From assembly GCA_902524235.1 (NCBI GenBank), contig CABZCF010000005.1, positions 1-64,000 on the forward strand: a stretch of DNA of 64,000 bases. The letters run 5' to 3'. The translations under genes were made by a program, and so were the position numbers. Source of the stretch: an uncultured Pelagibacteraceae bacterium (GTDB taxonomy: Bacteria > Pseudomonadota > Alphaproteobacteria > Pelagibacterales > Pelagibacteraceae). The notes below the pieces were generated by a model. The model did not search any database. It worked only from the letters and a program-made list of their open reading frames with translations, and was not told where the DNA came from. This document shows positions 1 to 64,000 of this stretch, one piece after another; position 1 is the stretch's first letter; every line of letters begins with the position of its first letter.

Positions 1-84
1 ACTAAAATAGATTATAGACCAGTTCACCGATCAACGTTAACAAACGATGTTCAATATTTTCCACCTCAAGAAAGAGTATATTAA
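1..84 (+). CDS. sdhA: Succinate dehydrogenase flavoprotein subunit, C-terminal end (partial)
   Basis: The first 84 bases read in frame as the last 27 residues of a protein ending in 'FPPQERVY' and a TAA stop. The piece '[17 protein letters not shown]' matches the usual C-terminus of the SdhA flavoprotein, which oxidises succinate to fumarate in respiratory complex II. The gene starts outside the window. Its stop overlaps the sdhB start by one base (TAATG), which indicates translational coupling. Identification rests on this short tail plus its position directly before sdhB. Confidence 0.85.
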
Positions 85-857
85 TGGTCCAAATAAGTTT
101 GCCTCAAAATTCCAAGATACAAAAAGGCAAATATTACAGGGATAAAACAGGATCAAAAAACTTACGCAAAGTTAATATTTATAGATGGGATCCATCAACA
201 GGTGAAAATCCTAGGATAGATACTTATGAAGTTGATATGGATAATTGTCCATCTAAAGTATTAGACTTACTAAATAAAATAAAGAATGAAATAGATCCAT
301 CTATTGCTTACAGGAGATCATGTGCTCATGGAGTTTGTGGGTCTTGTGCAATGAATATGGATGGTAAAAATGGCTTAGCATGCACAAAACCACATGCTGA
401 AATAAAAGGAGATATAAATATTTATCCCTTGCCTCATTTAAAAGTTCAAAAAGATTTAATAGGAGATTTATCTACATTGTATAAACAATATGCTTCAGTA
501 GAACCTTGGTTAAAAAATACAAGTAATAATCCTGATAAAGAAAATATACAATCAAAAGAAGATAGAGCGAAACTGGATGGATTATATGAATGTATTATGT
601 GTGCATGTTGTTCCACCTCATGTCCTAGTTATTGGTGGAACGGTGATAAATACTTAGGACCTGCGGTACTGCTTCAAGCTTACAGATGGATTATAGACTC
701 AAGGGACGAAGAGAGGAAAGAAAGACTTAAAAAAGTAGCAGATGAACTAAAACTTTATAGATGTCATACCATTATGAATTGCACAAATGCTTGTCCAAAA
801 GGATTAAATCCAGCAAAAGCAATTGCATCAATCAAAAAAATGCTTGCAACAAGTTAA
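84..857 (+). CDS. sdhB: Succinate dehydrogenase iron-sulfur subunit
   Basis: Iron-sulfur subunit of complex II, passing electrons from SdhA to ubiquinone at the inner membrane. The 257 residues fit the family. The N-terminal ferredoxin domain carries the [2Fe-2S] cysteines in '[15 protein letters not shown]' (about residues 81-95), with a further Cys soon after. The C-terminal domain carries the [4Fe-4S] and [3Fe-4S] ligands in '[16 protein letters not shown]' and '[14 protein letters not shown]'. The start overlaps the sdhA stop by one base, so the pair is coupled. mmsA follows after 23 bp. Confidence 0.97.
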
Positions 858-880
858 TTACTTAATTAAATAATTTCCAC

Positions 881-2374
881 ATGAACTTAATACAGCACTT
901 TGTAAACGGTAAGTCATACAAGGGTAATTCAAATAGAAAAGGAAAAGTTTTTAATCCAGCTACTGGTGAGCAAGAATCTGAAGTTCTATTAGGTTCAAAA
1001 GAGGATCTTAATAATTCAGTTAATATAGCAAGAAAAGCTTTCGAAAGTTGGTCAGTAAAACCACCCTTACAAAGAGCTAGAGTAATGTTTAAATTTAAAG
1101 AGTTAATAGAAAGAAATTCTGAAGAGATTGCAAAATTAATTGTTGCTGAACACGGTAAAGTTTATGAAGATGCCAAAGGATCGCTAACTAGAGGTCTCGA
1201 AGTTGTTGAATTTGCTTGTGGAATACCTCAAATGTTAAAAGGTGAATTTACAGAAAATGTTGGATCTGAAGTTGATAGTTGGTCTATAAGACAGCCATTA
1301 GGTGTTTGTGCAGGAATAACTCCATTTAATTTTCCTGCTATGGTTCCAATGTGGATGTTTCCTATGGCAATTGCTTGTGGAAATTCATTTATACTTAAAC
1401 CATCTGAAAAGGATCCATCATGTTCATTTAAGTTAGCTGAATTACTATCAGAAGCAGGATTACCTGATGGGGTGCTTAATGTTGTAAATGGAGATAAAGA
1501 AGTTGTTGATGCGATTTTAGAAAATAAAGATATTCAAGCTGTTAGCTTTGTCGGTTCAACACCAATAGCAAAATATATTTACGAAAATGCAGCTCGTAAT
1601 GAAAAAAGAGTACAAGCATTGGGAGGAGCTAAAAATCACTGTGTAGTAATGCCAGATTGTGACTTAGACCAAGCTGTTAATGGCCTAATGGGAGCAGCTT
1701 ACGGATCTGCGGGAGAAAGATGTATGGCACAGTCTGTTGCAGTAGCTGTTGGTGATATTGGTGATAGATTAGTGGATAAACTTTCAAAAAAAGTTGAAGT
1801 TTTAAAAGTTGGACCTGGTATGGATAATAATTCAGAAATGGGACCTTTGATTACAAAAGAACACTTAGAAAAAGTAAGGGGGTATGTAGATATAGGGGTT
1901 AAAGAGGGAGCAAAACTTGTAGTGGATGGAAGAAATTTAAAACTTCAAGGCTACGAAAATGGTTTTTTTATAGGAGGCTGCTTATTTGATAATGTAAAAA
2001 AAGATATGAGAATTTATAAGGAAGAAATTTTTGGACCCGTGCTATCAGTTGTAAGGGCTAAAGATTTTGAAGAGGCTTCAGAACTAGTAAATGACCACGA
2101 ATATGGAAATGGTGTGAGTATTTTTACAAGAGATGGTGATGCTGCTAGGACTTTTTCAAGCAAAATAAAAGTTGGGATGGTAGGTATTAATATCCCAATA
2201 CCTGTGCCTATGGCATTTCATAGCTTTGGTGGATGGAAAAGGTCACTGTTTGGTGATCAGCATATGCACGGACCTGAGGGTGTTAGATTTTATACTAAAC
2301 TTAAAACTATAACTTCTAGGTGGCCTTCTGGCATAAGATCAAATCCTGAATTTATAATGCCAACAATGAAATAA
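881..2374 (+). CDS. mmsA: CoA-acylating methylmalonate-semialdehyde dehydrogenase
   Basis: Aldehyde dehydrogenase superfamily enzyme, 497 residues, the usual MmsA length. It converts (methyl)malonate semialdehyde to propionyl- or acetyl-CoA with NAD+ and CoA, in valine, inositol or beta-alanine breakdown. Visible marks are the NAD-binding region 'FNFPAMVPMWMFPMAIACGN', 'FVGSTPIAKYIY', and the catalytic cysteine in 'GSAGERCMAQSVAV', whose context is typical of the MmsA subgroup. It sits between sdhB and mdh, 4 bp before mdh, so it is probably co-transcribed with TCA genes that take its products onward. The exact substrate cannot be fixed from sequence. Confidence 0.9.
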   Translation: MNLIQHFVNGKSYKGNSNRKGKVFNPATGEQESEVLLGSKEDLNNSVNIARKAFESWSVKPPLQRARVMFKFKELIERNSEEIAKLIVAEHGKVYEDAKGSLTRGLEVVEFACGIPQMLKGEFTENVGSEVDSWSIRQPLGVCAGITPFNFPAMVPMWMFPMAIACGNSFILKPSEKDPSCSFKLAELLSEAGLPDGVLNVVNGDKEVVDAILENKDIQAVSFVGSTPIAKYIYENAARNEKRVQALGGAKNHCVVMPDCDLDQAVNGLMGAAYGSAGERCMAQSVAVAVGDIGDRLVDKLSKKVEVLKVGPGMDNNSEMGPLITKEHLEKVRGYVDIGVKEGAKLVVDGRNLKLQGYENGFFIGGCLFDNVKKDMRIYKEEIFGPVLSVVRAKDFEEASELVNDHEYGNGVSIFTRDGDAARTFSSKIKVGMVGINIPIPVPMAFHSFGGWKRSLFGDQHMHGPEGVRFYTKLKTITSRWPSGIRSNPEFIMPTMK

Positions 2375-2377
2375 GCT

Positions 2378-3343
2378 ATGGGAAAAAAAATTTCATTAAT
2401 TGGGGCAGGTCAAATAGGAGGAACGCTTGCTCATTTAATTGGGTTAAAAGAAATTGTATCAGAAGTAGTTCTGTTTGATGTTGCATCTGGAGTAGCTAAA
2501 GGCAAAGCTTTAGATATTGCTCAATCTTCTGCAGTGGATGGTTTCAATGTAAAACTTTATGGAACAGATAGTTATCAAGATATTAAGGATTCAGATGTAA
2601 TTATTATTACTGCTGGAGTTCCAAGAAAACCTGGTATGAGTAGGGATGATCTTTTAGGTATAAATTTAAAAATTATGAAACAAGTGTCTGATGGAATTAA
2701 ATTAAACTGCCCAAATGCATTTGTAATTTGTATTACTAATCCTTTAGATGTTATGGTTATGGCTCTGCAAAAGTACTCTCAATTTCCTAAAAATAAGGTT
2801 GTGGGTATGGCGGGTATACTTGACTCATCTAGGTACAAATTATTTCTATCTGAGGAATTTAATGTTCCAATTAAAAAAATTGATGCAATGGTAATGGGTG
2901 GACACGGTGATACTATGGTTCCATTACCAGGTTATACAAAAATTGATGGAAAAAAACTTTTAGATTTAATGTCAGAAGGTAAAATTACAAAAGAAAAAAT
3001 AGAGAGTATAAATCAAAGAACTAGAGATGGGGGAGCTGAAATTGTTAAATATCTTGAAAAAGGTTCTGCATATTACGCTCCTGCTGCTTCAGGAGTTGAG
3101 ATGGCTATAAGCTATCTAAATGACGAAAAAAAACTACTTCCATGTGCGGCTTATTTGAATGGAGAATATGGCGTAAAGGATATTTATGCTGGAGTTCCAG
3201 TTATCATTGGAAAAGATGGTGTTGAAAAAATTCAAGAAATTAAATTAGAGGACAATGAGATTAATGAATTTAAAAAATCTGTAGATTCAGTCCGGAGGCT
3301 GTGGGAATCTGCAATAAAGATTGATCCTGATTTAGAAAGATAA
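2378..3343 (+). CDS. mdh: Malate dehydrogenase (NAD-dependent)
   Basis: Oxidises malate to oxaloacetate in the TCA cycle. The 321 residues belong to the LDH-like malate dehydrogenase type common in alphaproteobacteria. The N-terminal Rossmann motif is '[12 protein letters not shown]'. The substrate-binding and catalytic residues lie in '[15 protein letters not shown]' and '[12 protein letters not shown]', which contains the catalytic His. The stop overlaps the sucC start by one base (TAATG). The mdh-sucC-sucD order is the classical alphaproteobacterial arrangement. Confidence 0.96.
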
Positions 3344-4503
3344 TGAATATTCATGAACATCAAGCAAAACAACTCTTAAAGGAATTTGGAGTTCCTGTTC
3401 CAAATGGTATCTATGGTTTTAGTGTTAGTGAGATAATTAAAAAATCAAAAATTCTTAATACAGAAAAATATGTTTTAAAAGCTCAAATACATGCAGGCGG
3501 CAGAGGTAAAGCTGGAGGGATCACAATTGCAAGCAACATAGATGAATTAGAACAAGCTGCAAATCAGCTTTTAGGTAAAATCTTGATTACACATCAAACT
3601 GGACCTAAAGGAAAAAAAGTAGAGAGACTTTACGTTGAAGAGGCTTCCAATATAGCAAAAGAATTTTATTTATCTTGTTTAGTAGATAGAAAAAGCTCAA
3701 AAATAGCTTTTATTTCTAGTGTTCAAGGTGGAATGGATATTGAGGAAACTGCATTAAAAAATCCAGAAAAAATTATCACTACTAAAGTAGATTTTAAAGA
3801 GGATATATCAGAAACTGATTGCGAAAAAATTATTAAAGTTTTTAATCTAGAGTATGACGCTAAGGATCAAGGAATTGAATTAATAAAATCTCTTTATAAA
3901 ATGTTTAGAGAAAAAGATGCTAGCTTAATCGAAATTAATCCTTTAATTTTAACGAAAGAAAATAATATAGTGTGTCTTGATGCTAAAGTTATCTTAGATG
4001 ACAATGCAATTTTTAAACATCCTGAACATCTAGAGCTTAGAGATTTACAAGAAGAAGATCCAACAGAGATAGAAGCTAGTAAGCAAGGATTGTCTTACAT
4101 AAAATTAGATGGAAATATCGGCTGTATGGTAAATGGTGCTGGTTTAGCAATGGCAACAATGGATATAATTAAATTATTTGGAGAAACTCCAGCAAATTTT
4201 TTGGATGTAGGTGGTGGAGCCTCAAAAGAAAAAGTCTCGTCAGCGTTGAAAATTATTTTATCTGATAAAAATGTAAAAGGAATATTAATAAATATATTTG
4301 GCGGAATAATGAGATGCGATGTGCTCGCTGCAGGGGTCGTTGATGCTGCCAAAGAAACAAAAATTAATGTTCCTTTGGTTGTTAGACTTGCTGGGACTAA
4401 TGTAGAGGAAGGTAATAAAATTTTAAAAGAATCTAAACTTAAAATAATTCCAGCCACTGATTTGTCAGATGCTGCTGAAAAAATTGTGAAAGAAATAAAT
4501 TAA
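3343..4503 (+). CDS. sucC: Succinyl-CoA synthetase beta subunit
   Basis: ATP-grasp beta subunit of succinyl-CoA ligase, which couples succinyl-CoA cleavage to nucleoside triphosphate formation. It starts with the family-typical '[17 protein letters not shown]' and has the nucleotide-binding '[14 protein letters not shown]'. The C-terminal part has '[13 protein letters not shown]' and '[15 protein letters not shown]'. At 386 residues it is full length. It overlaps both mdh and sucD by one base, so the three are translationally coupled. Confidence 0.97.
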
Positions 4504-5378
4504 TGTCCATTTTAGTAAATAAAAATACAAAACTTCTTTGCCAAGGTTTTACTGGTTCACATGGAACTTTCCACTCAGAACAAGCAATAAAATATGGAAC
4601 AAATTTAGTAGGAGGCGTAACACCTAGAAAAGGTGGTCAAATTCATTTGGGTAAACCTGTTTTTAACACTGTGAAGGAGGCTGTTGAAGCAACAGGTGCC
4701 AATGCAACGATGATATATGTACCAGCAAAATTTGCATCTGAGGCAATTATCGAAGCTATTGAGGCATCTATTGATCTCGTTGTATGTATAACAGAAGGTA
4801 TTCCAGTTTTAGATATGCTTAAAGTAAAAAAATATCTATCAAACTCAAATACGAAATTAATTGGTCCGAACTGTCCTGGTATAATAACTCCTGATGAGTG
4901 TAAAATAGGAATAATGCCCGGAAGTATACATAGGAAAGGTTCAGTTGGAATAATTTCACGTTCAGGAACATTAACTTACGAGGCTGTAGATCAAACTTCA
5001 AAAATTGGTCTCGGCCAATCAACTTGTGTTGGAATAGGTGGTGACCCAATAAATGGTACAAATTTCATAGACTGTTTAGAGTTATTTTTAGAAGATGAAA
5101 ATACCGAGTCCATTGTAATGATTGGAGAAATTGGGGGATCTGCAGAGGAAGAAGCAGCTGATTTTATTAAGAACCATAAGATAAAAAAACCGATGGTCGG
5201 GTTCATTGCTGGTTTGACAGCACCACCTGGAAGAAGAATGGGTCACGCTGGAGCTATTATTTCTGGAGGTAAAGGTGGTGCTGAAGAAAAAATTAAAACT
5301 ATGGAAGAGGCAGGAATTTCAATGGCAAAATCCCCTGCAGACATTGGCAAAACATTGCTTAACAAATTGTCACTTTAA
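4503..5378 (+). CDS. sucD: Succinyl-CoA synthetase alpha subunit
   Basis: CoA-binding alpha subunit of succinyl-CoA ligase, 291 residues. The N-terminal CoA-binding fold shows '[15 protein letters not shown]' and 'GGVTPRKGG'. The phosphorylated active-site histidine lies in '[18 protein letters not shown]'. It is coupled to sucC by a one-base overlap. A 34-bp AT-rich gap follows before sucA. Confidence 0.97.
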
Positions 5379-5412
5379 AATTTCTTATCAGACATTATAA
5401 TAAATCTTATTA

Positions 5413-8259
5413 ATGAGTTCTGAAAAAAATTTAAATTTAAAAAAAACGTCATTTTTATCTCAAAATAATAGTGCTTTCATTGAACATATGTACATAAAGT
5501 ATGTGAACAATGATCCTTCTTTGCCAGAAAGTTGGAAAAAATATTTTCAAGAGCTAAACGAAGATGTATCAGCAATAATAAAAGATATAAATGGTCCGTC
5601 TTGGTCAAAAAAAATAGATAATGGCAACAAATATAATTCAAAATTGGATGATATTGAAAAACAAAAAGTTGACTCAGTTAAAGCAATCGCTTTGATAAGA
5701 GCTTATAGGATTAGAGGCCACTTAATTGCAAATTTAGATCCATTGGGGATGATGAAAAGAGACTACTTACACGAATTGCATCCAGAAGATCATGGTTTTA
5801 AAAAAGAGGATTATAATAGAAAGATTTATTTAAGTTCGTACCTCGATAAAGAATATTCATCAGTTAACGAAATTATGTTGAAGTTGAGAAAAGTTTATTG
5901 TTCAACGATTGGGGCAGAGTTCATGCATATATCAGATCCAAAAGAGAAAATTTGGTTTAGAGAGAGAATGGAGCGAAAAGAAAATCAAATTAATTTTACA
6001 AATAATGGAAAAAAAGCAATTTTAAATACAATAATAAAAGCTGAAGGTTTTGAGAAATTTTTAGCAAAAAAATTTATTGGTACTAAAAGATTTGGACTTG
6101 ATGGAGGTGAGTCGTTAGTACCTGCATTAGAACAAATTATTAAACGTGGAGGTCAATTAGGGGTTAAAGAAATAAAAATTGGCATGCCTCACAGAGGAAG
6201 ATTAAATGTATTAGCTAATGTATTGCAAAAGTCTTACAAGAGGATCTTTAATGAGTTCGCAGGTGAACTAGACTCAAAAAGTGAAGAGTCTGCAGGAGAT
6301 GTAAAATATCATTTAGGAGCATCATCAAATAGAGAATTTGATGGAAACTCAGTTCATGTTAGCCTAACAGACAACCCATCTCATCTTGAGGCAGTGAATC
6401 CAGTTGTTTTAGGCCAAGTAAGAGCAAAACAGTTTTTTCATGGTGATAAAGAAAGAAAACAAGTAATACCAATTTTAATACATGGGGATGCAGCCTTTGC
6501 AGGCCAAGGCGTTGTTGCAGAGTGTTTTGCAATGTCAGGTCTTAAAGGACATAATACAGGCGGCACTATACATATAATCGTTAATAATCAAATCGGTTTT
6601 ACTACAAGTCCTAGATTTGCAAGATCCAGTCCATATCCCTCTGATTTAGGAAAAGTTGTTGAGGCACCAATTCTACATTGCAATGGCGATGATCCAGAAG
6701 CAGTTGTGCATTGTGCAAAAATCGCAATCGAATTTAGGCAAAAATTTAATAGAGACGTAGTTATTGATATAATTTGCTATCGAAGATTTGGTCATAATGA
6801 AGGTGACGAGCCATCCTTCACTCAACCTTTGATGTATAAAAAAATTAAAGAACATCCGACAACTTTGAATATTTATGCAAATAAACTTATTGAAGAAAAT
6901 TCGATTTCTAATGACGAATTCGAAAAAAATAAAACAGATTTCAATTTGCTGTTAGACAATCAATTTAAATCAGCAAAAGATGATAAGCCAAAATTAGATT
7001 GGTTTGAGGGAACTTGGTCTAGATATAGGCCACAAAAAGGGAAAGATAAGAGAGGCAATACAGGTGTTAACGAAAATACATTGATATCAATTTCCAATAA
7101 AATCAATCGTTTAGAAGATCAATTAAAAGTTCACAAAACTATAAAAAAAATATTTTCCAAAAGACACGAAAGTATATTAGCAAAAAAAAATATAGATTGG
7201 TCAACATCAGAGGCGCTTGCTTTTGGATCACTTTTAAATGAGGGATTTCCTGTAAGATTAGTTGGACAAGACTCTGGTAGAGGAACTTTTAGTCAGAGAC
7301 ATTCGGTTTTAAGGAACCAAGAAGATAATTCAAGATATATACCTTTAAATAAAGTTTCGAAAAATCAAAAAAATTTCGAAATTGTCGACAGTTTTCTATC
7401 TGAATTAGCAGTTTTAGGTTTTGAGTATGGTTATAGCTTGGTTGAACCTGAAACTTTAACTATTTGGGAAGCTCAGTTTGGTGATTTTGCAAATGGAGCT
7501 CAAGTCGTAATTGATCAATTTATTGCCTCAGGTGAAAGAAAATGGAATCGTGCATCAGGGTTAGTATTATTGCTTCCACATGGTTATGAAGGTCAAGGGC
7601 CCGAACATTCTTCAGCTAGATTAGAAAGATTTTTACAATTAAGTGGTCAAGAAAACCTACAAGTGGTGAATTGTACTACACCTGCGAACTATTTTCATGT
7701 GTTAAGAAGACAAATACACAGAGATTTTAGAAAACCATTAATTATCATGACACCAAAATCATTACTTAGGAATAAATTTTGTGTTTCCAAATTAGAAGAT
7801 TTTGACAAATCAAACTCATTTCATAGAGTTTTAAGTGATCATTCATATTTAGATGATACGAATTTTATTAAGTTAAAGCCTGATGCCGATATAAAGAAAG
7901 TAATAATTTGCTCAGGCAAAGTTTACTTTGATTTAATCAAGGCTAGAGAAAATTTAAAAAGAGATGACGTAGTTTTTGTAAGGATAGAACAATTATATCC
8001 TTTCCCGGTAAAACCATTAGTTAAAGAAATTAAAAAATACTCCATAAATGCCCATTTTTACTGGTGTCAAGAGGAACCAAAAAATATGGGAGCTTGGAAC
8101 TCTGTTAGAGATTATATACAATGGACTTTAGATTATATTGGGGCTAATAATAATAAAATTTCTTATATTGGAAGGAATGCAGCTGCATCACCTGCAACTG
8201 GTTATGCTAGAAGACATTCAGCTCAACAAGAAGAAATAATTAATGAAGTATTTAAATAA
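5413..8259 (+). CDS. sucA: 2-oxoglutarate dehydrogenase E1 component
   Basis: Thiamine diphosphate-dependent E1 of the 2-oxoglutarate dehydrogenase complex, decarboxylating 2-oxoglutarate and transferring succinyl to the SucB lipoyl arm. The 948 residues are full length. The N-terminus has the E2-binding type 'YIKYVNNDPSLPESWKKYF'. The TPP site is 'GDAAFAGQGVVAECF' followed by 'NNQIGFTT'. The transketolase-like C-terminal half includes 'GQDSGRGTFSQRHSV' and 'LLLPHGYEGQGPEHSSAR'. sucB starts on the base after the stop. Confidence 0.97.
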   Translation: MSSEKNLNLKKTSFLSQNNSAFIEHMYIKYVNNDPSLPESWKKYFQELNEDVSAIIKDINGPSWSKKIDNGNKYNSKLDDIEKQKVDSVKAIALIRAYRIRGHLIANLDPLGMMKRDYLHELHPEDHGFKKEDYNRKIYLSSYLDKEYSSVNEIMLKLRKVYCSTIGAEFMHISDPKEKIWFRERMERKENQINFTNNGKKAILNTIIKAEGFEKFLAKKFIGTKRFGLDGGESLVPALEQIIKRGGQLGVKEIKIGMPHRGRLNVLANVLQKSYKRIFNEFAGELDSKSEESAGDVKYHLGASSNREFDGNSVHVSLTDNPSHLEAVNPVVLGQVRAKQFFHGDKERKQVIPILIHGDAAFAGQGVVAECFAMSGLKGHNTGGTIHIIVNNQIGFTTSPRFARSSPYPSDLGKVVEAPILHCNGDDPEAVVHCAKIAIEFRQKFNRDVVIDIICYRRFGHNEGDEPSFTQPLMYKKIKEHPTTLNIYANKLIEENSISNDEFEKNKTDFNLLLDNQFKSAKDDKPKLDWFEGTWSRYRPQKGKDKRGNTGVNENTLISISNKINRLEDQLKVHKTIKKIFSKRHESILAKKNIDWSTSEALAFGSLLNEGFPVRLVGQDSGRGTFSQRHSVLRNQEDNSRYIPLNKVSKNQKNFEIVDSFLSELAVLGFEYGYSLVEPETLTIWEAQFGDFANGAQVVIDQFIASGERKWNRASGLVLLLPHGYEGQGPEHSSARLERFLQLSGQENLQVVNCTTPANYFHVLRRQIHRDFRKPLIIMTPKSLLRNKFCVSKLEDFDKSNSFHRVLSDHSYLDDTNFIKLKPDADIKKVIICSGKVYFDLIKARENLKRDDVVFVRIEQLYPFPVKPLVKEIKKYSINAHFYWCQEEPKNMGAWNSVRDYIQWTLDYIGANNNKISYIGRNAAASPATGYARRHSAQQEEIINEVFK

Positions 8260-9570
8260 ATGAGTGAAAATATATTAGTACCAGTTCTAGGAGAAAGTGT
8301 AACAGAAGCAACAGTCGCAAGGTGGTTAAAAAAAGAAGGCGAGCATGTTGCAGTAGATGAACCCGTCGTAGAATTAGAAACTGACAAAGTAAATCTAGAA
8401 GTTCCATCTCCAGTAAGTGGTGTAATAGAAAAAATAAATTCGAAAGACGGTGAGAATGTTGAGGTTGGATCTGTATTAGGAACTGTTTCAAACGAGTCAA
8501 AAAAAAAAGAAAAAAACGAAAATACAAGTGAAAAAATTCCTCCGATAACCGAAAAAATTATTAAAGAGGCGGAAACAGCAAAGTCAAAAGAACCTTCTAA
8601 AGCAGCTGAAAAAGAAACTCATAATGAAACTTCAATGTTTGAAAATGAATCTGAGGAAGAAGCACCTTTAATTTTAACTGACGAAGTTAAAAATGGGAAA
8701 TCGACAATAATTAATAAACATTTATCACCAGCTGTTAGAAAAATTGTAAACGAACAAAATATTAAACTTGAGGGCATTAAAGGTTCTGGAAAGAATGGGA
8801 CTATTTTAAAAGGTGATTTATTAAAACTTATGAGTAAAAAGCCTGAGCCTAATCAGAGAAAAGTTAAATATGGACCTGAGGAAAGAATTAAAATGACACG
8901 ACTAAGACAAACCATAGCAAAAAGATTAAAATCGGCTCAGGAAAATGCAGCAATGTTGACCACGTTCAACGAGGTAGATATGTCTGAAATTATTTCATTC
9001 AGAAAAAATAACCAGGATGAATTTCAAAAAAAATTTGGAGTTAAATTAGGATTTATGTCTTTTTTTGTAAAAGCATCTGTAAAAAGCTTAAAATCTTATC
9101 CAGCTATAAATGCAGAAATAGAAAATGATGATATAATTTATAAAAATTATTTTAATATTAGTTTTGCTGTTGGTACAGACAAAGGTTTGGTTGTTCCAGT
9201 TCTTAAAAATGCAGATGAGATGTCTTTTTCTGATATTGAGTCAGAGATAAAAACTCTATCCGAAAAGGCAAATAATGGAAATCTTTCAATTGAAGATCTA
9301 CAGGGTGGAACTTTTACTATAAGTAACGGAGGTGTGTATGGTTCTATGCTGTCAACACCAATACTAAATCCACCTCAGTCAGGAGTATTAGGAATGCATA
9401 ATATTGTAGAAAGACCAGTAGTAGTAAATAATGAAATAAAGATAAGACCAATAATGTATCTTGCATTGTCTTACGATCACAGAATAATTGATGGAAAAGA
9501 AGCAGTTTCATTTTTAAAAGAAATAAAACAATATTTAGAGGATCCTGAAAAGTTATTTTTAGAAAATTAA
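8260..9570 (+). CDS. sucB: Dihydrolipoyllysine succinyltransferase (E2)
   Basis: E2 core of the 2-oxoglutarate dehydrogenase complex, 436 residues. One N-terminal lipoyl domain (about residues 1-77) carries the lipoylated lysine in '[11 protein letters not shown]'. A charged linker (about 85-150) follows, then a peripheral subunit-binding domain ('[14 protein letters not shown]') and the acyltransferase domain, whose catalytic His and Asp sit in '[16 protein letters not shown]'. It is immediately adjacent to sucA and lpd with no gap, so the complex is made from one transcript. Confidence 0.96.
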
Positions 9571-10968
9571 ATGTCTGAAAAATTTGATGTTGTCGTTATT
9601 GGTGGTGGTCCAGCGGGATATGTCTGCGCTATAAGATCCTCTCAACTTGGCTTAAAAACTGCTTGTATTGAATCAAGAGGTTCATTAGGTGGCACATGCC
9701 TGAATATTGGATGTATACCATCCAAAAGTTTATTAAATTTATCTGAAGCATTTCATGAAGCTCAAAGCTTCTCTAAAATTGGTATTGAAACAGGAGATAT
9801 AAAATTGAATTTAGGTAAAATGATGCAAAATAAAGACAAAGCAGTAACAATTCTAACTAAAGGCGTAGAGTTTTTATTTAAAAAAAATAAAGTTACTTAT
9901 CTCAAAGGCAGAGGAAGTCTTTTGGATAAAAATAAAATATTAGTAGAAGACAAAAATAATAAACAAACAATTGAGAGTAAGAATATTGTCATAAGCACCG
10001 GATCTGAAGCAGCTTCACTACCTGGGTTAAGTTTTGATGAGGAAAAAATTTTGTCATCTACAGGTGCTTTGAATATGAGTAAAGTCCCACGAAAAATGTT
10101 TATAGTTGGTGGTGGTTATATTGGGCTAGAAATGGGATCTGTATGGTCCAGATTGGGTTCAGAAGTTCATGTAATTGAAACTCTTGACCACATTACTCCA
10201 GGATTAGATAAAGAAATATCAAGTGAATTTTTAAAAATTTTAAAGAAACAAGGTTTAAAATTTCATTTAAGCACAAAAGTCGAAAAAGTTTACAAAACAG
10301 AGAAAGGAATAAATATAGAGGTAATAGATGTAAATCAAAAAAAAGTCTTGCACGAGTGTGATGTAGTGCTTGTTTCAGTTGGTAGAAAACCTTACACCAA
10401 AAATTTAAATTTAGAAAAGATTGGTATTACTACAGATAGTAAAGGAAGAATAAAGGTAAACAAAAATTTTCAAACGAGTGAAAAAAATATTTATGCTATC
10501 GGAGACGTAATTGAGGGACCGATGTTAGCACATAAAGCTGAAGAAGAAGGTATAGCAGTAGCAGAGCTAATATCTGGCCAAGCAGGGCACGTGAATTACG
10601 ATTTAATACCAGGGGTTATCTACACTACGCCAGAGGTGGCTTATGTGGGAAAGTCTGAAGAGGAACTAAAAAAAATAAATCAAGGATATAAAGTTGGTAA
10701 ATTTCCATTTATGGCTAATTCCAGAGCAAAAGCGATTAATAAACCAGAAGGTTTTGTAAAAATATTAGCAGATAATAAGACAGACAAGGTTTTAGGTGTT
10801 CACATTATAGGACCCCATGCAGGTGAAATGATTGCAGAAATGTCCGTTGCAATGGAATTTGGTGCGAGTTCAGAAGATATTGCAAGAACTTGTCACGCAC
10901 ACCCAACCTTCTCAGAAGCAATAAAGGAAGCAGCTTTATCAGTAGATAAAAGACAAATACATTCTTAA
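9571..10968 (+). CDS. lpd: Dihydrolipoamide dehydrogenase (E3)
   Basis: FAD flavoprotein that reoxidises dihydrolipoamide for the oxo-acid dehydrogenase complexes, 465 residues. The FAD motif is 'VVVIGGGPAGYVCAI', the redox-active disulfide is 'GGTCLNIGCIPSK', the NAD motif is 'FIVGGGYIGLEMGS', and the C-terminal catalytic His-Glu pair is in 'HAHPTFSEAIKEA'. Last gene of the TCA run. The 57 bp that follow separate it from the accessory cassette and probably contain the cassette promoter. Confidence 0.97.
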   Translation: MSEKFDVVVIGGGPAGYVCAIRSSQLGLKTACIESRGSLGGTCLNIGCIPSKSLLNLSEAFHEAQSFSKIGIETGDIKLNLGKMMQNKDKAVTILTKGVEFLFKKNKVTYLKGRGSLLDKNKILVEDKNNKQTIESKNIVISTGSEAASLPGLSFDEEKILSSTGALNMSKVPRKMFIVGGGYIGLEMGSVWSRLGSEVHVIETLDHITPGLDKEISSEFLKILKKQGLKFHLSTKVEKVYKTEKGINIEVIDVNQKKVLHECDVVLVSVGRKPYTKNLNLEKIGITTDSKGRIKVNKNFQTSEKNIYAIGDVIEGPMLAHKAEEEGIAVAELISGQAGHVNYDLIPGVIYTTPEVAYVGKSEEELKKINQGYKVGKFPFMANSRAKAINKPEGFVKILADNKTDKVLGVHIIGPHAGEMIAEMSVAMEFGASSEDIARTCHAHPTFSEAIKEAALSVDKRQIHS

Positions 10969-11025
10969 TTCCTATGTCAAAACGCGCTCTTACTAATCTA
11001 AAATAAAACTATAACAGTAATTCAA

Positions 11026-12012
11026 ATGATAAAGTCTAACAATAACTTAAATTCTAAAATATTTGATGCTAGCGATATCAGTAAACCATGGGATAAGGAT
11101 AATCAGGCCTGGTGGGATTGGTATGTAACTCTAGCAGATAATAATGACAAAAAACAAAAAATCATTAATGCTAATCCTTTACCAAATATAGCAATACCTA
11201 ACGATGATGAAGTTCTCTCAGAGTTAAACGAGCCCTATGATTTAACTAATGATCAAATTAAATTTTTTAAGAAAAATGGTTTCATAAAACTCAAAAAGGT
11301 TTTTTCACCTGGTACTGTGCTTAAACTTAGAGCTAAGTTAATTAGTCTCTTAAAATATCATTTCCAGGTTGATCCAGATAAAGAAGCAAATGATCGTTTC
11401 CTTAGTCTTGAGATGATATGGCTTAATAATTCTCTTCTTCGTGCTTATGTATTATCACCGCGTCTTGGACAAATTTCTGCAAATCTTCTTGAAGTACCAG
11501 CTGTAAGACTTTACCACGACAATGTACTTGCGAAACAATCTGGATGTGGTCGTACCCCATGGCACTTCGACGATCATCATTTTCCACTAGACACTAACGA
11601 CGTAGTGACCGCTTGGGTGCCAGCACAGCCAACACCTATTGAAATGGGACCGCTATCATTTGCATATCCACTAGATGTTCATAAATTAGTTAACTCTGTT
11701 TCGTTTGAAAAAACTGGAACGGGATATGACCGAGAGATAACAAATATTTTTTCAAAAAATAAAGTTAGTATTAATGAAACTTCATTTGAACTAGGCGAAG
11801 TTAGCTTTCATCACAATTTAAGTTTTCATACAGCCTCACGCAACCGTACTAATCTTAGCCGAGTAGTCTTAGCCAATACTTATTACCGAGATGGAGCGAG
11901 AGTAGTTAATTCACCTACAATGGTCTCAGGTGATTGGCAGAAATTTATGCCAAATGTCAATCCAGGAGACATAGCCGCTAGTCCACTCAATCCAATTTGT
12001 TGGCCAGTTTAA
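11026..12012 (+). CDS. Phytanoyl-CoA dioxygenase (PhyH) family Fe(II)/2-oxoglutarate oxygenase
   Basis: A 328-residue non-haem iron, 2-oxoglutarate-dependent oxygenase of the PhyH family. The iron facial triad appears as HxD in 'PWHFDDHHFPLD' (about residues 178-189) plus a distal His in 'SFHTASRNRTNLSRV', with a following Arg in the position that binds the 2OG carboxylate. 'NDVVTAWVPAQ' and 'EMGPLSFA' are typical of the fold. About 85 residues precede the PhyH core, including an aromatic-rich 'QAWWDWYVTL'. First gene of a tight cassette with a methyltransferase and an EgtD homologue, so its substrate is plausibly a methylated amino acid or derivative. This is inference; PhyH substrates cannot be read from sequence. 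Arginine is often CGT/CGA/CGC here, unlike the AGA-dominated neighbours, suggesting transfer. Confidence 0.85.
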   Translation: MIKSNNNLNSKIFDASDISKPWDKDNQAWWDWYVTLADNNDKKQKIINANPLPNIAIPNDDEVLSELNEPYDLTNDQIKFFKKNGFIKLKKVFSPGTVLKLRAKLISLLKYHFQVDPDKEANDRFLSLEMIWLNNSLLRAYVLSPRLGQISANLLEVPAVRLYHDNVLAKQSGCGRTPWHFDDHHFPLDTNDVVTAWVPAQPTPIEMGPLSFAYPLDVHKLVNSVSFEKTGTGYDREITNIFSKNKVSINETSFELGEVSFHHNLSFHTASRNRTNLSRVVLANTYYRDGARVVNSPTMVSGDWQKFMPNVNPGDIAASPLNPICWPV

Positions 12013-12020
12013 GACAATCT

Positions 12021-12941
12021 ATGAAAGAAATAAGTAATCAAAAAGGATTAAACTCAATTTGGACCGATAGTCTTACTAGTAACATATATCCTGATGGAAA
12101 TGCTTTAGTTGATCATTTAAGAACTGTACATAAAAAACATGCTGGCTTTACAGAAGCATGTGCAAGTTCTTGTCGTGATGAAACTGGACGTAATAGTTAT
12201 GAATGGCTAGCAGAACTTGTACCCGATAATGAGGATTTACGTGTACTAGATCTTGCCTGTGGATCGGGGCCACTTTTAAAAATCTTATTTGATCGCAACA
12301 AAAAATTAAATTTGAAAGGTGTAGATATGTGTCCTGAGGAATTAGCATTGGCTAAGGTTCGTCTTGTAAATAGTGGAGCAAATCTTTTTCAGTCAAAAGC
12401 ACAAAATTTGAATGTAATTAATGATAACTCTATTGACATGGTTTTTTGCCATTGGGCTTTGACATTAATGGATCCTATAGCTCCTGTATTAAAAGAAGTG
12501 AGACGCGTTTTAACCTCCAAAGGTAGTTTTGTAGCATTAGTTGATGGACCAATGAACATAGCACCTGGCTATACTGAGGTACATGATTTAATTTATAGTT
12601 ATGTTCAAGAAGAAATACCTAGCTATGGAAAGATTGATTTAGGTGATCCAAGGGTACGAGGATCTGAGAGCCTTAGCAAACTTGTACGTAAAGTTTTTCC
12701 AAAATCAAAAGTAGTTTTTGAAACAAATGTTGTATCTATGGAAGGGCCAGCTACTCAAGTAGCAGAAATTGCAGCAGGGTTTTTCTACGCTGCTTTTGTC
12801 CTGAAACCAGAGAAAAGAAAATTGATGATTAGAAGTTTATCTAACTTGCTCGCAATATTCAAAAAAAAAACTGAGGCTAAAAGACAAGGACGATTTTCAA
12901 TGCCAATTAGTCGTCTTTTAGTTGTACCTGATATAAAATGA
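12021..12941 (+). CDS. Class I SAM-dependent methyltransferase, substrate unknown
   Basis: A 306-residue Rossmann-fold methyltransferase (Methyltransf_11/25 type). SAM motif I is 'VLDLACGSGPLL', the acidic residue closing strand 2 is in 'LKGVDMCPEEL', and motif IV is 'DMVFCHWALTLM', followed by 'LKEVRRVLTSKGSFVAL'. The ORF track begins at a TTG at 11997 inside the upstream gene. I prefer the ATG at 12021, 8 bp after the dioxygenase stop. The C-terminal 120 residues look like a substrate cap I do not recognise. Arginine codons are rich in CGT/CGC/CGA, as in the dioxygenase gene and unlike the surroundings. The stop overlaps the egtD-like start (ATGA). Likely tailors the same product as its neighbours. 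Confidence 0.82.
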   Translation: MKEISNQKGLNSIWTDSLTSNIYPDGNALVDHLRTVHKKHAGFTEACASSCRDETGRNSYEWLAELVPDNEDLRVLDLACGSGPLLKILFDRNKKLNLKGVDMCPEELALAKVRLVNSGANLFQSKAQNLNVINDNSIDMVFCHWALTLMDPIAPVLKEVRRVLTSKGSFVALVDGPMNIAPGYTEVHDLIYSYVQEEIPSYGKIDLGDPRVRGSESLSKLVRKVFPKSKVVFETNVVSMEGPATQVAEIAAGFFYAAFVLKPEKRKLMIRSLSNLLAIFKKKTEAKRQGRFSMPISRLLVVPDIK

Positions 12942-13858
12942 AATCATTTTTACAAGAAGTAAGTGTGGGCTTAAGTAAGAAAAATAAGAAGCTTAGTTCA
13001 AAATGGTTTTACGACTTTCATGGATCAATACTTTTTGAAAAAATTACTAAGCTGAGAGAATATTACCCAACACGAACTGAAAGAAAAATTTTAAAAAATA
13101 ATAAAATTGAAATTGCTGAAAAGATAGGTAAAAATGCGGTTTTAATTGAGCCAGGTGCTGGAGACATAAAAAAAGTTAGTATTTTTATGAGCACCTTAGA
13201 TGAGCCGAAAAAATATATACCCCTAGATATTTCTAAAGATTATATAACTAAAGTATCTAAAGGCTTTAAAAAGAAATTTCCTAAAGTAACTATTATTCCT
13301 AAAGGATATGATTTTTCGAGAGATAATAAACTACCTTTTAAAATTAATTCATCAGAAAATGTAACTATCTTTTTCCCTGGATCAACTATTGGTAATTTTG
13401 AAAAAAAAGATGCTATTAAATTCTTAAGAATGCTTAAATCAAAATTCAAAGCAAAAAAAATTATTGTTGGTGCTGACTTAGTCAAAGATATTCCAACTCT
13501 AATATCTGCCTACGATGACAAAAAAGGTATAACTGCAAAATTCAACAAAAATATTTTACAAAGAATTAATACTGAATTAGGTGGAAATATAAACTTAAAT
13601 TCTTATAAGCATTTAGTAATTTACAATAAGTCAAAAAAAAGAATTGAGATGCGATTAAAGTCAACCAAAAATAATAATATTAAAATAAATGGTTCAAAAT
13701 ATTTAATTAAAAAAAATGAGGAGATTCACACTGAGAATTCTCATAAATATTCTATTAAATCATTCAAAAAATTAGCTAATGAGGCAGGATGGAATATTGG
13801 GAAAACCTGGGTTGATGAAAAAAAACTCTTTAGCGTTCATTTTCTAGATCTGGCTTAA
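12938..13858 (+). CDS. egtD: EgtD-type L-histidine N-alpha-methyltransferase
   Basis: A 306-residue protein of the histidine-specific SAM methyltransferase family (Methyltransf_33), which trimethylates L-histidine to hercynine. Family marks are 'FYDFHGSILFEKITKL', 'YYPTRTE', SAM motif 'LIEPGAGD', 'FPGSTIGNF', 'SAYDDKKGITAKFN' and 'RIEMRL'. Residues known to hold histidine in the mycobacterial enzyme appear kept: Asn of 'STIGN', Tyr of 'SAYDD', and the Glu-x-Ser pair in 'TENSHKY'. That supports histidine over another amino acid. It overlaps the upstream methyltransferase by 4 bp. Codon use is AGA/AAA-rich, like the host. No EgtB, EgtC or EgtE is in the window, so the end product is unclear. 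Confidence 0.87.
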   Translation: MKSFLQEVSVGLSKKNKKLSSKWFYDFHGSILFEKITKLREYYPTRTERKILKNNKIEIAEKIGKNAVLIEPGAGDIKKVSIFMSTLDEPKKYIPLDISKDYITKVSKGFKKKFPKVTIIPKGYDFSRDNKLPFKINSSENVTIFFPGSTIGNFEKKDAIKFLRMLKSKFKAKKIIVGADLVKDIPTLISAYDDKKGITAKFNKNILQRINTELGGNINLNSYKHLVIYNKSKKRIEMRLKSTKNNNIKINGSKYLIKKNEEIHTENSHKYSIKSFKKLANEAGWNIGKTWVDEKKLFSVHFLDLA

Positions 13859-14191
13859 TAGTGCAATTTATCCTCTTACTTTTTTAAAAAAATTATTTAA
13901 GGTCTTGATAGTTCATGTAAATTTTGAAAAATCAAAAATACTAAATTTCCAGACAACTTCATAAAAATTACGTTAATGAAGGAAAAATAAAAAATAAAAT
14001 TCCTAAGTTGTTAATAAAATTGAAAAACTATAAAAATTTGTTAAAAATCTTTGGAAAATATTTGTCATTCTTGGTACATTCTCGGCACGGAAAGAATGAA
14101 GATTAATTTAATCAAAAAAGATTTGCAGTTCGAAGTTTCTAGTGTGTGTTTGGAAACATCAAAACATTCGTAATATACAAATTAAATAATT
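13859..14191 (+). other. 333-bp region between the egtD-like gene and priA
   Basis: Very AT-rich stretch without a convincing gene. It holds nested inverted repeats: ACAACTT (13953-13959) with AAGTTGT (14005-14011), enclosing AGGAA/TTCCT. Further on are an imperfect 11-base direct repeat CATTCTTGGTA/CATTCTCGGCA (14066-14087) and an 8-base inverted repeat TCATTCTT/AAGAATGA (14065-14072 with 14092-14099). A possible 25-residue ORF starts at 14096. It may hold the cassette's 3' end, a small RNA and the priA promoter, none of which can be proven by eye. Confidence 0.5.
14096..14173 (+). CDS. Possible 25-residue small ORF upstream of priA
   Basis: ATG to TAA, reading 'MKINLIKKDLQFEVSSVC' and seven more residues. 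A purine stretch (cggaaag) lies just before the ATG, and the start codon lies in the 3' arm of the TCATTCTT/AAGAATGA inverted repeat. That could occlude initiation. Codon use resembles the host. No family is recognised and such a short ORF can occur by chance, so this is a low-confidence call: either a leader peptide or small protein, or no gene. Confidence 0.22.
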   Translation: MKINLIKKDLQFEVSSVCLETSKHS

Positions 14192-16147
14192 ATGAAGTAT
14201 CCTGTACTTTTACCAAACATATTCGATCATCCATTTACATATGAAAGTGATATAAAACTTAGCATTGGCCAGTATGTTGAGGTTCCTTTTGGTAAAAATA
14301 CTCTAAATGGAGTCATTTGGGATAAATTTGAGGAAAAAAACAACAAAAAATTTAAAGTAAAAAAAATTATAAAAAGACTTGATATTCCAAAATTAAGTTT
14401 AAATACAATAAATTTTTTAAACTGGTTTTCAAAATATAATCTTATTCCTAAAGGTATGTCGCTTAAACTACATCTTTTAAGCAAAAAAGGTGTTGAAAAT
14501 AATTTAAAGTTTGACTACGAAAAGTACAATTTTAAAACTAAGGTTCACGATATTGAATTATCCGATGAACAAAAAAAAGCTTTAATTAATATAAGTAAAA
14601 TAAAAGACAAATTTAGAGCTCATGTTTTACAAGGCACAACTGGATCTGGAAAAACATACGTATATTTTCAATCAATTAAAAATAAAATTAGAAAAGGTTA
14701 TCAATGTTTAATATTATTGCCTGAAATTGGATTAACATTCGATTTCGAAAAAAAATTTGAGAATTTTTTTGGTTTCCGACCTGCAATTTGGCACTCTCAA
14801 ATTACAAAAAAAAACAAGAAAGTTATATGGAATGGACTAGTTTTAGGAAAAATCAAGGTGGTAATAGGTGCAAGGTCCTCTTTATTTTTACCATTTAAAA
14901 ATTTAGGTGAAATAATTGTAGATGAGGAACACGATCAGTCATACAAACAAGACGAAGGCGTAACTTATAATGCCAGAGATATGGCTGTAGCCCGTGCACA
15001 ATTTGAAAACATTCCTATAAATCTTGTTAGTGCAGTTCCTTCAATTGAAACTTATGAAAATATTCGAAAAAAAAAATATTCTTTTTCAAGATTAATAAAT
15101 AGATATAAAAACTACAATTTACCTAAATACGAGATAATTAATTTAAATCAAAATAGATTAGAAAGTAAATCTTGGATAAGTCCGCTTACAAAAAATAAGG
15201 TAAATGATCATCTACTTAATGGTGATCAGGTACTTTTTTTTTTAAATAGAAGAGGTTATTCTCCTTATGTAATTTGTAAAAATTGTCATAAGGTTTTCTC
15301 ATGTCCTAATTGTTCTATAAATTTAGTTTATCATTTAAATACAAATAAACTTATATGCCACTATTGTGGTTACAAAACTGAATTACATAGAAAATGCAGT
15401 AAGAATGTTAACTGTGATGTTATTTTTAGCGGTCCTGGTGTAGAAAGAATAAGTGAAGAGGTAAAAAAAAAATTTCCTAAATTTAATTCGGTAATATTTT
15501 CAAGTGATACGATGAGTAAAAAATCTTCTAAAGAAACTCTAAAGAAGATAATAAATAATGATATAAATATACTTGTTGGAACTCAATTAATTTCTAAAGG
15601 TTTTCATTTTCCAAATTTGAACTGTATAATAGTTTTAGATATTGATTTATCATCCATGGGACATGATTTAAGGTCATCGGAAAAAAATTTACAATTGTAT
15701 CATCAATTATCTGGAAGAGCTGGAAGAGCTGGAAAACCTGCGACAGTGTACTTTCAAACATATGATCTCAAATCAAAAACAATAAATCAGATTGTTAATC
15801 AGGATCCATTCAATTTTTTAGAAAATGAACTTGAAATAAGAAAAAAATATAATTTGCCACCATATGAGCGGTTTATTGCAATTATAGTAACTGCTTCAAA
15901 TGAAAAAAAATTATTTGATTTTTCAAATGAACTTAAAAATTATCTTTCTAAAAAAATAAGTGGCAAAATACTTGGTCCTGTTCAAGCTCCTATTTACAAA
16001 ATTAAAAAAAAATACAGAAATAGGCTTCTAATAAGAGCAAGCAAATCTATGGCAATTCAAAATAATTTGTCGAAAGCTTTAAAAAATTTCAAAATTCAAC
16101 CTGAAATAAAACTGACGGTTGATGTTGATCCTATTAGCTTCAATTAA
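14192..16147 (+). CDS. priA: Primosomal protein N' (replication restart helicase)
   Basis: 3'-5' DNA helicase that reloads the replisome at stalled forks. The 651 residues are somewhat shorter than the E. coli protein (about 730). Walker A is 'GTTGSGKTYVY', the DEAH-type Walker B is 'IIVDEEHDQSYKQDEG', and 'GAGRAGRAG'-like 'QLSGRAGRAGKPATV' marks the C-terminal helicase lobe. Zinc-binding cysteine pairs lie in 'CKNCHKVFSCPNC' and 'CHYCGYK', with a looser last pair 'CSKNVNC'. Stands alone on +, about 100 bp before the ATP synthase operon, an order common in alphaproteobacteria. Confidence 0.94.
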   Translation: MKYPVLLPNIFDHPFTYESDIKLSIGQYVEVPFGKNTLNGVIWDKFEEKNNKKFKVKKIIKRLDIPKLSLNTINFLNWFSKYNLIPKGMSLKLHLLSKKGVENNLKFDYEKYNFKTKVHDIELSDEQKKALINISKIKDKFRAHVLQGTTGSGKTYVYFQSIKNKIRKGYQCLILLPEIGLTFDFEKKFENFFGFRPAIWHSQITKKNKKVIWNGLVLGKIKVVIGARSSLFLPFKNLGEIIVDEEHDQSYKQDEGVTYNARDMAVARAQFENIPINLVSAVPSIETYENIRKKKYSFSRLINRYKNYNLPKYEIINLNQNRLESKSWISPLTKNKVNDHLLNGDQVLFFLNRRGYSPYVICKNCHKVFSCPNCSINLVYHLNTNKLICHYCGYKTELHRKCSKNVNCDVIFSGPGVERISEEVKKKFPKFNSVIFSSDTMSKKSSKETLKKIINNDINILVGTQLISKGFHFPNLNCIIVLDIDLSSMGHDLRSSEKNLQLYHQLSGRAGRAGKPATVYFQTYDLKSKTINQIVNQDPFNFLENELEIRKKYNLPPYERFIAIIVTASNEKKLFDFSNELKNYLSKKISGKILGPVQAPIYKIKKKYRNRLLIRASKSMAIQNNLSKALKNFKIQPEIKLTVDVDPISFN

Positions 16148-16244
16148 TTAATAAAATATACATGTTTTGGTAAATCTGTCGCTTGAAGGGAAATACTAGT
16201 TATGCTAATTAATTGCCAGTTTTAGAGTAAATAAGGAACATTAA
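16148..16244 (+). promoter_or_regulatory. Leader and probable promoter region of the atpHAGDC operon
   Basis: A 97-bp AT-rich gap before atpH. A TTGAAG at 16183 and TAATTA at 16206 are 17 bp apart and could serve as -35 and -10 elements, though the match is weak. AAGGA at 16233-16237 lies 7 bp before the TTG codon at 16245 and supports that start. No riboswitch or clear hairpin was seen. Confidence 0.35.
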
Positions 16245-16799
16245 TTGACTTCAAATAATCTCACACTTACTGCAAATAATAGCTATTCTCAGGCATTATA
16301 CGAATTAGCCGAGGAAACTAAAGATTTGTCAAAAGTTGAGGATGAAGTTAATTCAATACTAAAACTAATTGGTGAAAACGCAGATTTTAGAAATTTAATA
16401 AAAGATCCAACAATAAAAAAGGATGAATTGATGCAAGTAGTAATCGCTTTCTCAAAAACATTTAACCTCAGTGATATATTCAATAAATTTTTATGCTTTT
16501 TAGTAAATAAAGCTAGACTATTTTATTTGGAGAAAATTTTAAAAGATTTTTTAATTATAAGCTCAAATAAAAAAGGTGAAATAATTGCAAAACTTAAAGC
16601 TGCGAAACAACTAAATGATGAAGAAATAAATAATATAAAAAAAGATTTAACAGAAAACTTTGGATCAAACCTAAAATTAAATTTTGAACATGACCCTAGT
16701 TTGTTAGGGGGTTTGATAATACAGATTGGAAGTGTGATGATTGATACTTCGATTAAAAGTAAATTACAACAATTAGAAACAAAAATGATAGAGGCATAA
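16245..16799 (+). CDS. atpH: ATP synthase F1 delta subunit
   Basis: Delta (OSCP-like) subunit of the peripheral stalk linking F1 to the membrane part. The 184 residues fit. The N-terminal helical domain includes 'YSQALYELAEE' and 'FRNLIKDPTIKKDELMQ', and the C-terminal part has 'DPSLLGGLIIQIGSVMIDTSIKSKL', a family signature. It starts with TTG, supported by an AAGGA site 7 bp upstream and the lack of an ATG before residue 65. First gene of the five-gene F1 operon. The stop directly precedes atpA. Confidence 0.95.
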   Translation: MTSNNLTLTANNSYSQALYELAEETKDLSKVEDEVNSILKLIGENADFRNLIKDPTIKKDELMQVVIAFSKTFNLSDIFNKFLCFLVNKARLFYLEKILKDFLIISSNKKGEIIAKLKAAKQLNDEEINNIKKDLTENFGSNLKLNFEHDPSLLGGLIIQIGSVMIDTSIKSKLQQLETKMIEA

Positions 16800-18332
16800 A
16801 TGGAAATAAATCCTTCAGAAGTAACAAAGATTTTAAAAGAGCAAATAAAAAAATTTGGTGACAAAGCAGAAGTTTCTGAGGTTGGTCAAGTTTTGTCAGT
16901 AGGAGATGGTATTGCAAGAATTTATGGCTTAGACAATGTTCAGGCTGGAGAGATGGTAGAATTTTCTGATGGCTCCAAAGGTATGGCTCTTAATTTAGAG
17001 AGTGACAACGTCGGGGTAGTAATTTTTGGTGATGACAGGGCCATCAAAGAGGGTGATACTGTAAAAAGAACTGGTGCTATTGTTGACGTGCCAGTTGGTA
17101 AAGAATTATTAGGAAGAGTAGTCGATGCATTAGGGAATCCTATTGATGGCAAAGGATCATTAGATAAATCATTAAAAAGAAATAGAGTTGAGGTCAAAGC
17201 TCCTGGTATTATTCCAAGAAAATCTGTGAGCGAACCAATGCAAACAGGATTAAAAGCTATTGATAGCTTAATACCTGTGGGAAGAGGTCAAAGAGAACTT
17301 ATTATTGGTGACAGACAAACGGGAAAAACTGCAGTTGCAATCGATACTATTATAAATCAAAAGAAAATTAACGAGTCAGACGATGAAAGTAAGAAACTTT
17401 ATTGTATATATGTTGCAGTAGGTCAAAAGAGATCAACTGTTGCCCAGATTGTAAAAACCTTAGAAGATGCTGGAGCTATGGAATATACAACGATTGTATC
17501 TGCCACAGCGTCAGACTCCGCGCCACTACAATTTTTGGCTCCATATACTGGATGCACAATGGGTGAATACTTTAGAGACAATGGGATGCATGCTTTAATA
17601 ATTTATGACGACTTGTCAAAACAAGCAGTTGCATACAGACAGATGTCATTATTGCTGAGAAGACCTCCGGGAAGAGAAGCTTATCCAGGTGACGTATTTT
17701 ACCTTCATAGCAGATTATTAGAAAGAGCAGCAAAATTAAACGATGAAAGTGGAGGGGGTTCATTAACTGCATTGCCGATAATTGAAACACAAGCTGGAGA
17801 TGTCTCTGCATATATACCAACAAATGTTATTTCTATCACAGACGGACAAATTTTTTTAGGAACAGAGATATTTAACCAAGGAATTAGACCAGCAATTAAC
17901 GTAGGATTATCAGTTTCTAGAGTTGGTTCAGCCGCTCAAACAAAAGCAATGAAAAAAGTCGCTGGTTCTATAAAATTAGAACTTGCACAATATAGAGAGA
18001 TGGCTGCATTTGCTCAGTTTGGTTCTGATTTAGATGCTTCAACACAACAATTACTAAATAGAGGTTCAAAACTAACTGAACTTTTAAAGCAAAAACAATA
18101 TTCTCCTATGACAGTAGAGGAACAGGTAATTTCAATATTCTGTGGTGTAAGGGGTTTTTTAGATGATATAGAATTAAAAAATATTTCAGAGTTTGAACAA
18201 AAAGTAATTGAAAAATGTAAGAATGAAAATTCTGACATAATCGAGTCAATCAGAAATACCGGAAAACTTGATGATGAAAATGAAAAAAAACTTTCTGAGG
18301 TTATTTCAAACTTAAAAAGCAATATGAAGTAA
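16800..18332 (+). CDS. atpA: ATP synthase F1 alpha subunit
   Basis: Non-catalytic nucleotide-binding subunit of F1, 510 residues, full length. Walker A is '[14 protein letters not shown]', Walker B-region '[18 protein letters not shown]' and the signature '[20 protein letters not shown]' are intact. It starts on the base after the atpH stop. Confidence 0.98.
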
Positions 18333-18335
18333 TTT

Positions 18336-20640
<2,305 letters not shown>

Positions 20641-20641
<1 letters not shown>

Positions 20642-21039
20642 TGAGCGAAGAGTTTAAAATAGAAATTGTAAATCCAGAAAGATCTTTCTTTTCAAGCGAG
20701 AATGTTACAGAAGTTGTAGTACCAGCATTTGAAGGAGAGATGGGAATTTTAAAGGACCATATATCCATAATTTCCTTTCTTAAGCCAGGTATAATTAAAA
20801 TTTTTTCAAAAAACGTTGAAGAAAAGTTTTATGTCGATGATGGTATCGTTGAGTTTAAAGATAATAATTTATCTGTGCTTACAAGTTCAATTTTTAATTT
20901 AAAAGACTTTGATAAATCAGTCATTGATAAAAATTTAAGTGACGCTGAAAAATCCCTAGAAAACCCAGATCTTGATGACCAAAAAAAATTTCTTATTGAA
21001 CAAAAAATTGAAAGTTTAAGATCTATCTCTACTTCTTAA
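20641..21039 (+). CDS. atpC: ATP synthase F1 epsilon subunit
   Basis: Epsilon subunit, which modulates F1 and joins gamma to the c-ring, 132 residues. The N-terminal beta-sandwich shows 'FKIEIVNPERSFFSSENVTEVVVPAFEGEMGIL', close to the family norm. The C-terminal helical part is short. The last 11 bp overlap the 3' end of rppH on the other strand, leaving no room for an intergenic terminator. Confidence 0.93.
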
Positions 21040-21517
21040 ATATTATATTGTTAACTTCTTGTTGGATTTTTTTGTAAACATTTAATTTAAATGGAACAAC
21101 AACATTAGTTAAATTTTCATTAGACTCCCATTTCCATTCAAAAAATTCTGGTTTTTTGGTCTTTATGTTAATTTCACTATCTTCTCCATTAAAACGCATA
21201 ATGTACCATTTCTGTTTCTGTCCTCTAAATTTGCCTTTCCAAATAATACCTAGTAAATAATCTGGCAATTCATAAGTAAGTATATCCTCTACTTCTTTTA
21301 GTAAACTTACACTTTTTATACTTGTTTCCTCTTCTAATTCTCTTAAAGCAGCATCGTATAAATTTTCACCTTCATCAACGCCACCTTGAGGCATTTGCCA
21401 AAAATTTTTTGGATTATCAATTCTTTTCGCTACAAAAATTTGATTCTGCTTATTTAAAATTACAATTCCAACTCCGTTTCTCAAAGGAAGATTTTTATAC
21501 TTTTCTAACATTTTCAA
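21029..21517 (-). CDS. rppH: RNA pyrophosphohydrolase (Nudix)
   Basis: Nudix hydrolase of the RppH type, which removes pyrophosphate from mRNA 5' ends and starts decay. The 162 residues fit. The N-terminal 'LPLRNGVGIVILNKQNQIFV' and 'FWQMPQGGVDEGE' are characteristic. The Nudix box is 'GVDEGENLYDAALRELEEE' followed by TSI, so the usual Gly near the end of the box is Ser. 'FFEWKWESNENL' fits the C-terminal RppH signature. It follows ctpA with a 4-bp overlap. Confidence 0.9.
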   Translation of the reverse strand: MKMLEKYKNLPLRNGVGIVILNKQNQIFVAKRIDNPKNFWQMPQGGVDEGENLYDAALRELEEETSIKSVSLLKEVEDILTYELPDYLLGIIWKGKFRGQKQKWYIMRFNGEDSEINIKTKKPEFFEWKWESNENLTNVVVPFKLNVYKKIQQEVNNIIFKK

Positions 21518-22656
21518 CCATTCAGAAGTTTCAATGCGAAATCTAGTTGGTTGTCAGTCTCGGTATTAATTCTAAATGAATCACTTTCTTCAGCGACTTC
21601 AAAATCAGGAACAACTCCAACATCAGATATTGAGTCCCCAGAGGGTAAATAATATTTTGAAACTGTGAGTCTAATTGCACCTTTATTGTCCAATGGTATT
21701 ATTGATTGAACAGACCCTTTTCCATAAGTGGCCTCACCAATTAAAATTGCTCTCTTATGATCTTTCAAAGCGCCTGCAACTATTTCAGAGGCAGAAGCTG
21801 ACCCATAATTTATTAGAACTAAAATAGTATCTCCATCAATTATATCTCCTTTTTTTGCAAACCATTTTCTATTTTCTGAATTTTTTCTGCTTTTTGTTGA
21901 AACTATTTCACCATTTTCAAGAAAGAAATCTGAAATTTTAATTGCTTGTGATAGCAATCCTCCAGGATTATTTCTTAGATCTAAAATATATTTTTCTATA
22001 TTTTTGTTTTTCTTAAATTCACCCAATTTCTTTTTAATTTGGTCAGAACTATTTTCATTAAATGAAGTTAACCTGATATAACCAACATTTTTATCTTTAA
22101 TTTCTGTTTTAACAGATGCAACTTCAATAATTTCTCTAGTAATAGTAAAAGTTAGTGCTTTTCTTTCTCCTCTTCGTCTTACTGTTATTTCAATATCTGA
22201 GCCAACTGGACCTCTCATTAACTCTACAGCTTCAGATAAAGATTTCCCTTGTACTTGTATTTCATTAATTTTGACTATGTAATCGCCAGCCTTAACACCA
22301 ACTCTGTAAGCTGGTGAGTTATCTATTGGTGATATAACTTTTACAACTCCTGCCTCCATTCCTACTTCAATTCCAAGACCTCCAAATTCTCCACTGGTTT
22401 CAGTAGCCATATTTTCAAACATTTCTGGTGACATATACGCTGAGTAAGGATCGAGAGATTGTAATACACCATTTATAGCTGCATCCATCATCTCGCTTTG
22501 ATTAACATCATCAACGTACTGCTTATTTATTTTGTTTAATACCTCACTAAATAGATCTATTTTTTTATAAATATCTTCCTCAGATTTTGAGGACAGAGTT
22601 AAAAAATTAAAAACTATAAGAAATAAAATAAATAAGTTTTTTAGATTAAATTTCAT
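21514..22656 (-). CDS. ctpA: Carboxy-terminal processing protease (S41 family)
   Basis: Periplasmic serine protease that trims or degrades proteins from the C-terminus. The signal peptide is 'MKFNLKNLFILFLIVF' onward. A PDZ domain (about residues 80-165) precedes the S41 core with Ser in 'NYGSASASEIVAG' and the base Lys in 'GEATYGKGSVQSI'. The ORF track starts 12 codons earlier inside rsfS. I chose the ATG at 22656 because it begins the signal peptide and overlaps the rsfS stop as ATGA. That gives 380 residues. Confidence 0.92.
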   Translation of the reverse strand: MKFNLKNLFILFLIVFNFLTLSSKSEEDIYKKIDLFSEVLNKINKQYVDDVNQSEMMDAAINGVLQSLDPYSAYMSPEMFENMATETSGEFGGLGIEVGMEAGVVKVISPIDNSPAYRVGVKAGDYIVKINEIQVQGKSLSEAVELMRGPVGSDIEITVRRRGERKALTFTITREIIEVASVKTEIKDKNVGYIRLTSFNENSSDQIKKKLGEFKKNKNIEKYILDLRNNPGGLLSQAIKISDFFLENGEIVSTKSRKNSENRKWFAKKGDIIDGDTILVLINYGSASASEIVAGALKDHKRAILIGEATYGKGSVQSIIPLDNKGAIRLTVSKYYLPSGDSISDVGVVPDFEVAEESDSFRINTETDNQLDFALKLLNG

Positions 22657-22991
22657 ATAATTACTTTTTCTTTCGGAATTAATTCCGACCACATTTTTTC
22701 TAATTCATAAAACTTCCTTTTTTCTGGATTAAATAAATGAACTATAAGATCTATACCGTCTACCAATTTCCAATCATTACTATCTTTGCCCTCAATTTTT
22801 GAGTCTACGATACCCTGACGTTTGAATTCACTCAAAACTTGTTCTGATAAAGATTGTAAATGTCTAGATGATGTTCCGCTAGCTATTATCATATAGTCCG
22901 CAACAGAAGATTTTCCTTCCAAATCAATTGCTACGATATCTGATGCTTTATTGCTATCTAGAGTTTTTATGATTTTGTCTTTTAAATTCAA
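22653..22991 (-). CDS. rsfS: Ribosomal silencing factor RsfS
   Basis: Binds L14 on the large subunit and blocks subunit joining when nutrients are scarce. The 112 residues match the family, with 'SDIVAIDLEGKSSVADYMII', 'ASGTSSRHLQSL' and 'DWKLVDGIDLIVHLF'. It lies between nadD and ctpA. In many alphaproteobacteria rlmH and an envC-like gene follow rsfS, but here the stop overlaps ctpA directly. Confidence 0.94.
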   Translation of the reverse strand: MNLKDKIIKTLDSNKASDIVAIDLEGKSSVADYMIIASGTSSRHLQSLSEQVLSEFKRQGIVDSKIEGKDSNDWKLVDGIDLIVHLFNPEKRKFYELEKMWSELIPKEKVII

Positions 22992-23018
22992 ATTATTACC
23001 AAATTATAATTTACTGTA

Positions 23019-23546
23019 TCAAAATTTTCTTAATTTTGAAGATGAAATATTGACTTTTTTAAATGTAATAAAATCAAAAGTTTTGTCACCCATTTTTTGG
23101 TAAGCGACAGATTTAAGTGATTTCAACTTGTAGCCACCTCTGTCAAAAACCAATATTTTACATTTGTTACAAATGTCTCTCCATTTATACCACTTATGAA
23201 AATTAATTAAATTATCGGCCCCAATTATAAAAAATAGTTGTGTATTGTGATATTTTTTTTCTATAAATCTGATCAAATTAATTGTTCTATTGGATCGAAA
23301 TTTTTTCTCGTAATATTCTATTTTTATAAATTTATTTTTCAATGCTAACTTCTTAGATAAAAAAATTCTTTTTTTTAAACTATTTTCACATTTATTCTTA
23401 AATGGATTCTTATTTGTTACAGCCCATATAACAGTATTTAATTTAAATCTTTTTTTTGCTTCTAAAGAAATTTTTAAGTGCCCTACATGCGGTGGATCAA
23501 AAGAGCCACCCAGAATTCCTAATTTTTTTTTTCCTAATTTTCTCAA
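23019..23546 (-). CDS. nadD: Nicotinate-nucleotide adenylyltransferase
   Basis: Adenylates nicotinate mononucleotide in NAD synthesis. The nucleotidyltransferase motif is 'GILGGSFDPPHVGHL', and 'FFIIGADNLINFHKWYKW' is the family's second signature. The 175 residues are slightly short of the usual 190-215, ending at 'NISSSKLRKF', where the family has an ISSTxIR motif. One base separates it from proA. Confidence 0.93.
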   Translation of the reverse strand: MRKLGKKKLGILGGSFDPPHVGHLKISLEAKKRFKLNTVIWAVTNKNPFKNKCENSLKKRIFLSKKLALKNKFIKIEYYEKKFRSNRTINLIRFIEKKYHNTQLFFIIGADNLINFHKWYKWRDICNKCKILVFDRGGYKLKSLKSVAYQKMGDKTFDFITFKKVNISSSKLRKF

Positions 23547-23547
23547 A

Positions 23548-24798
23548 TTAATCTCTTATTTGACCCGACCCATAGACTTCGTACTTATATGTAACCAACT
23601 GGGCAAGACCTACAGGACCTCTAGGTGGAAGTTTATTAGTAGAAATTCCGACTTCCCCTCCAAAACCAAATTCCCCACCATCCGCAAACTGTGTTGAAGA
23701 ATTATGAATAGCTATTGAACTTTTCACTTTTTTCATAAATAAATTAGCTTTTCTTTTATTTTTTGTAATGATTGCATCAGTGTGCATTGTACCATATGTA
23801 TTTATATGATTTATCGCTTCATCCAAATTCTTTACAGATTTCACTGCAATTTCAGCTGACAAATATTCTTTACTCCAATCACTTAAATTTGCACTCTTAG
23901 TTTTTCCTTTATAAATATTTTGAATTTTTTTATCAGCATGAATTATACAATTTTTCTTCTCTAATTTCTTTAATATTGAAAGAGCGTATTTTTTTAAAAC
24001 TTTCTCGTGAATTAGCAAAGTTTCGGTTGCTCCACAAATACTTGTATTTCTCATTTTAGCGTTAACTACAATTTTTTCTGCCATTTTCAAGTTTGCATGT
24101 TCATCGACATATGTATGACATACTCCCTCTAAATGACCTATCACTGGAATTTTTGAATAATCCTGCACAGTTTTAACTAGACCTTTGCCCCCTCTAGGAA
24201 TAATTACATCGATATAATCTTTCGTGTTAGACAGCATTAATTGGACTATCTTTCTGCTCTTATGCTTTATAAACTGAACGTAATTTATATTAACATTGTA
24301 AAATTTCAGCGCCTCACGAAATAGATCAGAAATTAACTTATTACTATAATAAGCCTCTGATCCTCCTCTTAAAATTACACAGTTACCTGATTTAAAGCAT
24401 AGACACGAAACATCAGAGGTTACGTTGGGTCTGCTTTCATAAATTACGCCAACTACCCCCAATGGAACAGTTACCCTTCTCATTTTTAACCCATTAGGTC
24501 TTTTCCATTTTTTTAAAATTACATTTACAGGATCTTTCATCCTAGATATCTGTTGAATACTAGAAATTATATCCTTAATTTTTTTTTCATTTAATTCAAG
24601 CCTTTCTATCATATTATTTTTCAAACCATTTTTTTTTGCATTAAATATATCTTTTTTATTATTCGATAAAATTTTAAATTTATTTTTATTTACTAATTGA
24701 GCGAATTTTAGAAGAACTTTATTCTTAATCTTATTATCTATAATTTGATTACTTGCTTTCTTAGCTTTTTTACATATTTCAATTAATTTAGTTTTCAT
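23548..24798 (-). CDS. proA: Gamma-glutamyl phosphate reductase
   Basis: Second step of proline synthesis, reducing gamma-glutamyl phosphate to glutamate semialdehyde. The 416 residues are full length. The NAD(P)-binding segment includes 'VPLGVVGVIYESRPNVT', the catalytic Cys lies in 'MRNTSICGATETLL', and 'GEFGFGGEVGISTNKLPPRG' is the C-terminal signature. It starts immediately after proB, so kinase and reductase are made together. Confidence 0.96.
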   Translation of the reverse strand: MKTKLIEICKKAKKASNQIIDNKIKNKVLLKFAQLVNKNKFKILSNNKKDIFNAKKNGLKNNMIERLELNEKKIKDIISSIQQISRMKDPVNVILKKWKRPNGLKMRRVTVPLGVVGVIYESRPNVTSDVSCLCFKSGNCVILRGGSEAYYSNKLISDLFREALKFYNVNINYVQFIKHKSRKIVQLMLSNTKDYIDVIIPRGGKGLVKTVQDYSKIPVIGHLEGVCHTYVDEHANLKMAEKIVVNAKMRNTSICGATETLLIHEKVLKKYALSILKKLEKKNCIIHADKKIQNIYKGKTKSANLSDWSKEYLSAEIAVKSVKNLDEAINHINTYGTMHTDAIITKNKRKANLFMKKVKSSIAIHNSSTQFADGGEFGFGGEVGISTNKLPPRGPVGLAQLVTYKYEVYGSGQIRD

Positions 24799-25905
24799 TT
24801 AAACCTCTACCATATCATCTTTATGAATAACCTCAGATTTAGATACGTATCCTAACAAATCTTTAATTTTATTTGAATGTTGACCTTGAATTTTTTTAAT
24901 TTCTACAGAGCTAAATGAACTTAATCCTCTCGCGTACTCTTTATTATTTTTATCCAATATTCTTATATGGTCACCTTTAATAAATTGCCCATTAACCTTT
25001 TTTATTCCCGTTGCTAAAAGGCTTTTACCTTTTTTTAGTGCTTGTACTGCTCCATCATCAATTATTAAATCTCCTTTAGGAGAAATTGAGCTAATAATCC
25101 ACTTTTTCCTTGCATGCAACTTTGAAACTTTTGGCAAAAACCAGGTGCCTTTGTTTGTTTTATCAATATTTAAAATTGGCCTATTCATTAAACCATTTGC
25201 TATTACCATATTGCATCCTGAGTTTTGGCAAATTTTAGCAGCCTCAATTTTAGTTGTCATACCTCCTGTGCCATGTTCACCAATACTTTTAGTTGCAATT
25301 TTTTCGATGTTCGTATCAATGATATTAATCGTATTAATTAATTTTGCATTTTTATTAATTTTTGGGTTTGAAGAGTACATTCCATCTACATCTGAAAGTA
25401 AGATTAAACAATCAGCCCCCAATATTTGAGCCACTCTTGATGCTAATCTATCATTATCCCCATATTTTATTTCGGAAGTAGCAATACTGTCGTTTTCATT
25501 CACTATTGGGACGTAATTAAGGTCAAAGAGATTTTCAAAAGTTCTTTTTGCATTTATTGCTCTACGTCTTTGTTCAGTATCTTCTAGAGTAATTAAAATC
25601 TGTGATAAATTAATTTTATATTTATTAAATATGTTTTTATATAAATTCATTAATTCAATCTGACCAATTGAGGCAACAGCCTGGCTCTTATCAAGATTTA
25701 TACTTTTTTTGTTTATTTTTAGTTTTTCGCATCCTAAAGCAATAGCTCCGGAACTTACAATTATGACATTTTTTTTTTTATTTTTTAAATTTTTAATATC
25801 TAAAGCAAATTTTTCTAACCATGTTCTTCTTACTTTTTTCTTAGCATCAATTAAAAGAGATGAACCAACCTTAATTACTATAGTTTTATAATTCTTAAGA
25901 TACAT
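24799..25905 (-). CDS. proB: Glutamate 5-kinase
   Basis: First step of proline synthesis. The amino-acid kinase domain (about residues 8-255) has 'IVIKVGSSLLID', 'IVSSGAIALG', 'VPIVNENDSIATSEIKYGDN' and 'GTGGMTTKIEAAKI'. A C-terminal PUA domain (about 275-360) is present, giving 368 residues. It overlaps obgE by 11 bp. Confidence 0.95.
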   Translation of the reverse strand: MYLKNYKTIVIKVGSSLLIDAKKKVRRTWLEKFALDIKNLKNKKKNVIIVSSGAIALGCEKLKINKKSINLDKSQAVASIGQIELMNLYKNIFNKYKINLSQILITLEDTEQRRRAINAKRTFENLFDLNYVPIVNENDSIATSEIKYGDNDRLASRVAQILGADCLILLSDVDGMYSSNPKINKNAKLINTINIIDTNIEKIATKSIGEHGTGGMTTKIEAAKICQNSGCNMVIANGLMNRPILNIDKTNKGTWFLPKVSKLHARKKWIISSISPKGDLIIDDGAVQALKKGKSLLATGIKKVNGQFIKGDHIRILDKNNKEYARGLSSFSSVEIKKIQGQHSNKIKDLLGYVSKSEVIHKDDMVEV

Positions 25906-26878
25906 ATTTAATTACTTTAGCTTTAATTTTTGATACAAGTTTTTTTTCTAATGTTGATAATATCCATATTTCTTTTCCAGTCTTACGCTTAAATTCTTTT
26001 TTTTTAACATTTAGTTCTGTAGTTTCTATTAAATCAACTTTATTAAAAATTACAATTTCTTCCTTTTTTAATAGGTTTTTACTATATTTACCTAATTCGC
26101 CTCTTACTTGATTGTACGATCTTATCAAATCTTTTTCATTAACATCGATTAAATGTAGTAAGGTTTTACATCTCTCAATATGTTTTAAAAATTTAATCCC
26201 CAGTCCAAGTCCGGAATGAGCATTTTTGATCAAACCAGGGATGTCTGCCAAAGTAATTTCTTTATCATCATATTGTGCAACACCTAAATTTGGGTTTAGT
26301 GTGGTAAATTTATAATTTGCAATTTTAGGCTTTGCGCTAGTTACTGATGCCAACAAACTAGATTTACCAGCATTAGGCAGACCTATAATACCAATATCTG
26401 CGATTGTTTTAAGTTGGAGCCATATCCAAAATTCTTCTCCTATTTTTCCTTTAGTAAATTTCTTTGGAGCTCTATTTGTGGAAGATTTAAATTTAGTATT
26501 ACCAAATCCTCCCTTACCACCTATTGCTGCTACGTACTCTTCGTTTTCTTTTTTAAAATCATATATTAATGTTTTGTTGTCCTCCTCGTAAACTTGTGTA
26601 CCAACAGGAACCTTTAAATATAAATTTTCACCACCTCTACCTGTTTGATTTTTGCCTTTACCATCTTCACCTCTTTTTGCCTTAAAGTGTTGCTGATATC
26701 GAAAATCTATTAAGGTATTTAAGTTCCTCTCAGATATTAAAATAATTGATCCACCTTTTCCTCCGTCACCTCCATCTGGTCCACCAAACTCAATAAATTT
26801 TTCTCGTCTAAAACTAGGTGAACCTGATCCTCCATCACCTGCTTTTATATATATTTTTACTTGGTCTAGAAATTTCAT
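25895..26878 (-). CDS. obgE: GTPase ObgE/CgtA
   Basis: Ribosome-associated GTPase active in 50S assembly and stress control. The N-terminal Obg fold is glycine-rich ('GGPDGGDGGKGGSIIL'). The G domain has G1 'GLPNAGKSSLL', G3 'DIPGLI' and G4 'NKVDLI'. The 327 residues end soon after the G domain, so the C-terminal extension of some Obg proteins is absent. It follows rpmA in the conserved rplU-rpmA-obgE order. Confidence 0.95.
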   Translation of the reverse strand: MKFLDQVKIYIKAGDGGSGSPSFRREKFIEFGGPDGGDGGKGGSIILISERNLNTLIDFRYQQHFKAKRGEDGKGKNQTGRGGENLYLKVPVGTQVYEEDNKTLIYDFKKENEEYVAAIGGKGGFGNTKFKSSTNRAPKKFTKGKIGEEFWIWLQLKTIADIGIIGLPNAGKSSLLASVTSAKPKIANYKFTTLNPNLGVAQYDDKEITLADIPGLIKNAHSGLGLGIKFLKHIERCKTLLHLIDVNEKDLIRSYNQVRGELGKYSKNLLKKEEIVIFNKVDLIETTELNVKKKEFKRKTGKEIWILSTLEKKLVSKIKAKVIKYVS

Positions 26879-26902
26879 ACTACAATGTTATAGTTGGATT
26901 AA

Positions 26903-27157
26903 TTAGTTGGGTTTTACTGAAACTACAGTTCTATCAGATTTACTTTTTTTGAAAATAACCTTACCCTTAATAACTGAAAAAATTGAATGATCTTTTCCCA
27001 TTTTTACATTGTCTCCTGGGAAAATTTTTGTACCTCTTTGCCTAATAATTATGTTTCCTGGAAGAACTATTTCACCACCGTATTTTTTTACCCCCAGTCG
27101 TCTACCGGCACTATCTCTTCCATTCCTCGACGAACCACCTGCTTTTTTTGTTGCCAT
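26903..27157 (-). CDS. rpmA: 50S ribosomal protein L27
   Basis: L27 reaches the peptidyl transferase centre. The 84 residues begin '[20 protein letters not shown]' and continue with 'LGVKKYGGE', both diagnostic. It lies 9 bp downstream of rplU. Confidence 0.97.
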
Positions 27158-27166
27158 AATAAAATA

Positions 27167-27568
27167 TTATTTTTTTTCCTCAGTTTTTAAATTTTCTAAT
27201 TTTTTTTCTTTTTTAACATATTTTTCAGCTTCTGCTATTACAGAGCCATCTTTAGAAAATATTCTGTTAATTCTCACCATTGAATATTGTTGTCTGTGTC
27301 CGTTTTTTCTTCTTGAATTCTTACGTCTTCTTTTTTTAAAAATTAAAACTGTTCTTTCTTTTGAATTTTTAATTAAATCTGCCTCAACCTTTGCACCATC
27401 TACAGTCGGACTACCAATTTCAAAAGATTTTTCATCGCCATAAGCTAGAACTTCTTCAAACTCTATTTTTGATTCAGGTTTTGAATCTTTCAACAGCTCT
27501 ACTTTAATTATTTCTCCAGCACTTACTTTGTATTGTTTTCCACCAGTTTTTATTATCGCAAAAGACAT
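27167..27568 (-). CDS. rplU: 50S ribosomal protein L21
   Basis: Large-subunit protein binding 23S rRNA. 'FAIIKTGGKQYKVSAGEIIKVE' and the basic 'FKKRRRKNSRRKNGHRQQ' are clear. At 133 residues it has a lysine/glutamate-rich C-terminal extension of about 30 residues beyond the core. It heads the rplU-rpmA-obgE-proB-proA-nadD-rsfS-ctpA-rppH run. The 62 bp to gloB may hold its promoter. Confidence 0.95.
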   Translation of the reverse strand: MSFAIIKTGGKQYKVSAGEIIKVELLKDSKPESKIEFEEVLAYGDEKSFEIGSPTVDGAKVEADLIKNSKERTVLIFKKRRRKNSRRKNGHRQQYSMVRINRIFSKDGSVIAEAEKYVKKEKKLENLKTEEKK

Positions 27569-27630
27569 TTTAATTTAAAATTTATTAACAGCAATATAGT
27601 CAGAGGCTCCTTTTAGTCAAGTTGAATAAC

Positions 27631-28347
27631 CTAGAAATTATCCTTTAATTCTCTCAATTTTGAAAAGGAATTCAAATCTTCACATTTTAGAAAAATATTA
27701 CAGTCTAGCTCTTCTTTTAAATAAGTTGGTGTTGTTGGTACATTATTTTTTAATTTATTTGTGATTTCTAAAATTTTATTTTTTAGTTTGCTGTTATTAG
27801 GATCATGATAGCTACAGAATTTTGAATTTTGAAAAGTATACTCGTGACCAAAATATATCAATGTATCTTTTGAAAAATTTTTAATTAATTTTAAAGAATT
27901 AAACATTTGGTCGTATGACCCTTCAAAAATTCTCCCACAACCTAAAGAAAATAGCGTATCTCCGGTAAATAATAAATTTTGAATATGAAAATGGAATATT
28001 ACATGACCTTTAGTATGACCAGGAGTGTGATATGTTTTAAATTCAAAATCATTATTTTGATATAATTCTTTATCTTTAACAAAAATATTAATTCCGGGAA
28101 TATTATCTTTATCTTTATTAAAGCCTATTACACTACAATTAAATTTTTCCTTTAAATCTAAATTTCCACCTACATGGTCACCATGATGGTGGGTATTTAG
28201 TATATATTTTAAATTTAACTTTTCTTTTATAATAATGTCAATTATTGGCTTTGATTCTCCTGGATCAATTACACAGGCATTACTTTCCTCATTTATAAGA
28301 ATATACGAAAAATTATCATCTAGGCACTTGACGGTTATAATTCTCAT
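27631..28347 (-). CDS. gloB: Hydroxyacylglutathione hydrolase (glyoxalase II)
   Basis: Metallo-beta-lactamase fold enzyme hydrolysing S-lactoylglutathione in methylglyoxal detoxification. The metal site is 'LNTHHHGDHVGGN', with further ligands in 'TPGHTKGHVIFHF' and 'FGHEYT'. 'GDTLFSLGCGRIFEG' is specific to the glyoxalase II family. The 238 residues are a little short. It follows metW by one base. Confidence 0.9.
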   Translation of the reverse strand: MRIITVKCLDDNFSYILINEESNACVIDPGESKPIIDIIIKEKLNLKYILNTHHHGDHVGGNLDLKEKFNCSVIGFNKDKDNIPGINIFVKDKELYQNNDFEFKTYHTPGHTKGHVIFHFHIQNLLFTGDTLFSLGCGRIFEGSYDQMFNSLKLIKNFSKDTLIYFGHEYTFQNSKFCSYHDPNNSKLKNKILEITNKLKNNVPTTPTYLKEELDCNIFLKCEDLNSFSKLRELKDNF

Positions 28348-28348
28348 A

Positions 28349-28945
28349 TTATTTTTCTATTTCAAATATTCCTAATTCTGAAGTAAGATTTTTATAACTT
28401 AAATTACTTTTTTTAATATAGGAAACTTTTTTTCCACTTAAAGAAATAGATTTTGTTAATTTTAACTCCCTTTGGTTACAGAAAGTTACAAAGTCTTTTA
28501 TTGTGCACATATGCAAATTTGGGGTATTATACCATTCATTAGGCAAATTTTCAGTTACAGGCATTGTACCTTTAAATAGCAAATCTACTCTTACCTTCCA
28601 GTGACCAAAATTTGGTATTGTCACAATTGCTTTTTTTCCAACTCTCAATAATTCATATAAAACTTTTTCAGGATTTAAAAAAGCTTGAAGTGTTTGACTT
28701 AGGATAACATAATTAAATGATTTATCTGGGAATTGGCCTAAATCTAACTCAGCGTTTCCCTCAATAACTGTTAAACCCTTTTCGATACACTCTTGAACAT
28801 TTTTTTTTGATATTTCCAAACCTCTTATATTTTTTGAAATATTTTCTAGTATATATTTCATAAGCTCTCCATTTCCACACCCTACATCTAAAATTTTCGA
28901 ATTTTTATTTATTAATGAGGAAATTATTTTAAACTCTTGCTTCAT
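28349..28945 (-). CDS. metW: Methionine biosynthesis protein MetW
   Basis: Methyltransferase-like partner of MetX, 198 residues. The SAM motif is 'ILDVGCGNGELMKYI', and 'NYVILSQTLQAFLNP' and 'IPNFGHWKVRVDLL' are family features. MetW is found next to metX in proteobacteria and is thought to support homoserine acyltransfer. It overlaps metX by 17 bp and lies under the same upstream riboswitch. Confidence 0.92.
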   Translation of the reverse strand: MKQEFKIISSLINKNSKILDVGCGNGELMKYILENISKNIRGLEISKKNVQECIEKGLTVIEGNAELDLGQFPDKSFNYVILSQTLQAFLNPEKVLYELLRVGKKAIVTIPNFGHWKVRVDLLFKGTMPVTENLPNEWYNTPNLHMCTIKDFVTFCNQRELKLTKSISLSGKKVSYIKKSNLSYKNLTSELGIFEIEK

Positions 28946-30062
28946 GAATATTTTTATATGAATTATTTAAAAAGTTTTTTACTGAATTTAAAAAATCTGG
29001 CACATCTAATAAAAATGAATCGTGACCTTTATCAGAAGTTATTTCAATAAATCCAACGTCAGCCCCAATTGCATTTAACGCAATAACAATTTCTCTATTT
29101 TCGGACGTAGGATAAAGCCAATCAGAAGTGAAAGAAATTATAAAAAATTTTGTTTTACATCCTTTAAAAGCATCTGAGAGATTTCCATTAAATTGCTTTG
29201 TTAAATCAAAGTAATCCATTGCTCTTGTTATATATAAATAGCTATTTGCATCAAACCTATCGACAAAAACTGACCCTTGATATCTCAAATAACTTTCTAT
29301 TTGGAAGTCTGCATCAAAACCAAATTTTAATGCATCTCTCTCTTGGAGTTTTCTTCCAAATTTTTCCTGCAAACCTTTTTTAGATAAATAGGTTATGTGG
29401 GCTGCCATTCGCGCTACAGCTAAACCTTTAGATGGAGATTTTCCGTTTTCCAAATATTTGCCTTTATCCCATTCTTTATCAGCCATAATTGCCTGTCTAC
29501 CTAGCTCATTCAACGCAATGTTCTGCGCTGAATGACTTGCGGTACAAGCAATTGGTATTGCTACATCTGCTTTATTTGGAAAATTAGAAACAAATTGTAG
29601 AACTTGCATACCACCCATAGACCCACCTATGACTGCAAATAATTTTTTGATTTTAAAATGATCTAACAGAAAATTTTGCGCGTTTACCATGTCATTAATC
29701 GTAATAACTGGAAAGTTAGATCCATAATGTTTGTTTGTAGAAGGATTAATGCTAGAAGGTCCAAATGATCCCATGCACCCTCCGATAACATTGGCACTAA
29801 TCACAAAAAATTTGTTTGTATCAATAGCTTTGTTTGGTCCAAGTGCATAATTCCACCAACCTTCTTTGTTTGTTATAGGATTTATACCGTATGGAAACTG
29901 GTCTCCTGTTAAAGCATGAAATATTAAAATACCATTATTTTTATCCTCATTTAACTCACCAAAAGTTTCGTAAGCTATAGGAAAATTTGATATTTCTTTA
30001 CCACAATCTAACTTTAACTTATCTTTAACTATATATTTTTTTAAATTATCAATATTGTTCAT
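28929..30062 (-). CDS. metX: Homoserine O-acyltransferase
   Basis: Alpha/beta-hydrolase enzyme that acylates homoserine in methionine synthesis, 377 residues. The nucleophile serine is in 'GGSMGGMQVLQF', the catalytic His in 'DKGHDSFLLD', and 'NVIGGCMGSFGPSS' and 'FHALTGDQF' are family signatures. Whether it uses acetyl- or succinyl-CoA is not certain from sequence alone. It is the first gene of metX-metW-gloB, behind a SAM-II-type riboswitch. Confidence 0.94.
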   Translation of the reverse strand: MNNIDNLKKYIVKDKLKLDCGKEISNFPIAYETFGELNEDKNNGILIFHALTGDQFPYGINPITNKEGWWNYALGPNKAIDTNKFFVISANVIGGCMGSFGPSSINPSTNKHYGSNFPVITINDMVNAQNFLLDHFKIKKLFAVIGGSMGGMQVLQFVSNFPNKADVAIPIACTASHSAQNIALNELGRQAIMADKEWDKGKYLENGKSPSKGLAVARMAAHITYLSKKGLQEKFGRKLQERDALKFGFDADFQIESYLRYQGSVFVDRFDANSYLYITRAMDYFDLTKQFNGNLSDAFKGCKTKFFIISFTSDWLYPTSENREIVIALNAIGADVGFIEITSDKGHDSFLLDVPDFLNSVKNFLNNSYKNIHEARV

Positions 30063-30091
30063 AGCATTTGTGTGAATTGTGAGGAAAAAAA

Positions 30092-30145
30092 ACTTATTTA
30101 GCGGTTTTTTTATAGCGCTCGCAATTCAGTTAAATCAGCGCAATA
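30092..30145 (-). ncRNA. SAM-II-type riboswitch upstream of metX
   Basis: On the minus strand the metX leader reads GCGCTGATTTAAC, then ATTGCGAGCGC, then CCGCTAAATAAG. These are the conserved parts of the SAM-II (metA) aptamer: stem GCGCU/AGCGC, an AU-rich loop, and a downstream GCUAAA that forms the pseudoknot. SAM-II elements are known in front of metX in marine alphaproteobacteria. The element ends about 30 bases before the metX ATG, so SAM binding probably lowers translation or transcription of metX-metW. SAM-V shares this core and is the main alternative. Confidence 0.85.
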
Positions 30146-30250
30146 AATGTTTACATTATCAATTTTTATATGTCAAATTTTAAGGGATTTTTACTTATTT
30201 AATTTGAATAAATAATAATTTATCTATAAATACCAGAAAAATTTAAAGTT

Positions 30251-31345
30251 ATGAAATTAACGAAATTTAAAAAACTAAAGTTTCAGTCATACAAGCCTGG
30301 AAAACACGAAATACCTAATTTAAATGATACCAAAAAAATAATTAAATTATCAGCAAATGAATCTGCATTAGGAGCAAGTTCAAAAGTTAAAGCAATTTTG
30401 AGAAATAATGTTAGTACCTCTAAATATCCAGACTACACATCTAAACTATTAAGAAAACAAATTTCAACTAAATTTAATTGCGACGTTAATAAAGTAATCT
30501 GTGGATCTGGTTCAGATGAGATTATTCAAATGCTGTGTCAGTTATTTTTAAGTAAAAGTGACCAGGTTATAGTTCCACAATTTAGTTTTTTGATGTATAG
30601 AATTTATGCATCTATTTCAGGAGCGAAAGTAATTTATTCTAAAGAGAAAAATTTTACAATTTCTATTGATAATATAATTAAAAATGTAAGCAAAAAAACT
30701 AAAATTGTCTTTTTAGCAAATCCTAACAATCCTACTGGTACCTATCTTTATAAAAAAGATTTAATCAATTTAAGAAAAAGATTAAGAAAAGATATTTTAT
30801 TAGTTATTGATGACGCATATTATGAATATATGAAAGATAAGAACTATGCTTCCGGACTCGAAATATTTAAAAACCACAAAAATGTTTTTATATTGAGAAC
30901 ATTTTCAAAAATTTATGGATTAGCGGCTTTAAGAATTGGCTGGGGTTATGGTGATAAAAATATTATTAATGCTTTAAATTCAATTAAACCACCATTTAAT
31001 GTTAATGAGGTTGCGCAATTATGTGCAATTGAGGCACTAAAAGACAATAAATTTATTAACAAGTCAATTAAACACAATTTATTGTGGAGTAAAAAAATTA
31101 AAAAATCGTTAGAGCAATTTAATATTTATTCAAATAAAATTAGTGCAAACTTTCTACTACTAAACTTTAATAGTTGTAAATTATCTGCGAACAAAATTGA
31201 AAAAAAATTAGAAAAAAAAGGTATTATTTTAAGAGAAATGAAAACCTATGGTATCGACAATCATCTGAGATTAACAATTGGCAATATTGCTGAAAATAAA
31301 TTATTTCTTAAAGAAGTTAAAAATATATTTAAAAATGTTCAATAA
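30251..31345 (+). CDS. hisC: Histidinol-phosphate aminotransferase
   Basis: PLP-dependent class I/II aminotransferase, 364 residues, acting in histidine synthesis and often also on aromatic 2-oxo acids. 'LSANESALGAS', 'NPNNPTGTYL', and the PLP lysine in 'RTFSKIYGLAALRIGWG' are visible. It partly overlaps a prephenate dehydrogenase gene, which in alphaproteobacteria suggests a role in tyrosine or phenylalanine synthesis as well. It is divergent from metX across 188 bp. Confidence 0.9.
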   Translation: MKLTKFKKLKFQSYKPGKHEIPNLNDTKKIIKLSANESALGASSKVKAILRNNVSTSKYPDYTSKLLRKQISTKFNCDVNKVICGSGSDEIIQMLCQLFLSKSDQVIVPQFSFLMYRIYASISGAKVIYSKEKNFTISIDNIIKNVSKKTKIVFLANPNNPTGTYLYKKDLINLRKRLRKDILLVIDDAYYEYMKDKNYASGLEIFKNHKNVFILRTFSKIYGLAALRIGWGYGDKNIINALNSIKPPFNVNEVAQLCAIEALKDNKFINKSIKHNLLWSKKIKKSLEQFNIYSNKISANFLLLNFNSCKLSANKIEKKLEKKGIILREMKTYGIDNHLRLTIGNIAENKLFLKEVKNIFKNVQ

Positions 31346-32216
31346 TGTTTTAATTGTTGGTTGTGGCTTAATTGGTTCTTCAATCTTAAAAAGCTCAATA
31401 AAAAATAAAATTTCAAAAAATATCTATGTTTACGAAAAATTAAAAAAAAATATAAAAATCATAAGAAAAATAAATAAGAGAATTAAATTCATCCCTAACT
31501 TAAACAAAGATCTAGAAATGATGAATTTCATAATAATTTGTGCTCCCATGAGCGAATATAAATTTATCTTTCCAAAAATAAACAAATTTATGTCAGAAGA
31601 TTCAGTTATAACAGAGGTGGGATCTACTAAACGAAATTTGATTAAATTTACAAAAAATAAAAACTTAATTTTAAGTCATCCTATCGCTGGATCTGAGGTT
31701 AGTGGGCCAAAGTTTGGAAGCAAAGATTTATTTAATAAGAAATGGTGTATCTTAATTAACAAAGGTAAAAAGAGCAAAATTAATACTGTAAAAAAATTTT
31801 GGAAAAAACTAGGTTCTAACGTAATTTTGATGAATGCTAAAGAGCACGATAAAATTTTTGCCATTACAAGTCATCTTCCACATTTAATAGCTTATAACTT
31901 AATAAAAACAGCTCAAGATTATCAAAAGGTTGAAAAAAAAAATATAATCAAATATAGCGCTGGTGGCTTAAGAGATTTTTCAAGAACAGCTGCATCCAAC
32001 GAAATTATGTGGAGAGATATATTTTTTAGTAATAAAGATAATATGATTAATTCAATTAATAAATTTATTAAAAACCTTAATTTAATAAAAAAAAAAATTA
32101 AAGCCAACAAAGATAAAGAGCTTAAAAAAATTTTGACGAATTCAAAAAAAGTCCGAAAGCAAATTATTGACTGGAAACAAGATGTTTCAAAACCAGATTT
32201 TGGAAGAGAAATTTAG
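31335..32216 (+). CDS. tyrA: Prephenate/arogenate dehydrogenase
   Basis: NAD(P)-dependent enzyme of tyrosine synthesis, 293 residues. The Rossmann motif is 'VLIVGCGLIGSSI', the catalytic-region signatures are 'ICAPMSEY', 'EVGSTKRNLI' and 'SHPIAGSEVSGP', and 'ITSHLPHLIAYNL' is typical. The ORF track begins 19 codons upstream. I chose the ATG at 31335 because the Rossmann fold begins there, overlapping hisC by 11 bp. The C-terminal half is very lysine-rich. Prephenate versus arogenate preference cannot be told. Confidence 0.9.
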   Translation: MFNNVLIVGCGLIGSSILKSSIKNKISKNIYVYEKLKKNIKIIRKINKRIKFIPNLNKDLEMMNFIIICAPMSEYKFIFPKINKFMSEDSVITEVGSTKRNLIKFTKNKNLILSHPIAGSEVSGPKFGSKDLFNKKWCILINKGKKSKINTVKKFWKKLGSNVILMNAKEHDKIFAITSHLPHLIAYNLIKTAQDYQKVEKKNIIKYSAGGLRDFSRTAASNEIMWRDIFFSNKDNMINSINKFIKNLNLIKKKIKANKDKELKKILTNSKKVRKQIIDWKQDVSKPDFGREI

Positions 32217-32962
32217 ATTTTATATATTTTTTTTACTTTTAGATTAGTAGTTTGCTGAATTATATTTATTGTATTTTTGATTGGCATTATTAAAACTTTT
32301 TTCCTAGGTCCATAAGCATGTATTAGCATTCTATTATTTAAACAAACCGCAACATGTCCATTCCAAAAAATTATATCCCCTTTCGAATACGTTTTTTTAA
32401 TTTTATAACCCTTTTTAATTTTAATTTGGTCAATCGTATCTCTTGGAAAAAATTTCCGATTAAATTTATAATACATTTGTATTAAAGCGGAACAATCTAT
32501 ACCCATGTAAGATTTTCCTCCCCATTTATAAGGACAATTTAAAAATAATTTAAAAATTTTATTATAATCATTAACTTTTCTATCTATTGGTATAACTTCT
32601 TTTCTTTTTATCCATTTATTATTTTCAAACATAATCAGATTTTTTTTTGACTTTAAAATTTCTATTTCACTTAAAAAAGGAAGGAAGGTATTGGATAGTT
32701 TGGTTTTTCCTTTTTTTTGTAAATAGATCCTTGATTTCAGACATATTACTTTATGAGTTGGTTTATAGTTTGATCTAAAATTGTTAAAATTTATGTAACC
32801 AATATATCTGTCATAAAAATTTTTAATTTTAATATAATTTTTGCTTCTTGATATGATTTGAAATTTTTCACCGTAAATTAATTGACTACTAACCTTAGAA
32901 GATTTCTTTGGCTCCAAAAGAACATTTATAACTGGCTTTGTGCAAAAAAAATTATTTTCCAC
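32213..32962 (-). CDS. NlpC/P60 family cysteine peptidase with SH3-like domain
   Basis: A 249-residue peptidase that likely cuts gamma-D-glutamyl-diamino acid bonds in peptidoglycan peptides. An SH3-like domain (about residues 10-65) precedes the NlpC/P60 core with the catalytic Cys in 'YMGIDCSALIQMYY', the catalytic His in 'WNGHVAVCL', and a following 'HAYGP'. No signal peptide or membrane segment is seen, so it is probably cytosolic. It overlaps the AmpG-like gene by 11 bp, which fits cleavage of imported muropeptides. This role is inferred. Confidence 0.82.
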   Translation of the reverse strand: MENNFFCTKPVINVLLEPKKSSKVSSQLIYGEKFQIISRSKNYIKIKNFYDRYIGYINFNNFRSNYKPTHKVICLKSRIYLQKKGKTKLSNTFLPFLSEIEILKSKKNLIMFENNKWIKRKEVIPIDRKVNDYNKIFKLFLNCPYKWGGKSYMGIDCSALIQMYYKFNRKFFPRDTIDQIKIKKGYKIKKTYSKGDIIFWNGHVAVCLNNRMLIHAYGPRKKVLIMPIKNTINIIQQTTNLKVKKIYKI

Positions 32963-34322
32963 TTATTACAATTTTATCTTTAATAAACCACAAACATATT
33001 AATGAAGGAATTACCATCAAAGTAGTGATTATAAAAAAAGTACCCCAATCACCATTTAACCAATCAACTAAAGCTCCAGAGGAGGATGCAAGTGTAGTCC
33101 TTCCAGCTGTACCAATCGAAGCAAGTAGTGCGTATTGAGTTGCAGTATATGTTCTGTCTACAAGCAAAGATATAAAGGCAACAAAAGCAACAGTTGCAAA
33201 TGCAGCTGAGATATCATCAGCTATGACTGCTAAAGCAAATAGCCATTCAGATTTGCCTGACCAAGCAAGTAAAGCAAATAAAAGATTTGTTGCGGCCATA
33301 AAACCTCCAGCAACAAACATTGTTTTGATGGTTCCTGATCTCATAGCAAACACCCCACCAATTAAAGTAAAAACCACAGTCGTTATCCAACCCAATGTTT
33401 TAGAATAAATTGCAATTTCTCCTTTAGAAAAACCAATTTCCTTATAAAATACAATAGACATCCTACCAAGAAAAGCTTCCCCAATTTTGAATAAAAATAC
33501 AAAACCTAGTATCCAAATAGCAATTGTAAATCCATTTTTTTTGAAAAAGCTAATTATTGGATTTCCGATAGTTCCTGATATGTATGCAACAAATCTACTT
33601 AATTTATTTGATGATCCTAGTTTTTCCTCAATTAATTTATCATTTTCCGATTGTTTTATTTGTCTTAGATTATTACTTTGTTCGTGAACAAACATTAAAG
33701 CTATGTTCATCAAAATAACTATTCCGCCCAAAACTAAAAAAGTCGATTGCCAATAATCCTCAATACCAACATTTTCAAAAAACTGTGCTGTAAATAAAGC
33801 AATTACTCCACCAAGCTTATATCCTGTCCACCATCCTACAACAGCTACTGCGGCACCTGCTGCCATTGATTTTCCTTCATTAGCATTAATTTGCTCAATT
33901 CTTAAAGCATCAACCGTTATATCTTGGGTCGCAGATGCAGTTGCAATAATTAATCCAACTCCAATAAGAAGAGCTAAATTTTGTGTAGGATTTATTACAC
34001 TCCAAATTAATAAACTTAACAAAATAATTAATTGCATTAAAACTATCCACCCTCGTCTATGACCAATTTTTTTTGATAAATAAGGTATTTGTATTCTATC
34101 CACTAAAGGAGCCCATAAATAATTAAATGCGTAAACACCGAATATCAAACCTGCCCATCCAATAGTTGATCTACTCAACCCCTCCTCTTTGAGCCATAAA
34201 CTCAAACTGCTAGCAATTAAAACCCATGGAAAACCACTTATTGCTCCTAATAAAAGAATTCTTAACATTCTAATATCTCTATAAACTAGTATTGACTCAG
34301 ACCAGGATTGTTTTTTTTTCAA
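32952..34322 (-). CDS. ampG: AmpG-like MFS muropeptide permease
   Basis: A 456-residue major facilitator with about 12 hydrophobic segments. 'LLGAISGFPWVLIASSLSLW', 'WAPLVDRI', 'GHRRGWIVLMQ' and 'ATASATQDITVDALRIE' match the AmpG family, which imports anhydro-muropeptides from the periplasm. The position between trkH and a cytosolic-looking NlpC/P60 peptidase supports a peptidoglycan recycling role. Substrate is inferred from the family. Confidence 0.85.
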   Translation of the reverse strand: MKKKQSWSESILVYRDIRMLRILLLGAISGFPWVLIASSLSLWLKEEGLSRSTIGWAGLIFGVYAFNYLWAPLVDRIQIPYLSKKIGHRRGWIVLMQLIILLSLLIWSVINPTQNLALLIGVGLIIATASATQDITVDALRIEQINANEGKSMAAGAAVAVVGWWTGYKLGGVIALFTAQFFENVGIEDYWQSTFLVLGGIVILMNIALMFVHEQSNNLRQIKQSENDKLIEEKLGSSNKLSRFVAYISGTIGNPIISFFKKNGFTIAIWILGFVFLFKIGEAFLGRMSIVFYKEIGFSKGEIAIYSKTLGWITTVVFTLIGGVFAMRSGTIKTMFVAGGFMAATNLLFALLAWSGKSEWLFALAVIADDISAAFATVAFVAFISLLVDRTYTATQYALLASIGTAGRTTLASSSGALVDWLNGDWGTFFIITTLMVIPSLICLWFIKDKIVISGK

Positions 34323-34325
34323 TCA

Positions 34326-35774
34326 TTAAAATTTTCTCCAAAACGACGGGATAAATAAAACTAAAATTGCAAAAAGTTCAAGTCTACCTAGTATCATTGC
34401 AAAACTTAAAATCCATTTTGAATTATTAGAAATTTCCGCAAAATTTCCATTAGGACCAATGTTATCTCCTAGTCCAGGACCAACATTAGATATTGCTGTA
34501 GCAGCAGCTGATAACGCTGATACAAGATCAAGACCGTTAATTGTTAATAAAGAAGTAACTATAAAAAAAATTATAAAGTATAAATATATAAACGAGATTA
34601 CCGATGACATAAATTTTTCATCAATATTTTGTTTTTCATATTTCATATTAAATACTCCGTGAGGATATATTATTTTCTTTATCTGATTAGAAAAAAACTG
34701 ATATAAGATTTGAACTCTAAATATTTTTATTCCACATGTCGTAGATCCTGCACATCCTCCAATAAACATGAGGATCAGAAAGAAAAATAGTGGGAAATTA
34801 CCCCAGCTACTGTAGTTTTCAGTGACATATCCAGTTCCAGTTAAAACAGATACAACATTAAATGAAACTGAAAGAAAATCTATTTCATAAAAATTTTTGT
34901 TAACTATTGAAAGATAAATAAACAAGAAAAATATGGAAAATATAACAATCTTAAAAAATAATTTAATTTGGCTATCTGATATAAATATTTTTTTATCTCC
35001 GTTTAAAAACTTTAAGTAAACAATAAAAGGAATACTGCCTGATAAAATAAAAATTATGGAAGTGATTTCTATGTATGAATTATTAAAATATCCAATCGAT
35101 TCATTATAATTAGAAAAACCTCCGGTTGCTATTGTAGTCATTGCATGAGTAAAACTATCAAAAAAATTCATTCCGCAAATTTTGTATAAAATTGAACACA
35201 AAAAAGTAAGTGATAAATAAATTAAAATTAATCTAAGAGATATCTCTTTTGTTTTTGGTAGAACTTTTTCAGTTTTATCATTTGTTGATATTTTAAATAA
35301 TTGCATACCACCTACATTCATTATTGGCATTAGTGTTATAGCCATGACAATGATTCCGATTCCACCTAACCATTGTAACATTGACCGCCATAGCAATATA
35401 CTTTTTGGTGTATCATTCAGGTTAGAAATTATTGTTGAACCCGTAGTAGTAATCCCAGACATGCTCTCAAAAAAAGCATCAGTTAGAGACAAATTTATTT
35501 CAGAAAAAATAAATGGCAATGACCCAAATATTGCAATACTTAACCATGAAAGAGACGTAAGCAAAAAAGCTTGTTGTAAGTTTATTTTTTTGTCATGGTC
35601 TAAATTTGAGAGATAAAATAACATTCCGAATATTATTGTAGCTAAACCTGATACAATAAAACCTGAGTCTGATTCACTATATACTAATTGTATCAACACT
35701 GGGATTATCATTGATAAACCTAGAATAATTTGCAGCAAGCCTAGAGTGAAAAAAACTGTTTTGTAATTGGACAT
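34326..35774 (-). CDS. trkH: Trk-type potassium uptake protein TrkH
   Basis: Membrane pore protein for K+ uptake, 482 residues with many hydrophobic segments. Four selectivity-filter repeats can be seen: 'ITTTGST', 'IATGGF', 'LTGTGYV' and 'ISNVGPG'. It needs a TrkA partner, which is not in the window. It is 3 bp upstream of the AmpG-like gene on the same strand and diverges from lysK across 88 bp. Confidence 0.92.
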   Translation of the reverse strand: MSNYKTVFFTLGLLQIILGLSMIIPVLIQLVYSESDSGFIVSGLATIIFGMLFYLSNLDHDKKINLQQAFLLTSLSWLSIAIFGSLPFIFSEINLSLTDAFFESMSGITTTGSTIISNLNDTPKSILLWRSMLQWLGGIGIIVMAITLMPIMNVGGMQLFKISTNDKTEKVLPKTKEISLRLILIYLSLTFLCSILYKICGMNFFDSFTHAMTTIATGGFSNYNESIGYFNNSYIEITSIIFILSGSIPFIVYLKFLNGDKKIFISDSQIKLFFKIVIFSIFFLFIYLSIVNKNFYEIDFLSVSFNVVSVLTGTGYVTENYSSWGNFPLFFFLILMFIGGCAGSTTCGIKIFRVQILYQFFSNQIKKIIYPHGVFNMKYEKQNIDEKFMSSVISFIYLYFIIFFIVTSLLTINGLDLVSALSAAATAISNVGPGLGDNIGPNGNFAEISNNSKWILSFAMILGRLELFAILVLFIPSFWRKF

Positions 35775-35862
35775 TTTGAATGGACATTATTTTATGGTAA
35801 ATAAATTTCAACTCTATTAGAAAAAAATATAATAGTATTTATGGGGAAAATTTAGGTTAATT

Positions 35863-37431
35863 GTGCTAGACAAAGAAAACATTGAAAAAACTAACGCCTG
35901 GCCTTTCGTTGAGGCTAAAAAAATTTTAAGAGAAAGAAAAAAAAATATAGATAAAAAAGGTAAGATTATTTTGCAAACAGGCTATGGACCAAGTGGTTTA
36001 CCGCATATAGGGACTTTTGGTGAGGTAGCTAGAACTTCAATGGTGGTAAATGCTCTAAATCACTTAACAGATATCCCCAAAGAAATTATTACCTTTTCGG
36101 ACGACATGGATGGTTTAAGAAAAATTCCAGATAATGTTCCAAATAAAGAAATATTAAATAAAAATCTAAGTAAGCCCCTAACTAAAGTTCCTGATCCGTT
36201 TGGAAAATTTAATAGTTTTGGGGAGCATAATAATGAAATGTTAAAAAATTTTTTAAACAATTTTAAATTTAGCTATACCTTTCAAAGTTCTACAGAACTT
36301 TACAAAAAGGGTTTTTTCAATGAAACATTAATACTAATTTTAAATAATTTTAATGAAATTATGAACATAATTATTCCAACATTAGGAAAGGAAAGGCAAA
36401 AAACATACTCACCATTTTTACCTATATGTCCCAATACCGAAAAAGTACTAGAGATACCCGTAAAAGAAATTAAAAATAAAGAAAATAAAATTATATTTGA
36501 TAATAATGGTAAAGATTTAGAGGCTAGTATTTTAGATGGTAATTGTAAACTACAATGGAAAGTTGATTGGGCAATGAGATGGTATGCATTAGATGTAGAT
36601 TTTGAGATGTATGGAAAAGACCTTATTGAAAGTGCAATCCTATCAACAAAAATAATTAAAGTTCTAGGAAAAAATAATCCATCTGGATTTGCATATGAGT
36701 TATTTTTAGATGAAAAAGGCGAAAAGATATCTAAATCAAAAGGAAATGGAATCACAATTGATCAATGGCTTAAATACGCATCTCCGGAGAGCTTATCTCT
36801 TTTTATGTATCAAAACCCTAAGAGAGCAAAGAAACTTTATGATGAAGTTGTTTCAAAAGCTGTAGATGAATATTTAAATTTTATAGATAAAAGTAAGACG
36901 CAAGATGAATTACAGCTATTGTTAAATCCTGCATGGCATGTTCATAATGGTAAGGTTCCAAAAGAGGATATTATTATGAGTTTTTCAATGCTACTAAATT
37001 TAGTTGAGACAAGTAACGCGACGTCTAAAGAAATACTTTGGAAATTTGTAAAAAAATATAAAACCAACATAAATGAAAAAAATTTTCCAATTTTTGATCA
37101 ATTAATTGGTTATGCAATTAAATATTTTGATGAAGTTATTAAGAAAACAAAAAAATATATAAAACCAAATAGTGAGGAGAGAAAAGCGCTAAATCAACTA
37201 GTAAAAAAACTTGAGAATTGTAACAATAAAATGACACCTGAGGAAATACAGACTGAAATATACACAGTTGGAAAAGAAAATGGATACAAAGATAAACTCA
37301 GAGATTGGTTTAAATTAATTTATCAGGTAATTTTTGGAGATGAAAATGGACCAAGAATGGGTTTTTTTATAAGCTTTTTTGGTTTAAGTGAGACAATTGA
37401 ATTAATTAAAAATAAATTAAATAATGTTTGA
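35863..37431 (+). CDS. lysK: Lysyl-tRNA synthetase, class I
   Basis: Charges tRNA-Lys. The 522 residues belong to the class I, archaeal-type LysRS: the HIGH-type motif is 'GPSGLPHIGTFGEVART' and the KMSKS-type motif is 'KISKSKGNG'. It replaces the class II LysS of many bacteria and is the usual form in alphaproteobacteria. It starts with GTG; a TTTAGG purine patch lies 6 bp upstream and the nearer ATG at 35841 runs into a stop. It overlaps pyrD by 8 bp. Confidence 0.93.
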   Translation: MLDKENIEKTNAWPFVEAKKILRERKKNIDKKGKIILQTGYGPSGLPHIGTFGEVARTSMVVNALNHLTDIPKEIITFSDDMDGLRKIPDNVPNKEILNKNLSKPLTKVPDPFGKFNSFGEHNNEMLKNFLNNFKFSYTFQSSTELYKKGFFNETLILILNNFNEIMNIIIPTLGKERQKTYSPFLPICPNTEKVLEIPVKEIKNKENKIIFDNNGKDLEASILDGNCKLQWKVDWAMRWYALDVDFEMYGKDLIESAILSTKIIKVLGKNNPSGFAYELFLDEKGEKISKSKGNGITIDQWLKYASPESLSLFMYQNPKRAKKLYDEVVSKAVDEYLNFIDKSKTQDELQLLLNPAWHVHNGKVPKEDIIMSFSMLLNLVETSNATSKEILWKFVKKYKTNINEKNFPIFDQLIGYAIKYFDEVIKKTKKYIKPNSEERKALNQLVKKLENCNNKMTPEEIQTEIYTVGKENGYKDKLRDWFKLIYQVIFGDENGPRMGFFISFFGLSETIELIKNKLNNV

Positions 37432-38470
37432 TATTTTAAGACCTTTTCTTTTTAAAATTAATCCTGAAACTGCACATTCTTTAGCAATAAATGCTTTAAA
37501 ATTTGGAAACATTGCCTCTATCAAAATAAATAAATCTCCACGAATAGAAACGTCAATATTTAGCGAAAAAATACATTCTCCAATAGGTGTTGCAGCAGGT
37601 TTTGATAAGAATGCCGAAGTTTATAACTCTTTATTTAATTTAGGGTTTGGATTTGTAGAAGTTGGAACCGTAACACCTAAACCACAATTTGGAAATCCAA
37701 GACCAAGAGTATTTAGATTAGAAGAAGACGAGGCTCTAATAAATAGATTGGGTTTTAACAATCAAGGATGTGAAGAAATTAGTTTGAGAATAAAAAAAAA
37801 TAAACCTAAAGGTTTGTTGGGAATAAATATTGGCCCAAATAAAGATTCAAGTGATAGAATTGAAGACTACACTACATGCCTAAAAAAATTTATAAATCTT
37901 GCAAGCTATATAACAATTAATATATCTTCTCCTAATACTAAAAATCTTAGAGATTTTCATAAAACAAGTGAATTAAATAATTTAATCAAATCAATACTTG
38001 GAGAAAAAAATAAAGCTAATTCAAGGATACCTATAGCAGTTAAAATTTCACCGGACTTATCATCAGATGAAGTAGAAAAAATTTCCCAAATATTAATAGA
38101 TAATAAAATTGAAACTATAATTATATCTAATTCGACTGATAGAAATAGAGAAAGTTTGACAAATATTAATAGATTTGAAAAAGGTGGGTTATCAGGAAAG
38201 CCTATAGAAAAAATTTCTAACAGAATAATTAACAAATTCTATAATCTTGTAGGAAAACAGATTAAGATCATCGGAGTAGGTGGCGTAGACTCTGCAAAAA
38301 GTGCTTATGAGAAAATTCTAAGCGGCGCAACCCTAGTGCAACTTTACACAGGAATGGTTTATAGGGGTCCGCGTATTGCAGCACAAATTAATAACGGATT
38401 AATTAAAATCTTAGAACAAGAAGGTATAAATAATATAAATGATGTGGTTGGAATTAAAAAATCAACTTGA
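37424..38470 (+). CDS. pyrD: Dihydroorotate dehydrogenase (quinone), class 2
   Basis: FMN enzyme of pyrimidine synthesis, passing electrons to quinone at the membrane. The 348 residues include the N-terminal helical extension typical of class 2 ('LRPFLFKINPETAHSLAI'). 'GVAAGFDKNAEVYNSL', the catalytic serine in 'NISSPNTKNLRD', and 'IIGVGGVDSAKSAYEKILSG' are present. It overlaps lysK by 8 bp and precedes rpmB. Confidence 0.95.
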   Translation: MFDILRPFLFKINPETAHSLAINALKFGNIASIKINKSPRIETSIFSEKIHSPIGVAAGFDKNAEVYNSLFNLGFGFVEVGTVTPKPQFGNPRPRVFRLEEDEALINRLGFNNQGCEEISLRIKKNKPKGLLGINIGPNKDSSDRIEDYTTCLKKFINLASYITINISSPNTKNLRDFHKTSELNNLIKSILGEKNKANSRIPIAVKISPDLSSDEVEKISQILIDNKIETIIISNSTDRNRESLTNINRFEKGGLSGKPIEKISNRIINKFYNLVGKQIKIIGVGGVDSAKSAYEKILSGATLVQLYTGMVYRGPRIAAQINNGLIKILEQEGINNINDVVGIKKST

Positions 38471-38504
38471 CGATTGATCCACGAAATTCTATATAAGCTT
38501 CACT

Positions 38505-38786
38505 ATGTCAAAAAAATGCGAACTTACTGGTAAAATACCTCTTAAGGGTCATAATGTAAGTCATGCTAATAATAAGACAAAAAGAAAATTTTTACCTAAT
38601 TTGAAAAAGGTTTATTTCAAAAGCGAAATTTTAAAAAGAAATTTAAAACTAACCGTTTCAAATGCAGGGGTAAGATCAGTTGATAAAAAAGGTAGTTTTG
38701 ATGAATTCTTAAAATCTACGAAGACTAAATATTTGTCTTTAAGATTAAAAAAAATGAAAAAAACAATCCTTAACAAAACTGCTTAG
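38505..38786 (+). CDS. rpmB: 50S ribosomal protein L28
   Basis: The 93 residues begin 'MSKKCELTGKIPLKGHNVSH', the L28 signature, and are basic throughout. The 34 bp after pyrD are the only spacer. The stop TAG shares its last base with the GTG start of the next gene. Confidence 0.96.
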   Translation: MSKKCELTGKIPLKGHNVSHANNKTKRKFLPNLKKVYFKSEILKRNLKLTVSNAGVRSVDKKGSFDEFLKSTKTKYLSLRLKKMKKTILNKTA

Positions 38787-39334
38787 TGAACAAAATATTA
38801 CTTACATTGTCAATTTTGATGGGGTTAATTGTTTTAGCTTCAAATTTTCTTGTTCAGTTCCCTGTAAAAGCATATGGTCTTGAGGAAATACTAACTTACG
38901 GTGCCTTTAGCTATCCGATTGCATTTTTAATTACAGATTTAGCAAATAGGTCTTATGGAAAACTAGCTGCAAGAAAAATTGTTTATATTGGATTTGCTAT
39001 AGGCATAAGCTTTACTCTTTTATTTTCAACTAATTTTACTGATTTAATATCTTTAAGGATTGCAATTGGATCAGGGTCAGCATTTTTAATTGCCCAATTG
39101 TTAGACGTGCAAATTTTTGATAAATTAAGAAAACAGAAATGGTTCATTGCACCATTAGGATCTTCAATTATAGGTTCAACAGTCGATACTTTTTTATTTT
39201 TCTCAATATCATTTTATGGGACTGGTATACCTTGGTTTACACTTTCTCTTGGTGATTTAGCAGTAAAATTATTTGTTGCCTTAATAATGTTAATTCCTTT
39301 TAGATTATTATTATCAACACTTAAACCAGTTTGA
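38786..39334 (+). CDS. VUT family transporter (queuosine precursor transporter-like)
   Basis: A 182-residue membrane protein with five or six hydrophobic segments. 'VKAYGLEEILTYGAFSYPIAF', 'LITDLANRSYGKLAARKIV' and 'GSTVDTFLFF' match the VUT (YhhQ-related) family, thought to import queuosine precursors. Substrate is inferred. It starts with GTG, overlapping the rpmB stop by one base. Only one base separates its 3' end from that of the convergent agmatine deiminase gene. Confidence 0.72.
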   Translation: MNKILLTLSILMGLIVLASNFLVQFPVKAYGLEEILTYGAFSYPIAFLITDLANRSYGKLAARKIVYIGFAIGISFTLLFSTNFTDLISLRIAIGSGSAFLIAQLLDVQIFDKLRKQKWFIAPLGSSIIGSTVDTFLFFSISFYGTGIPWFTLSLGDLAVKLFVALIMLIPFRLLLSTLKPV

Positions 39335-39335
39335 C

Positions 39336-40406
39336 TTAAACGCTTGGCTCACTTTGGGTAATACAATGTATGGCTCCAAAACCCCAAATCAATTTTGTAC
39401 AATCTATACCAATTACTTTTCTTGTTTTAAAAAATTTTTTAAATGTTTTAATCACCGCCTTATCATTTTTATCTTTAAATAATGGTAACAAAACAGATTT
39501 ATTACATATTAAAAAATTCAAGTAACTTGCAGGAACCCTTATATTATTTATAAATATTGCTTTTGGCATGGGAATTTTAATTAAATTAAAATTTTTACCA
39601 TTAATAGTTTTAGCTTTTTTTAAAATATTAAGATTATTTTGCAAAATTTTGTAATTTACGTCTTTTTTATTATTTTCTACTGCTGTCATAATTGTATCAG
39701 GAGATACAAATCTGCAAATGTCATCAATATGGCCATGCGTATCATCACCCTTGATGCCCTTGTTAAGCCAAATAAAATTATTAACATTTAAAAATTTAGA
39801 TAGCATGTTTTCATAATCTTTTTTTTTTATACCAAAATTTCTTTGTTGAATCTTGCTGAGAAGACATTCTTTAGTTAATAAAATTGAACCCATGCCATTT
39901 ACGTCAATTGCACCACCCTCCAATACAAATTTTCTTATTTTTTTTCCAATCTTAAATGTAGGCTCTAACTTTCTGATCTTGGTAATTCTTGAGATTTTAT
40001 CATTGATCTTATTATCTAACTTAAAATCATTGTATTTAGACCAACCATTAAATTGAAAATTTATAAAAACTTTTTTTTTAATTTTTTTATTTATCAAATA
40101 AATTGGACCGAAATCTCTAATCCATACTCTATTTGAGGGAATTTTATGAAACCTAACAAGTTTTAATTTTGCTTTTTGCCTCAACAATATTTTTTTTATT
40201 TTATTTATATCTTCATTGGGTTTAATAATTAAATTTACAAATTGATTTTTTGATATAGCAGATACTATTTTTGATACGGTGTAGGGGATATTTTCAAATA
40301 GACCTGGCCAATCTTTTTTATTATAAGGCCATGTAATCCAAATTGAATCTTGTTTTTCCCACTCACCTGGCATTCTAAAACCAAGAAGAGAAAAGTTTTT
40401 AATCAT
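39336..40406 (-). CDS. aguA: Agmatine deiminase (peptidyl-arginine deiminase family)
   Basis: Hydrolyses agmatine to N-carbamoylputrescine and ammonia. The 356 residues show 'RMPGEWEKQDSIWITWPYN', 'WIRDFGPIYLI', 'LEGGAIDVNGMGSILLT', 'GDDTHGHIDDICRFV', and the catalytic cysteine in 'GFGAIHCITQSEP'. Last gene of a four-gene polyamine operon, overlapping the amidase gene by 8 bp. It could also act on larger guanidino-polyamines made by the neighbouring deoxyhypusine-synthase-like enzyme; this is inference. Confidence 0.9.
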   Translation of the reverse strand: MIKNFSLLGFRMPGEWEKQDSIWITWPYNKKDWPGLFENIPYTVSKIVSAISKNQFVNLIIKPNEDINKIKKILLRQKAKLKLVRFHKIPSNRVWIRDFGPIYLINKKIKKKVFINFQFNGWSKYNDFKLDNKINDKISRITKIRKLEPTFKIGKKIRKFVLEGGAIDVNGMGSILLTKECLLSKIQQRNFGIKKKDYENMLSKFLNVNNFIWLNKGIKGDDTHGHIDDICRFVSPDTIMTAVENNKKDVNYKILQNNLNILKKAKTINGKNFNLIKIPMPKAIFINNIRVPASYLNFLICNKSVLLPLFKDKNDKAVIKTFKKFFKTRKVIGIDCTKLIWGFGAIHCITQSEPSV

Positions 40407-41280
40407 TGTTTTGATTTTTGATTAGACCTTTATAAGCATCAATTCGTCTGTCTCTCAGAAAGGGCCAGTGTTGCCTAGCATTTTCTACCTTTTTTAAATT
40501 TATGTCACAAACTAAGATTCCTTCTTCGTTTGATTTTAGTTTCGATATTATATTTCCATTAGGATCTATGACAACAGAATTACCCCAAAATTCAATTTCC
40601 CTTTTCCCTTTTTTTTCTTTTCCAACTCTATTTATTGCTACAACAAAAACACCATTAGCAATTGCGTGTGATCTTTGTATTGTAATCCAAGAGTCTAGTT
40701 GAGATTTTCCATACTTCTTTTTTTCTTTAGGATGCCATCCAATTGCCGTAGGGTAAAATATTATCTCTGAACCTTTTAATGTAGTAAGTCTAGCTGCTTC
40801 AGGAAACCACTGATCCCAACAAATAAGTGTTCCTATATCGCCAAATTTAGTTTTCACATTTTTAAATCCCAAATCACCTGGTGTAAAATAAAATTTTTCA
40901 TAATATCCCGGGTCATCCGGTATATGCATCTTTCTATATTTTGATATTATTTTTCCATTGAAGTTAATAGTGACACAGGTATTGTAATAAATCCCAGATA
41001 ATTTTTTTTCAAATAAAGAAATAATTAATATAACGTTTAATTCTTTTGCTAACTTACAAAAAATATCAGAAGTAGAGCCAGGAACTTTTTCTGCAATTTT
41101 AAAATAGGAGTGATTTTCAATCTTACAAAAATATTCTGTCAGGAATAGCTCTGGCATACAAATAATTTTTGCACCCTTACGTGCTGCCTCTTTTATTTTG
41201 CTAATTGAATTTTTTAAATTAAATTCTTTATTTTTTGTAATTTTAAGTTGAATAACACCAACTTTGGTTTTTTTTGACAT
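40399..41280 (-). CDS. aguB: N-carbamoylputrescine amidase
   Basis: Nitrilase-superfamily enzyme converting N-carbamoylputrescine to putrescine, CO2 and ammonia. The Glu-Lys-Cys triad is visible in 'MPELFLTEYF', 'YRKMHIPDDPGYYEKFYF' and 'GTLICWDQWFPEAAR'. The ORF track begins 25 codons upstream within the next gene. I chose the ATG at 41280, where the conserved 'KVGVIQLKI' start follows, giving 293 residues. It lies 1 bp after the deoxyhypusine-synthase-like gene. Confidence 0.92.
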   Translation of the reverse strand: MSKKTKVGVIQLKITKNKEFNLKNSISKIKEAARKGAKIICMPELFLTEYFCKIENHSYFKIAEKVPGSTSDIFCKLAKELNVILIISLFEKKLSGIYYNTCVTINFNGKIISKYRKMHIPDDPGYYEKFYFTPGDLGFKNVKTKFGDIGTLICWDQWFPEAARLTTLKGSEIIFYPTAIGWHPKEKKKYGKSQLDSWITIQRSHAIANGVFVVAINRVGKEKKGKREIEFWGNSVVIDPNGNIISKLKSNEEGILVCDINLKKVENARQHWPFLRDRRIDAYKGLIKNQNND

Positions 41281-41281
41281 T

Positions 41282-42325
41282 TTATTTAAATAAATTTGAG
41301 AAATTTTTTCTATCTCTATTTTTCCACTCACCTTTATGATAGGCGTCGCTTGCAATCAAAGGTAAAACACTAGTAGCTTCTGCAAAAACCATCTGTTCCT
41401 TAGTTGTCTCTACTTTACCCCAAGAACTTGCCTCTTTTAAAGTTGAGCTACTACACGCTCCATCTCTAGAGTCTGCTACTGTGATTTGAATAGCATATTG
41501 ATGCATATCTATTTCTTTACCAAGTAACTCTGCACAAATAACTGTATCTTGGATAAAGTTTTTAGGAACACCCCCTCCAATCATAAATAATCCTGAACCT
41601 TTAGATCTTATTTTGATCTCCGTAAGTTCCCGAAACTCTCTTATTGAGTCAATTGTAATATGTTTTGATGGGTTTTTTTCTTGATGCATGACTAATCCAA
41701 ATCCAGCACTAGAGTCTGTAAATGCAGGACAAAAAATAGGAACATTATTGTCATAAGCTGTTTCAATTAAAGATCCTTTTTTTTTGGCATACTTTTTCAA
41801 ATATCTGCCGATTTCCATTATAAATTCCCTTGAGGTATAGCTTTTAGGGTCTAAATTATCAGCAATATCACAAATAGTTTTGTCACAAACTTGTAATTCT
41901 TCTTCATCAATATATGTATCATAAATTCTATCTATATAATTCTTCCTTAACTCGCTATCGTTTTGGAATTGTGAACCTTGGTAATGTTTGAAACCTAGAG
42001 CTTCAAAAAAATCCATATCTATAATTGAGGCGCCAGTTGCTACTATTGCATCAACCATATTATATTTAACCATATCTCTATAAATATTCATGCATCCCGC
42101 GGCTGAGGTTGAGCCTGCTAATGTCAAAAAAATTGTACAATTTTTGTCTCTTAACATTTGATTAAATATATCTGCGGCATTACCAGTTTCTCTTGAAACA
42201 AAAGACATTTTTTGCATAGATGAAATTATATCTCTTGCATCAAAGGATGTGATATCAATGTGTTCAACTGGATTTTTTAAAAAATCTTTTTTACTGTTGT
42301 GACCTAAGTTTTTATTTTTTGACAT
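41282..42325 (-). CDS. Deoxyhypusine synthase-like protein (probable homospermidine-type synthase)
   Basis: A 347-residue member of the deoxyhypusine synthase family, NAD-dependent enzymes that move an aminobutyl group. 'LTLAGSTSAAGCMNIYRDMV', 'DAIVATGASIIDMDFFEALG', 'IFCPAFTDSSAGFGL', 'GGGVPKNFIQD' and 'TVADSRDGACSSSTLKEA' are family signatures. 'SSWGKVE' holds the position of the catalytic lysine. Bacteria have no eIF5A, so the target is likely a diamine or agmatine, giving homospermidine or a guanidino analogue. It sits directly after ornithine decarboxylase and before the agmatine enzymes, which supports a polyamine role. The precise reaction is inferred. Confidence 0.85.
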   Translation of the reverse strand: MSKNKNLGHNSKKDFLKNPVEHIDITSFDARDIISSMQKMSFVSRETGNAADIFNQMLRDKNCTIFLTLAGSTSAAGCMNIYRDMVKYNMVDAIVATGASIIDMDFFEALGFKHYQGSQFQNDSELRKNYIDRIYDTYIDEEELQVCDKTICDIADNLDPKSYTSREFIMEIGRYLKKYAKKKGSLIETAYDNNVPIFCPAFTDSSAGFGLVMHQEKNPSKHITIDSIREFRELTEIKIRSKGSGLFMIGGGVPKNFIQDTVICAELLGKEIDMHQYAIQITVADSRDGACSSSTLKEASSWGKVETTKEQMVFAEATSVLPLIASDAYHKGEWKNRDRKNFSNLFK

Positions 42326-43504
42326 TTAAGCAACAAGGAATTCACCTTTATTTTCTTTGTCGTACATCGTCATAATTGGAGAGTCCTCAACTTCGTATAT
42401 TTGATTTGAATAAAAGCCATTAAATTCTGTTCTAAATGTTAAACCATACGCCCCAAGTTGACCAAGCTCAATATAATCACCCTCTTTTACATTGTTAGGT
42501 AATAAAAAAGGTCCTTTCATATAATCCATGCTATCACAGGTAGGACCATAAAAATCGAATGCGGTCTTTTTTTTGGACAAAATTCTTCCATCGGTTATTA
42601 ATTTTGATGGATAAACAATATTTGGAACACCTGCATCAAATAGAGTTCCATAAGTTCCATCATTTATGAATAATTTTTGTTTTTTCCTAAGTATAACTCT
42701 TACAATAGTTGAACCGCTTTCAGCCACAATTGCTCTTCCAGGTTCGCAAATAATTTCTGGTAGTTTATTTAGACCTAAATTTTTTAAACTTTTTTTAATT
42801 TCTTCAAAATAATTAACTAATGGTTGAGAAATTAAATCAGGATATATTGTAGGAAAACCTCCTCCAACATTGATATAATCAGGACAAATTTTTGTTTTCT
42901 TAATGACTTTTCCTATTTCATCTATACCTTTTGAATAGGAAATGGGATGCATGCATTGCGATCCAACATGAAAACTAATACCAATTTTTTTCGAATATTG
43001 TTTAGTTAATCTGAAAAGTCCAGTCGCCTCAGAAGTAATTGCTCCAAATTTTTTTGATAAATCTATCTCTGCATGTTCATTAGATACCGAGACTCTCACA
43101 AATAGTTCTAAATCTTTAGCATAATTAGTTGTTTCAATTATTTTAATAAGCTCGTCTTTGGAATCTAATGCAAACGTTTTTATTCCATATTTAAAATATG
43201 CTTGCTTTATATTGTCTCTGCTTTTCACAGTATGCATATAGGAGCACTTAACTTCATTATTTAATTTTTTAACGGTCTCTATCTCTTTAATCGATGCTAC
43301 ATCGAATTGATTAATTCCACTATCAAGTATGGTTTTCAAAACTTCTTGGTTAGGATTTGTTTTTACGGCATATAGTATTTTTCCAGGAAAATTTTTTTGA
43401 AAAAATTTAGAAGCATTAATTATAGGATGCTTCCTTATGCAATAAACAGGTGTATTTGGTTTCAGCTGATTAACTAATTTCTCAACCGATTTAAATTTTT
43501 TCAT
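42326..43504 (-). CDS. Ornithine/diaminopimelate decarboxylase family enzyme, probable ornithine decarboxylase
   Basis: PLP-dependent fold III decarboxylase of 392 residues. The PLP lysine is in 'ILYAVKTNPNQEVL'. 'HVGSQCMHPISY', 'INVGGGFPTIYP', 'EPGRAIVAESGS' and the active-site Cys region 'GPTCDSMDYM' are present. The pattern fits alphaproteobacterial ornithine (or lysine/ornithine) decarboxylase rather than LysA. First gene of the polyamine operon, with a strong AGGAG site before the ATG and a hairpin plus U-tract in the leader. It makes putrescine, or cadaverine if lysine is accepted. Confidence 0.85.
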   Translation of the reverse strand: MKKFKSVEKLVNQLKPNTPVYCIRKHPIINASKFFQKNFPGKILYAVKTNPNQEVLKTILDSGINQFDVASIKEIETVKKLNNEVKCSYMHTVKSRDNIKQAYFKYGIKTFALDSKDELIKIIETTNYAKDLELFVRVSVSNEHAEIDLSKKFGAITSEATGLFRLTKQYSKKIGISFHVGSQCMHPISYSKGIDEIGKVIKKTKICPDYINVGGGFPTIYPDLISQPLVNYFEEIKKSLKNLGLNKLPEIICEPGRAIVAESGSTIVRVILRKKQKLFINDGTYGTLFDAGVPNIVYPSKLITDGRILSKKKTAFDFYGPTCDSMDYMKGPFLLPNNVKEGDYIELGQLGAYGLTFRTEFNGFYSNQIYEVEDSPIMTMYDKENKGEFLVA

Positions 43505-43529
43505 TTTAGCTCCTAAAAAAAAATCTAAT

Positions 43530-43557
43530 AAAAAAAACTTGCATATCTAATATGCAA
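43530..43557 (-). terminator. Hairpin with U-tract in the leader of the polyamine operon
   Basis: Read on the minus strand, TTGCATAT-TAG-ATATGCAA forms an 8-bp perfect stem with a 3-base loop, followed at once by G and a run of T. It has intrinsic terminator form but lies about 35 bp before the decarboxylase ATG in a divergent intergenic region, so it would end transcripts before the operon. It may act as an attenuator or may be a regulator-binding palindrome. The stem has low GC and is weak. Confidence 0.4.
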
Positions 43558-43650
43558 ATTTATATAAATTGCTGAATTATGGGAAATTTAGCCCAATGTA
43601 AAGCAAATAATACTATTGAAATTATGTTATTCATCTCCATATAGGTCACT

Positions 43651-44214
43651 ATGAATTCAACTGTAGGAATAAAAAAAATTACTGATTTTACAGACAAATC
43701 ACTGCTTCTAGTAGATGATGACAACCCATTTAGAGAAAGACTAGCTAGAGCAATGGAAAAAAAAGGATTTGAGGTAATACAAGCTGAAGGAGTAAAAAAG
43801 GGTATAGATGCCGTTAAATCAAAAAAACCTGCTTTTGCTGTTGTCGATTTAAGGCTCAATGATGGAAATGGCTTAGAAGTTGTAAAAGAAATACAAAACT
43901 CAAATGAAAACAGCAGAATCGTAATGTTAACTGGTTATGGAAATATCCCAACTGCGGTATCAGCAATAAAACAAGGCGCTATAGATTATATGTCAAAACC
44001 TGCAGATGCAGACGACGTTGAAAAAGCATTATTAGCTGATCCAAATAAAAAAGCGGAACCACCAGAAAATCCTATGTCAGCTGATAGAGTTAAGTGGGAA
44101 CATATTCATAGAGTATTCGAGCTTTGTAATAGAAATGTATCTGAAACTGCAAGAAGACTTAAAATGCACAGAAGAACTTTACAAAGAATTTTATCTAAAA
44201 GATCCCCTAGATAA
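43651..44214 (+). CDS. actR: ActR/RegA-type redox response regulator
   Basis: Two-component response regulator of 187 residues. The receiver domain has acidic residues 'LLVDDDNPFRERL', the phospho-Asp in 'FAVVDLRLNDGNGLEVV', and 'VMLTGYGNIPTAVSAIKQGA'. A linker leads to a Fis-like HTH, 'NVSETARRLKMHRRTLQRIL', identical in style to RegA/ActR/PrrA. These respond to redox state through a RegB/ActS kinase, which is not in the window. Divergent from the polyamine operon; its last 8 bp overlap the bioY end. Confidence 0.9.
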   Translation: MNSTVGIKKITDFTDKSLLLVDDDNPFRERLARAMEKKGFEVIQAEGVKKGIDAVKSKKPAFAVVDLRLNDGNGLEVVKEIQNSNENSRIVMLTGYGNIPTAVSAIKQGAIDYMSKPADADDVEKALLADPNKKAEPPENPMSADRVKWEHIHRVFELCNRNVSETARRLKMHRRTLQRILSKRSPR

Positions 44215-44758
44215 TTCTTCTCAATTTAATTAAATATTTACAAATTATTCCTAGCAATAGTATTTTAAACATCTCTGCTAATAAAAAAGGTTTAGCACCT
44301 AAAGAAAAAATTGGTTTTTCCCATCCTATTAGAGTACCCAACCACAATAACCCTAATAAATAAATTATTGAAACTGAAAGAATTAATTTTATACAAATTT
44401 TAAAATAACTATCTTTAGTATTAACATATCCAGCAAAATAAGAGGCGAAAATAAATCCAATCAAGTAACCCATGGTAGGTCCAGTAAAATATACTAAACC
44501 AATACCTTTTTCAGGAGAATTCGAAAATACTGGTAAACCTAAAATTCCTTCAAATAAATAAAACAATATTGTAGTAGCTGCTAACTTTGGTCCAAGTAAT
44601 ACACCCAAAAACAATACTACAAATGTTTGCATTGTCATTGGTACAGGATAAAATGGTAATTTAATTTTTGCAGATACAATCAATAAAGTAGATCCAAGCA
44701 AAATATACAAAATATTTTTTAAAATTTTATATTGCTTAATTTTTTGTACTAACTCCAT
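44207..44758 (-). CDS. bioY: BioY biotin transporter substrate-binding protein
   Basis: Membrane S-component for biotin uptake, 183 residues with about six hydrophobic segments. 'IKLPFYPVPMTMQTFVVLF', 'GPKLAATTILFYLFEGILGLPVF' and 'GPTMGYLIGFIFASY' are BioY signatures. No BioM or BioN ATPase/T-component lies nearby, so it may act alone or with a shared ECF module. It suggests dependence on external biotin. Its 3' end overlaps actR. Confidence 0.9.
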   Translation of the reverse strand: MELVQKIKQYKILKNILYILLGSTLLIVSAKIKLPFYPVPMTMQTFVVLFLGVLLGPKLAATTILFYLFEGILGLPVFSNSPEKGIGLVYFTGPTMGYLIGFIFASYFAGYVNTKDSYFKICIKLILSVSIIYLLGLLWLGTLIGWEKPIFSLGAKPFLLAEMFKILLLGIICKYLIKLRRII

Positions 44759-44792
44759 TTTATATTATTGTAACTTAAAATTTTTGTTATTT

Positions 44793-45722
44793 CTAGTTAT
44801 TTGTTAGGGTAACAAATACATCTTCTAAATCTCCATCATCAGTAGACATATCAATTATTCTAACATTTTTCTTGTTAACATAGTTTAGTATTTGATCAAT
44901 GTTCAGACTATTCTTGTCATAAGTAAAAGTTAATTCTTTGTGGTTTAAAGACAAGACTTTTAATGTTTCTAATTCATTATCTTTTAAATCAATCTTCTCA
45001 CTTAGTTTTAAAGTTATTTTTTTTTTTTCAATCCTATTCAATAAATTTTTTGTTGTGTCTAATGCAACTAATTTACCTTTACTAATTATTCCAATTCGAT
45101 CACACATTTCTTGGGCTTCGTTAAGATAATGAGTGGTAAGTATTATACTTACCCCGTTTTTATTAAGTAATTTAACATTTTGCCAAAGATTTTTTCTTAA
45201 TTCTACATCGACTCCTGCAGTAGGCTCATCTAAAATAACAATTGGAGGCTGATGCACTAGTGCCTTTGCAATCATTAACCTTCTTTTCATTCCACCAGAT
45301 AATCCTCGTGAATAACTGTCAGCTTGATTGTCTAAGGAAACCATCTTCAAAATTGTGTCTGTAATCCTGTCTTTTTTTTTTACACCATACAAGCCAGCTT
45401 GTAATTCTAAGAGCTTTCTAGGATTAAAAAATGGATCTAAATTTAATTCTTGAGGCACAATTCCAATTGAAGCTCTTACTTGTCGAGGGTTTTTATCTAT
45501 ATCAAAACCCCATACATTAACCTCACCAGATGTTTTTAAAACAAGTCCAGCGAGAATATTTATAAATGTGCTTTTGCCAGCACCATTTGGTCCAAGTAAA
45601 CCAAAAATCTCTCCTTCTTTCACTTCTAAGTTTAAATTTTCAATTGCCTTTGTTTGTTGTGAGCCATTTTTTTTATAAATTTTCTGCAGATTTTTAACTG
45701 AGAGAATAGTTTTTTTTTCCAT
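44793..45722 (-). CDS. ABC transporter ATP-binding protein (YadG/CcmA-like)
   Basis: A 309-residue ATPase of the ABC-2 export class. Walker A is 'GLLGPNGAGKSTFINILAG', the signature is 'YSRGLSGGMKRRLMIAKAL', Walker B is 'PPIVILDEPTAGVDVEL', and the switch His is in 'ILTTHYLNEAQEM'. A C-terminal regulatory extension of about 80 residues follows. No ABC-2 permease gene is adjacent: bioY lies downstream and polA diverges upstream. Substrate unknown. Confidence 0.88.
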   Translation of the reverse strand: MEKKTILSVKNLQKIYKKNGSQQTKAIENLNLEVKEGEIFGLLGPNGAGKSTFINILAGLVLKTSGEVNVWGFDIDKNPRQVRASIGIVPQELNLDPFFNPRKLLELQAGLYGVKKKDRITDTILKMVSLDNQADSYSRGLSGGMKRRLMIAKALVHQPPIVILDEPTAGVDVELRKNLWQNVKLLNKNGVSIILTTHYLNEAQEMCDRIGIISKGKLVALDTTKNLLNRIEKKKITLKLSEKIDLKDNELETLKVLSLNHKELTFTYDKNSLNIDQILNYVNKKNVRIIDMSTDDGDLEDVFVTLTNN

Positions 45723-45772
45723 AAAGAATTTAGTTTTATAACATTAGGAATAATTAAGATAAAATAATTTTA

Positions 45773-48544
45773 ATGAATAAGATAAAAAAAAATGACCATT
45801 TCTATCTAATTGATGGATCGGGATACATATTTAGAGCTTATTATGCCCTACCACCGCTCACCAGAAAGAGTGACGGATTACCAACAGGCGCTGTGAGTGG
45901 TTTTTGTAATATGCTTTTCAAATTATTAGAAGATTCAAAATCAAATGATAATGAACATAAACCAACACATTTTGCGGTGATTTTTGACTCTGCAAGAAAA
46001 AATTTTAGAAACGAAATATACTCAGATTATAAAGCTAATAGATCCGATGCACCAGATGATTTAATTCCACAATTTGAATATATTAGAAAGTCTGTTTTGG
46101 CTTTTAATTTACCTTCAATTGAACTTTTAAATTATGAAGCTGACGATCTAATAGCAACTTACTCAGAACAAATTCTCAAACTTGGAGGTAAAGTTACGAT
46201 TGTTTCATCCGACAAAGATTTAATGCAGTTATACAAAAAAAATATTAGAATTTACGACCCGATGAAGAATAAGTTTGTTAATGAAGAAGACATTAAAAAT
46301 AAATTTGGTATTGGTGCTGAAAAAGTTATTGATGTCCAGTCTTTAGCAGGAGATAGCAGCGATAACGTCCCTGGAGTTCCAGGCATAGGTGTAAAAACAG
46401 CTGCAGAATTAATCACTAATTTTGGCACACTTGAGAATTTACTTAAAAATGCAAATCAAATAAAACAGGACAAAAGAAGAAAAACTTTAATTGAAAATAA
46501 AGATAAAGCATTAATTAGCAAAAAATTAGTTACTTTAAAAAAAGATGTACCAGTTAAAGATAAGGCGGAAAATTTTATACTAAAAGAAATCGACAGAGAA
46601 AAACTTTACTCTTTTTTAAGAGAAATGGAATTCAACAGACTATTAAGTTCTGCAATATCTAAATATGGAGAGACAAAATTTAAAACAATAGAAAATACTC
46701 ACGAAACAAGAAAAAATGAAAAAATATCAAATAAAAATTATTCTCTTATTAATGCTGAAAATGAAATACTTGATTATCTAAGTCAAGCGGAGGAAATAGG
46801 AGAAATATGTATTGATACCGAAACTACATCACTTGATCCACATCAAGCAGATTTAGTAGGAATATCCTTATCAACAAAAATTGGCTATGCATGCTACATT
46901 CCAATTGGCCACAGTAGTCATAAAAACTTAGATGAGAACAAAGTAATTAAAATTTTAAAACCAATACTAGAGGATAAAAGTATAAAAAAAATAGGTCAAA
47001 ATATTAAATTTGATTTTATTATTTTGTTTAAAAGAGGTATTGAAATGAACACTATAGAAGATACTATGTTAATGTCATATGTTCTCGACGCAGGAAAAAA
47101 TCGTCACAACATGGATACACTTTCAGAAATTCATTTAAGTCATAAACCAATATCCTATAAAGAAATAGTAGGTACTGGAAAAAAACAAATAAATTTTAGC
47201 GAGGTCGATATTAAATTAGCTAAAGATTATGCAGCTGAAGATGCTGATATTACTTACAGACTTTACAAAATTTTTCAAAAAAATCTAAAATTAGAAAAAC
47301 TTACAAATATTTACGAAACGTTTGAAAAACCACTTATTAAAATTTTAGCTTTGATGGAAATTAATGGAGTTAAAATTGACCAAAATTTTCTTAAAAAACT
47401 CTCAACCAAATTTCAAAAAAAAATTGAAATTTTAGAAAAACAAATTTTTAAAATTTCAAAAAAGGAATTTAAGATAGGCTCAACAAAGCAATTAGGTGAA
47501 ATAATGTATAATGACCTAAAAATTGCAAATATAAAAAAAACCAAGAAAGGTAGCTTTGCAACAAGCGCCTCAGTGTTGGAGGATTTAGCATTTAAAGGTT
47601 ATGATTTACCCAAACTTGTTCTAGAGTGGAGACAATTATCAAAGTTAAAAAACACATACTCAGACTCGCTACCAGAACATTTTAATAACAATACAAAAAG
47701 AGTACATACTTCATTTTTATTAGCAGCTACAACAACTGGTAGATTAGCATCTAGCGACCCCAATTTACAAAATATACCAATCAAAACTGAGGACGGTAGA
47801 GATATAAGAAAAGCATTTGTTGCTGAAAAAAATATGTTATTTATTTCTGCCGATTACAATCAGATTGAAATGAGAATTTTATCTGATCTTGCTGATGTCA
47901 AAGAATTAAAAAAAGCATTTAAAAATAATGAAGATATACATTCCCTAACAGCAAGCCAGATATTTAATACTGATATTAAAAAAGTAACAAATGATATGAG
48001 AAGAAAAGCAAAGGCAATAAATTTTGGAATAATATACGGTATCTCACAATATGGTCTTGCTAAACAGATTAATGTTTCAAATAATGAAGCAGCTGACTTT
48101 CTGAATGCTTACTTTTTGAGGTTTCCAGAAATAAAAGATTATATGTCTTCGACAATTAAATTTTGTAGGAAAAGCGGTTATGTAAGTAATATATTTGGGC
48201 GAAGAACACATATCACTGGAATCAATGACAAAAATTTTAATGTAAGAAATTTTCAGGAAAGAGCTGCTATAAATGCTCCAATTCAAGGATCAGCATCAGA
48301 AATCATGAGGCTTGCTATGATAAGAATCAACGAAAAATTATTGAATAAAAAATATAAAAACTCAAAAATGATTTTGCAGATTCATGATGAACTTATTTTT
48401 GAAATACCGAAAAAAGATTTGAATATAATGTCTAAAATTATTAAAGATGAAATGACAAGTGTGCAAAATAGTGATCTTCACTCATTTTCTATACCCTTAT
48501 CAGTTGACATAAATTATGGTGAAAACTGGGGTTTATTACATTAG
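45773..48544 (+). CDS. polA: DNA polymerase I
   Basis: Repair and Okazaki-fragment polymerase, 923 residues, with all three domains. The 5'-3' exonuclease is N-terminal ('LIDGSGYIFRAYYALPPLTR', 'AGDSSDNVPGVPGIG'). The 3'-5' exonuclease keeps its acidic residues ('EICIDTETTSLDP', 'KFDFIIL', 'AAEDADITYRLY'), so proofreading looks active. The polymerase domain has 'GRLASSDPNLQNIPI', 'SADYNQIEMRIL' and 'LQIHDELIFE'. Divergent from the ABC gene across 50 bp. Confidence 0.97.
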   Translation: MNKIKKNDHFYLIDGSGYIFRAYYALPPLTRKSDGLPTGAVSGFCNMLFKLLEDSKSNDNEHKPTHFAVIFDSARKNFRNEIYSDYKANRSDAPDDLIPQFEYIRKSVLAFNLPSIELLNYEADDLIATYSEQILKLGGKVTIVSSDKDLMQLYKKNIRIYDPMKNKFVNEEDIKNKFGIGAEKVIDVQSLAGDSSDNVPGVPGIGVKTAAELITNFGTLENLLKNANQIKQDKRRKTLIENKDKALISKKLVTLKKDVPVKDKAENFILKEIDREKLYSFLREMEFNRLLSSAISKYGETKFKTIENTHETRKNEKISNKNYSLINAENEILDYLSQAEEIGEICIDTETTSLDPHQADLVGISLSTKIGYACYIPIGHSSHKNLDENKVIKILKPILEDKSIKKIGQNIKFDFIILFKRGIEMNTIEDTMLMSYVLDAGKNRHNMDTLSEIHLSHKPISYKEIVGTGKKQINFSEVDIKLAKDYAAEDADITYRLYKIFQKNLKLEKLTNIYETFEKPLIKILALMEINGVKIDQNFLKKLSTKFQKKIEILEKQIFKISKKEFKIGSTKQLGEIMYNDLKIANIKKTKKGSFATSASVLEDLAFKGYDLPKLVLEWRQLSKLKNTYSDSLPEHFNNNTKRVHTSFLLAATTTGRLASSDPNLQNIPIKTEDGRDIRKAFVAEKNMLFISADYNQIEMRILSDLADVKELKKAFKNNEDIHSLTASQIFNTDIKKVTNDMRRKAKAINFGIIYGISQYGLAKQINVSNNEAADFLNAYFLRFPEIKDYMSSTIKFCRKSGYVSNIFGRRTHITGINDKNFNVRNFQERAAINAPIQGSASEIMRLAMIRINEKLLNKKYKNSKMILQIHDELIFEIPKKDLNIMSKIIKDEMTSVQNSDLHSFSIPLSVDINYGENWGLLH

Positions 48545-48596
48545 AAGTTTGTATGTATTGCCCAAATTAGAACAATTTAGTATTTTTAATTACACT

Positions 48597-49295
48597 ATGA
48601 ATCAAACTATTGCATTAGTAGATGATGATAGAAATATTTTAACAAGTATTAGTATTGCACTTGAAAAAGAGGGCTATAAAGTTCAAACTTATCTTGATGG
48701 TGAGAGTGCATTAATTGGGTTAACAAGAACGCCGCCTGATTTAGCTATTGTTGATATTAAAATGCCAAAAATGGACGGGGAAGAGTTGTTAAAAAAATTA
48801 AGAAAAAAAACATCTATGCCAGTTATTTTTTTGACATCCAAAGACGATGAAGTCGATGAACTTTTAGGTCTTAAATTAGGTGCAGATGATTTTGTAAAAA
48901 AATCAGGAGGATTTTCTATAAAAGTTTTGATTGAAAGAATAAGAGTACAACTTAGAAAAAAAGATAATAATATAGAAGATACTAAAAATATTATTTCGCA
49001 CGGAAAATTAAAACTAGATCCTTCACAATTAGAGTGTGAGTGGAATGGTCATCAACTACCAGACAAGTTAACAACAACTGAATTTTTAATAGTTAAAGAA
49101 TTAGCTAAAAGACCAGGCATCATCAAGGAAAGAGCCCAATTGATGGATATTGCTTATAGAGAAGACACGGATATAGAGGATAGAACAATTGACAGTCACG
49201 TAAAAAGAATAAGAAAAAAGTTTAAAAAAGTTGATAGTAATTTTGCAGCTATTGAAACACGTTATGGAAGTGGATATAGGTGGAATGTTAGCTAA
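48597..49295 (+). CDS. chvI: Response regulator ChvI (OmpR family)
   Basis: DNA-binding response regulator of 232 residues. The receiver has 'IALVDDDRNILTSI', the phospho-Asp in 'LAIVDIKMPKMDGEEL', and 'VIFLTSKDDEVDELLGLKLG'. The C-terminal winged helix ends 'RTIDSHVKRIRKKF' and 'YGSGYRW'. The ORF track begins 27 codons upstream within polA's end. The ATG at 48597 starts the receiver fold. Partner of ChvG, with a one-base overlap (TAATG). The pair controls envelope and acid responses in alphaproteobacteria. Confidence 0.92.
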   Translation: MNQTIALVDDDRNILTSISIALEKEGYKVQTYLDGESALIGLTRTPPDLAIVDIKMPKMDGEELLKKLRKKTSMPVIFLTSKDDEVDELLGLKLGADDFVKKSGGFSIKVLIERIRVQLRKKDNNIEDTKNIISHGKLKLDPSQLECEWNGHQLPDKLTTTEFLIVKELAKRPGIIKERAQLMDIAYREDTDIEDRTIDSHVKRIRKKFKKVDSNFAAIETRYGSGYRWNVS

Positions 49296-50839
49296 TGTTG
49301 AGCAATATTTTAAAAAACTTTTCTATACTAAAAAAATTTTTATTTATTAACTTTATTTTTTTTCTTATTATTAGTATTTTTACCACTGTATATATATATA
49401 GTATCCAGCCAAGTTTAATTAAAGATAAATCTGCCAATCATTTTAAAATTATTGATAACACCGTAAACCACATCCAAAGATTAAATATTAGTTTTATTCA
49501 AGAAGAAATAAGAAAATTTTTAATTTCAACAAAATTTTTATTTCAAACAATTGATAGGGTTATTATTTATGATAAAGCTTTCAATAGTATTTCAGATACA
49601 GATGCGCTTGATCTAGATCCTAGATCTTTTTCGAGAAACTTCGAAATTTTTGAGACAGATATCTCAAATAGTGACACAGATATTTCAACAGAGCAATCAA
49701 AGGATTTAAAGGACAAAAACATTTTTTTAAAAAATAAATTAAATCAATATTTGATTTCAGAAAATTTCGAAAATCCATTTACATTCACTCATGAGATAAA
49801 CGATCAATTTTTATTAGTCTCAGTAAAGAATATTTTGATTGATCAAAAAAAAGTTGGATATATAGCGGTAATAGAAGAGTCAAATGATATTAAATTTGCA
49901 TTTATCGAGAGAAAAAACTTCGTTTTAAGAACTGCTGCAATTATCGCATTAGTGATATTAATATTTTCTTTTGTTTTAAATAGATACTTTTTAAAACCTA
50001 TAAAAAATTTAGTTCATTATACAGAAATAATTAAAGATAAAAGTAAAGAAGATACAAATATAGATATTTATAAAAATAGAAAAGATGAGTTAGGAACACT
50101 TTCAAAATCTATGGATGAGATGACCAATGAATTACAAAGAAGAATAAATAACGCTGAAAATTTTTCTAGAGACTTGGTTCATGAAATTAGAAATCCGCTT
50201 GCTTCACTTAAAAGTGCATCGGAAATAATATCGGAAACAGATAATAAAGAGCAAAAAAGTAAATTAATTAAGATTGTATCTCATGATGTAGAAAGAATAG
50301 AGAGATTAATAACAGATTATTCACAAATGTTAAAAGATGAAGCAGCTATTTCATCTGAAAAAATGATAATATTAAATTTAAAAAATATTTTGACTTCGGT
50401 CGTAGATGACTTCAATAATATTTATAATACTAAAAGAGGTATATCAGTCAAATTATCAGCTAATGGGTCTGGTAATTATGAAATTCTTGGAATTGAGAAT
50501 AGAATAGAGCAAATAATCGCAAATTTATTAGATAATTCTGTTTCATTTAGTGATGATAACAAAAAAATTAATATTATGCTATATTCCAATAGCGATGGAT
50601 ACGTCAAAGTTAATGTGATTGATGAAGGTCGTGGTTTTAAGGAATTGGATACAAAAAAAATATTTAAAAGGTTTTACAGTAACAGACCTGAGAAGTTTGG
50701 TGAGCATTCAGGCTTGGGACTAAATATTGTAAAAAACCTTGTAGAATTACATAATGGGACAATAATCGCAAAAAATAATAAAGATAAGGGCGCAAATGTA
50801 GAAATTAAGTTTCCTAGGGCTGATTCTAAAGTTGATTAA
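49295..50839 (+). CDS. chvG: Sensor histidine kinase ChvG
   Basis: Membrane sensor kinase of 514 residues. TM1 is near residues 13-35, a periplasmic domain of about 170 residues follows, and TM2 is near 208-228, then a HAMP segment. The phospho-His is in '[18 protein letters not shown]'. The ATPase domain shows '[14 protein letters not shown]', 'VIDEGRGF' and '[17 protein letters not shown]'. It is coupled to chvI. In many relatives hprK and PTS genes lie between chvG and ahcY; here only about 29 bp separate them. Confidence 0.91.
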
Positions 50840-50868
50840 TTCTAATAAAGTTGTTAAAAGCCTCGCTC

Positions 50869-52155
50869 ATGACAGACTACAAAGTTAAAGATATTAACGA
50901 AGCAGATTTTGGTAGGAAAGAAATTTCTCTAGCAGAGACAGAGATGCCAGGTTTAATGGCTTTAAGAAAAGAATACAAAGGAAAAGATCCTTTAAAAGGT
51001 GCGAGAATTGTTGGTTGTTTGCATATGACAATACAAACAGCAGTATTAATTGAAACGCTAGTTGAATTAGGAGCAGAAGTCAGATGGTCGTCTTGCAATA
51101 TATTCTCAACTCAAGATCATGCAGCTGCTGCTGTCGCTAAAGCTGGCATACCAGTATTTGCCTGGAAAGGCGAAACAGAGGAGGAATATTGGTGGTGCGT
51201 TAGACAAACTATCGAGGGTAAAAAAGATTGGAAGCCGAATATGATCTTGGATGATGGTGGTGATCTAACAGCTTTAATGCATAAGGATTACAAAGAATTA
51301 ATGAAAGATATTAAAGGTTTGTCGGAAGAAACAACAACCGGAGTATTAGCACTTAAGAAAATGGAACAAGATGGTACCCTGTTAGTTCCCGCGATTAACG
51401 TCAACGACTCAGTGACAAAATCAAAATTTGATAACCTGTATGGTTGCAGAGAAAGTTTAGTTGATGGAATTAAAAGAGCAACAGATGTTATGATGTCAGG
51501 TAAGGTTGCAATAGTAGCTGGTTTTGGCGATGTAGGTAAGGGTAGTGCAGCCTCACTTAGACAATCTGGTGCAAGAGTAATGGTTACAGAAACTGATCCA
51601 ATTTGTGCACTTCAGGCTGCAATGGAGGGTTATGAAGTTGTTACAATGGATGATATGATTAGCCAGGCAGATATAGTAGTCACTGCAACTGGTAATAAGG
51701 ATATCGTAACAGCAGATCACATGAGAGAAATGAAGGATAGAGCAATTTTATGTAACATTGGCCACTTCGATAATGAAATACAAGTTGATGCATTAAAAAA
51801 CTATAAATGGGACGAAATTAAACCCCAAGTTCATGAGATTACATTGCCAAGTAATAAAAGAATAATATTATTAGCTGAAGGTAGATTAGTAAATTTAGGT
51901 TGTGCCACTGGTCATCCAAGTTTTGTAATGAGTGCTTCATTTACAAACCAAGTAACGGCTCAGATAGAACTATGGAATAATTCTGATAGATATGAAAAGA
52001 AAGTTTATGTTTTACCAAAACATTTAGATGAAAAAGTTGCTATGCTACATTTAGAAAAAGTTGGTGCAAAATTGACAAAATTATCTAAAGATCAAGCAGA
52101 TTACATTAGCGTTAAACAAGAGGGGCCTTACAAACCCGATGCATATCGGTACTAA
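50869..52155 (+). CDS. ahcY: Adenosylhomocysteinase
   Basis: Splits S-adenosylhomocysteine to homocysteine and adenosine, relieving methyltransferase inhibition. The NAD motif is '[18 protein letters not shown]', with '[20 protein letters not shown]' and '[13 protein letters not shown]' typical. The ORF track starts at a TTG at 50851. The ATG at 50869 fits the family N-terminus 'MTDYKVKDI' and gives 428 residues. The 3' end overlaps tsaE by 17 bp. It serves SAM turnover, including the methyltransferases at 12-14 kb. Confidence 0.96.
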
Positions 52156-52612
52156 TTCTAAAAAATTAGATATTTCATCTGAAATAAATACAAAAAAAGT
52201 ATCTGAAAGATTTGCAGAATTTTTAAAACCTGGTGATATAGTTTGTTTATTTGGTGATTTAGGTGTAGGCAAAACTACATTTATTAAATACTTGATTAAT
52301 TATTTACAAAAAAAATCTCAAGAAAACACTACAGAAGTTTCAAGTCCAACTTTTAATATCTTAAATGAGTATAAAATTTACAACATAAATATTCATCACT
52401 ACGATTTATATAGATTGAAGGATATTAGAGAAATAGAAAATCTTGGAATATATGAAGAGTTGAAAAATAATATCACATTAATTGAATGGCCTGAAATAAT
52501 TTCCAAAAATTTGAAAGATTTTATCAGTCTTAATTTTAGATATGAAAATGATTTTGATAAAAGGTCAATAACAATTTCCACAAACCAAAAAAATATAATT
52601 AATGAATTTTAA
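52139..52612 (+). CDS. tsaE: tRNA threonylcarbamoyladenosine ATPase TsaE
   Basis: ATPase of the t6A37 tRNA modification complex with TsaB and TsaD, 157 residues. Walker A is '[18 protein letters not shown]', and '[14 protein letters not shown]', 'HHYDLYRL' and 'LIEWPEII' are family signatures. It overlaps ahcY by 17 bp and amgK by 11 bp. The ahcY-tsaE-amgK-murU order is a known alphaproteobacterial neighbourhood. Confidence 0.93.
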
Positions 52613-53534
52613 AAATATTGTGGAACTATCTGGTGATGCCTCTCATAGAAAGTTTTATAGAGATAAAAAAAATAAGTCGATTATTGTTTATGCAAAAAAA
52701 GAAAAAAGAAAAAATTTATTGATATATGCAGCTATAAATGAACTACTAAATAATAACAAAATCTTAACACCCCAATTAATTTCTGAAAAATACAAAAAAA
52801 ACCATATTATAATAGAAGATCTAGGAGATTATACAGGGCTTAAAAAATTTAAAGATTACAAGATTGATAATTATATTAAACTATTTGAAATCTTAAAAAA
52901 ACTTAAATTAGTAAGAAAAAGAACCATCAATACTTTCTTAAAAACAAAATACACTATTAAAAATTATTCAAACAATGAGTTGCTTAGGGAGGCAAAATTA
53001 TTTTCAGACTGGTATATGCCAAAAATAATTAAAAAAAAAATATCTGAATCAAAGAAAGTATATATTAAAATTGTCAAAAAACTAATATTAGGTTTAGAGT
53101 CAAAAAAAAAGGTTTTTGTTCATAGAGATTTTCACATTTCAAATATAATGATAAAAAAAAATAAAATTTATTTAATAGATAGTCAAGATGCAGTTTTTGG
53201 AAATGAAGCATATGATCTGGCATCTCTAATCGATGATGTAAGAGTTAAAGTAAAACTAAAAAATAGGGAAAAGATGTACAAAAAGTTTATTTCAAAACAA
53301 AAAAAAATTAACCTGGAGAAATTAAGAAATGATTTTGAGATATTGTCAATTCTAAGAAACTTAAAAATTATAGGAATTTTTACAAGACTTTCAAAAAGAG
53401 ATAAAAAACACAAATATTTGAAACTAATACCTTATGCTTGGAAAATGATTGATGAAAGAAGAAAAAATAACACCAGATTTGAAGAATTAAATAACTTTTT
53501 AAGTATTCATTTTCCAAAAAATTTAAAAATATGA
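52602..53534 (+). CDS. amgK: Aminosugar kinase AmgK (APH family)
   Basis: Phosphotransferase of the aminoglycoside kinase fold, 310 residues. The catalytic loop is 'VHRDFHISNIMI' and the metal site is 'IYLIDSQDAVFGNEAYDL'. Next to murU, this family acts as an anomeric kinase for N-acetylmuramate and N-acetylglucosamine in peptidoglycan recycling. The protein is unusually lysine-rich. It overlaps tsaE by 11 bp and murU by 4 bp. Function is assigned from family plus synteny. Confidence 0.85.
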   Translation: MNFKNIVELSGDASHRKFYRDKKNKSIIVYAKKEKRKNLLIYAAINELLNNNKILTPQLISEKYKKNHIIIEDLGDYTGLKKFKDYKIDNYIKLFEILKKLKLVRKRTINTFLKTKYTIKNYSNNELLREAKLFSDWYMPKIIKKKISESKKVYIKIVKKLILGLESKKKVFVHRDFHISNIMIKKNKIYLIDSQDAVFGNEAYDLASLIDDVRVKVKLKNREKMYKKFISKQKKINLEKLRNDFEILSILRNLKIIGIFTRLSKRDKKHKYLKLIPYAWKMIDERRKNNTRFEELNNFLSIHFPKNLKI

Positions 53535-54223
53535 AAATTGAAACAGCTATAATTCTTTGCGCAGGCTATGGAAAGAGGTTGCATCCCATAACATTAGAAG
53601 TGCCAAAGCCATTAATTAAAATCAAAAATAAATCATTATTATTAAATACTATTGAACTAGTAGCAAGCTTAAGAATTAAAAAAATTAAATTAAATACTTA
53701 TTATCTGTCGGAACAAATTGAGGATTTTGTTAATAAACTTGAAAATTATGGCAAGATTGAAATTATCAAAGATGGTCAAGAGATACTTGATACAGGTGGG
53801 GGTATTAAAAACATAATGAAAACGTCAAAAGATGAAAATTTTTTGGTTTTAAATCCTGATACAATTTGGAACTTAGGTTATAAAAAAGTTATTTTAGAAA
53901 TGATTGAATATTATGAATATAAAAATCTAAACAATTTACTAATGGTTGTGCATAAATCAAAAAGCTATGATACCAGATTTGATGGTGATTTTTCTATGAA
54001 CAATCATATGCTGTCTATAAATAAAAATTGTAACTATATTTACACAGGATGCCAAATAATAAATAAAGCAATTTTTAGTAGTATAAAAAATAAAAAATTT
54101 TCTATGAATGAAGTGTGGAATAATAAGATAAAAAATTCCACCCTTTTTGGTTTTGAGAGTGAACAAAAATTTGTCCACTTAACTGATATTGAAATTTACA
54201 AAAAATTATTAAAAAATAATTAA
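53531..54223 (+). CDS. murU: N-acetylmuramate alpha-1-phosphate uridylyltransferase
   Basis: Sugar nucleotidyltransferase of 230 residues. The N-terminal signature is 'AIILCAGYGKRLHPITLEVP' followed by KPLI, and 'ILDTGGGIKNIM' and 'FLVLNPDTIWNLG' hold the substrate and metal sites. With AmgK it regenerates UDP-MurNAc from recovered muramic acid, bypassing the fosfomycin-sensitive step. It is coupled to amgK by a 4-bp overlap. Its last 15 bp overlap the convergent gpmA. Confidence 0.86.
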   Translation: MKIETAIILCAGYGKRLHPITLEVPKPLIKIKNKSLLLNTIELVASLRIKKIKLNTYYLSEQIEDFVNKLENYGKIEIIKDGQEILDTGGGIKNIMKTSKDENFLVLNPDTIWNLGYKKVILEMIEYYEYKNLNNLLMVVHKSKSYDTRFDGDFSMNNHMLSINKNCNYIYTGCQIINKAIFSSIKNKKFSMNEVWNNKIKNSTLFGFESEQKFVHLTDIEIYKKLLKNN

Positions 54224-54916
54224 ATCTTTAGCTCTTTCTGAGTCCAAATATTTTGCACTTTTAGCCTTATCGTTTTCAATTTCCAACAGTAATGGGTTAC
54301 CAGTCGGAATTTCTAATTTAGAAATATTGTCATTGCTTAAATCAAATAAATATTTGCACAGTGCTCTGATAGAATTTCCGTGTGCGGAAATTAAAATATT
54401 TTTGTTTATATTGTGAATATTTTTTTTATAATATGGTACCACTCTCTCATATGTATCTCTTAAAGACTCTGTATTTGGTATCTTATCTTTAGGAACATTT
54501 TTATAAATATTAATATTATTAGGGTGATAAATGCTATTATTATCAAGTTTATCTGGTGGCTTATCCCATGATCTTCTTAATTCATGCACTTTACCCTCGC
54601 TTAATTTTCTTTTCATTTCATCTTTATTTAAACCTGTTAAGGCACCATAATGCCTTTCATTTAACTCCCATGCTTTAGTAAATGGTAAATTTTTAAACTT
54701 ATTAACTTTCATTATTAATTCTAAAGTCTTAATTGCTCTTGTTAAATATGATGTAAAAATACTATCTATAGTTATATCCAAATCTTTTATAAGATTTCCT
54801 GCCTTTATGGCCTCTTCCCCACCTTTTTTTGATAATTCCACATCGACCCAGCCTGTAAACCGATTTTCAAGATTCCACAAACTCTGACCATGTCTAACTA
54901 ATATTAAATGACTCAT
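54209..54916 (-). CDS. gpmA: 2,3-bisphosphoglycerate-dependent phosphoglycerate mutase
   Basis: Interconverts 3- and 2-phosphoglycerate, 235 residues. The phospho-His is in 'LILVRHGQSLWNLENRFTGW', the second region is 'ELNERHYGALTGLNK', and the second catalytic His lies in 'SAHGNSIRALCKYL'. Single gene on -, divergent from the VanZ-like gene across 33 bp. Confidence 0.94.
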   Translation of the reverse strand: MSHLILVRHGQSLWNLENRFTGWVDVELSKKGGEEAIKAGNLIKDLDITIDSIFTSYLTRAIKTLELIMKVNKFKNLPFTKAWELNERHYGALTGLNKDEMKRKLSEGKVHELRRSWDKPPDKLDNNSIYHPNNINIYKNVPKDKIPNTESLRDTYERVVPYYKKNIHNINKNILISAHGNSIRALCKYLFDLSNDNISKLEIPTGNPLLLEIENDKAKSAKYLDSERAKDLIIF

Positions 54917-54949
54917 CGTTAATTTTTATTTATAAATAAATTATATTTA

Positions 54950-55324
54950 ATGTTAAAGATTTTATTTCATTTTTACAATTTATTATTAATCGTTTTATAC
55001 ATTTATCCCGGTAGTATCTTGGGGTTTTTAGTTTATAAAGATTTAAGTCGTCAGCCACAAATAACATCTGATTTTTTTTCAATTTCTTCTAATCATTTGT
55101 ATGTTTTTATTATACTTAGTTTACTTGGTCTTTTATCAATTAAAAAAAATTTATTATTATTTTTTTACTTAATTTTCATTTCAATATTTCTTGAAGTTTG
55201 CCATCTAATAATTCCAAATAGATCGTTTCAATTTTCCGACTTATTTGGTAATATATTAGGTGTTGTAATACCTTTTATAATCAACACGTTATATAAATTT
55301 AGGAAAAAAAATGAACACATTTGA
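54950..55324 (+). CDS. VanZ-like family membrane protein
   Basis: A 124-residue protein with about four hydrophobic segments. The pattern 'FLEVCHLIIPNRSFQFSDLF' followed by GNILGV matches the VanZ-like domain (Glu, Arg and Asp-x-x-x-N in membrane context). No clear function is known for stand-alone members. It overlaps DUF1476 by 14 bp. Confidence 0.68.
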   Translation: MLKILFHFYNLLLIVLYIYPGSILGFLVYKDLSRQPQITSDFFSISSNHLYVFIILSLLGLLSIKKNLLLFFYLIFISIFLEVCHLIIPNRSFQFSDLFGNILGVVIPFIINTLYKFRKKNEHI

Positions 55325-55619
55325 AGACAGAAAGAAAAGTTTTGAAAAAAAATTTGCTCATGATGAAGAATTGCAATTTAAAATTAATGCAAGGAAAAAT
55401 AAATATATTGCTGAATGGGTTTCAGATATTCTTGAATTTAAAGAAGACCAAAAAAAACAGTATATTCAAGATGTAATAAAAGCAGATTTTGCAGAGGCTG
55501 GTGATGAAGACGTTTTTAGAAAAATAAAATCTGACTTAATAGATAAAAATATCAATGATGATAAAATCAGATTGAAAATGAAAGAGCTTAATGAAAAGGC
55601 TAAGTCAGACTTTATGTAA
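55311..55619 (+). CDS. ATP synthase inhibitor subunit zeta (DUF1476)
   Basis: A 102-residue helical protein of the DUF1476 family, known in Paracoccus as the zeta subunit that inhibits F1 ATP hydrolysis. 'FEDRKKSFEKKFAHDEELQF' and 'DFAEAGDEDVFRKIKSDL' are close to the family consensus, and the N-terminal helix that inserts into F1 looks intact. It is not linked to the atp operon at 16-21 kb. It overlaps the VanZ-like gene by 14 bp and the nuclease gene by 29 bp. Confidence 0.86.
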   Translation: MNTFEDRKKSFEKKFAHDEELQFKINARKNKYIAEWVSDILEFKEDQKKQYIQDVIKADFAEAGDEDVFRKIKSDLIDKNINDDKIRLKMKELNEKAKSDFM

Positions 55620-56100
55620 AATTTTTATTTTATTAATTTTTTTATCATCAGAAAGCTCTGGCAACGATAAAATATTTGGAATAGCAAAAGTAATCGATGG
55701 TGATACGATTTACATAAATAATTTTAAAATTCGTTTAAGTGGTATTGATGCACCTGAGAGTTATTATAAAGGTAAATCACAAGTTTGTAATTCTATTGAA
55801 AGTGGTGAAAAAATTTTTTGCGGCGATATATCAAAGAAAGCACTTAAAGATAAAATTAATAATCAATTTATTGTTTGCATTCCAGTGAATAAAGACAAGT
55901 ACAACAGAATCATTGCAGAATGTTTTATAGAACAAGAGAGCATATCCTCATATATGGTCAGAAATGGTTATGCTTTTGATTATACTAAATACTCAAAAGG
56001 TAAATATCAAAGTGATCAAAATTTTGCTAAAGAAAAAAAATTAGGGTTATGGACTATGAAATTTGAATATCCATGGTCATGGAGAAAAATAAATAAATAG
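55591..56100 (+). CDS. Secreted thermonuclease-like (SNase) protein
   Basis: A 169-residue staphylococcal nuclease-fold protein with an N-terminal signal peptide ('LCKIFILLIFLSSESSG'). 'AKVIDGDTIYINNFKIRLSG' and 'IDAPES' hold the metal-binding Asp and the first active-site Arg, and 'DKYNRIIAECF' supplies the next conserved basic region. Two Cys pairs could form disulfides in the periplasm. It may degrade nucleic acids. The start lies 29 bp inside the DUF1476 gene. Confidence 0.84.
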   Translation: MKRLSQTLCKIFILLIFLSSESSGNDKIFGIAKVIDGDTIYINNFKIRLSGIDAPESYYKGKSQVCNSIESGEKIFCGDISKKALKDKINNQFIVCIPVNKDKYNRIIAECFIEQESISSYMVRNGYAFDYTKYSKGKYQSDQNFAKEKKLGLWTMKFEYPWSWRKINK

Positions 56101-56109
56101 ATTATAAAA

Positions 56110-56715
56110 GTGTTAGTGATTTCATTAAAAAGGTATGTACTGTATTTTTTATTAATTTTTATTTCGGCTTGTTCTTCTATACCAAAAAATACAGCAGATG
56201 GATGCTCAATATTTTCTGAGAGATACATCTGGTATAAACATGCTAAAAAAACTGAATTAAAGTGGGGAACTCCAATTTATTTACAATTAGCTATTATTAA
56301 AATGGAGTCAGATTTCGATTGGCTTGCAAAACCTGAAAGATATAAATTGTTTAAAGTAATTCCATATAAAAGACCCTCCTCCTCATTTGGGTACTCGCAA
56401 GCTGTGAAAGGAACTTGGAAACAGTACAAAGAAGAAACTGGAAATAAATATGCATTAAGATCTAGATTTAAAGATAGTGTTGATTTTATTGGATGGTACA
56501 CAAATAAAACCGAAAAAATATTAAAAATTTCTAAAAAGGATGCCTTCAGGCAATACATAGCATACCATGAAGGTTGGGGAGCATACAAAAACTATAAAAA
56601 TAAACAGAAAGTTATTGGACTTGCCAAAAAAGTAGAGAAACAATCAAAAAAATATAAAAAACAGTTAAATGATTGTAAAAGCTCTTTAACAACAAAAAAA
56701 TATATTATTTTTTAA
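56110..56715 (+). CDS. Lipoprotein transglycosylase (SLT-like)
   Basis: A 201-residue outer-membrane lipoprotein candidate. The signal 'YVLYFLLIFISACSS' has a lipobox with Cys near residue 21. The lysozyme-like core has the catalytic Glu in 'LAIIKMESDFDW', then 'SSSFGYSQAVKGTW' and 'YIAYHEGWGAYKNY', typical of transglycosylase SLT domains. It starts at GTG 56110; a second GTG at 56116 is also possible. It likely cuts peptidoglycan glycan strands, feeding recycling by AmpG, AmgK and MurU. Confidence 0.8.
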   Translation: MLVISLKRYVLYFLLIFISACSSIPKNTADGCSIFSERYIWYKHAKKTELKWGTPIYLQLAIIKMESDFDWLAKPERYKLFKVIPYKRPSSSFGYSQAVKGTWKQYKEETGNKYALRSRFKDSVDFIGWYTNKTEKILKISKKDAFRQYIAYHEGWGAYKNYKNKQKVIGLAKKVEKQSKKYKKQLNDCKSSLTTKKYIIF

Positions 56716-59700
56716 CGAAGTTGTTTCTTCAACTCAATATCAATTGCATCTATTCTTTTTGTATTTTTTGCAAGAGCCAAATACATTGCTGGGGTTACAT
56801 AAAGTGTAAAAAATGTGGAAATTAACATTCCACCAAGTATTGTACAACCAACCGCTAATCTTGATCCTTCGCCAGCGCCAGGTCCTATATTGCCTATAAC
56901 CAAAGGTATCATTGCAATCATTGTGCTTAATGATGTCATAATAATTGGTCTGAACCTTAAATAACATGCTTCTTTTAAAGCGGTCTCAATGTTTTTCCCT
57001 GCTACACGTAATTGATTAGTGTAGTCAACTATTAAGATACTATTTTTAGTTGATATACCAATTAATATGATCAAAGCTATCTGCGAAAATACGTTAATCG
57101 AGCTATTGAGGAAAAGTATAAAAACTAATCCTCCAAAAACAGCTAATGGTACTGTAAGTATTATGATAAAAGGATGAATAAAAGAATTGAATGTAGCAGA
57201 CATCACTAAATAAGCTGTCAACAAAGCTAAAGCAAAAATAATATATAATTCATTACTTGTCTCTTTGAGTTCTTCAGACTTTCCTTTCCATGTAATTTGT
57301 TTATCTGATGCAACTACAGACATGGTATTTTCTAAAAATTTAATTGCTTCATTTAAAGTGTAATTTTCACTCAAATCCGCAGAAATAGTTACTGCCCTTT
57401 GTCTATTATACCTCGACAATTTATTTGCAGAACCCTCCTCTTTATACTCAACTAAGTTTGCAAGAGAAATAAGTTCACCAGAATTTTCTGACCTTACGAA
57501 AATTTTACTTAAACCCTGTTGATTTTTTCTATCATCTTTATATTGCTGTAAAATTATTGGATATTCCTTACCTAATTTATTAAATTTAGTAACTATTTTA
57601 CCTCCATAAAGTGTTTCTAAGGTTTCACCAATAGTTTTAATTGAAATACCAAGATCTTTGGCTTTAGTTTTATTTATCAGTAATTTTATCTCAGGTCTAT
57701 TTCTTGTATAATCAGACTCTATTCTTGATAAATTAGAGTTTTCTCTCATTGCTCTTATCACTTTTTTTTGTGTTTCTTCAAGATCTTCGTAAGTATTTCC
57801 ATAAATCACCATTTGAACAGGTTTGTTATAATTAGACGTTCTTATAGATTGTGGAGAAATTGGAAAAGCTAGTGTTTGAGGAACAGTTACAATTTTTCCA
57901 ATTGCCTTCCTCATTATATTTTGTGAATTTTCTGATCTATTTTTCCAATTGTCTAATAAAGATATTATTAAAAAACTATTATCAGCTCCAAAACCGGGCA
58001 CAATCATTAAAAATTTTTTATAAGGACTATTGTCATCTTTTAAAAGAGGTATTAGCCTTCTTTCTACATCTTCAGCCCTTTGTTGAGTATAATCAAAAGA
58101 ACTTCCTTCATCTGTGAATCCAATAACTAGATAGGCTCCTCTGTCCTCTAGCGGCAATAATTCTTTTTTTGTAAAATTGTATAAAAGTGTAGATCCAATA
58201 ATTATTAAAAATATAAATCCAATTATTATATTTTTACGATATAACCAGAACTGAAGAGTATCTTTATAAAAATTTGAAAATCCAATAAAAAACTTATTAA
58301 AGTTTTTAACTAAAATATTTGATTTTTTTTTGTTATCCAAAAATTTACTACCTAGCATTGGTGAAAGTGTTAATGCGACTAAAGACGAGACTACGATAGC
58401 AAATGACAAAGCAATTGCAGTTTCTTTAAATAATGTACCAGCTATTCCCTCTATAAAGATGAGTGGTAAGAATACCGCTACCAATATTAATGTAGTAGCT
58501 ATTATTGCAAAAGTTATTTGTTTCGATCCTTTAAATGCTGCTACTAGCGGTGTTTCTCCCTGTTCAATTCTTCGATAAATAGCATCGGTCATTATAACCG
58601 AGTCATCTGTGATTATACCTATCGCTAAAATAAAACTTAAAAGTACAAAAATATTAATTGATAAATCAAATATATATATACCTAAAAAGGTTGCTATAAG
58701 ACTTACCGGTAATGCAATTGCGGGAACTATAACAGCTTTTAAATTTCCTAAAAATAAATAAATGATTATTACAACTAAAACGAATGCAATAAACAAAGTT
58801 TTATACACTTCATTAATTGCTACACTTATATATGTGGCTCTATTAAAGGCTACTTCTAAGTTTAATCCAGCTGGTAAATTAGGCTTAATTTTTTTAATTT
58901 TATCTTTAATATCATTTGATAATTCAACTGTTGATGCACCACTACGAGCATAAATTCCTATACCAACAGAATTATAGTTTAATGCATTTTTACTTTGTGA
59001 TCTAAAAAATGCCTTTTCAGATACTGGTCCAAATTCTATTTCAGCTACATCCGATAATCTAACAACATTATTTTTAACTTTTTTTATTGGAAGTTGTTTT
59101 AGCTTTTCTAAATCGTTGTATGATTTATCAATATTAAGGGTTAAATCTTTGTTATCTGCCTCAAGAGATCCTGCAGGTAATCTGACATTTTCTTTATTAA
59201 GAGCTAATTCCACCTCATGAGTAGTCAAGTTATATGCAGCTAATTTTATAGGATCTATCCAAACTCTAACACTTAGTTCTCTTAAACCTCCAGTTCTTAT
59301 TCTTCCAACATTTTTAATACTTGAAAATTGATCAATTAAATACCTTTCAACATAATCTCCTAATTCTAAGTCGCTCCAAGTTGGTGAAGACAAAGATAAC
59401 CACATAGTTGTGGTAAAACCAGCAGCCTGTTTTAAAATTCTTGGAGGATCAGACTCTGATGGAAGTCTCTCAACAACTCTGGCCACTCTTTCTCTTATAT
59501 CATTAGCTGCATCATCTAAATCTACATCTGTGTCAAATTCGATGTTTATTTTACTTTTTCCATTTTCAGATGATGAGTCTATATTTTTAATACCTTCAGC
59601 ACCTCCTATAACTTCTTCTAGAACTTGAGTTACTTCTTCATCTACTATTTGTGATGATGCTGATGAATATTCAACATTTACTTGAACGACTGGTGGCTGT

Positions 59701-59822
59701 AATCCAGATGGTAATTCTCTAACAGGTAATTTCCAAAAAACAAATGACCCAAACAACACCAATATTAAAGATAATACCCATGAAAATGCTGGCCGTTTAA
59801 TACTTAATTCTGTTATTAACAT
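56712..59822 (-). CDS. RND multidrug efflux permease (HAE1 family)
   Basis: Proton-driven inner membrane pump of 1036 residues with 12 predicted membrane segments in two halves and two large periplasmic loops. The N-terminus 'LSIKRPAFSWVLSLILVLFG' and 'VRELPSGLQPPVVQVNVEY' are typical. The TM4 proton-relay aspartates are in 'GIITDDSVIMTDAIYRR'. It overlaps the membrane fusion protein by one base. No TolC-type gene is nearby. Substrate unknown. Confidence 0.93.
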   Translation of the reverse strand: MLITELSIKRPAFSWVLSLILVLFGSFVFWKLPVRELPSGLQPPVVQVNVEYSSASSQIVDEEVTQVLEEVIGGAEGIKNIDSSSENGKSKINIEFDTDVDLDDAANDIRERVARVVERLPSESDPPRILKQAAGFTTTMWLSLSSPTWSDLELGDYVERYLIDQFSSIKNVGRIRTGGLRELSVRVWIDPIKLAAYNLTTHEVELALNKENVRLPAGSLEADNKDLTLNIDKSYNDLEKLKQLPIKKVKNNVVRLSDVAEIEFGPVSEKAFFRSQSKNALNYNSVGIGIYARSGASTVELSNDIKDKIKKIKPNLPAGLNLEVAFNRATYISVAINEVYKTLFIAFVLVVIIIYLFLGNLKAVIVPAIALPVSLIATFLGIYIFDLSINIFVLLSFILAIGIITDDSVIMTDAIYRRIEQGETPLVAAFKGSKQITFAIIATTLILVAVFLPLIFIEGIAGTLFKETAIALSFAIVVSSLVALTLSPMLGSKFLDNKKKSNILVKNFNKFFIGFSNFYKDTLQFWLYRKNIIIGFIFLIIIGSTLLYNFTKKELLPLEDRGAYLVIGFTDEGSSFDYTQQRAEDVERRLIPLLKDDNSPYKKFLMIVPGFGADNSFLIISLLDNWKNRSENSQNIMRKAIGKIVTVPQTLAFPISPQSIRTSNYNKPVQMVIYGNTYEDLEETQKKVIRAMRENSNLSRIESDYTRNRPEIKLLINKTKAKDLGISIKTIGETLETLYGGKIVTKFNKLGKEYPIILQQYKDDRKNQQGLSKIFVRSENSGELISLANLVEYKEEGSANKLSRYNRQRAVTISADLSENYTLNEAIKFLENTMSVVASDKQITWKGKSEELKETSNELYIIFALALLTAYLVMSATFNSFIHPFIIILTVPLAVFGGLVFILFLNSSINVFSQIALIILIGISTKNSILIVDYTNQLRVAGKNIETALKEACYLRFRPIIMTSLSTMIAMIPLVIGNIGPGAGEGSRLAVGCTILGGMLISTFFTLYVTPAMYLALAKNTKRIDAIDIELKKQLR

Positions 59823-60691
59823 TATTTATTTAGTGGTTTAATTTTTCCGTTAGGTCTGACTTTTTTTAAACCCTCAGCAACAATAATATCACCTGCATTC
59901 AACCCAGAAGTAACTTCTACTTTGCCTTCGTTTCTAAGTCCAATTTGAATTTCAGATCTATTTGCGATATTGTCCTTAGAAACTTTATATACGTAAGCTT
60001 TATTACCCTCTAGGATTATACTTGTGTCTGGAATACTTAAAGAGTCTCTTTTATTAGTACTTAATGTTATTTCTAATAATGAACCTGGAATGAGTTCATA
60101 ATCAGGATTATCTATTTTAACTCTAGTTAATATACTTCTTGTTTCAGCATTTATCCTGCTTGCAACACCGTCAATTTTTCCATTATAGATTTTGTCTTTA
60201 ATGCCAGAAAACTTAGCTATTACAGACAAATCTTTTTTAATAACAGTTGCAAAGTTTTCAGGTATTTTCAGATCTACATATATTTCGGAACTATCATCTA
60301 ATGTTACGATTACAGAGTTTTCTGATCCAAGTACATCTTCCGTAATACCTCTTACACCTAATACACCACTAAAAGGTGCTATAATATTTTCACTTTTTAA
60401 CTTTACAATTATCTCACCCTTTTTCACAAATTTTTTTAGATTTAAATCTGAGATAAGATTACTTTTTTCAATTCTAAAAGTTTTGGTTTTTTTTGAGATT
60501 GCAGTTCCAAAACTTTCAATATTATCTGAAAATTCATTTTTTATCACCTCAGAAACGATTATTGATGGGGGTGGTCTTTTACTAAACTTTTTTTTAAAAT
60601 GATTACCAATCATAGTCCTACCAATAATGACTGATGCAATGATCAAGAAAAAAATAATAATTATCGTTGTGATTTTAGTTGATCTTTTCAT
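59822..60691 (-). CDS. RND efflux periplasmic adaptor, apparently without the helical hairpin
   Basis: Membrane fusion protein of 289 residues, short for a family usually near 350-400. One N-terminal membrane anchor (residues 8-25). The first lipoyl half ('LKKFVKKGEIIVKLKSE') runs straight into the second ('NIIAPFSGVLGVRG'), with no room for the alpha-helical hairpin that normally lies between and meets TolC. The beta-barrel and membrane-proximal parts follow ('VASRINAETRSILTRVKIDN', 'GLNAGDIIVAEGL'). It starts within the sseA stop (ATGA). Confidence 0.86.
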   Translation of the reverse strand: MKRSTKITTIIIIFFLIIASVIIGRTMIGNHFKKKFSKRPPPSIIVSEVIKNEFSDNIESFGTAISKKTKTFRIEKSNLISDLNLKKFVKKGEIIVKLKSENIIAPFSGVLGVRGITEDVLGSENSVIVTLDDSSEIYVDLKIPENFATVIKKDLSVIAKFSGIKDKIYNGKIDGVASRINAETRSILTRVKIDNPDYELIPGSLLEITLSTNKRDSLSIPDTSIILEGNKAYVYKVSKDNIANRSEIQIGLRNEGKVEVTSGLNAGDIIVAEGLKKVRPNGKIKPLNK

Positions 60692-61509
60692 TTAAATATC
60701 TTCCCATATTCAGCCCAAGAGCCGTCATATATTGTTGGATTATAATTATTATTAATTAGAGAATATGCAAGCGCTAAAACGCATGAAGTAATACCTGAAC
60801 CGCAGGAAAAGACCACATTATTTTTATCTATGTTACTAATTATATTATGAAATATAATTTTCAATTCTTCTTTACCTTTAAATGTTTTGTCATCTTTAAT
60901 TACATTATTAAATGGTATGCAAATTGAATTTATAATAGAACCACTCCTAACTCCTTCCCGTGGCTCCTTTGTCTTGCCTTCAAACCTGTCTTTACTACGA
61001 GCATCTACTAAACTAAATACTTTGTTTTCTATATTTTGATTTATTTCATCTAAATTTTTAACCATAAATTTATTTTCATATGCCTTATAGTTTGACAATT
61101 TTAATTGAGTATGATCATCGGTAATTGGAAAATTATTTTTCTTCCATTTTTCTAACCCACCATTCAATACACTAACTAATTTTTTACTATGGCCAAAATA
61201 TAGAAGCATATACCAAAGTCTACATGAACTGAGGACTTTTGAATTATCGTAAATCACAATTTTATCATTGTTTGATATTCCATTTGACGACATTATTTTT
61301 TCCCACATATCTTTATTTGGAAGCATGTGAGGTAAATTAGATTTCAGGTCTGAATTTTTATCTATATCAAAATAAATAGCCTTGGGTATATGTTCTGAAC
61401 TATACTCTTTTAAACTATTTCTATTTTCACTCGGTAGATGCCATGAACTATCAATAATTTTTACTTTATCTTTATTTTCGAACAACCATTCTGTTGATAC
61501 TAAAGACAT
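60688..61509 (-). CDS. sseA: 3-mercaptopyruvate/thiosulfate sulfurtransferase
   Basis: Two tandem rhodanese domains in 273 residues. The catalytic Cys is in the second, 'VVFSCGSGITSCVLAL', whose CGSG-type loop fits 3-mercaptopyruvate sulfurtransferase rather than thiosulfate sulfurtransferase. 'LVDARSKDRFEGKTKEPREG' is the conserved segment before it. It lies between msrA (5 bp) and the efflux adaptor (4-bp overlap). Confidence 0.9.
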   Translation of the reverse strand: MSLVSTEWLFENKDKVKIIDSSWHLPSENRNSLKEYSSEHIPKAIYFDIDKNSDLKSNLPHMLPNKDMWEKIMSSNGISNNDKIVIYDNSKVLSSCRLWYMLLYFGHSKKLVSVLNGGLEKWKKNNFPITDDHTQLKLSNYKAYENKFMVKNLDEINQNIENKVFSLVDARSKDRFEGKTKEPREGVRSGSIINSICIPFNNVIKDDKTFKGKEELKIIFHNIISNIDKNNVVFSCGSGITSCVLALAYSLINNNYNPTIYDGSWAEYGKIFK

Positions 61510-61514
61510 TTAAT

Positions 61515-61955
61515 TTATTTTTCTAAATATTTTTGATGATAATCTTCGGCTTTACAATAATTTTTACTCTCAGAAATATTAGTTACTATTTTTCCATTAA
61601 ATTTGTTATTAGTTTTATTTAAAACTTTTTCAGCAGTCTGTTTTTGGTTTTCTGATGTATAAAAAATCTCACTTCTGTATTGAGTTCCAATGTCATAACC
61701 TTGTTGATTCAGTGTCGTAGGGTCGTGTATTTCAAAAAAAAAATCTAATATTTGTTCGAAAGAAATCACTTTATTATCAAACTCGATTTTAACAACTTCA
61801 GCATGATTTGTTTTACCGGTACAAACTTCTTTGTATGTTGTTTTGGAATTAATTCCTCCACAATATCCAACTTCAGTTTTTAATACACCATTTAGTTTAC
61901 TGAATTTAATTTCAGGTCCCCAAAAACAACCAGCTGCAAGTATTGCTATTTCCAT
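61515..61955 (-). CDS. msrA: Peptide methionine sulfoxide reductase MsrA
   Basis: Repairs oxidised methionine (S-sulfoxide), 146 residues. The catalytic Cys is in 'LAAGCFWGPEIKF'. 'TEVGYCGG', 'HAEVVKIEFD', 'FFEIHDPTTLNQQGYDIGTQ' and 'AEDYHQKYLEK' are family signatures. 'NYCKAEDYHQ' carries a possible resolving Cys. It is slightly short because it stops right after the last motif. First gene of the msrA-sseA-adaptor-RND run. Confidence 0.94.
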   Translation of the reverse strand: MEIAILAAGCFWGPEIKFSKLNGVLKTEVGYCGGINSKTTYKEVCTGKTNHAEVVKIEFDNKVISFEQILDFFFEIHDPTTLNQQGYDIGTQYRSEIFYTSENQKQTAEKVLNKTNNKFNGKIVTNISESKNYCKAEDYHQKYLEK

Positions 61956-61989
61956 TGATATAAATTTATAATTGTCTTAAGTTAATTAC

Positions 61990-62871
61990 ATGCTCTCCAA
62001 AAATCAATTAGGCTTTTTGTACATGTTTATGTCTGTTTGTGCCTTTTCTTTAATGGATCTAGTCGTTAAATGGTCAAATGAATATCCTTTAGGACAAGTC
62101 CTTTTTTTTAGGGGTTTTGTAGGTGCCGTTATATATTTCTTGATAATACCAAGAGAAAGAATAAAGAATTTTTATTATACAAAAAGAGCTGGACTACATT
62201 TTTTGAGATGTTTCTTTGGTCTTATAGCTTTGCTATCGATATTTACGGCATTAAGAAATTTACCTTTAGCAACCGTTGTGAGTATATCTTTCGCAGCACC
62301 TATATTCACAACCATTTTTTCAATTTTCTTTTTAAGTGAGAAAGTTGGAATTTATAGATGGCTTGCAGTGTTAATTGGATTTATAGGTATTGTAATTATA
62401 GCCGAACCAGGATTCACCGAACTCAATATATTTTATATTTACCCAATTATTTTTTGTCTAGGAATGGCATATGTGGCAATTTCAATAAGACAATTATCTA
62501 AAACAGAACCAGTTTGGTTAATCTCACTTTATTTTTCTATTGCTATAACTATTATAAGTCTAATCTCTATTCCTAGTGGATGGATTATGCCTAGTTTGAA
62601 TGATTTAATTATATTATCTCTTTTAGGGGTATTTGGCGGAGTCGCAAATTTATGGTTAAGTCAATCATATAAATTTTCAGAGGTGTCTTTAGTTACACCT
62701 TTAAAGTATTTGGCACTTGTTTTTGCAATTATCTTTGGTTACTTTATTTGGGACGAAGTACCTACTTTGAAGACATTATCTGGAGCTATTTTAGTAATAT
62801 TGTCATCAATAATAATTTTTAGAAGAGAAATTCAATTAAAGAAACAGGTATCAGTTCAAAGACATGACTAA
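61990..62871 (+). CDS. EamA/DMT family transporter
   Basis: A 293-residue membrane protein with ten hydrophobic segments in two EamA repeats. 'MSVCAFSLMDLVVKWSNEYP', 'FRGFVGAVIYFLI' and 'FGGVANLWLSQSYKFSEVSL' are typical of the drug/metabolite exporter superfamily. The substrate cannot be told. It overlaps the glycosylase gene by 8 bp and diverges from msrA across 34 bp. Confidence 0.87.
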   Translation: MLSKNQLGFLYMFMSVCAFSLMDLVVKWSNEYPLGQVLFFRGFVGAVIYFLIIPRERIKNFYYTKRAGLHFLRCFFGLIALLSIFTALRNLPLATVVSISFAAPIFTTIFSIFFLSEKVGIYRWLAVLIGFIGIVIIAEPGFTELNIFYIYPIIFCLGMAYVAISIRQLSKTEPVWLISLYFSIAITIISLISIPSGWIMPSLNDLIILSLLGVFGGVANLWLSQSYKFSEVSLVTPLKYLALVFAIIFGYFIWDEVPTLKTLSGAILVILSSIIIFRREIQLKKQVSVQRHD

Positions 62872-63490
62872 GCCTCCTCATTACTGGAAAAAAGCAAAAA
62901 ATTATTTGTCAAGTAAAGATAAAGTGATGAAAAATTTAATTAAAAGATACGATGATACTACCTTAAGTACACGCAAGGATGTATTTTATTCTCTTTGTAA
63001 AAGTATTATAGGACAACAAATAAGTGTAGCTGCCGCTAATTCGGTTTATAAAAAATTTAATACTGCTTGCAAAGGTAAGATAACACCACAAAGTGTTAAA
63101 AAACTAGGTATTACTAAATTAAAAAAATGTGGGTTAAGTAAACAAAAAGCTAAAGGAATAAAGGAACTTTCAATAAAATTTATTAATAAATCTTTTGATC
63201 CTAGTTTAATAAAAAAAATGAATGATGAAGAAGCAATAGAATATTTATCAACTTTAAGACAGATAGGAAGATGGTCAGCAGAAATGATTTTATTATTCAC
63301 ATTTAATAGATCAAATATTTGGCCTGTGCAGGATATAGGTTTGTTGAGAGCTATTTCTAATAATTATAATAAAAAATATCTTCCACCAATGAGTTTTGTG
63401 AAAAAATTATCCAAAATATATTCTCCGTATTGTTCAGTTGCTACATGGTATTTATGGAGATCTATTGATGATGAACCTATTCAGTATTAA
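62864..63490 (+). CDS. DNA-3-methyladenine glycosylase II (AlkA-like, HhH-GPD)
   Basis: Base excision repair glycosylase of 208 residues, releasing alkylated purines. 'FYSLCKSIIGQQISVAAA' is the family N-terminal motif. The helix-hairpin-helix and catalytic Asp appear in 'LRQIGRWSAEMILLFTFNR' and 'WPVQDIGLLRAI'. The short length fits the compact bacterial AlkA type. Its last 14 bp overlap the convergent DUF1330 gene. Confidence 0.9.
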   Translation: MTKPPHYWKKAKNYLSSKDKVMKNLIKRYDDTTLSTRKDVFYSLCKSIIGQQISVAAANSVYKKFNTACKGKITPQSVKKLGITKLKKCGLSKQKAKGIKELSIKFINKSFDPSLIKKMNDEEAIEYLSTLRQIGRWSAEMILLFTFNRSNIWPVQDIGLLRAISNNYNKKYLPPMSFVKKLSKIYSPYCSVATWYLWRSIDDEPIQY

Positions 63491-63785
63491 ATCCCTCAAC
63501 AATTTGTAAATTTCTTTTGCAGGTTTGTTTAACAATATTCCACTTTTCTTGATACTCTGCAGAGTTATGACACTTTAGTGCTTTATTAAAGCTTGGAAAT
63601 TCCCATATAACAGTTCTTATAAACTCATCTCCATCAATTAAATGATATCTTCCACCCCTAATTATTGGTTTACCCCCAAACTCCTTTATGATTGGTGTCG
63701 CTTTTTCAGCATACTCCTTAAGTTTTTCTAAATCATCAATTTGTTTATATGTTGCTATCCAATAACCTTTCATTCTTGTATCCAT
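63477..63785 (-). CDS. DUF1330 family protein
   Basis: A 102-residue alpha/beta (dimeric ferredoxin-like) protein. 'GYWIATYKQIDDLEKLKEYA', 'GGKPIIRGGRYHLIDGDEFI' and 'VIWEFPSFNKALKCHNSAEY' match DUF1330, whose function is not established. The ATG at 63785 overlaps the upstream partial gene; an alternative start four codons later ('MKGYW') is also plausible. Confidence 0.8.
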   Translation of the reverse strand: MDTRMKGYWIATYKQIDDLEKLKEYAEKATPIIKEFGGKPIIRGGRYHLIDGDEFIRTVIWEFPSFNKALKCHNSAEYQEKWNIVKQTCKRNLQIVEGFNTE

Positions 63786-64000
63786 TTTTTATATTTAAGT
63801 TCGTTATTTTTTATATAGTTTGGCAAATGTGAAACCTCAATTTTTTCTAATTTTTCACCTTCACCTATTTTATAAACTCTTTTATCAGCTTTGAGATTAT
63901 AAATTGTTTTTTGATTAGATATAATGTCCTGTATATCTTCTATGTCTAAAGATGATTTTTCAAATTCGTTGTGATGTAGATATGAATTTAATTTGTGTTT
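63770..64000 (-). CDS. Unidentified protein, C-terminal part (partial)
   Basis: An open frame from the window edge encodes the last 76 residues of a protein ending 'LKYKKWIQE' and a TGA. It contains 'HHNEFEKSSLDIEDIQDI' and 'VYKIGEGEKLEKIEVSHLP'. I do not recognise a family. The stop overlaps the DUF1330 start by 16 bp, so the two are probably co-transcribed. The track did not list it because its start is outside the window. Confidence 0.6.
   Translation of the reverse strand, partial: KHKLNSYLHHNEFEKSSLDIEDIQDIISNQKTIYNLKADKRVYKIGEGEKLEKIEVSHLPNYIKNNELKYKKWIQE

Follow-up and report, generated by a model that had tools for sequence, protein, structure and literature searches.

A mobile oxygenase-methyltransferase pair accompanying EgtD in SAR11 bacteria: a probable hercynine-tailoring module

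A three-gene cassette from an uncultured member of the Pelagibacteraceae, encoding a PhyH-type oxygenase, a class I methyltransferase (MT) and a predicted hercynine synthase (EgtD), is probably a mobile, horizontally exchanged module for the tailoring of hercynine. On balance, we think that a PhyH-MT pair, exchanged among lineages and joining the resident EgtD, lets SAR11 and a handful of other bacteria produce an undescribed oxidised and further methylated hercynine, giving hercynine a fate beyond ergothioneine. In the open-licence literature we found no paper that connects a PhyH enzyme with EgtD or hercynine, nor one on ergothioneine in SAR11. Few cells in the sea are as numerous as those of SAR11, and their genomes are tiny; a three-gene cassette that selection retains and that passes from lineage to lineage must therefore earn its cost. 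If this reading is true, hercynine is a branch point and not only the precursor of ergothioneine, and marine metabolomes would hold a betaine still to be discovered.

The cassette lies in a stretch of 64,000 nucleotides (contig CABZCF010000005.1 of assembly GCA_902524235.1), termed here the window, and its features are as follows.

10969-11025, no strand: 57-bp junction after lpd, the left edge of the cassette as judged from relatives without it
11026-12012, + strand: PhyH-type Fe(II)/2-oxoglutarate (2OG) oxygenase, 328 aa (PF05721, alignment to 2a1x and 5epa, invariant columns)
12021-12941, + strand: class I SAM-dependent methyltransferase, MT, 306 aa (Methyltransf_11 and related Pfam models, AlphaFold2 model)
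12938-13858, + strand: predicted EgtD, L-histidine N-alpha-trimethyltransferase (hercynine synthase), 306 aa (TIGR03438, structure match, pocket residues)
13859-14191, no strand: 333-bp spacer from egtD to priA, the right edge of the cassette as judged from the loci compared

The open reading frame coordinates confirm the layout given by an earlier sequence-only reading, namely three + strand genes with an 8-bp gap between PhyH and MT and an ATGA overlap between MT and EgtD, placed between lpd (9571-10968) and priA (14192-16147). The start of MT was set at ATG 12021 since homologues favour it over a possible upstream TTG at 11997. In one relative without the cassette (G015) some 22 bp are all that separate lpd from priA, and two other relatives each have a different single gene there, indicating that lpd-priA is a real insertion site for small cargo. 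The spacer before priA has equal length in locus L031 and is shorter in L032. The window's genome is of the SAR11 single-cell type, and the contig AG-422-B19 holds the trio and its neighbouring genes at 97-100% identity to the window. For each of the three genes dN/dS is about 0.1-0.2, which points to purifying selection on all three and thus to functional genes, not chance open reading frames. Elsewhere in the window, two regions of about 870 bp each (31346-32212 and 40407-41281) are free of open reading frames of at least 70 aa although the genome is otherwise gene-dense, and no Rfam or tRNA match was found within the window, these two regions included. The adjoining block at 32213-35774 encodes an SH3/NlpC-like protein, an AmpG-like MFS transporter and a TrkH-like potassium transporter, and a matching block is the insertion site of PhyH-MT in the other SAR11 group (L070 and L072).

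The identification of the last gene as an EgtD homologue was borne out. The protein scores 345.7 bits against TIGR03438 (egtD; curated cut-off 290.9) and 323 bits against PF10017, and it matches the structure of Mycobacterium smegmatis EgtD with E=3e-42. The histidine-binding residues Y39, Y56, N166, Y206, E282 and S284 (M. smegmatis numbering) are all identical in the window EgtD, and the pocket residues are invariant across 61 aligned EgtDs, including those linked to EgtB. By the curated cut-off and the retained histidine-binding residues, the window EgtD is classed as a genuine histidine-type enzyme, and the cassette very probably makes a histidine betaine.

The first gene product matches the PF05721 PhyH profile with 46.8 bits (cut-off 22). 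Its residues H180, D182, H268 and R279 are invariant among 12 diverse homologues and align with residues of human phytanoyl-CoA hydroxylase (2a1x; weak overall similarity, E=0.0015) that we take to bind the metal and 2OG. H180, D182 and H268 are the putative metal ligands and R279 the putative 2OG-binding residue, and an HxD motif in place of HxG speaks against a halogenase. The N-terminus carries an aromatic motif, DNQAWWDWYV, that hardly varies across the window's PhyH family as represented by the 12 diverse homologues, and more distant relatives align only from about residue 62 onward. The nearest relatives beyond this tight family share at most 45% identity and reside in unrelated gene clusters; plasmid matches (up to 45%) likewise belong to unrelated sugar/esterase/dehydrogenase clusters, and no relatives were found in phage records. 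Beyond the window's own, a phylum-wide sample of 399 genomes held only two distant PhyH proteins, in clusters of the sugar/esterase/dehydrogenase type, and in the Actibacterium family, sampled with 229 genomes, there was no PhyH carrier besides the known one. The AlphaFold2 model of PhyH (12 homologues, pLDDT 41) was too poor for inspection of the pocket, where aromatic residues of the N-terminus (W29, W30, W32 or Y33) might cage a trimethylammonium group.

MT has a Rossmann-type fold and motif I, which place it among the class I SAM methyltransferases, and it scores 57.1 bits against Methyltransf_11 (cut-off 21.2). Its AlphaFold2 model is confident (pLDDT 87); a Foldseek search with it returned only generic class I methyltransferases, S-, N- and O-methylating, with no hint of the substrate. 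None of the named equivalogs (UbiE, BioC, MetW and others) was passed, the best score being 51.7 bits against cut-offs above 100, and with a generic model and no named family the substrate is unreadable from homology. A further class I methyltransferase of about 280 aa, here called X, lies between PhyH and MT in five loci (L104, L106, L107, L109 and L110). This PhyH-X-MT arrangement is frequent outside SAR11, namely in Marivita, Thioalkalivibrio, Rhodobacteraceae, Actibacterium and Oleiphilaceae. Relatives of X, about 50% identical, occur unlinked in three carriers (G418, G423 and G424), in the last of which the gene adjoins fabF and mltG, where pabC is often found. Because X was absent from all ten SAR11 carriers tested and is unlinked in these three others, we left it out of the core.

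When scanned, public genomes yielded 153 stretches encoding relatives, and the 80 best were retained. These 80 are mostly from Pelagibacteraceae single cells at 78-99% identity, and outside SAR11 they include Marivita, Burkholderiales, Thioalkalivibrio, Rhodobacteraceae, Actibacterium and Oleiphilaceae at 67-77% identity. The trio is therefore conserved elsewhere, which the earlier reading had made one touchstone of its proposal: PhyH and MT occur together at all of the roughly 105 loci examined, and about two thirds of those from SAR11 have EgtD immediately 3′, in many cases with an EgtB gene shortly upstream. In the non-SAR11 loci EgtD is nearby in several cases, in other orientations. The notion of a three-gene cassette needs amending in one respect; the trio is real, but the inseparable unit is PhyH-MT, with EgtD either adjacent or elsewhere. 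Across the loci examined we found no dedicated transporter or regulator accompanying this unit.

Several other neighbourhoods were observed around these genes. In two SAR11 loci (L038 and L121) an EgtB-PhyH-MT-EgtD site adjoins glutamate-cysteine ligase, glutathione synthase and two transporters of the EamA and MFS types. Two further loci (L118 and L119), from SAR11 genomes without PhyH or EgtB, hold a tight row of a TmpA-like TauD-family dioxygenase, an HD-domain oxygenase, an MFS transporter and, last, EgtD, which may be a third set of EgtD partners or phosphonate-betaine catabolism genes sharing the site. A GcvT/DmdA-like demethylase and a partner of about 242 aa, possibly MTHFR-like, adjoin EgtD or EgtB in the SAR11 loci L115 (near 8820-10911), L122, L125, L168 and L169.

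The link between PhyH-MT and EgtD extends to the whole genome. Among 397 Pelagibacterales genomes, one per species, PhyH was found in 24, EgtD in 49 and EgtB in 31, and EgtD was present in 23 of the 24 PhyH genomes vs. 26 of the 373 others (Fisher p = 1e-22, a value that overstates independence since these are related genomes, many of them incomplete). A stronger argument than this p-value is the recurrence with several EgtD lineages and in carriers outside SAR11. EgtD was present in all eight PhyH carriers outside SAR11, vs. 10 of 49 other genomes in a Pseudomonadota sample, and in 18 of the 22 SAR11 genomes whose PhyH-MT has no adjacent EgtD, an EgtD is encoded elsewhere. In the tree, the partner EgtDs fall in several separate lineages while PhyH stays 67-99% identical, indicating that the association has been re-formed. 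EgtD was not found in five incomplete PhyH-MT genomes (G373 and four more), one of which, G442, may be the same genome as G373. Since PhyH-MT accompanies different EgtDs, linked or not, it most likely needs the product of EgtD.

As for which product, EgtB was undetected in 16 of the 23 SAR11 carriers with EgtD and is present in seven of the 24 SAR11 carriers, and it was found neither in the complete one-contig genome G179, where PhyH-MT-EgtD is present, nor in the window's genome (85% complete). Conversely, 16 of the 19 genomes with EgtD and without EgtB carry PhyH-MT, and the three exceptions include one EgtD lying 324 bp from a contig end. With most SAR11 carriers lacking EgtB, the product needed by PhyH-MT is more likely hercynine than ergothioneine, and in such carriers hercynine probably does not pass to ergothioneine by the known EgtB route. 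Carriers that also have EgtB could use ergothioneine as the substrate instead of hercynine.

These data bear on other explanations. EgtB and PhyH-MT are largely alternatives in EgtD-bearing SAR11, with EgtB in seven of 23 EgtD genomes having PhyH vs. 23 of 26 without it (p = 4e-5), and EgtB lies immediately 5′ of PhyH in many loci and 3′ of MT in L105. Both facts would suit a PhyH-MT that replaces or extends EgtB, yielding ergothioneine or a sulfur relative by another route, or decorating ergothioneine; we nevertheless regard this as similarly unlikely to the order of steps considered next, as the existence of carriers with both EgtB and PhyH-MT means that PhyH is no simple stand-in for EgtB, ergothioneine synthesis needs no further methyltransferase, and we know of no PhyH enzyme that forms C-S bonds. 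The operon order PhyH-MT-EgtD could mean that PhyH and MT act first, producing a modified histidine such as beta-hydroxy- or N-methyl-histidine that EgtD then trimethylates, and the co-occurrence would fit equally since EgtD is still required. That EgtD acts last is unlikely, however, given that its pocket has the residues of plain L-histidine enzymes, the same as in EgtB-linked EgtDs, and that PhyH-MT is also paired with ordinary EgtB-linked EgtDs (G444 and G446).

The mobility of the unit can be read in two ways. The 72 loci compared show at least 18 different upstream neighbours of PhyH-MT, and when the window is set against L032 the trio has a dS of 0.15-0.28 vs. 1.56 for lpd, so the cassette was exchanged more recently than its surroundings. 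Movement among many sites and exchange between lineages also favour the view that PhyH-MT makes or degrades a compound unrelated to histidine, and that its link to EgtD stems from a common way of life or from joint transfer within hypervariable regions. We consider this rather improbable, because the EgtD association holds when the genes are unlinked and across EgtD lineages, and because the order PhyH-MT-EgtD with its tight junctions is retained at many insertion sites. Highly improbable is a bacterial DMSP-type synthesis in which MT would be a DsyG-like S-methyltransferase and PhyH its decarboxylating partner, and we know of no link between DMSP synthesis and EgtD. DsyG and MT have PF08241 in common and the hosts are marine, however the DsyD domain is defined as PF04115 and not PhyH (PMC11306096). 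A Pfam profile search found PF04115 in none of the three cassette proteins, and DMSP synthesis by this methyltransferase-oxygenase pair of marine bacteria was rejected as largely excluded by domain content.

We return to the tailoring of hercynine as our preferred reading. The modified histidine betaine that had been proposed as the product stands as the best explanation of a genuine EgtD, a conserved trio and the co-occurrence of PhyH-MT with EgtD when unlinked; that PhyH and MT act on hercynine itself we infer from the gene association. In the likely order of steps, EgtD would act first, using three SAM to trimethylate L-histidine at its alpha-amino group and so form hercynine, PhyH would then oxidise hercynine with O2, Fe(II) and 2-oxoglutarate, and MT would follow. 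2OG oxygenases such as FIH and MINA53/NO66 hydroxylate the beta-carbon of histidine, and trimethylammonium acids are beta-hydroxylated by the 2OG enzymes trimethyllysine and gamma-butyrobetaine hydroxylase. From these precedents we propose, as a guess by analogy, that PhyH may hydroxylate hercynine at the beta-carbon adjoining the imidazole. MT might then, again as a guess, place a methyl group onto the new hydroxyl or onto an imidazole nitrogen. The end product would presumably be a modified betaine retained in the cell with a protective role, for which antioxidant, osmolyte and metal ligand are the candidates. Some of the other carriers belong to groups or samples that we take to be associated with saline habitats; a role as bulk osmolyte is less attractive in a nutrient-limited SAR11 cell because each molecule holds three nitrogens.

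Among known systems, SnoK/SnoN and MysH share the PhyH fold family and the conserved metal site with the window PhyH and are its nearest solved structures by sequence, but the similarity is low (SnoK E=1e-10, MysH E=0.03) and their substrates and pathways are different; we know of no link between them and EgtD. Gamma-butyrobetaine hydroxylase (BBOX), trimethyllysine hydroxylase (TMLH), TmpA and EctD resemble the proposed step in that they use Fe/2OG to oxidise small molecules that are zwitterionic or carry a trimethylammonium group. However, the first three are TauD-family enzymes (PF02668) whereas the window protein is a PhyH, and EctD, although PhyH-like, is no close match to it. The selenoneine (SenA) and ovothiol (OvoA) pathways likewise involve histidine-derived, methylated compounds and an iron-dependent oxidation, but they rely on sulfoxide synthases of the EgtB fold, and PhyH has another fold and chemistry. 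The EgtB near the module in L105 is an ordinary one, scoring 474 bits, above the EgtB cut-off and below those of SenA and OvoA. Closest is the ergothioneine pathway (EgtB-EgtD), with which the module shares its first step through the EgtD family, and EgtB adjoins the module in some genomes; the difference is that the window's genome and many others have no EgtB, and EgtD is partnered instead by PhyH and a second methyltransferase.
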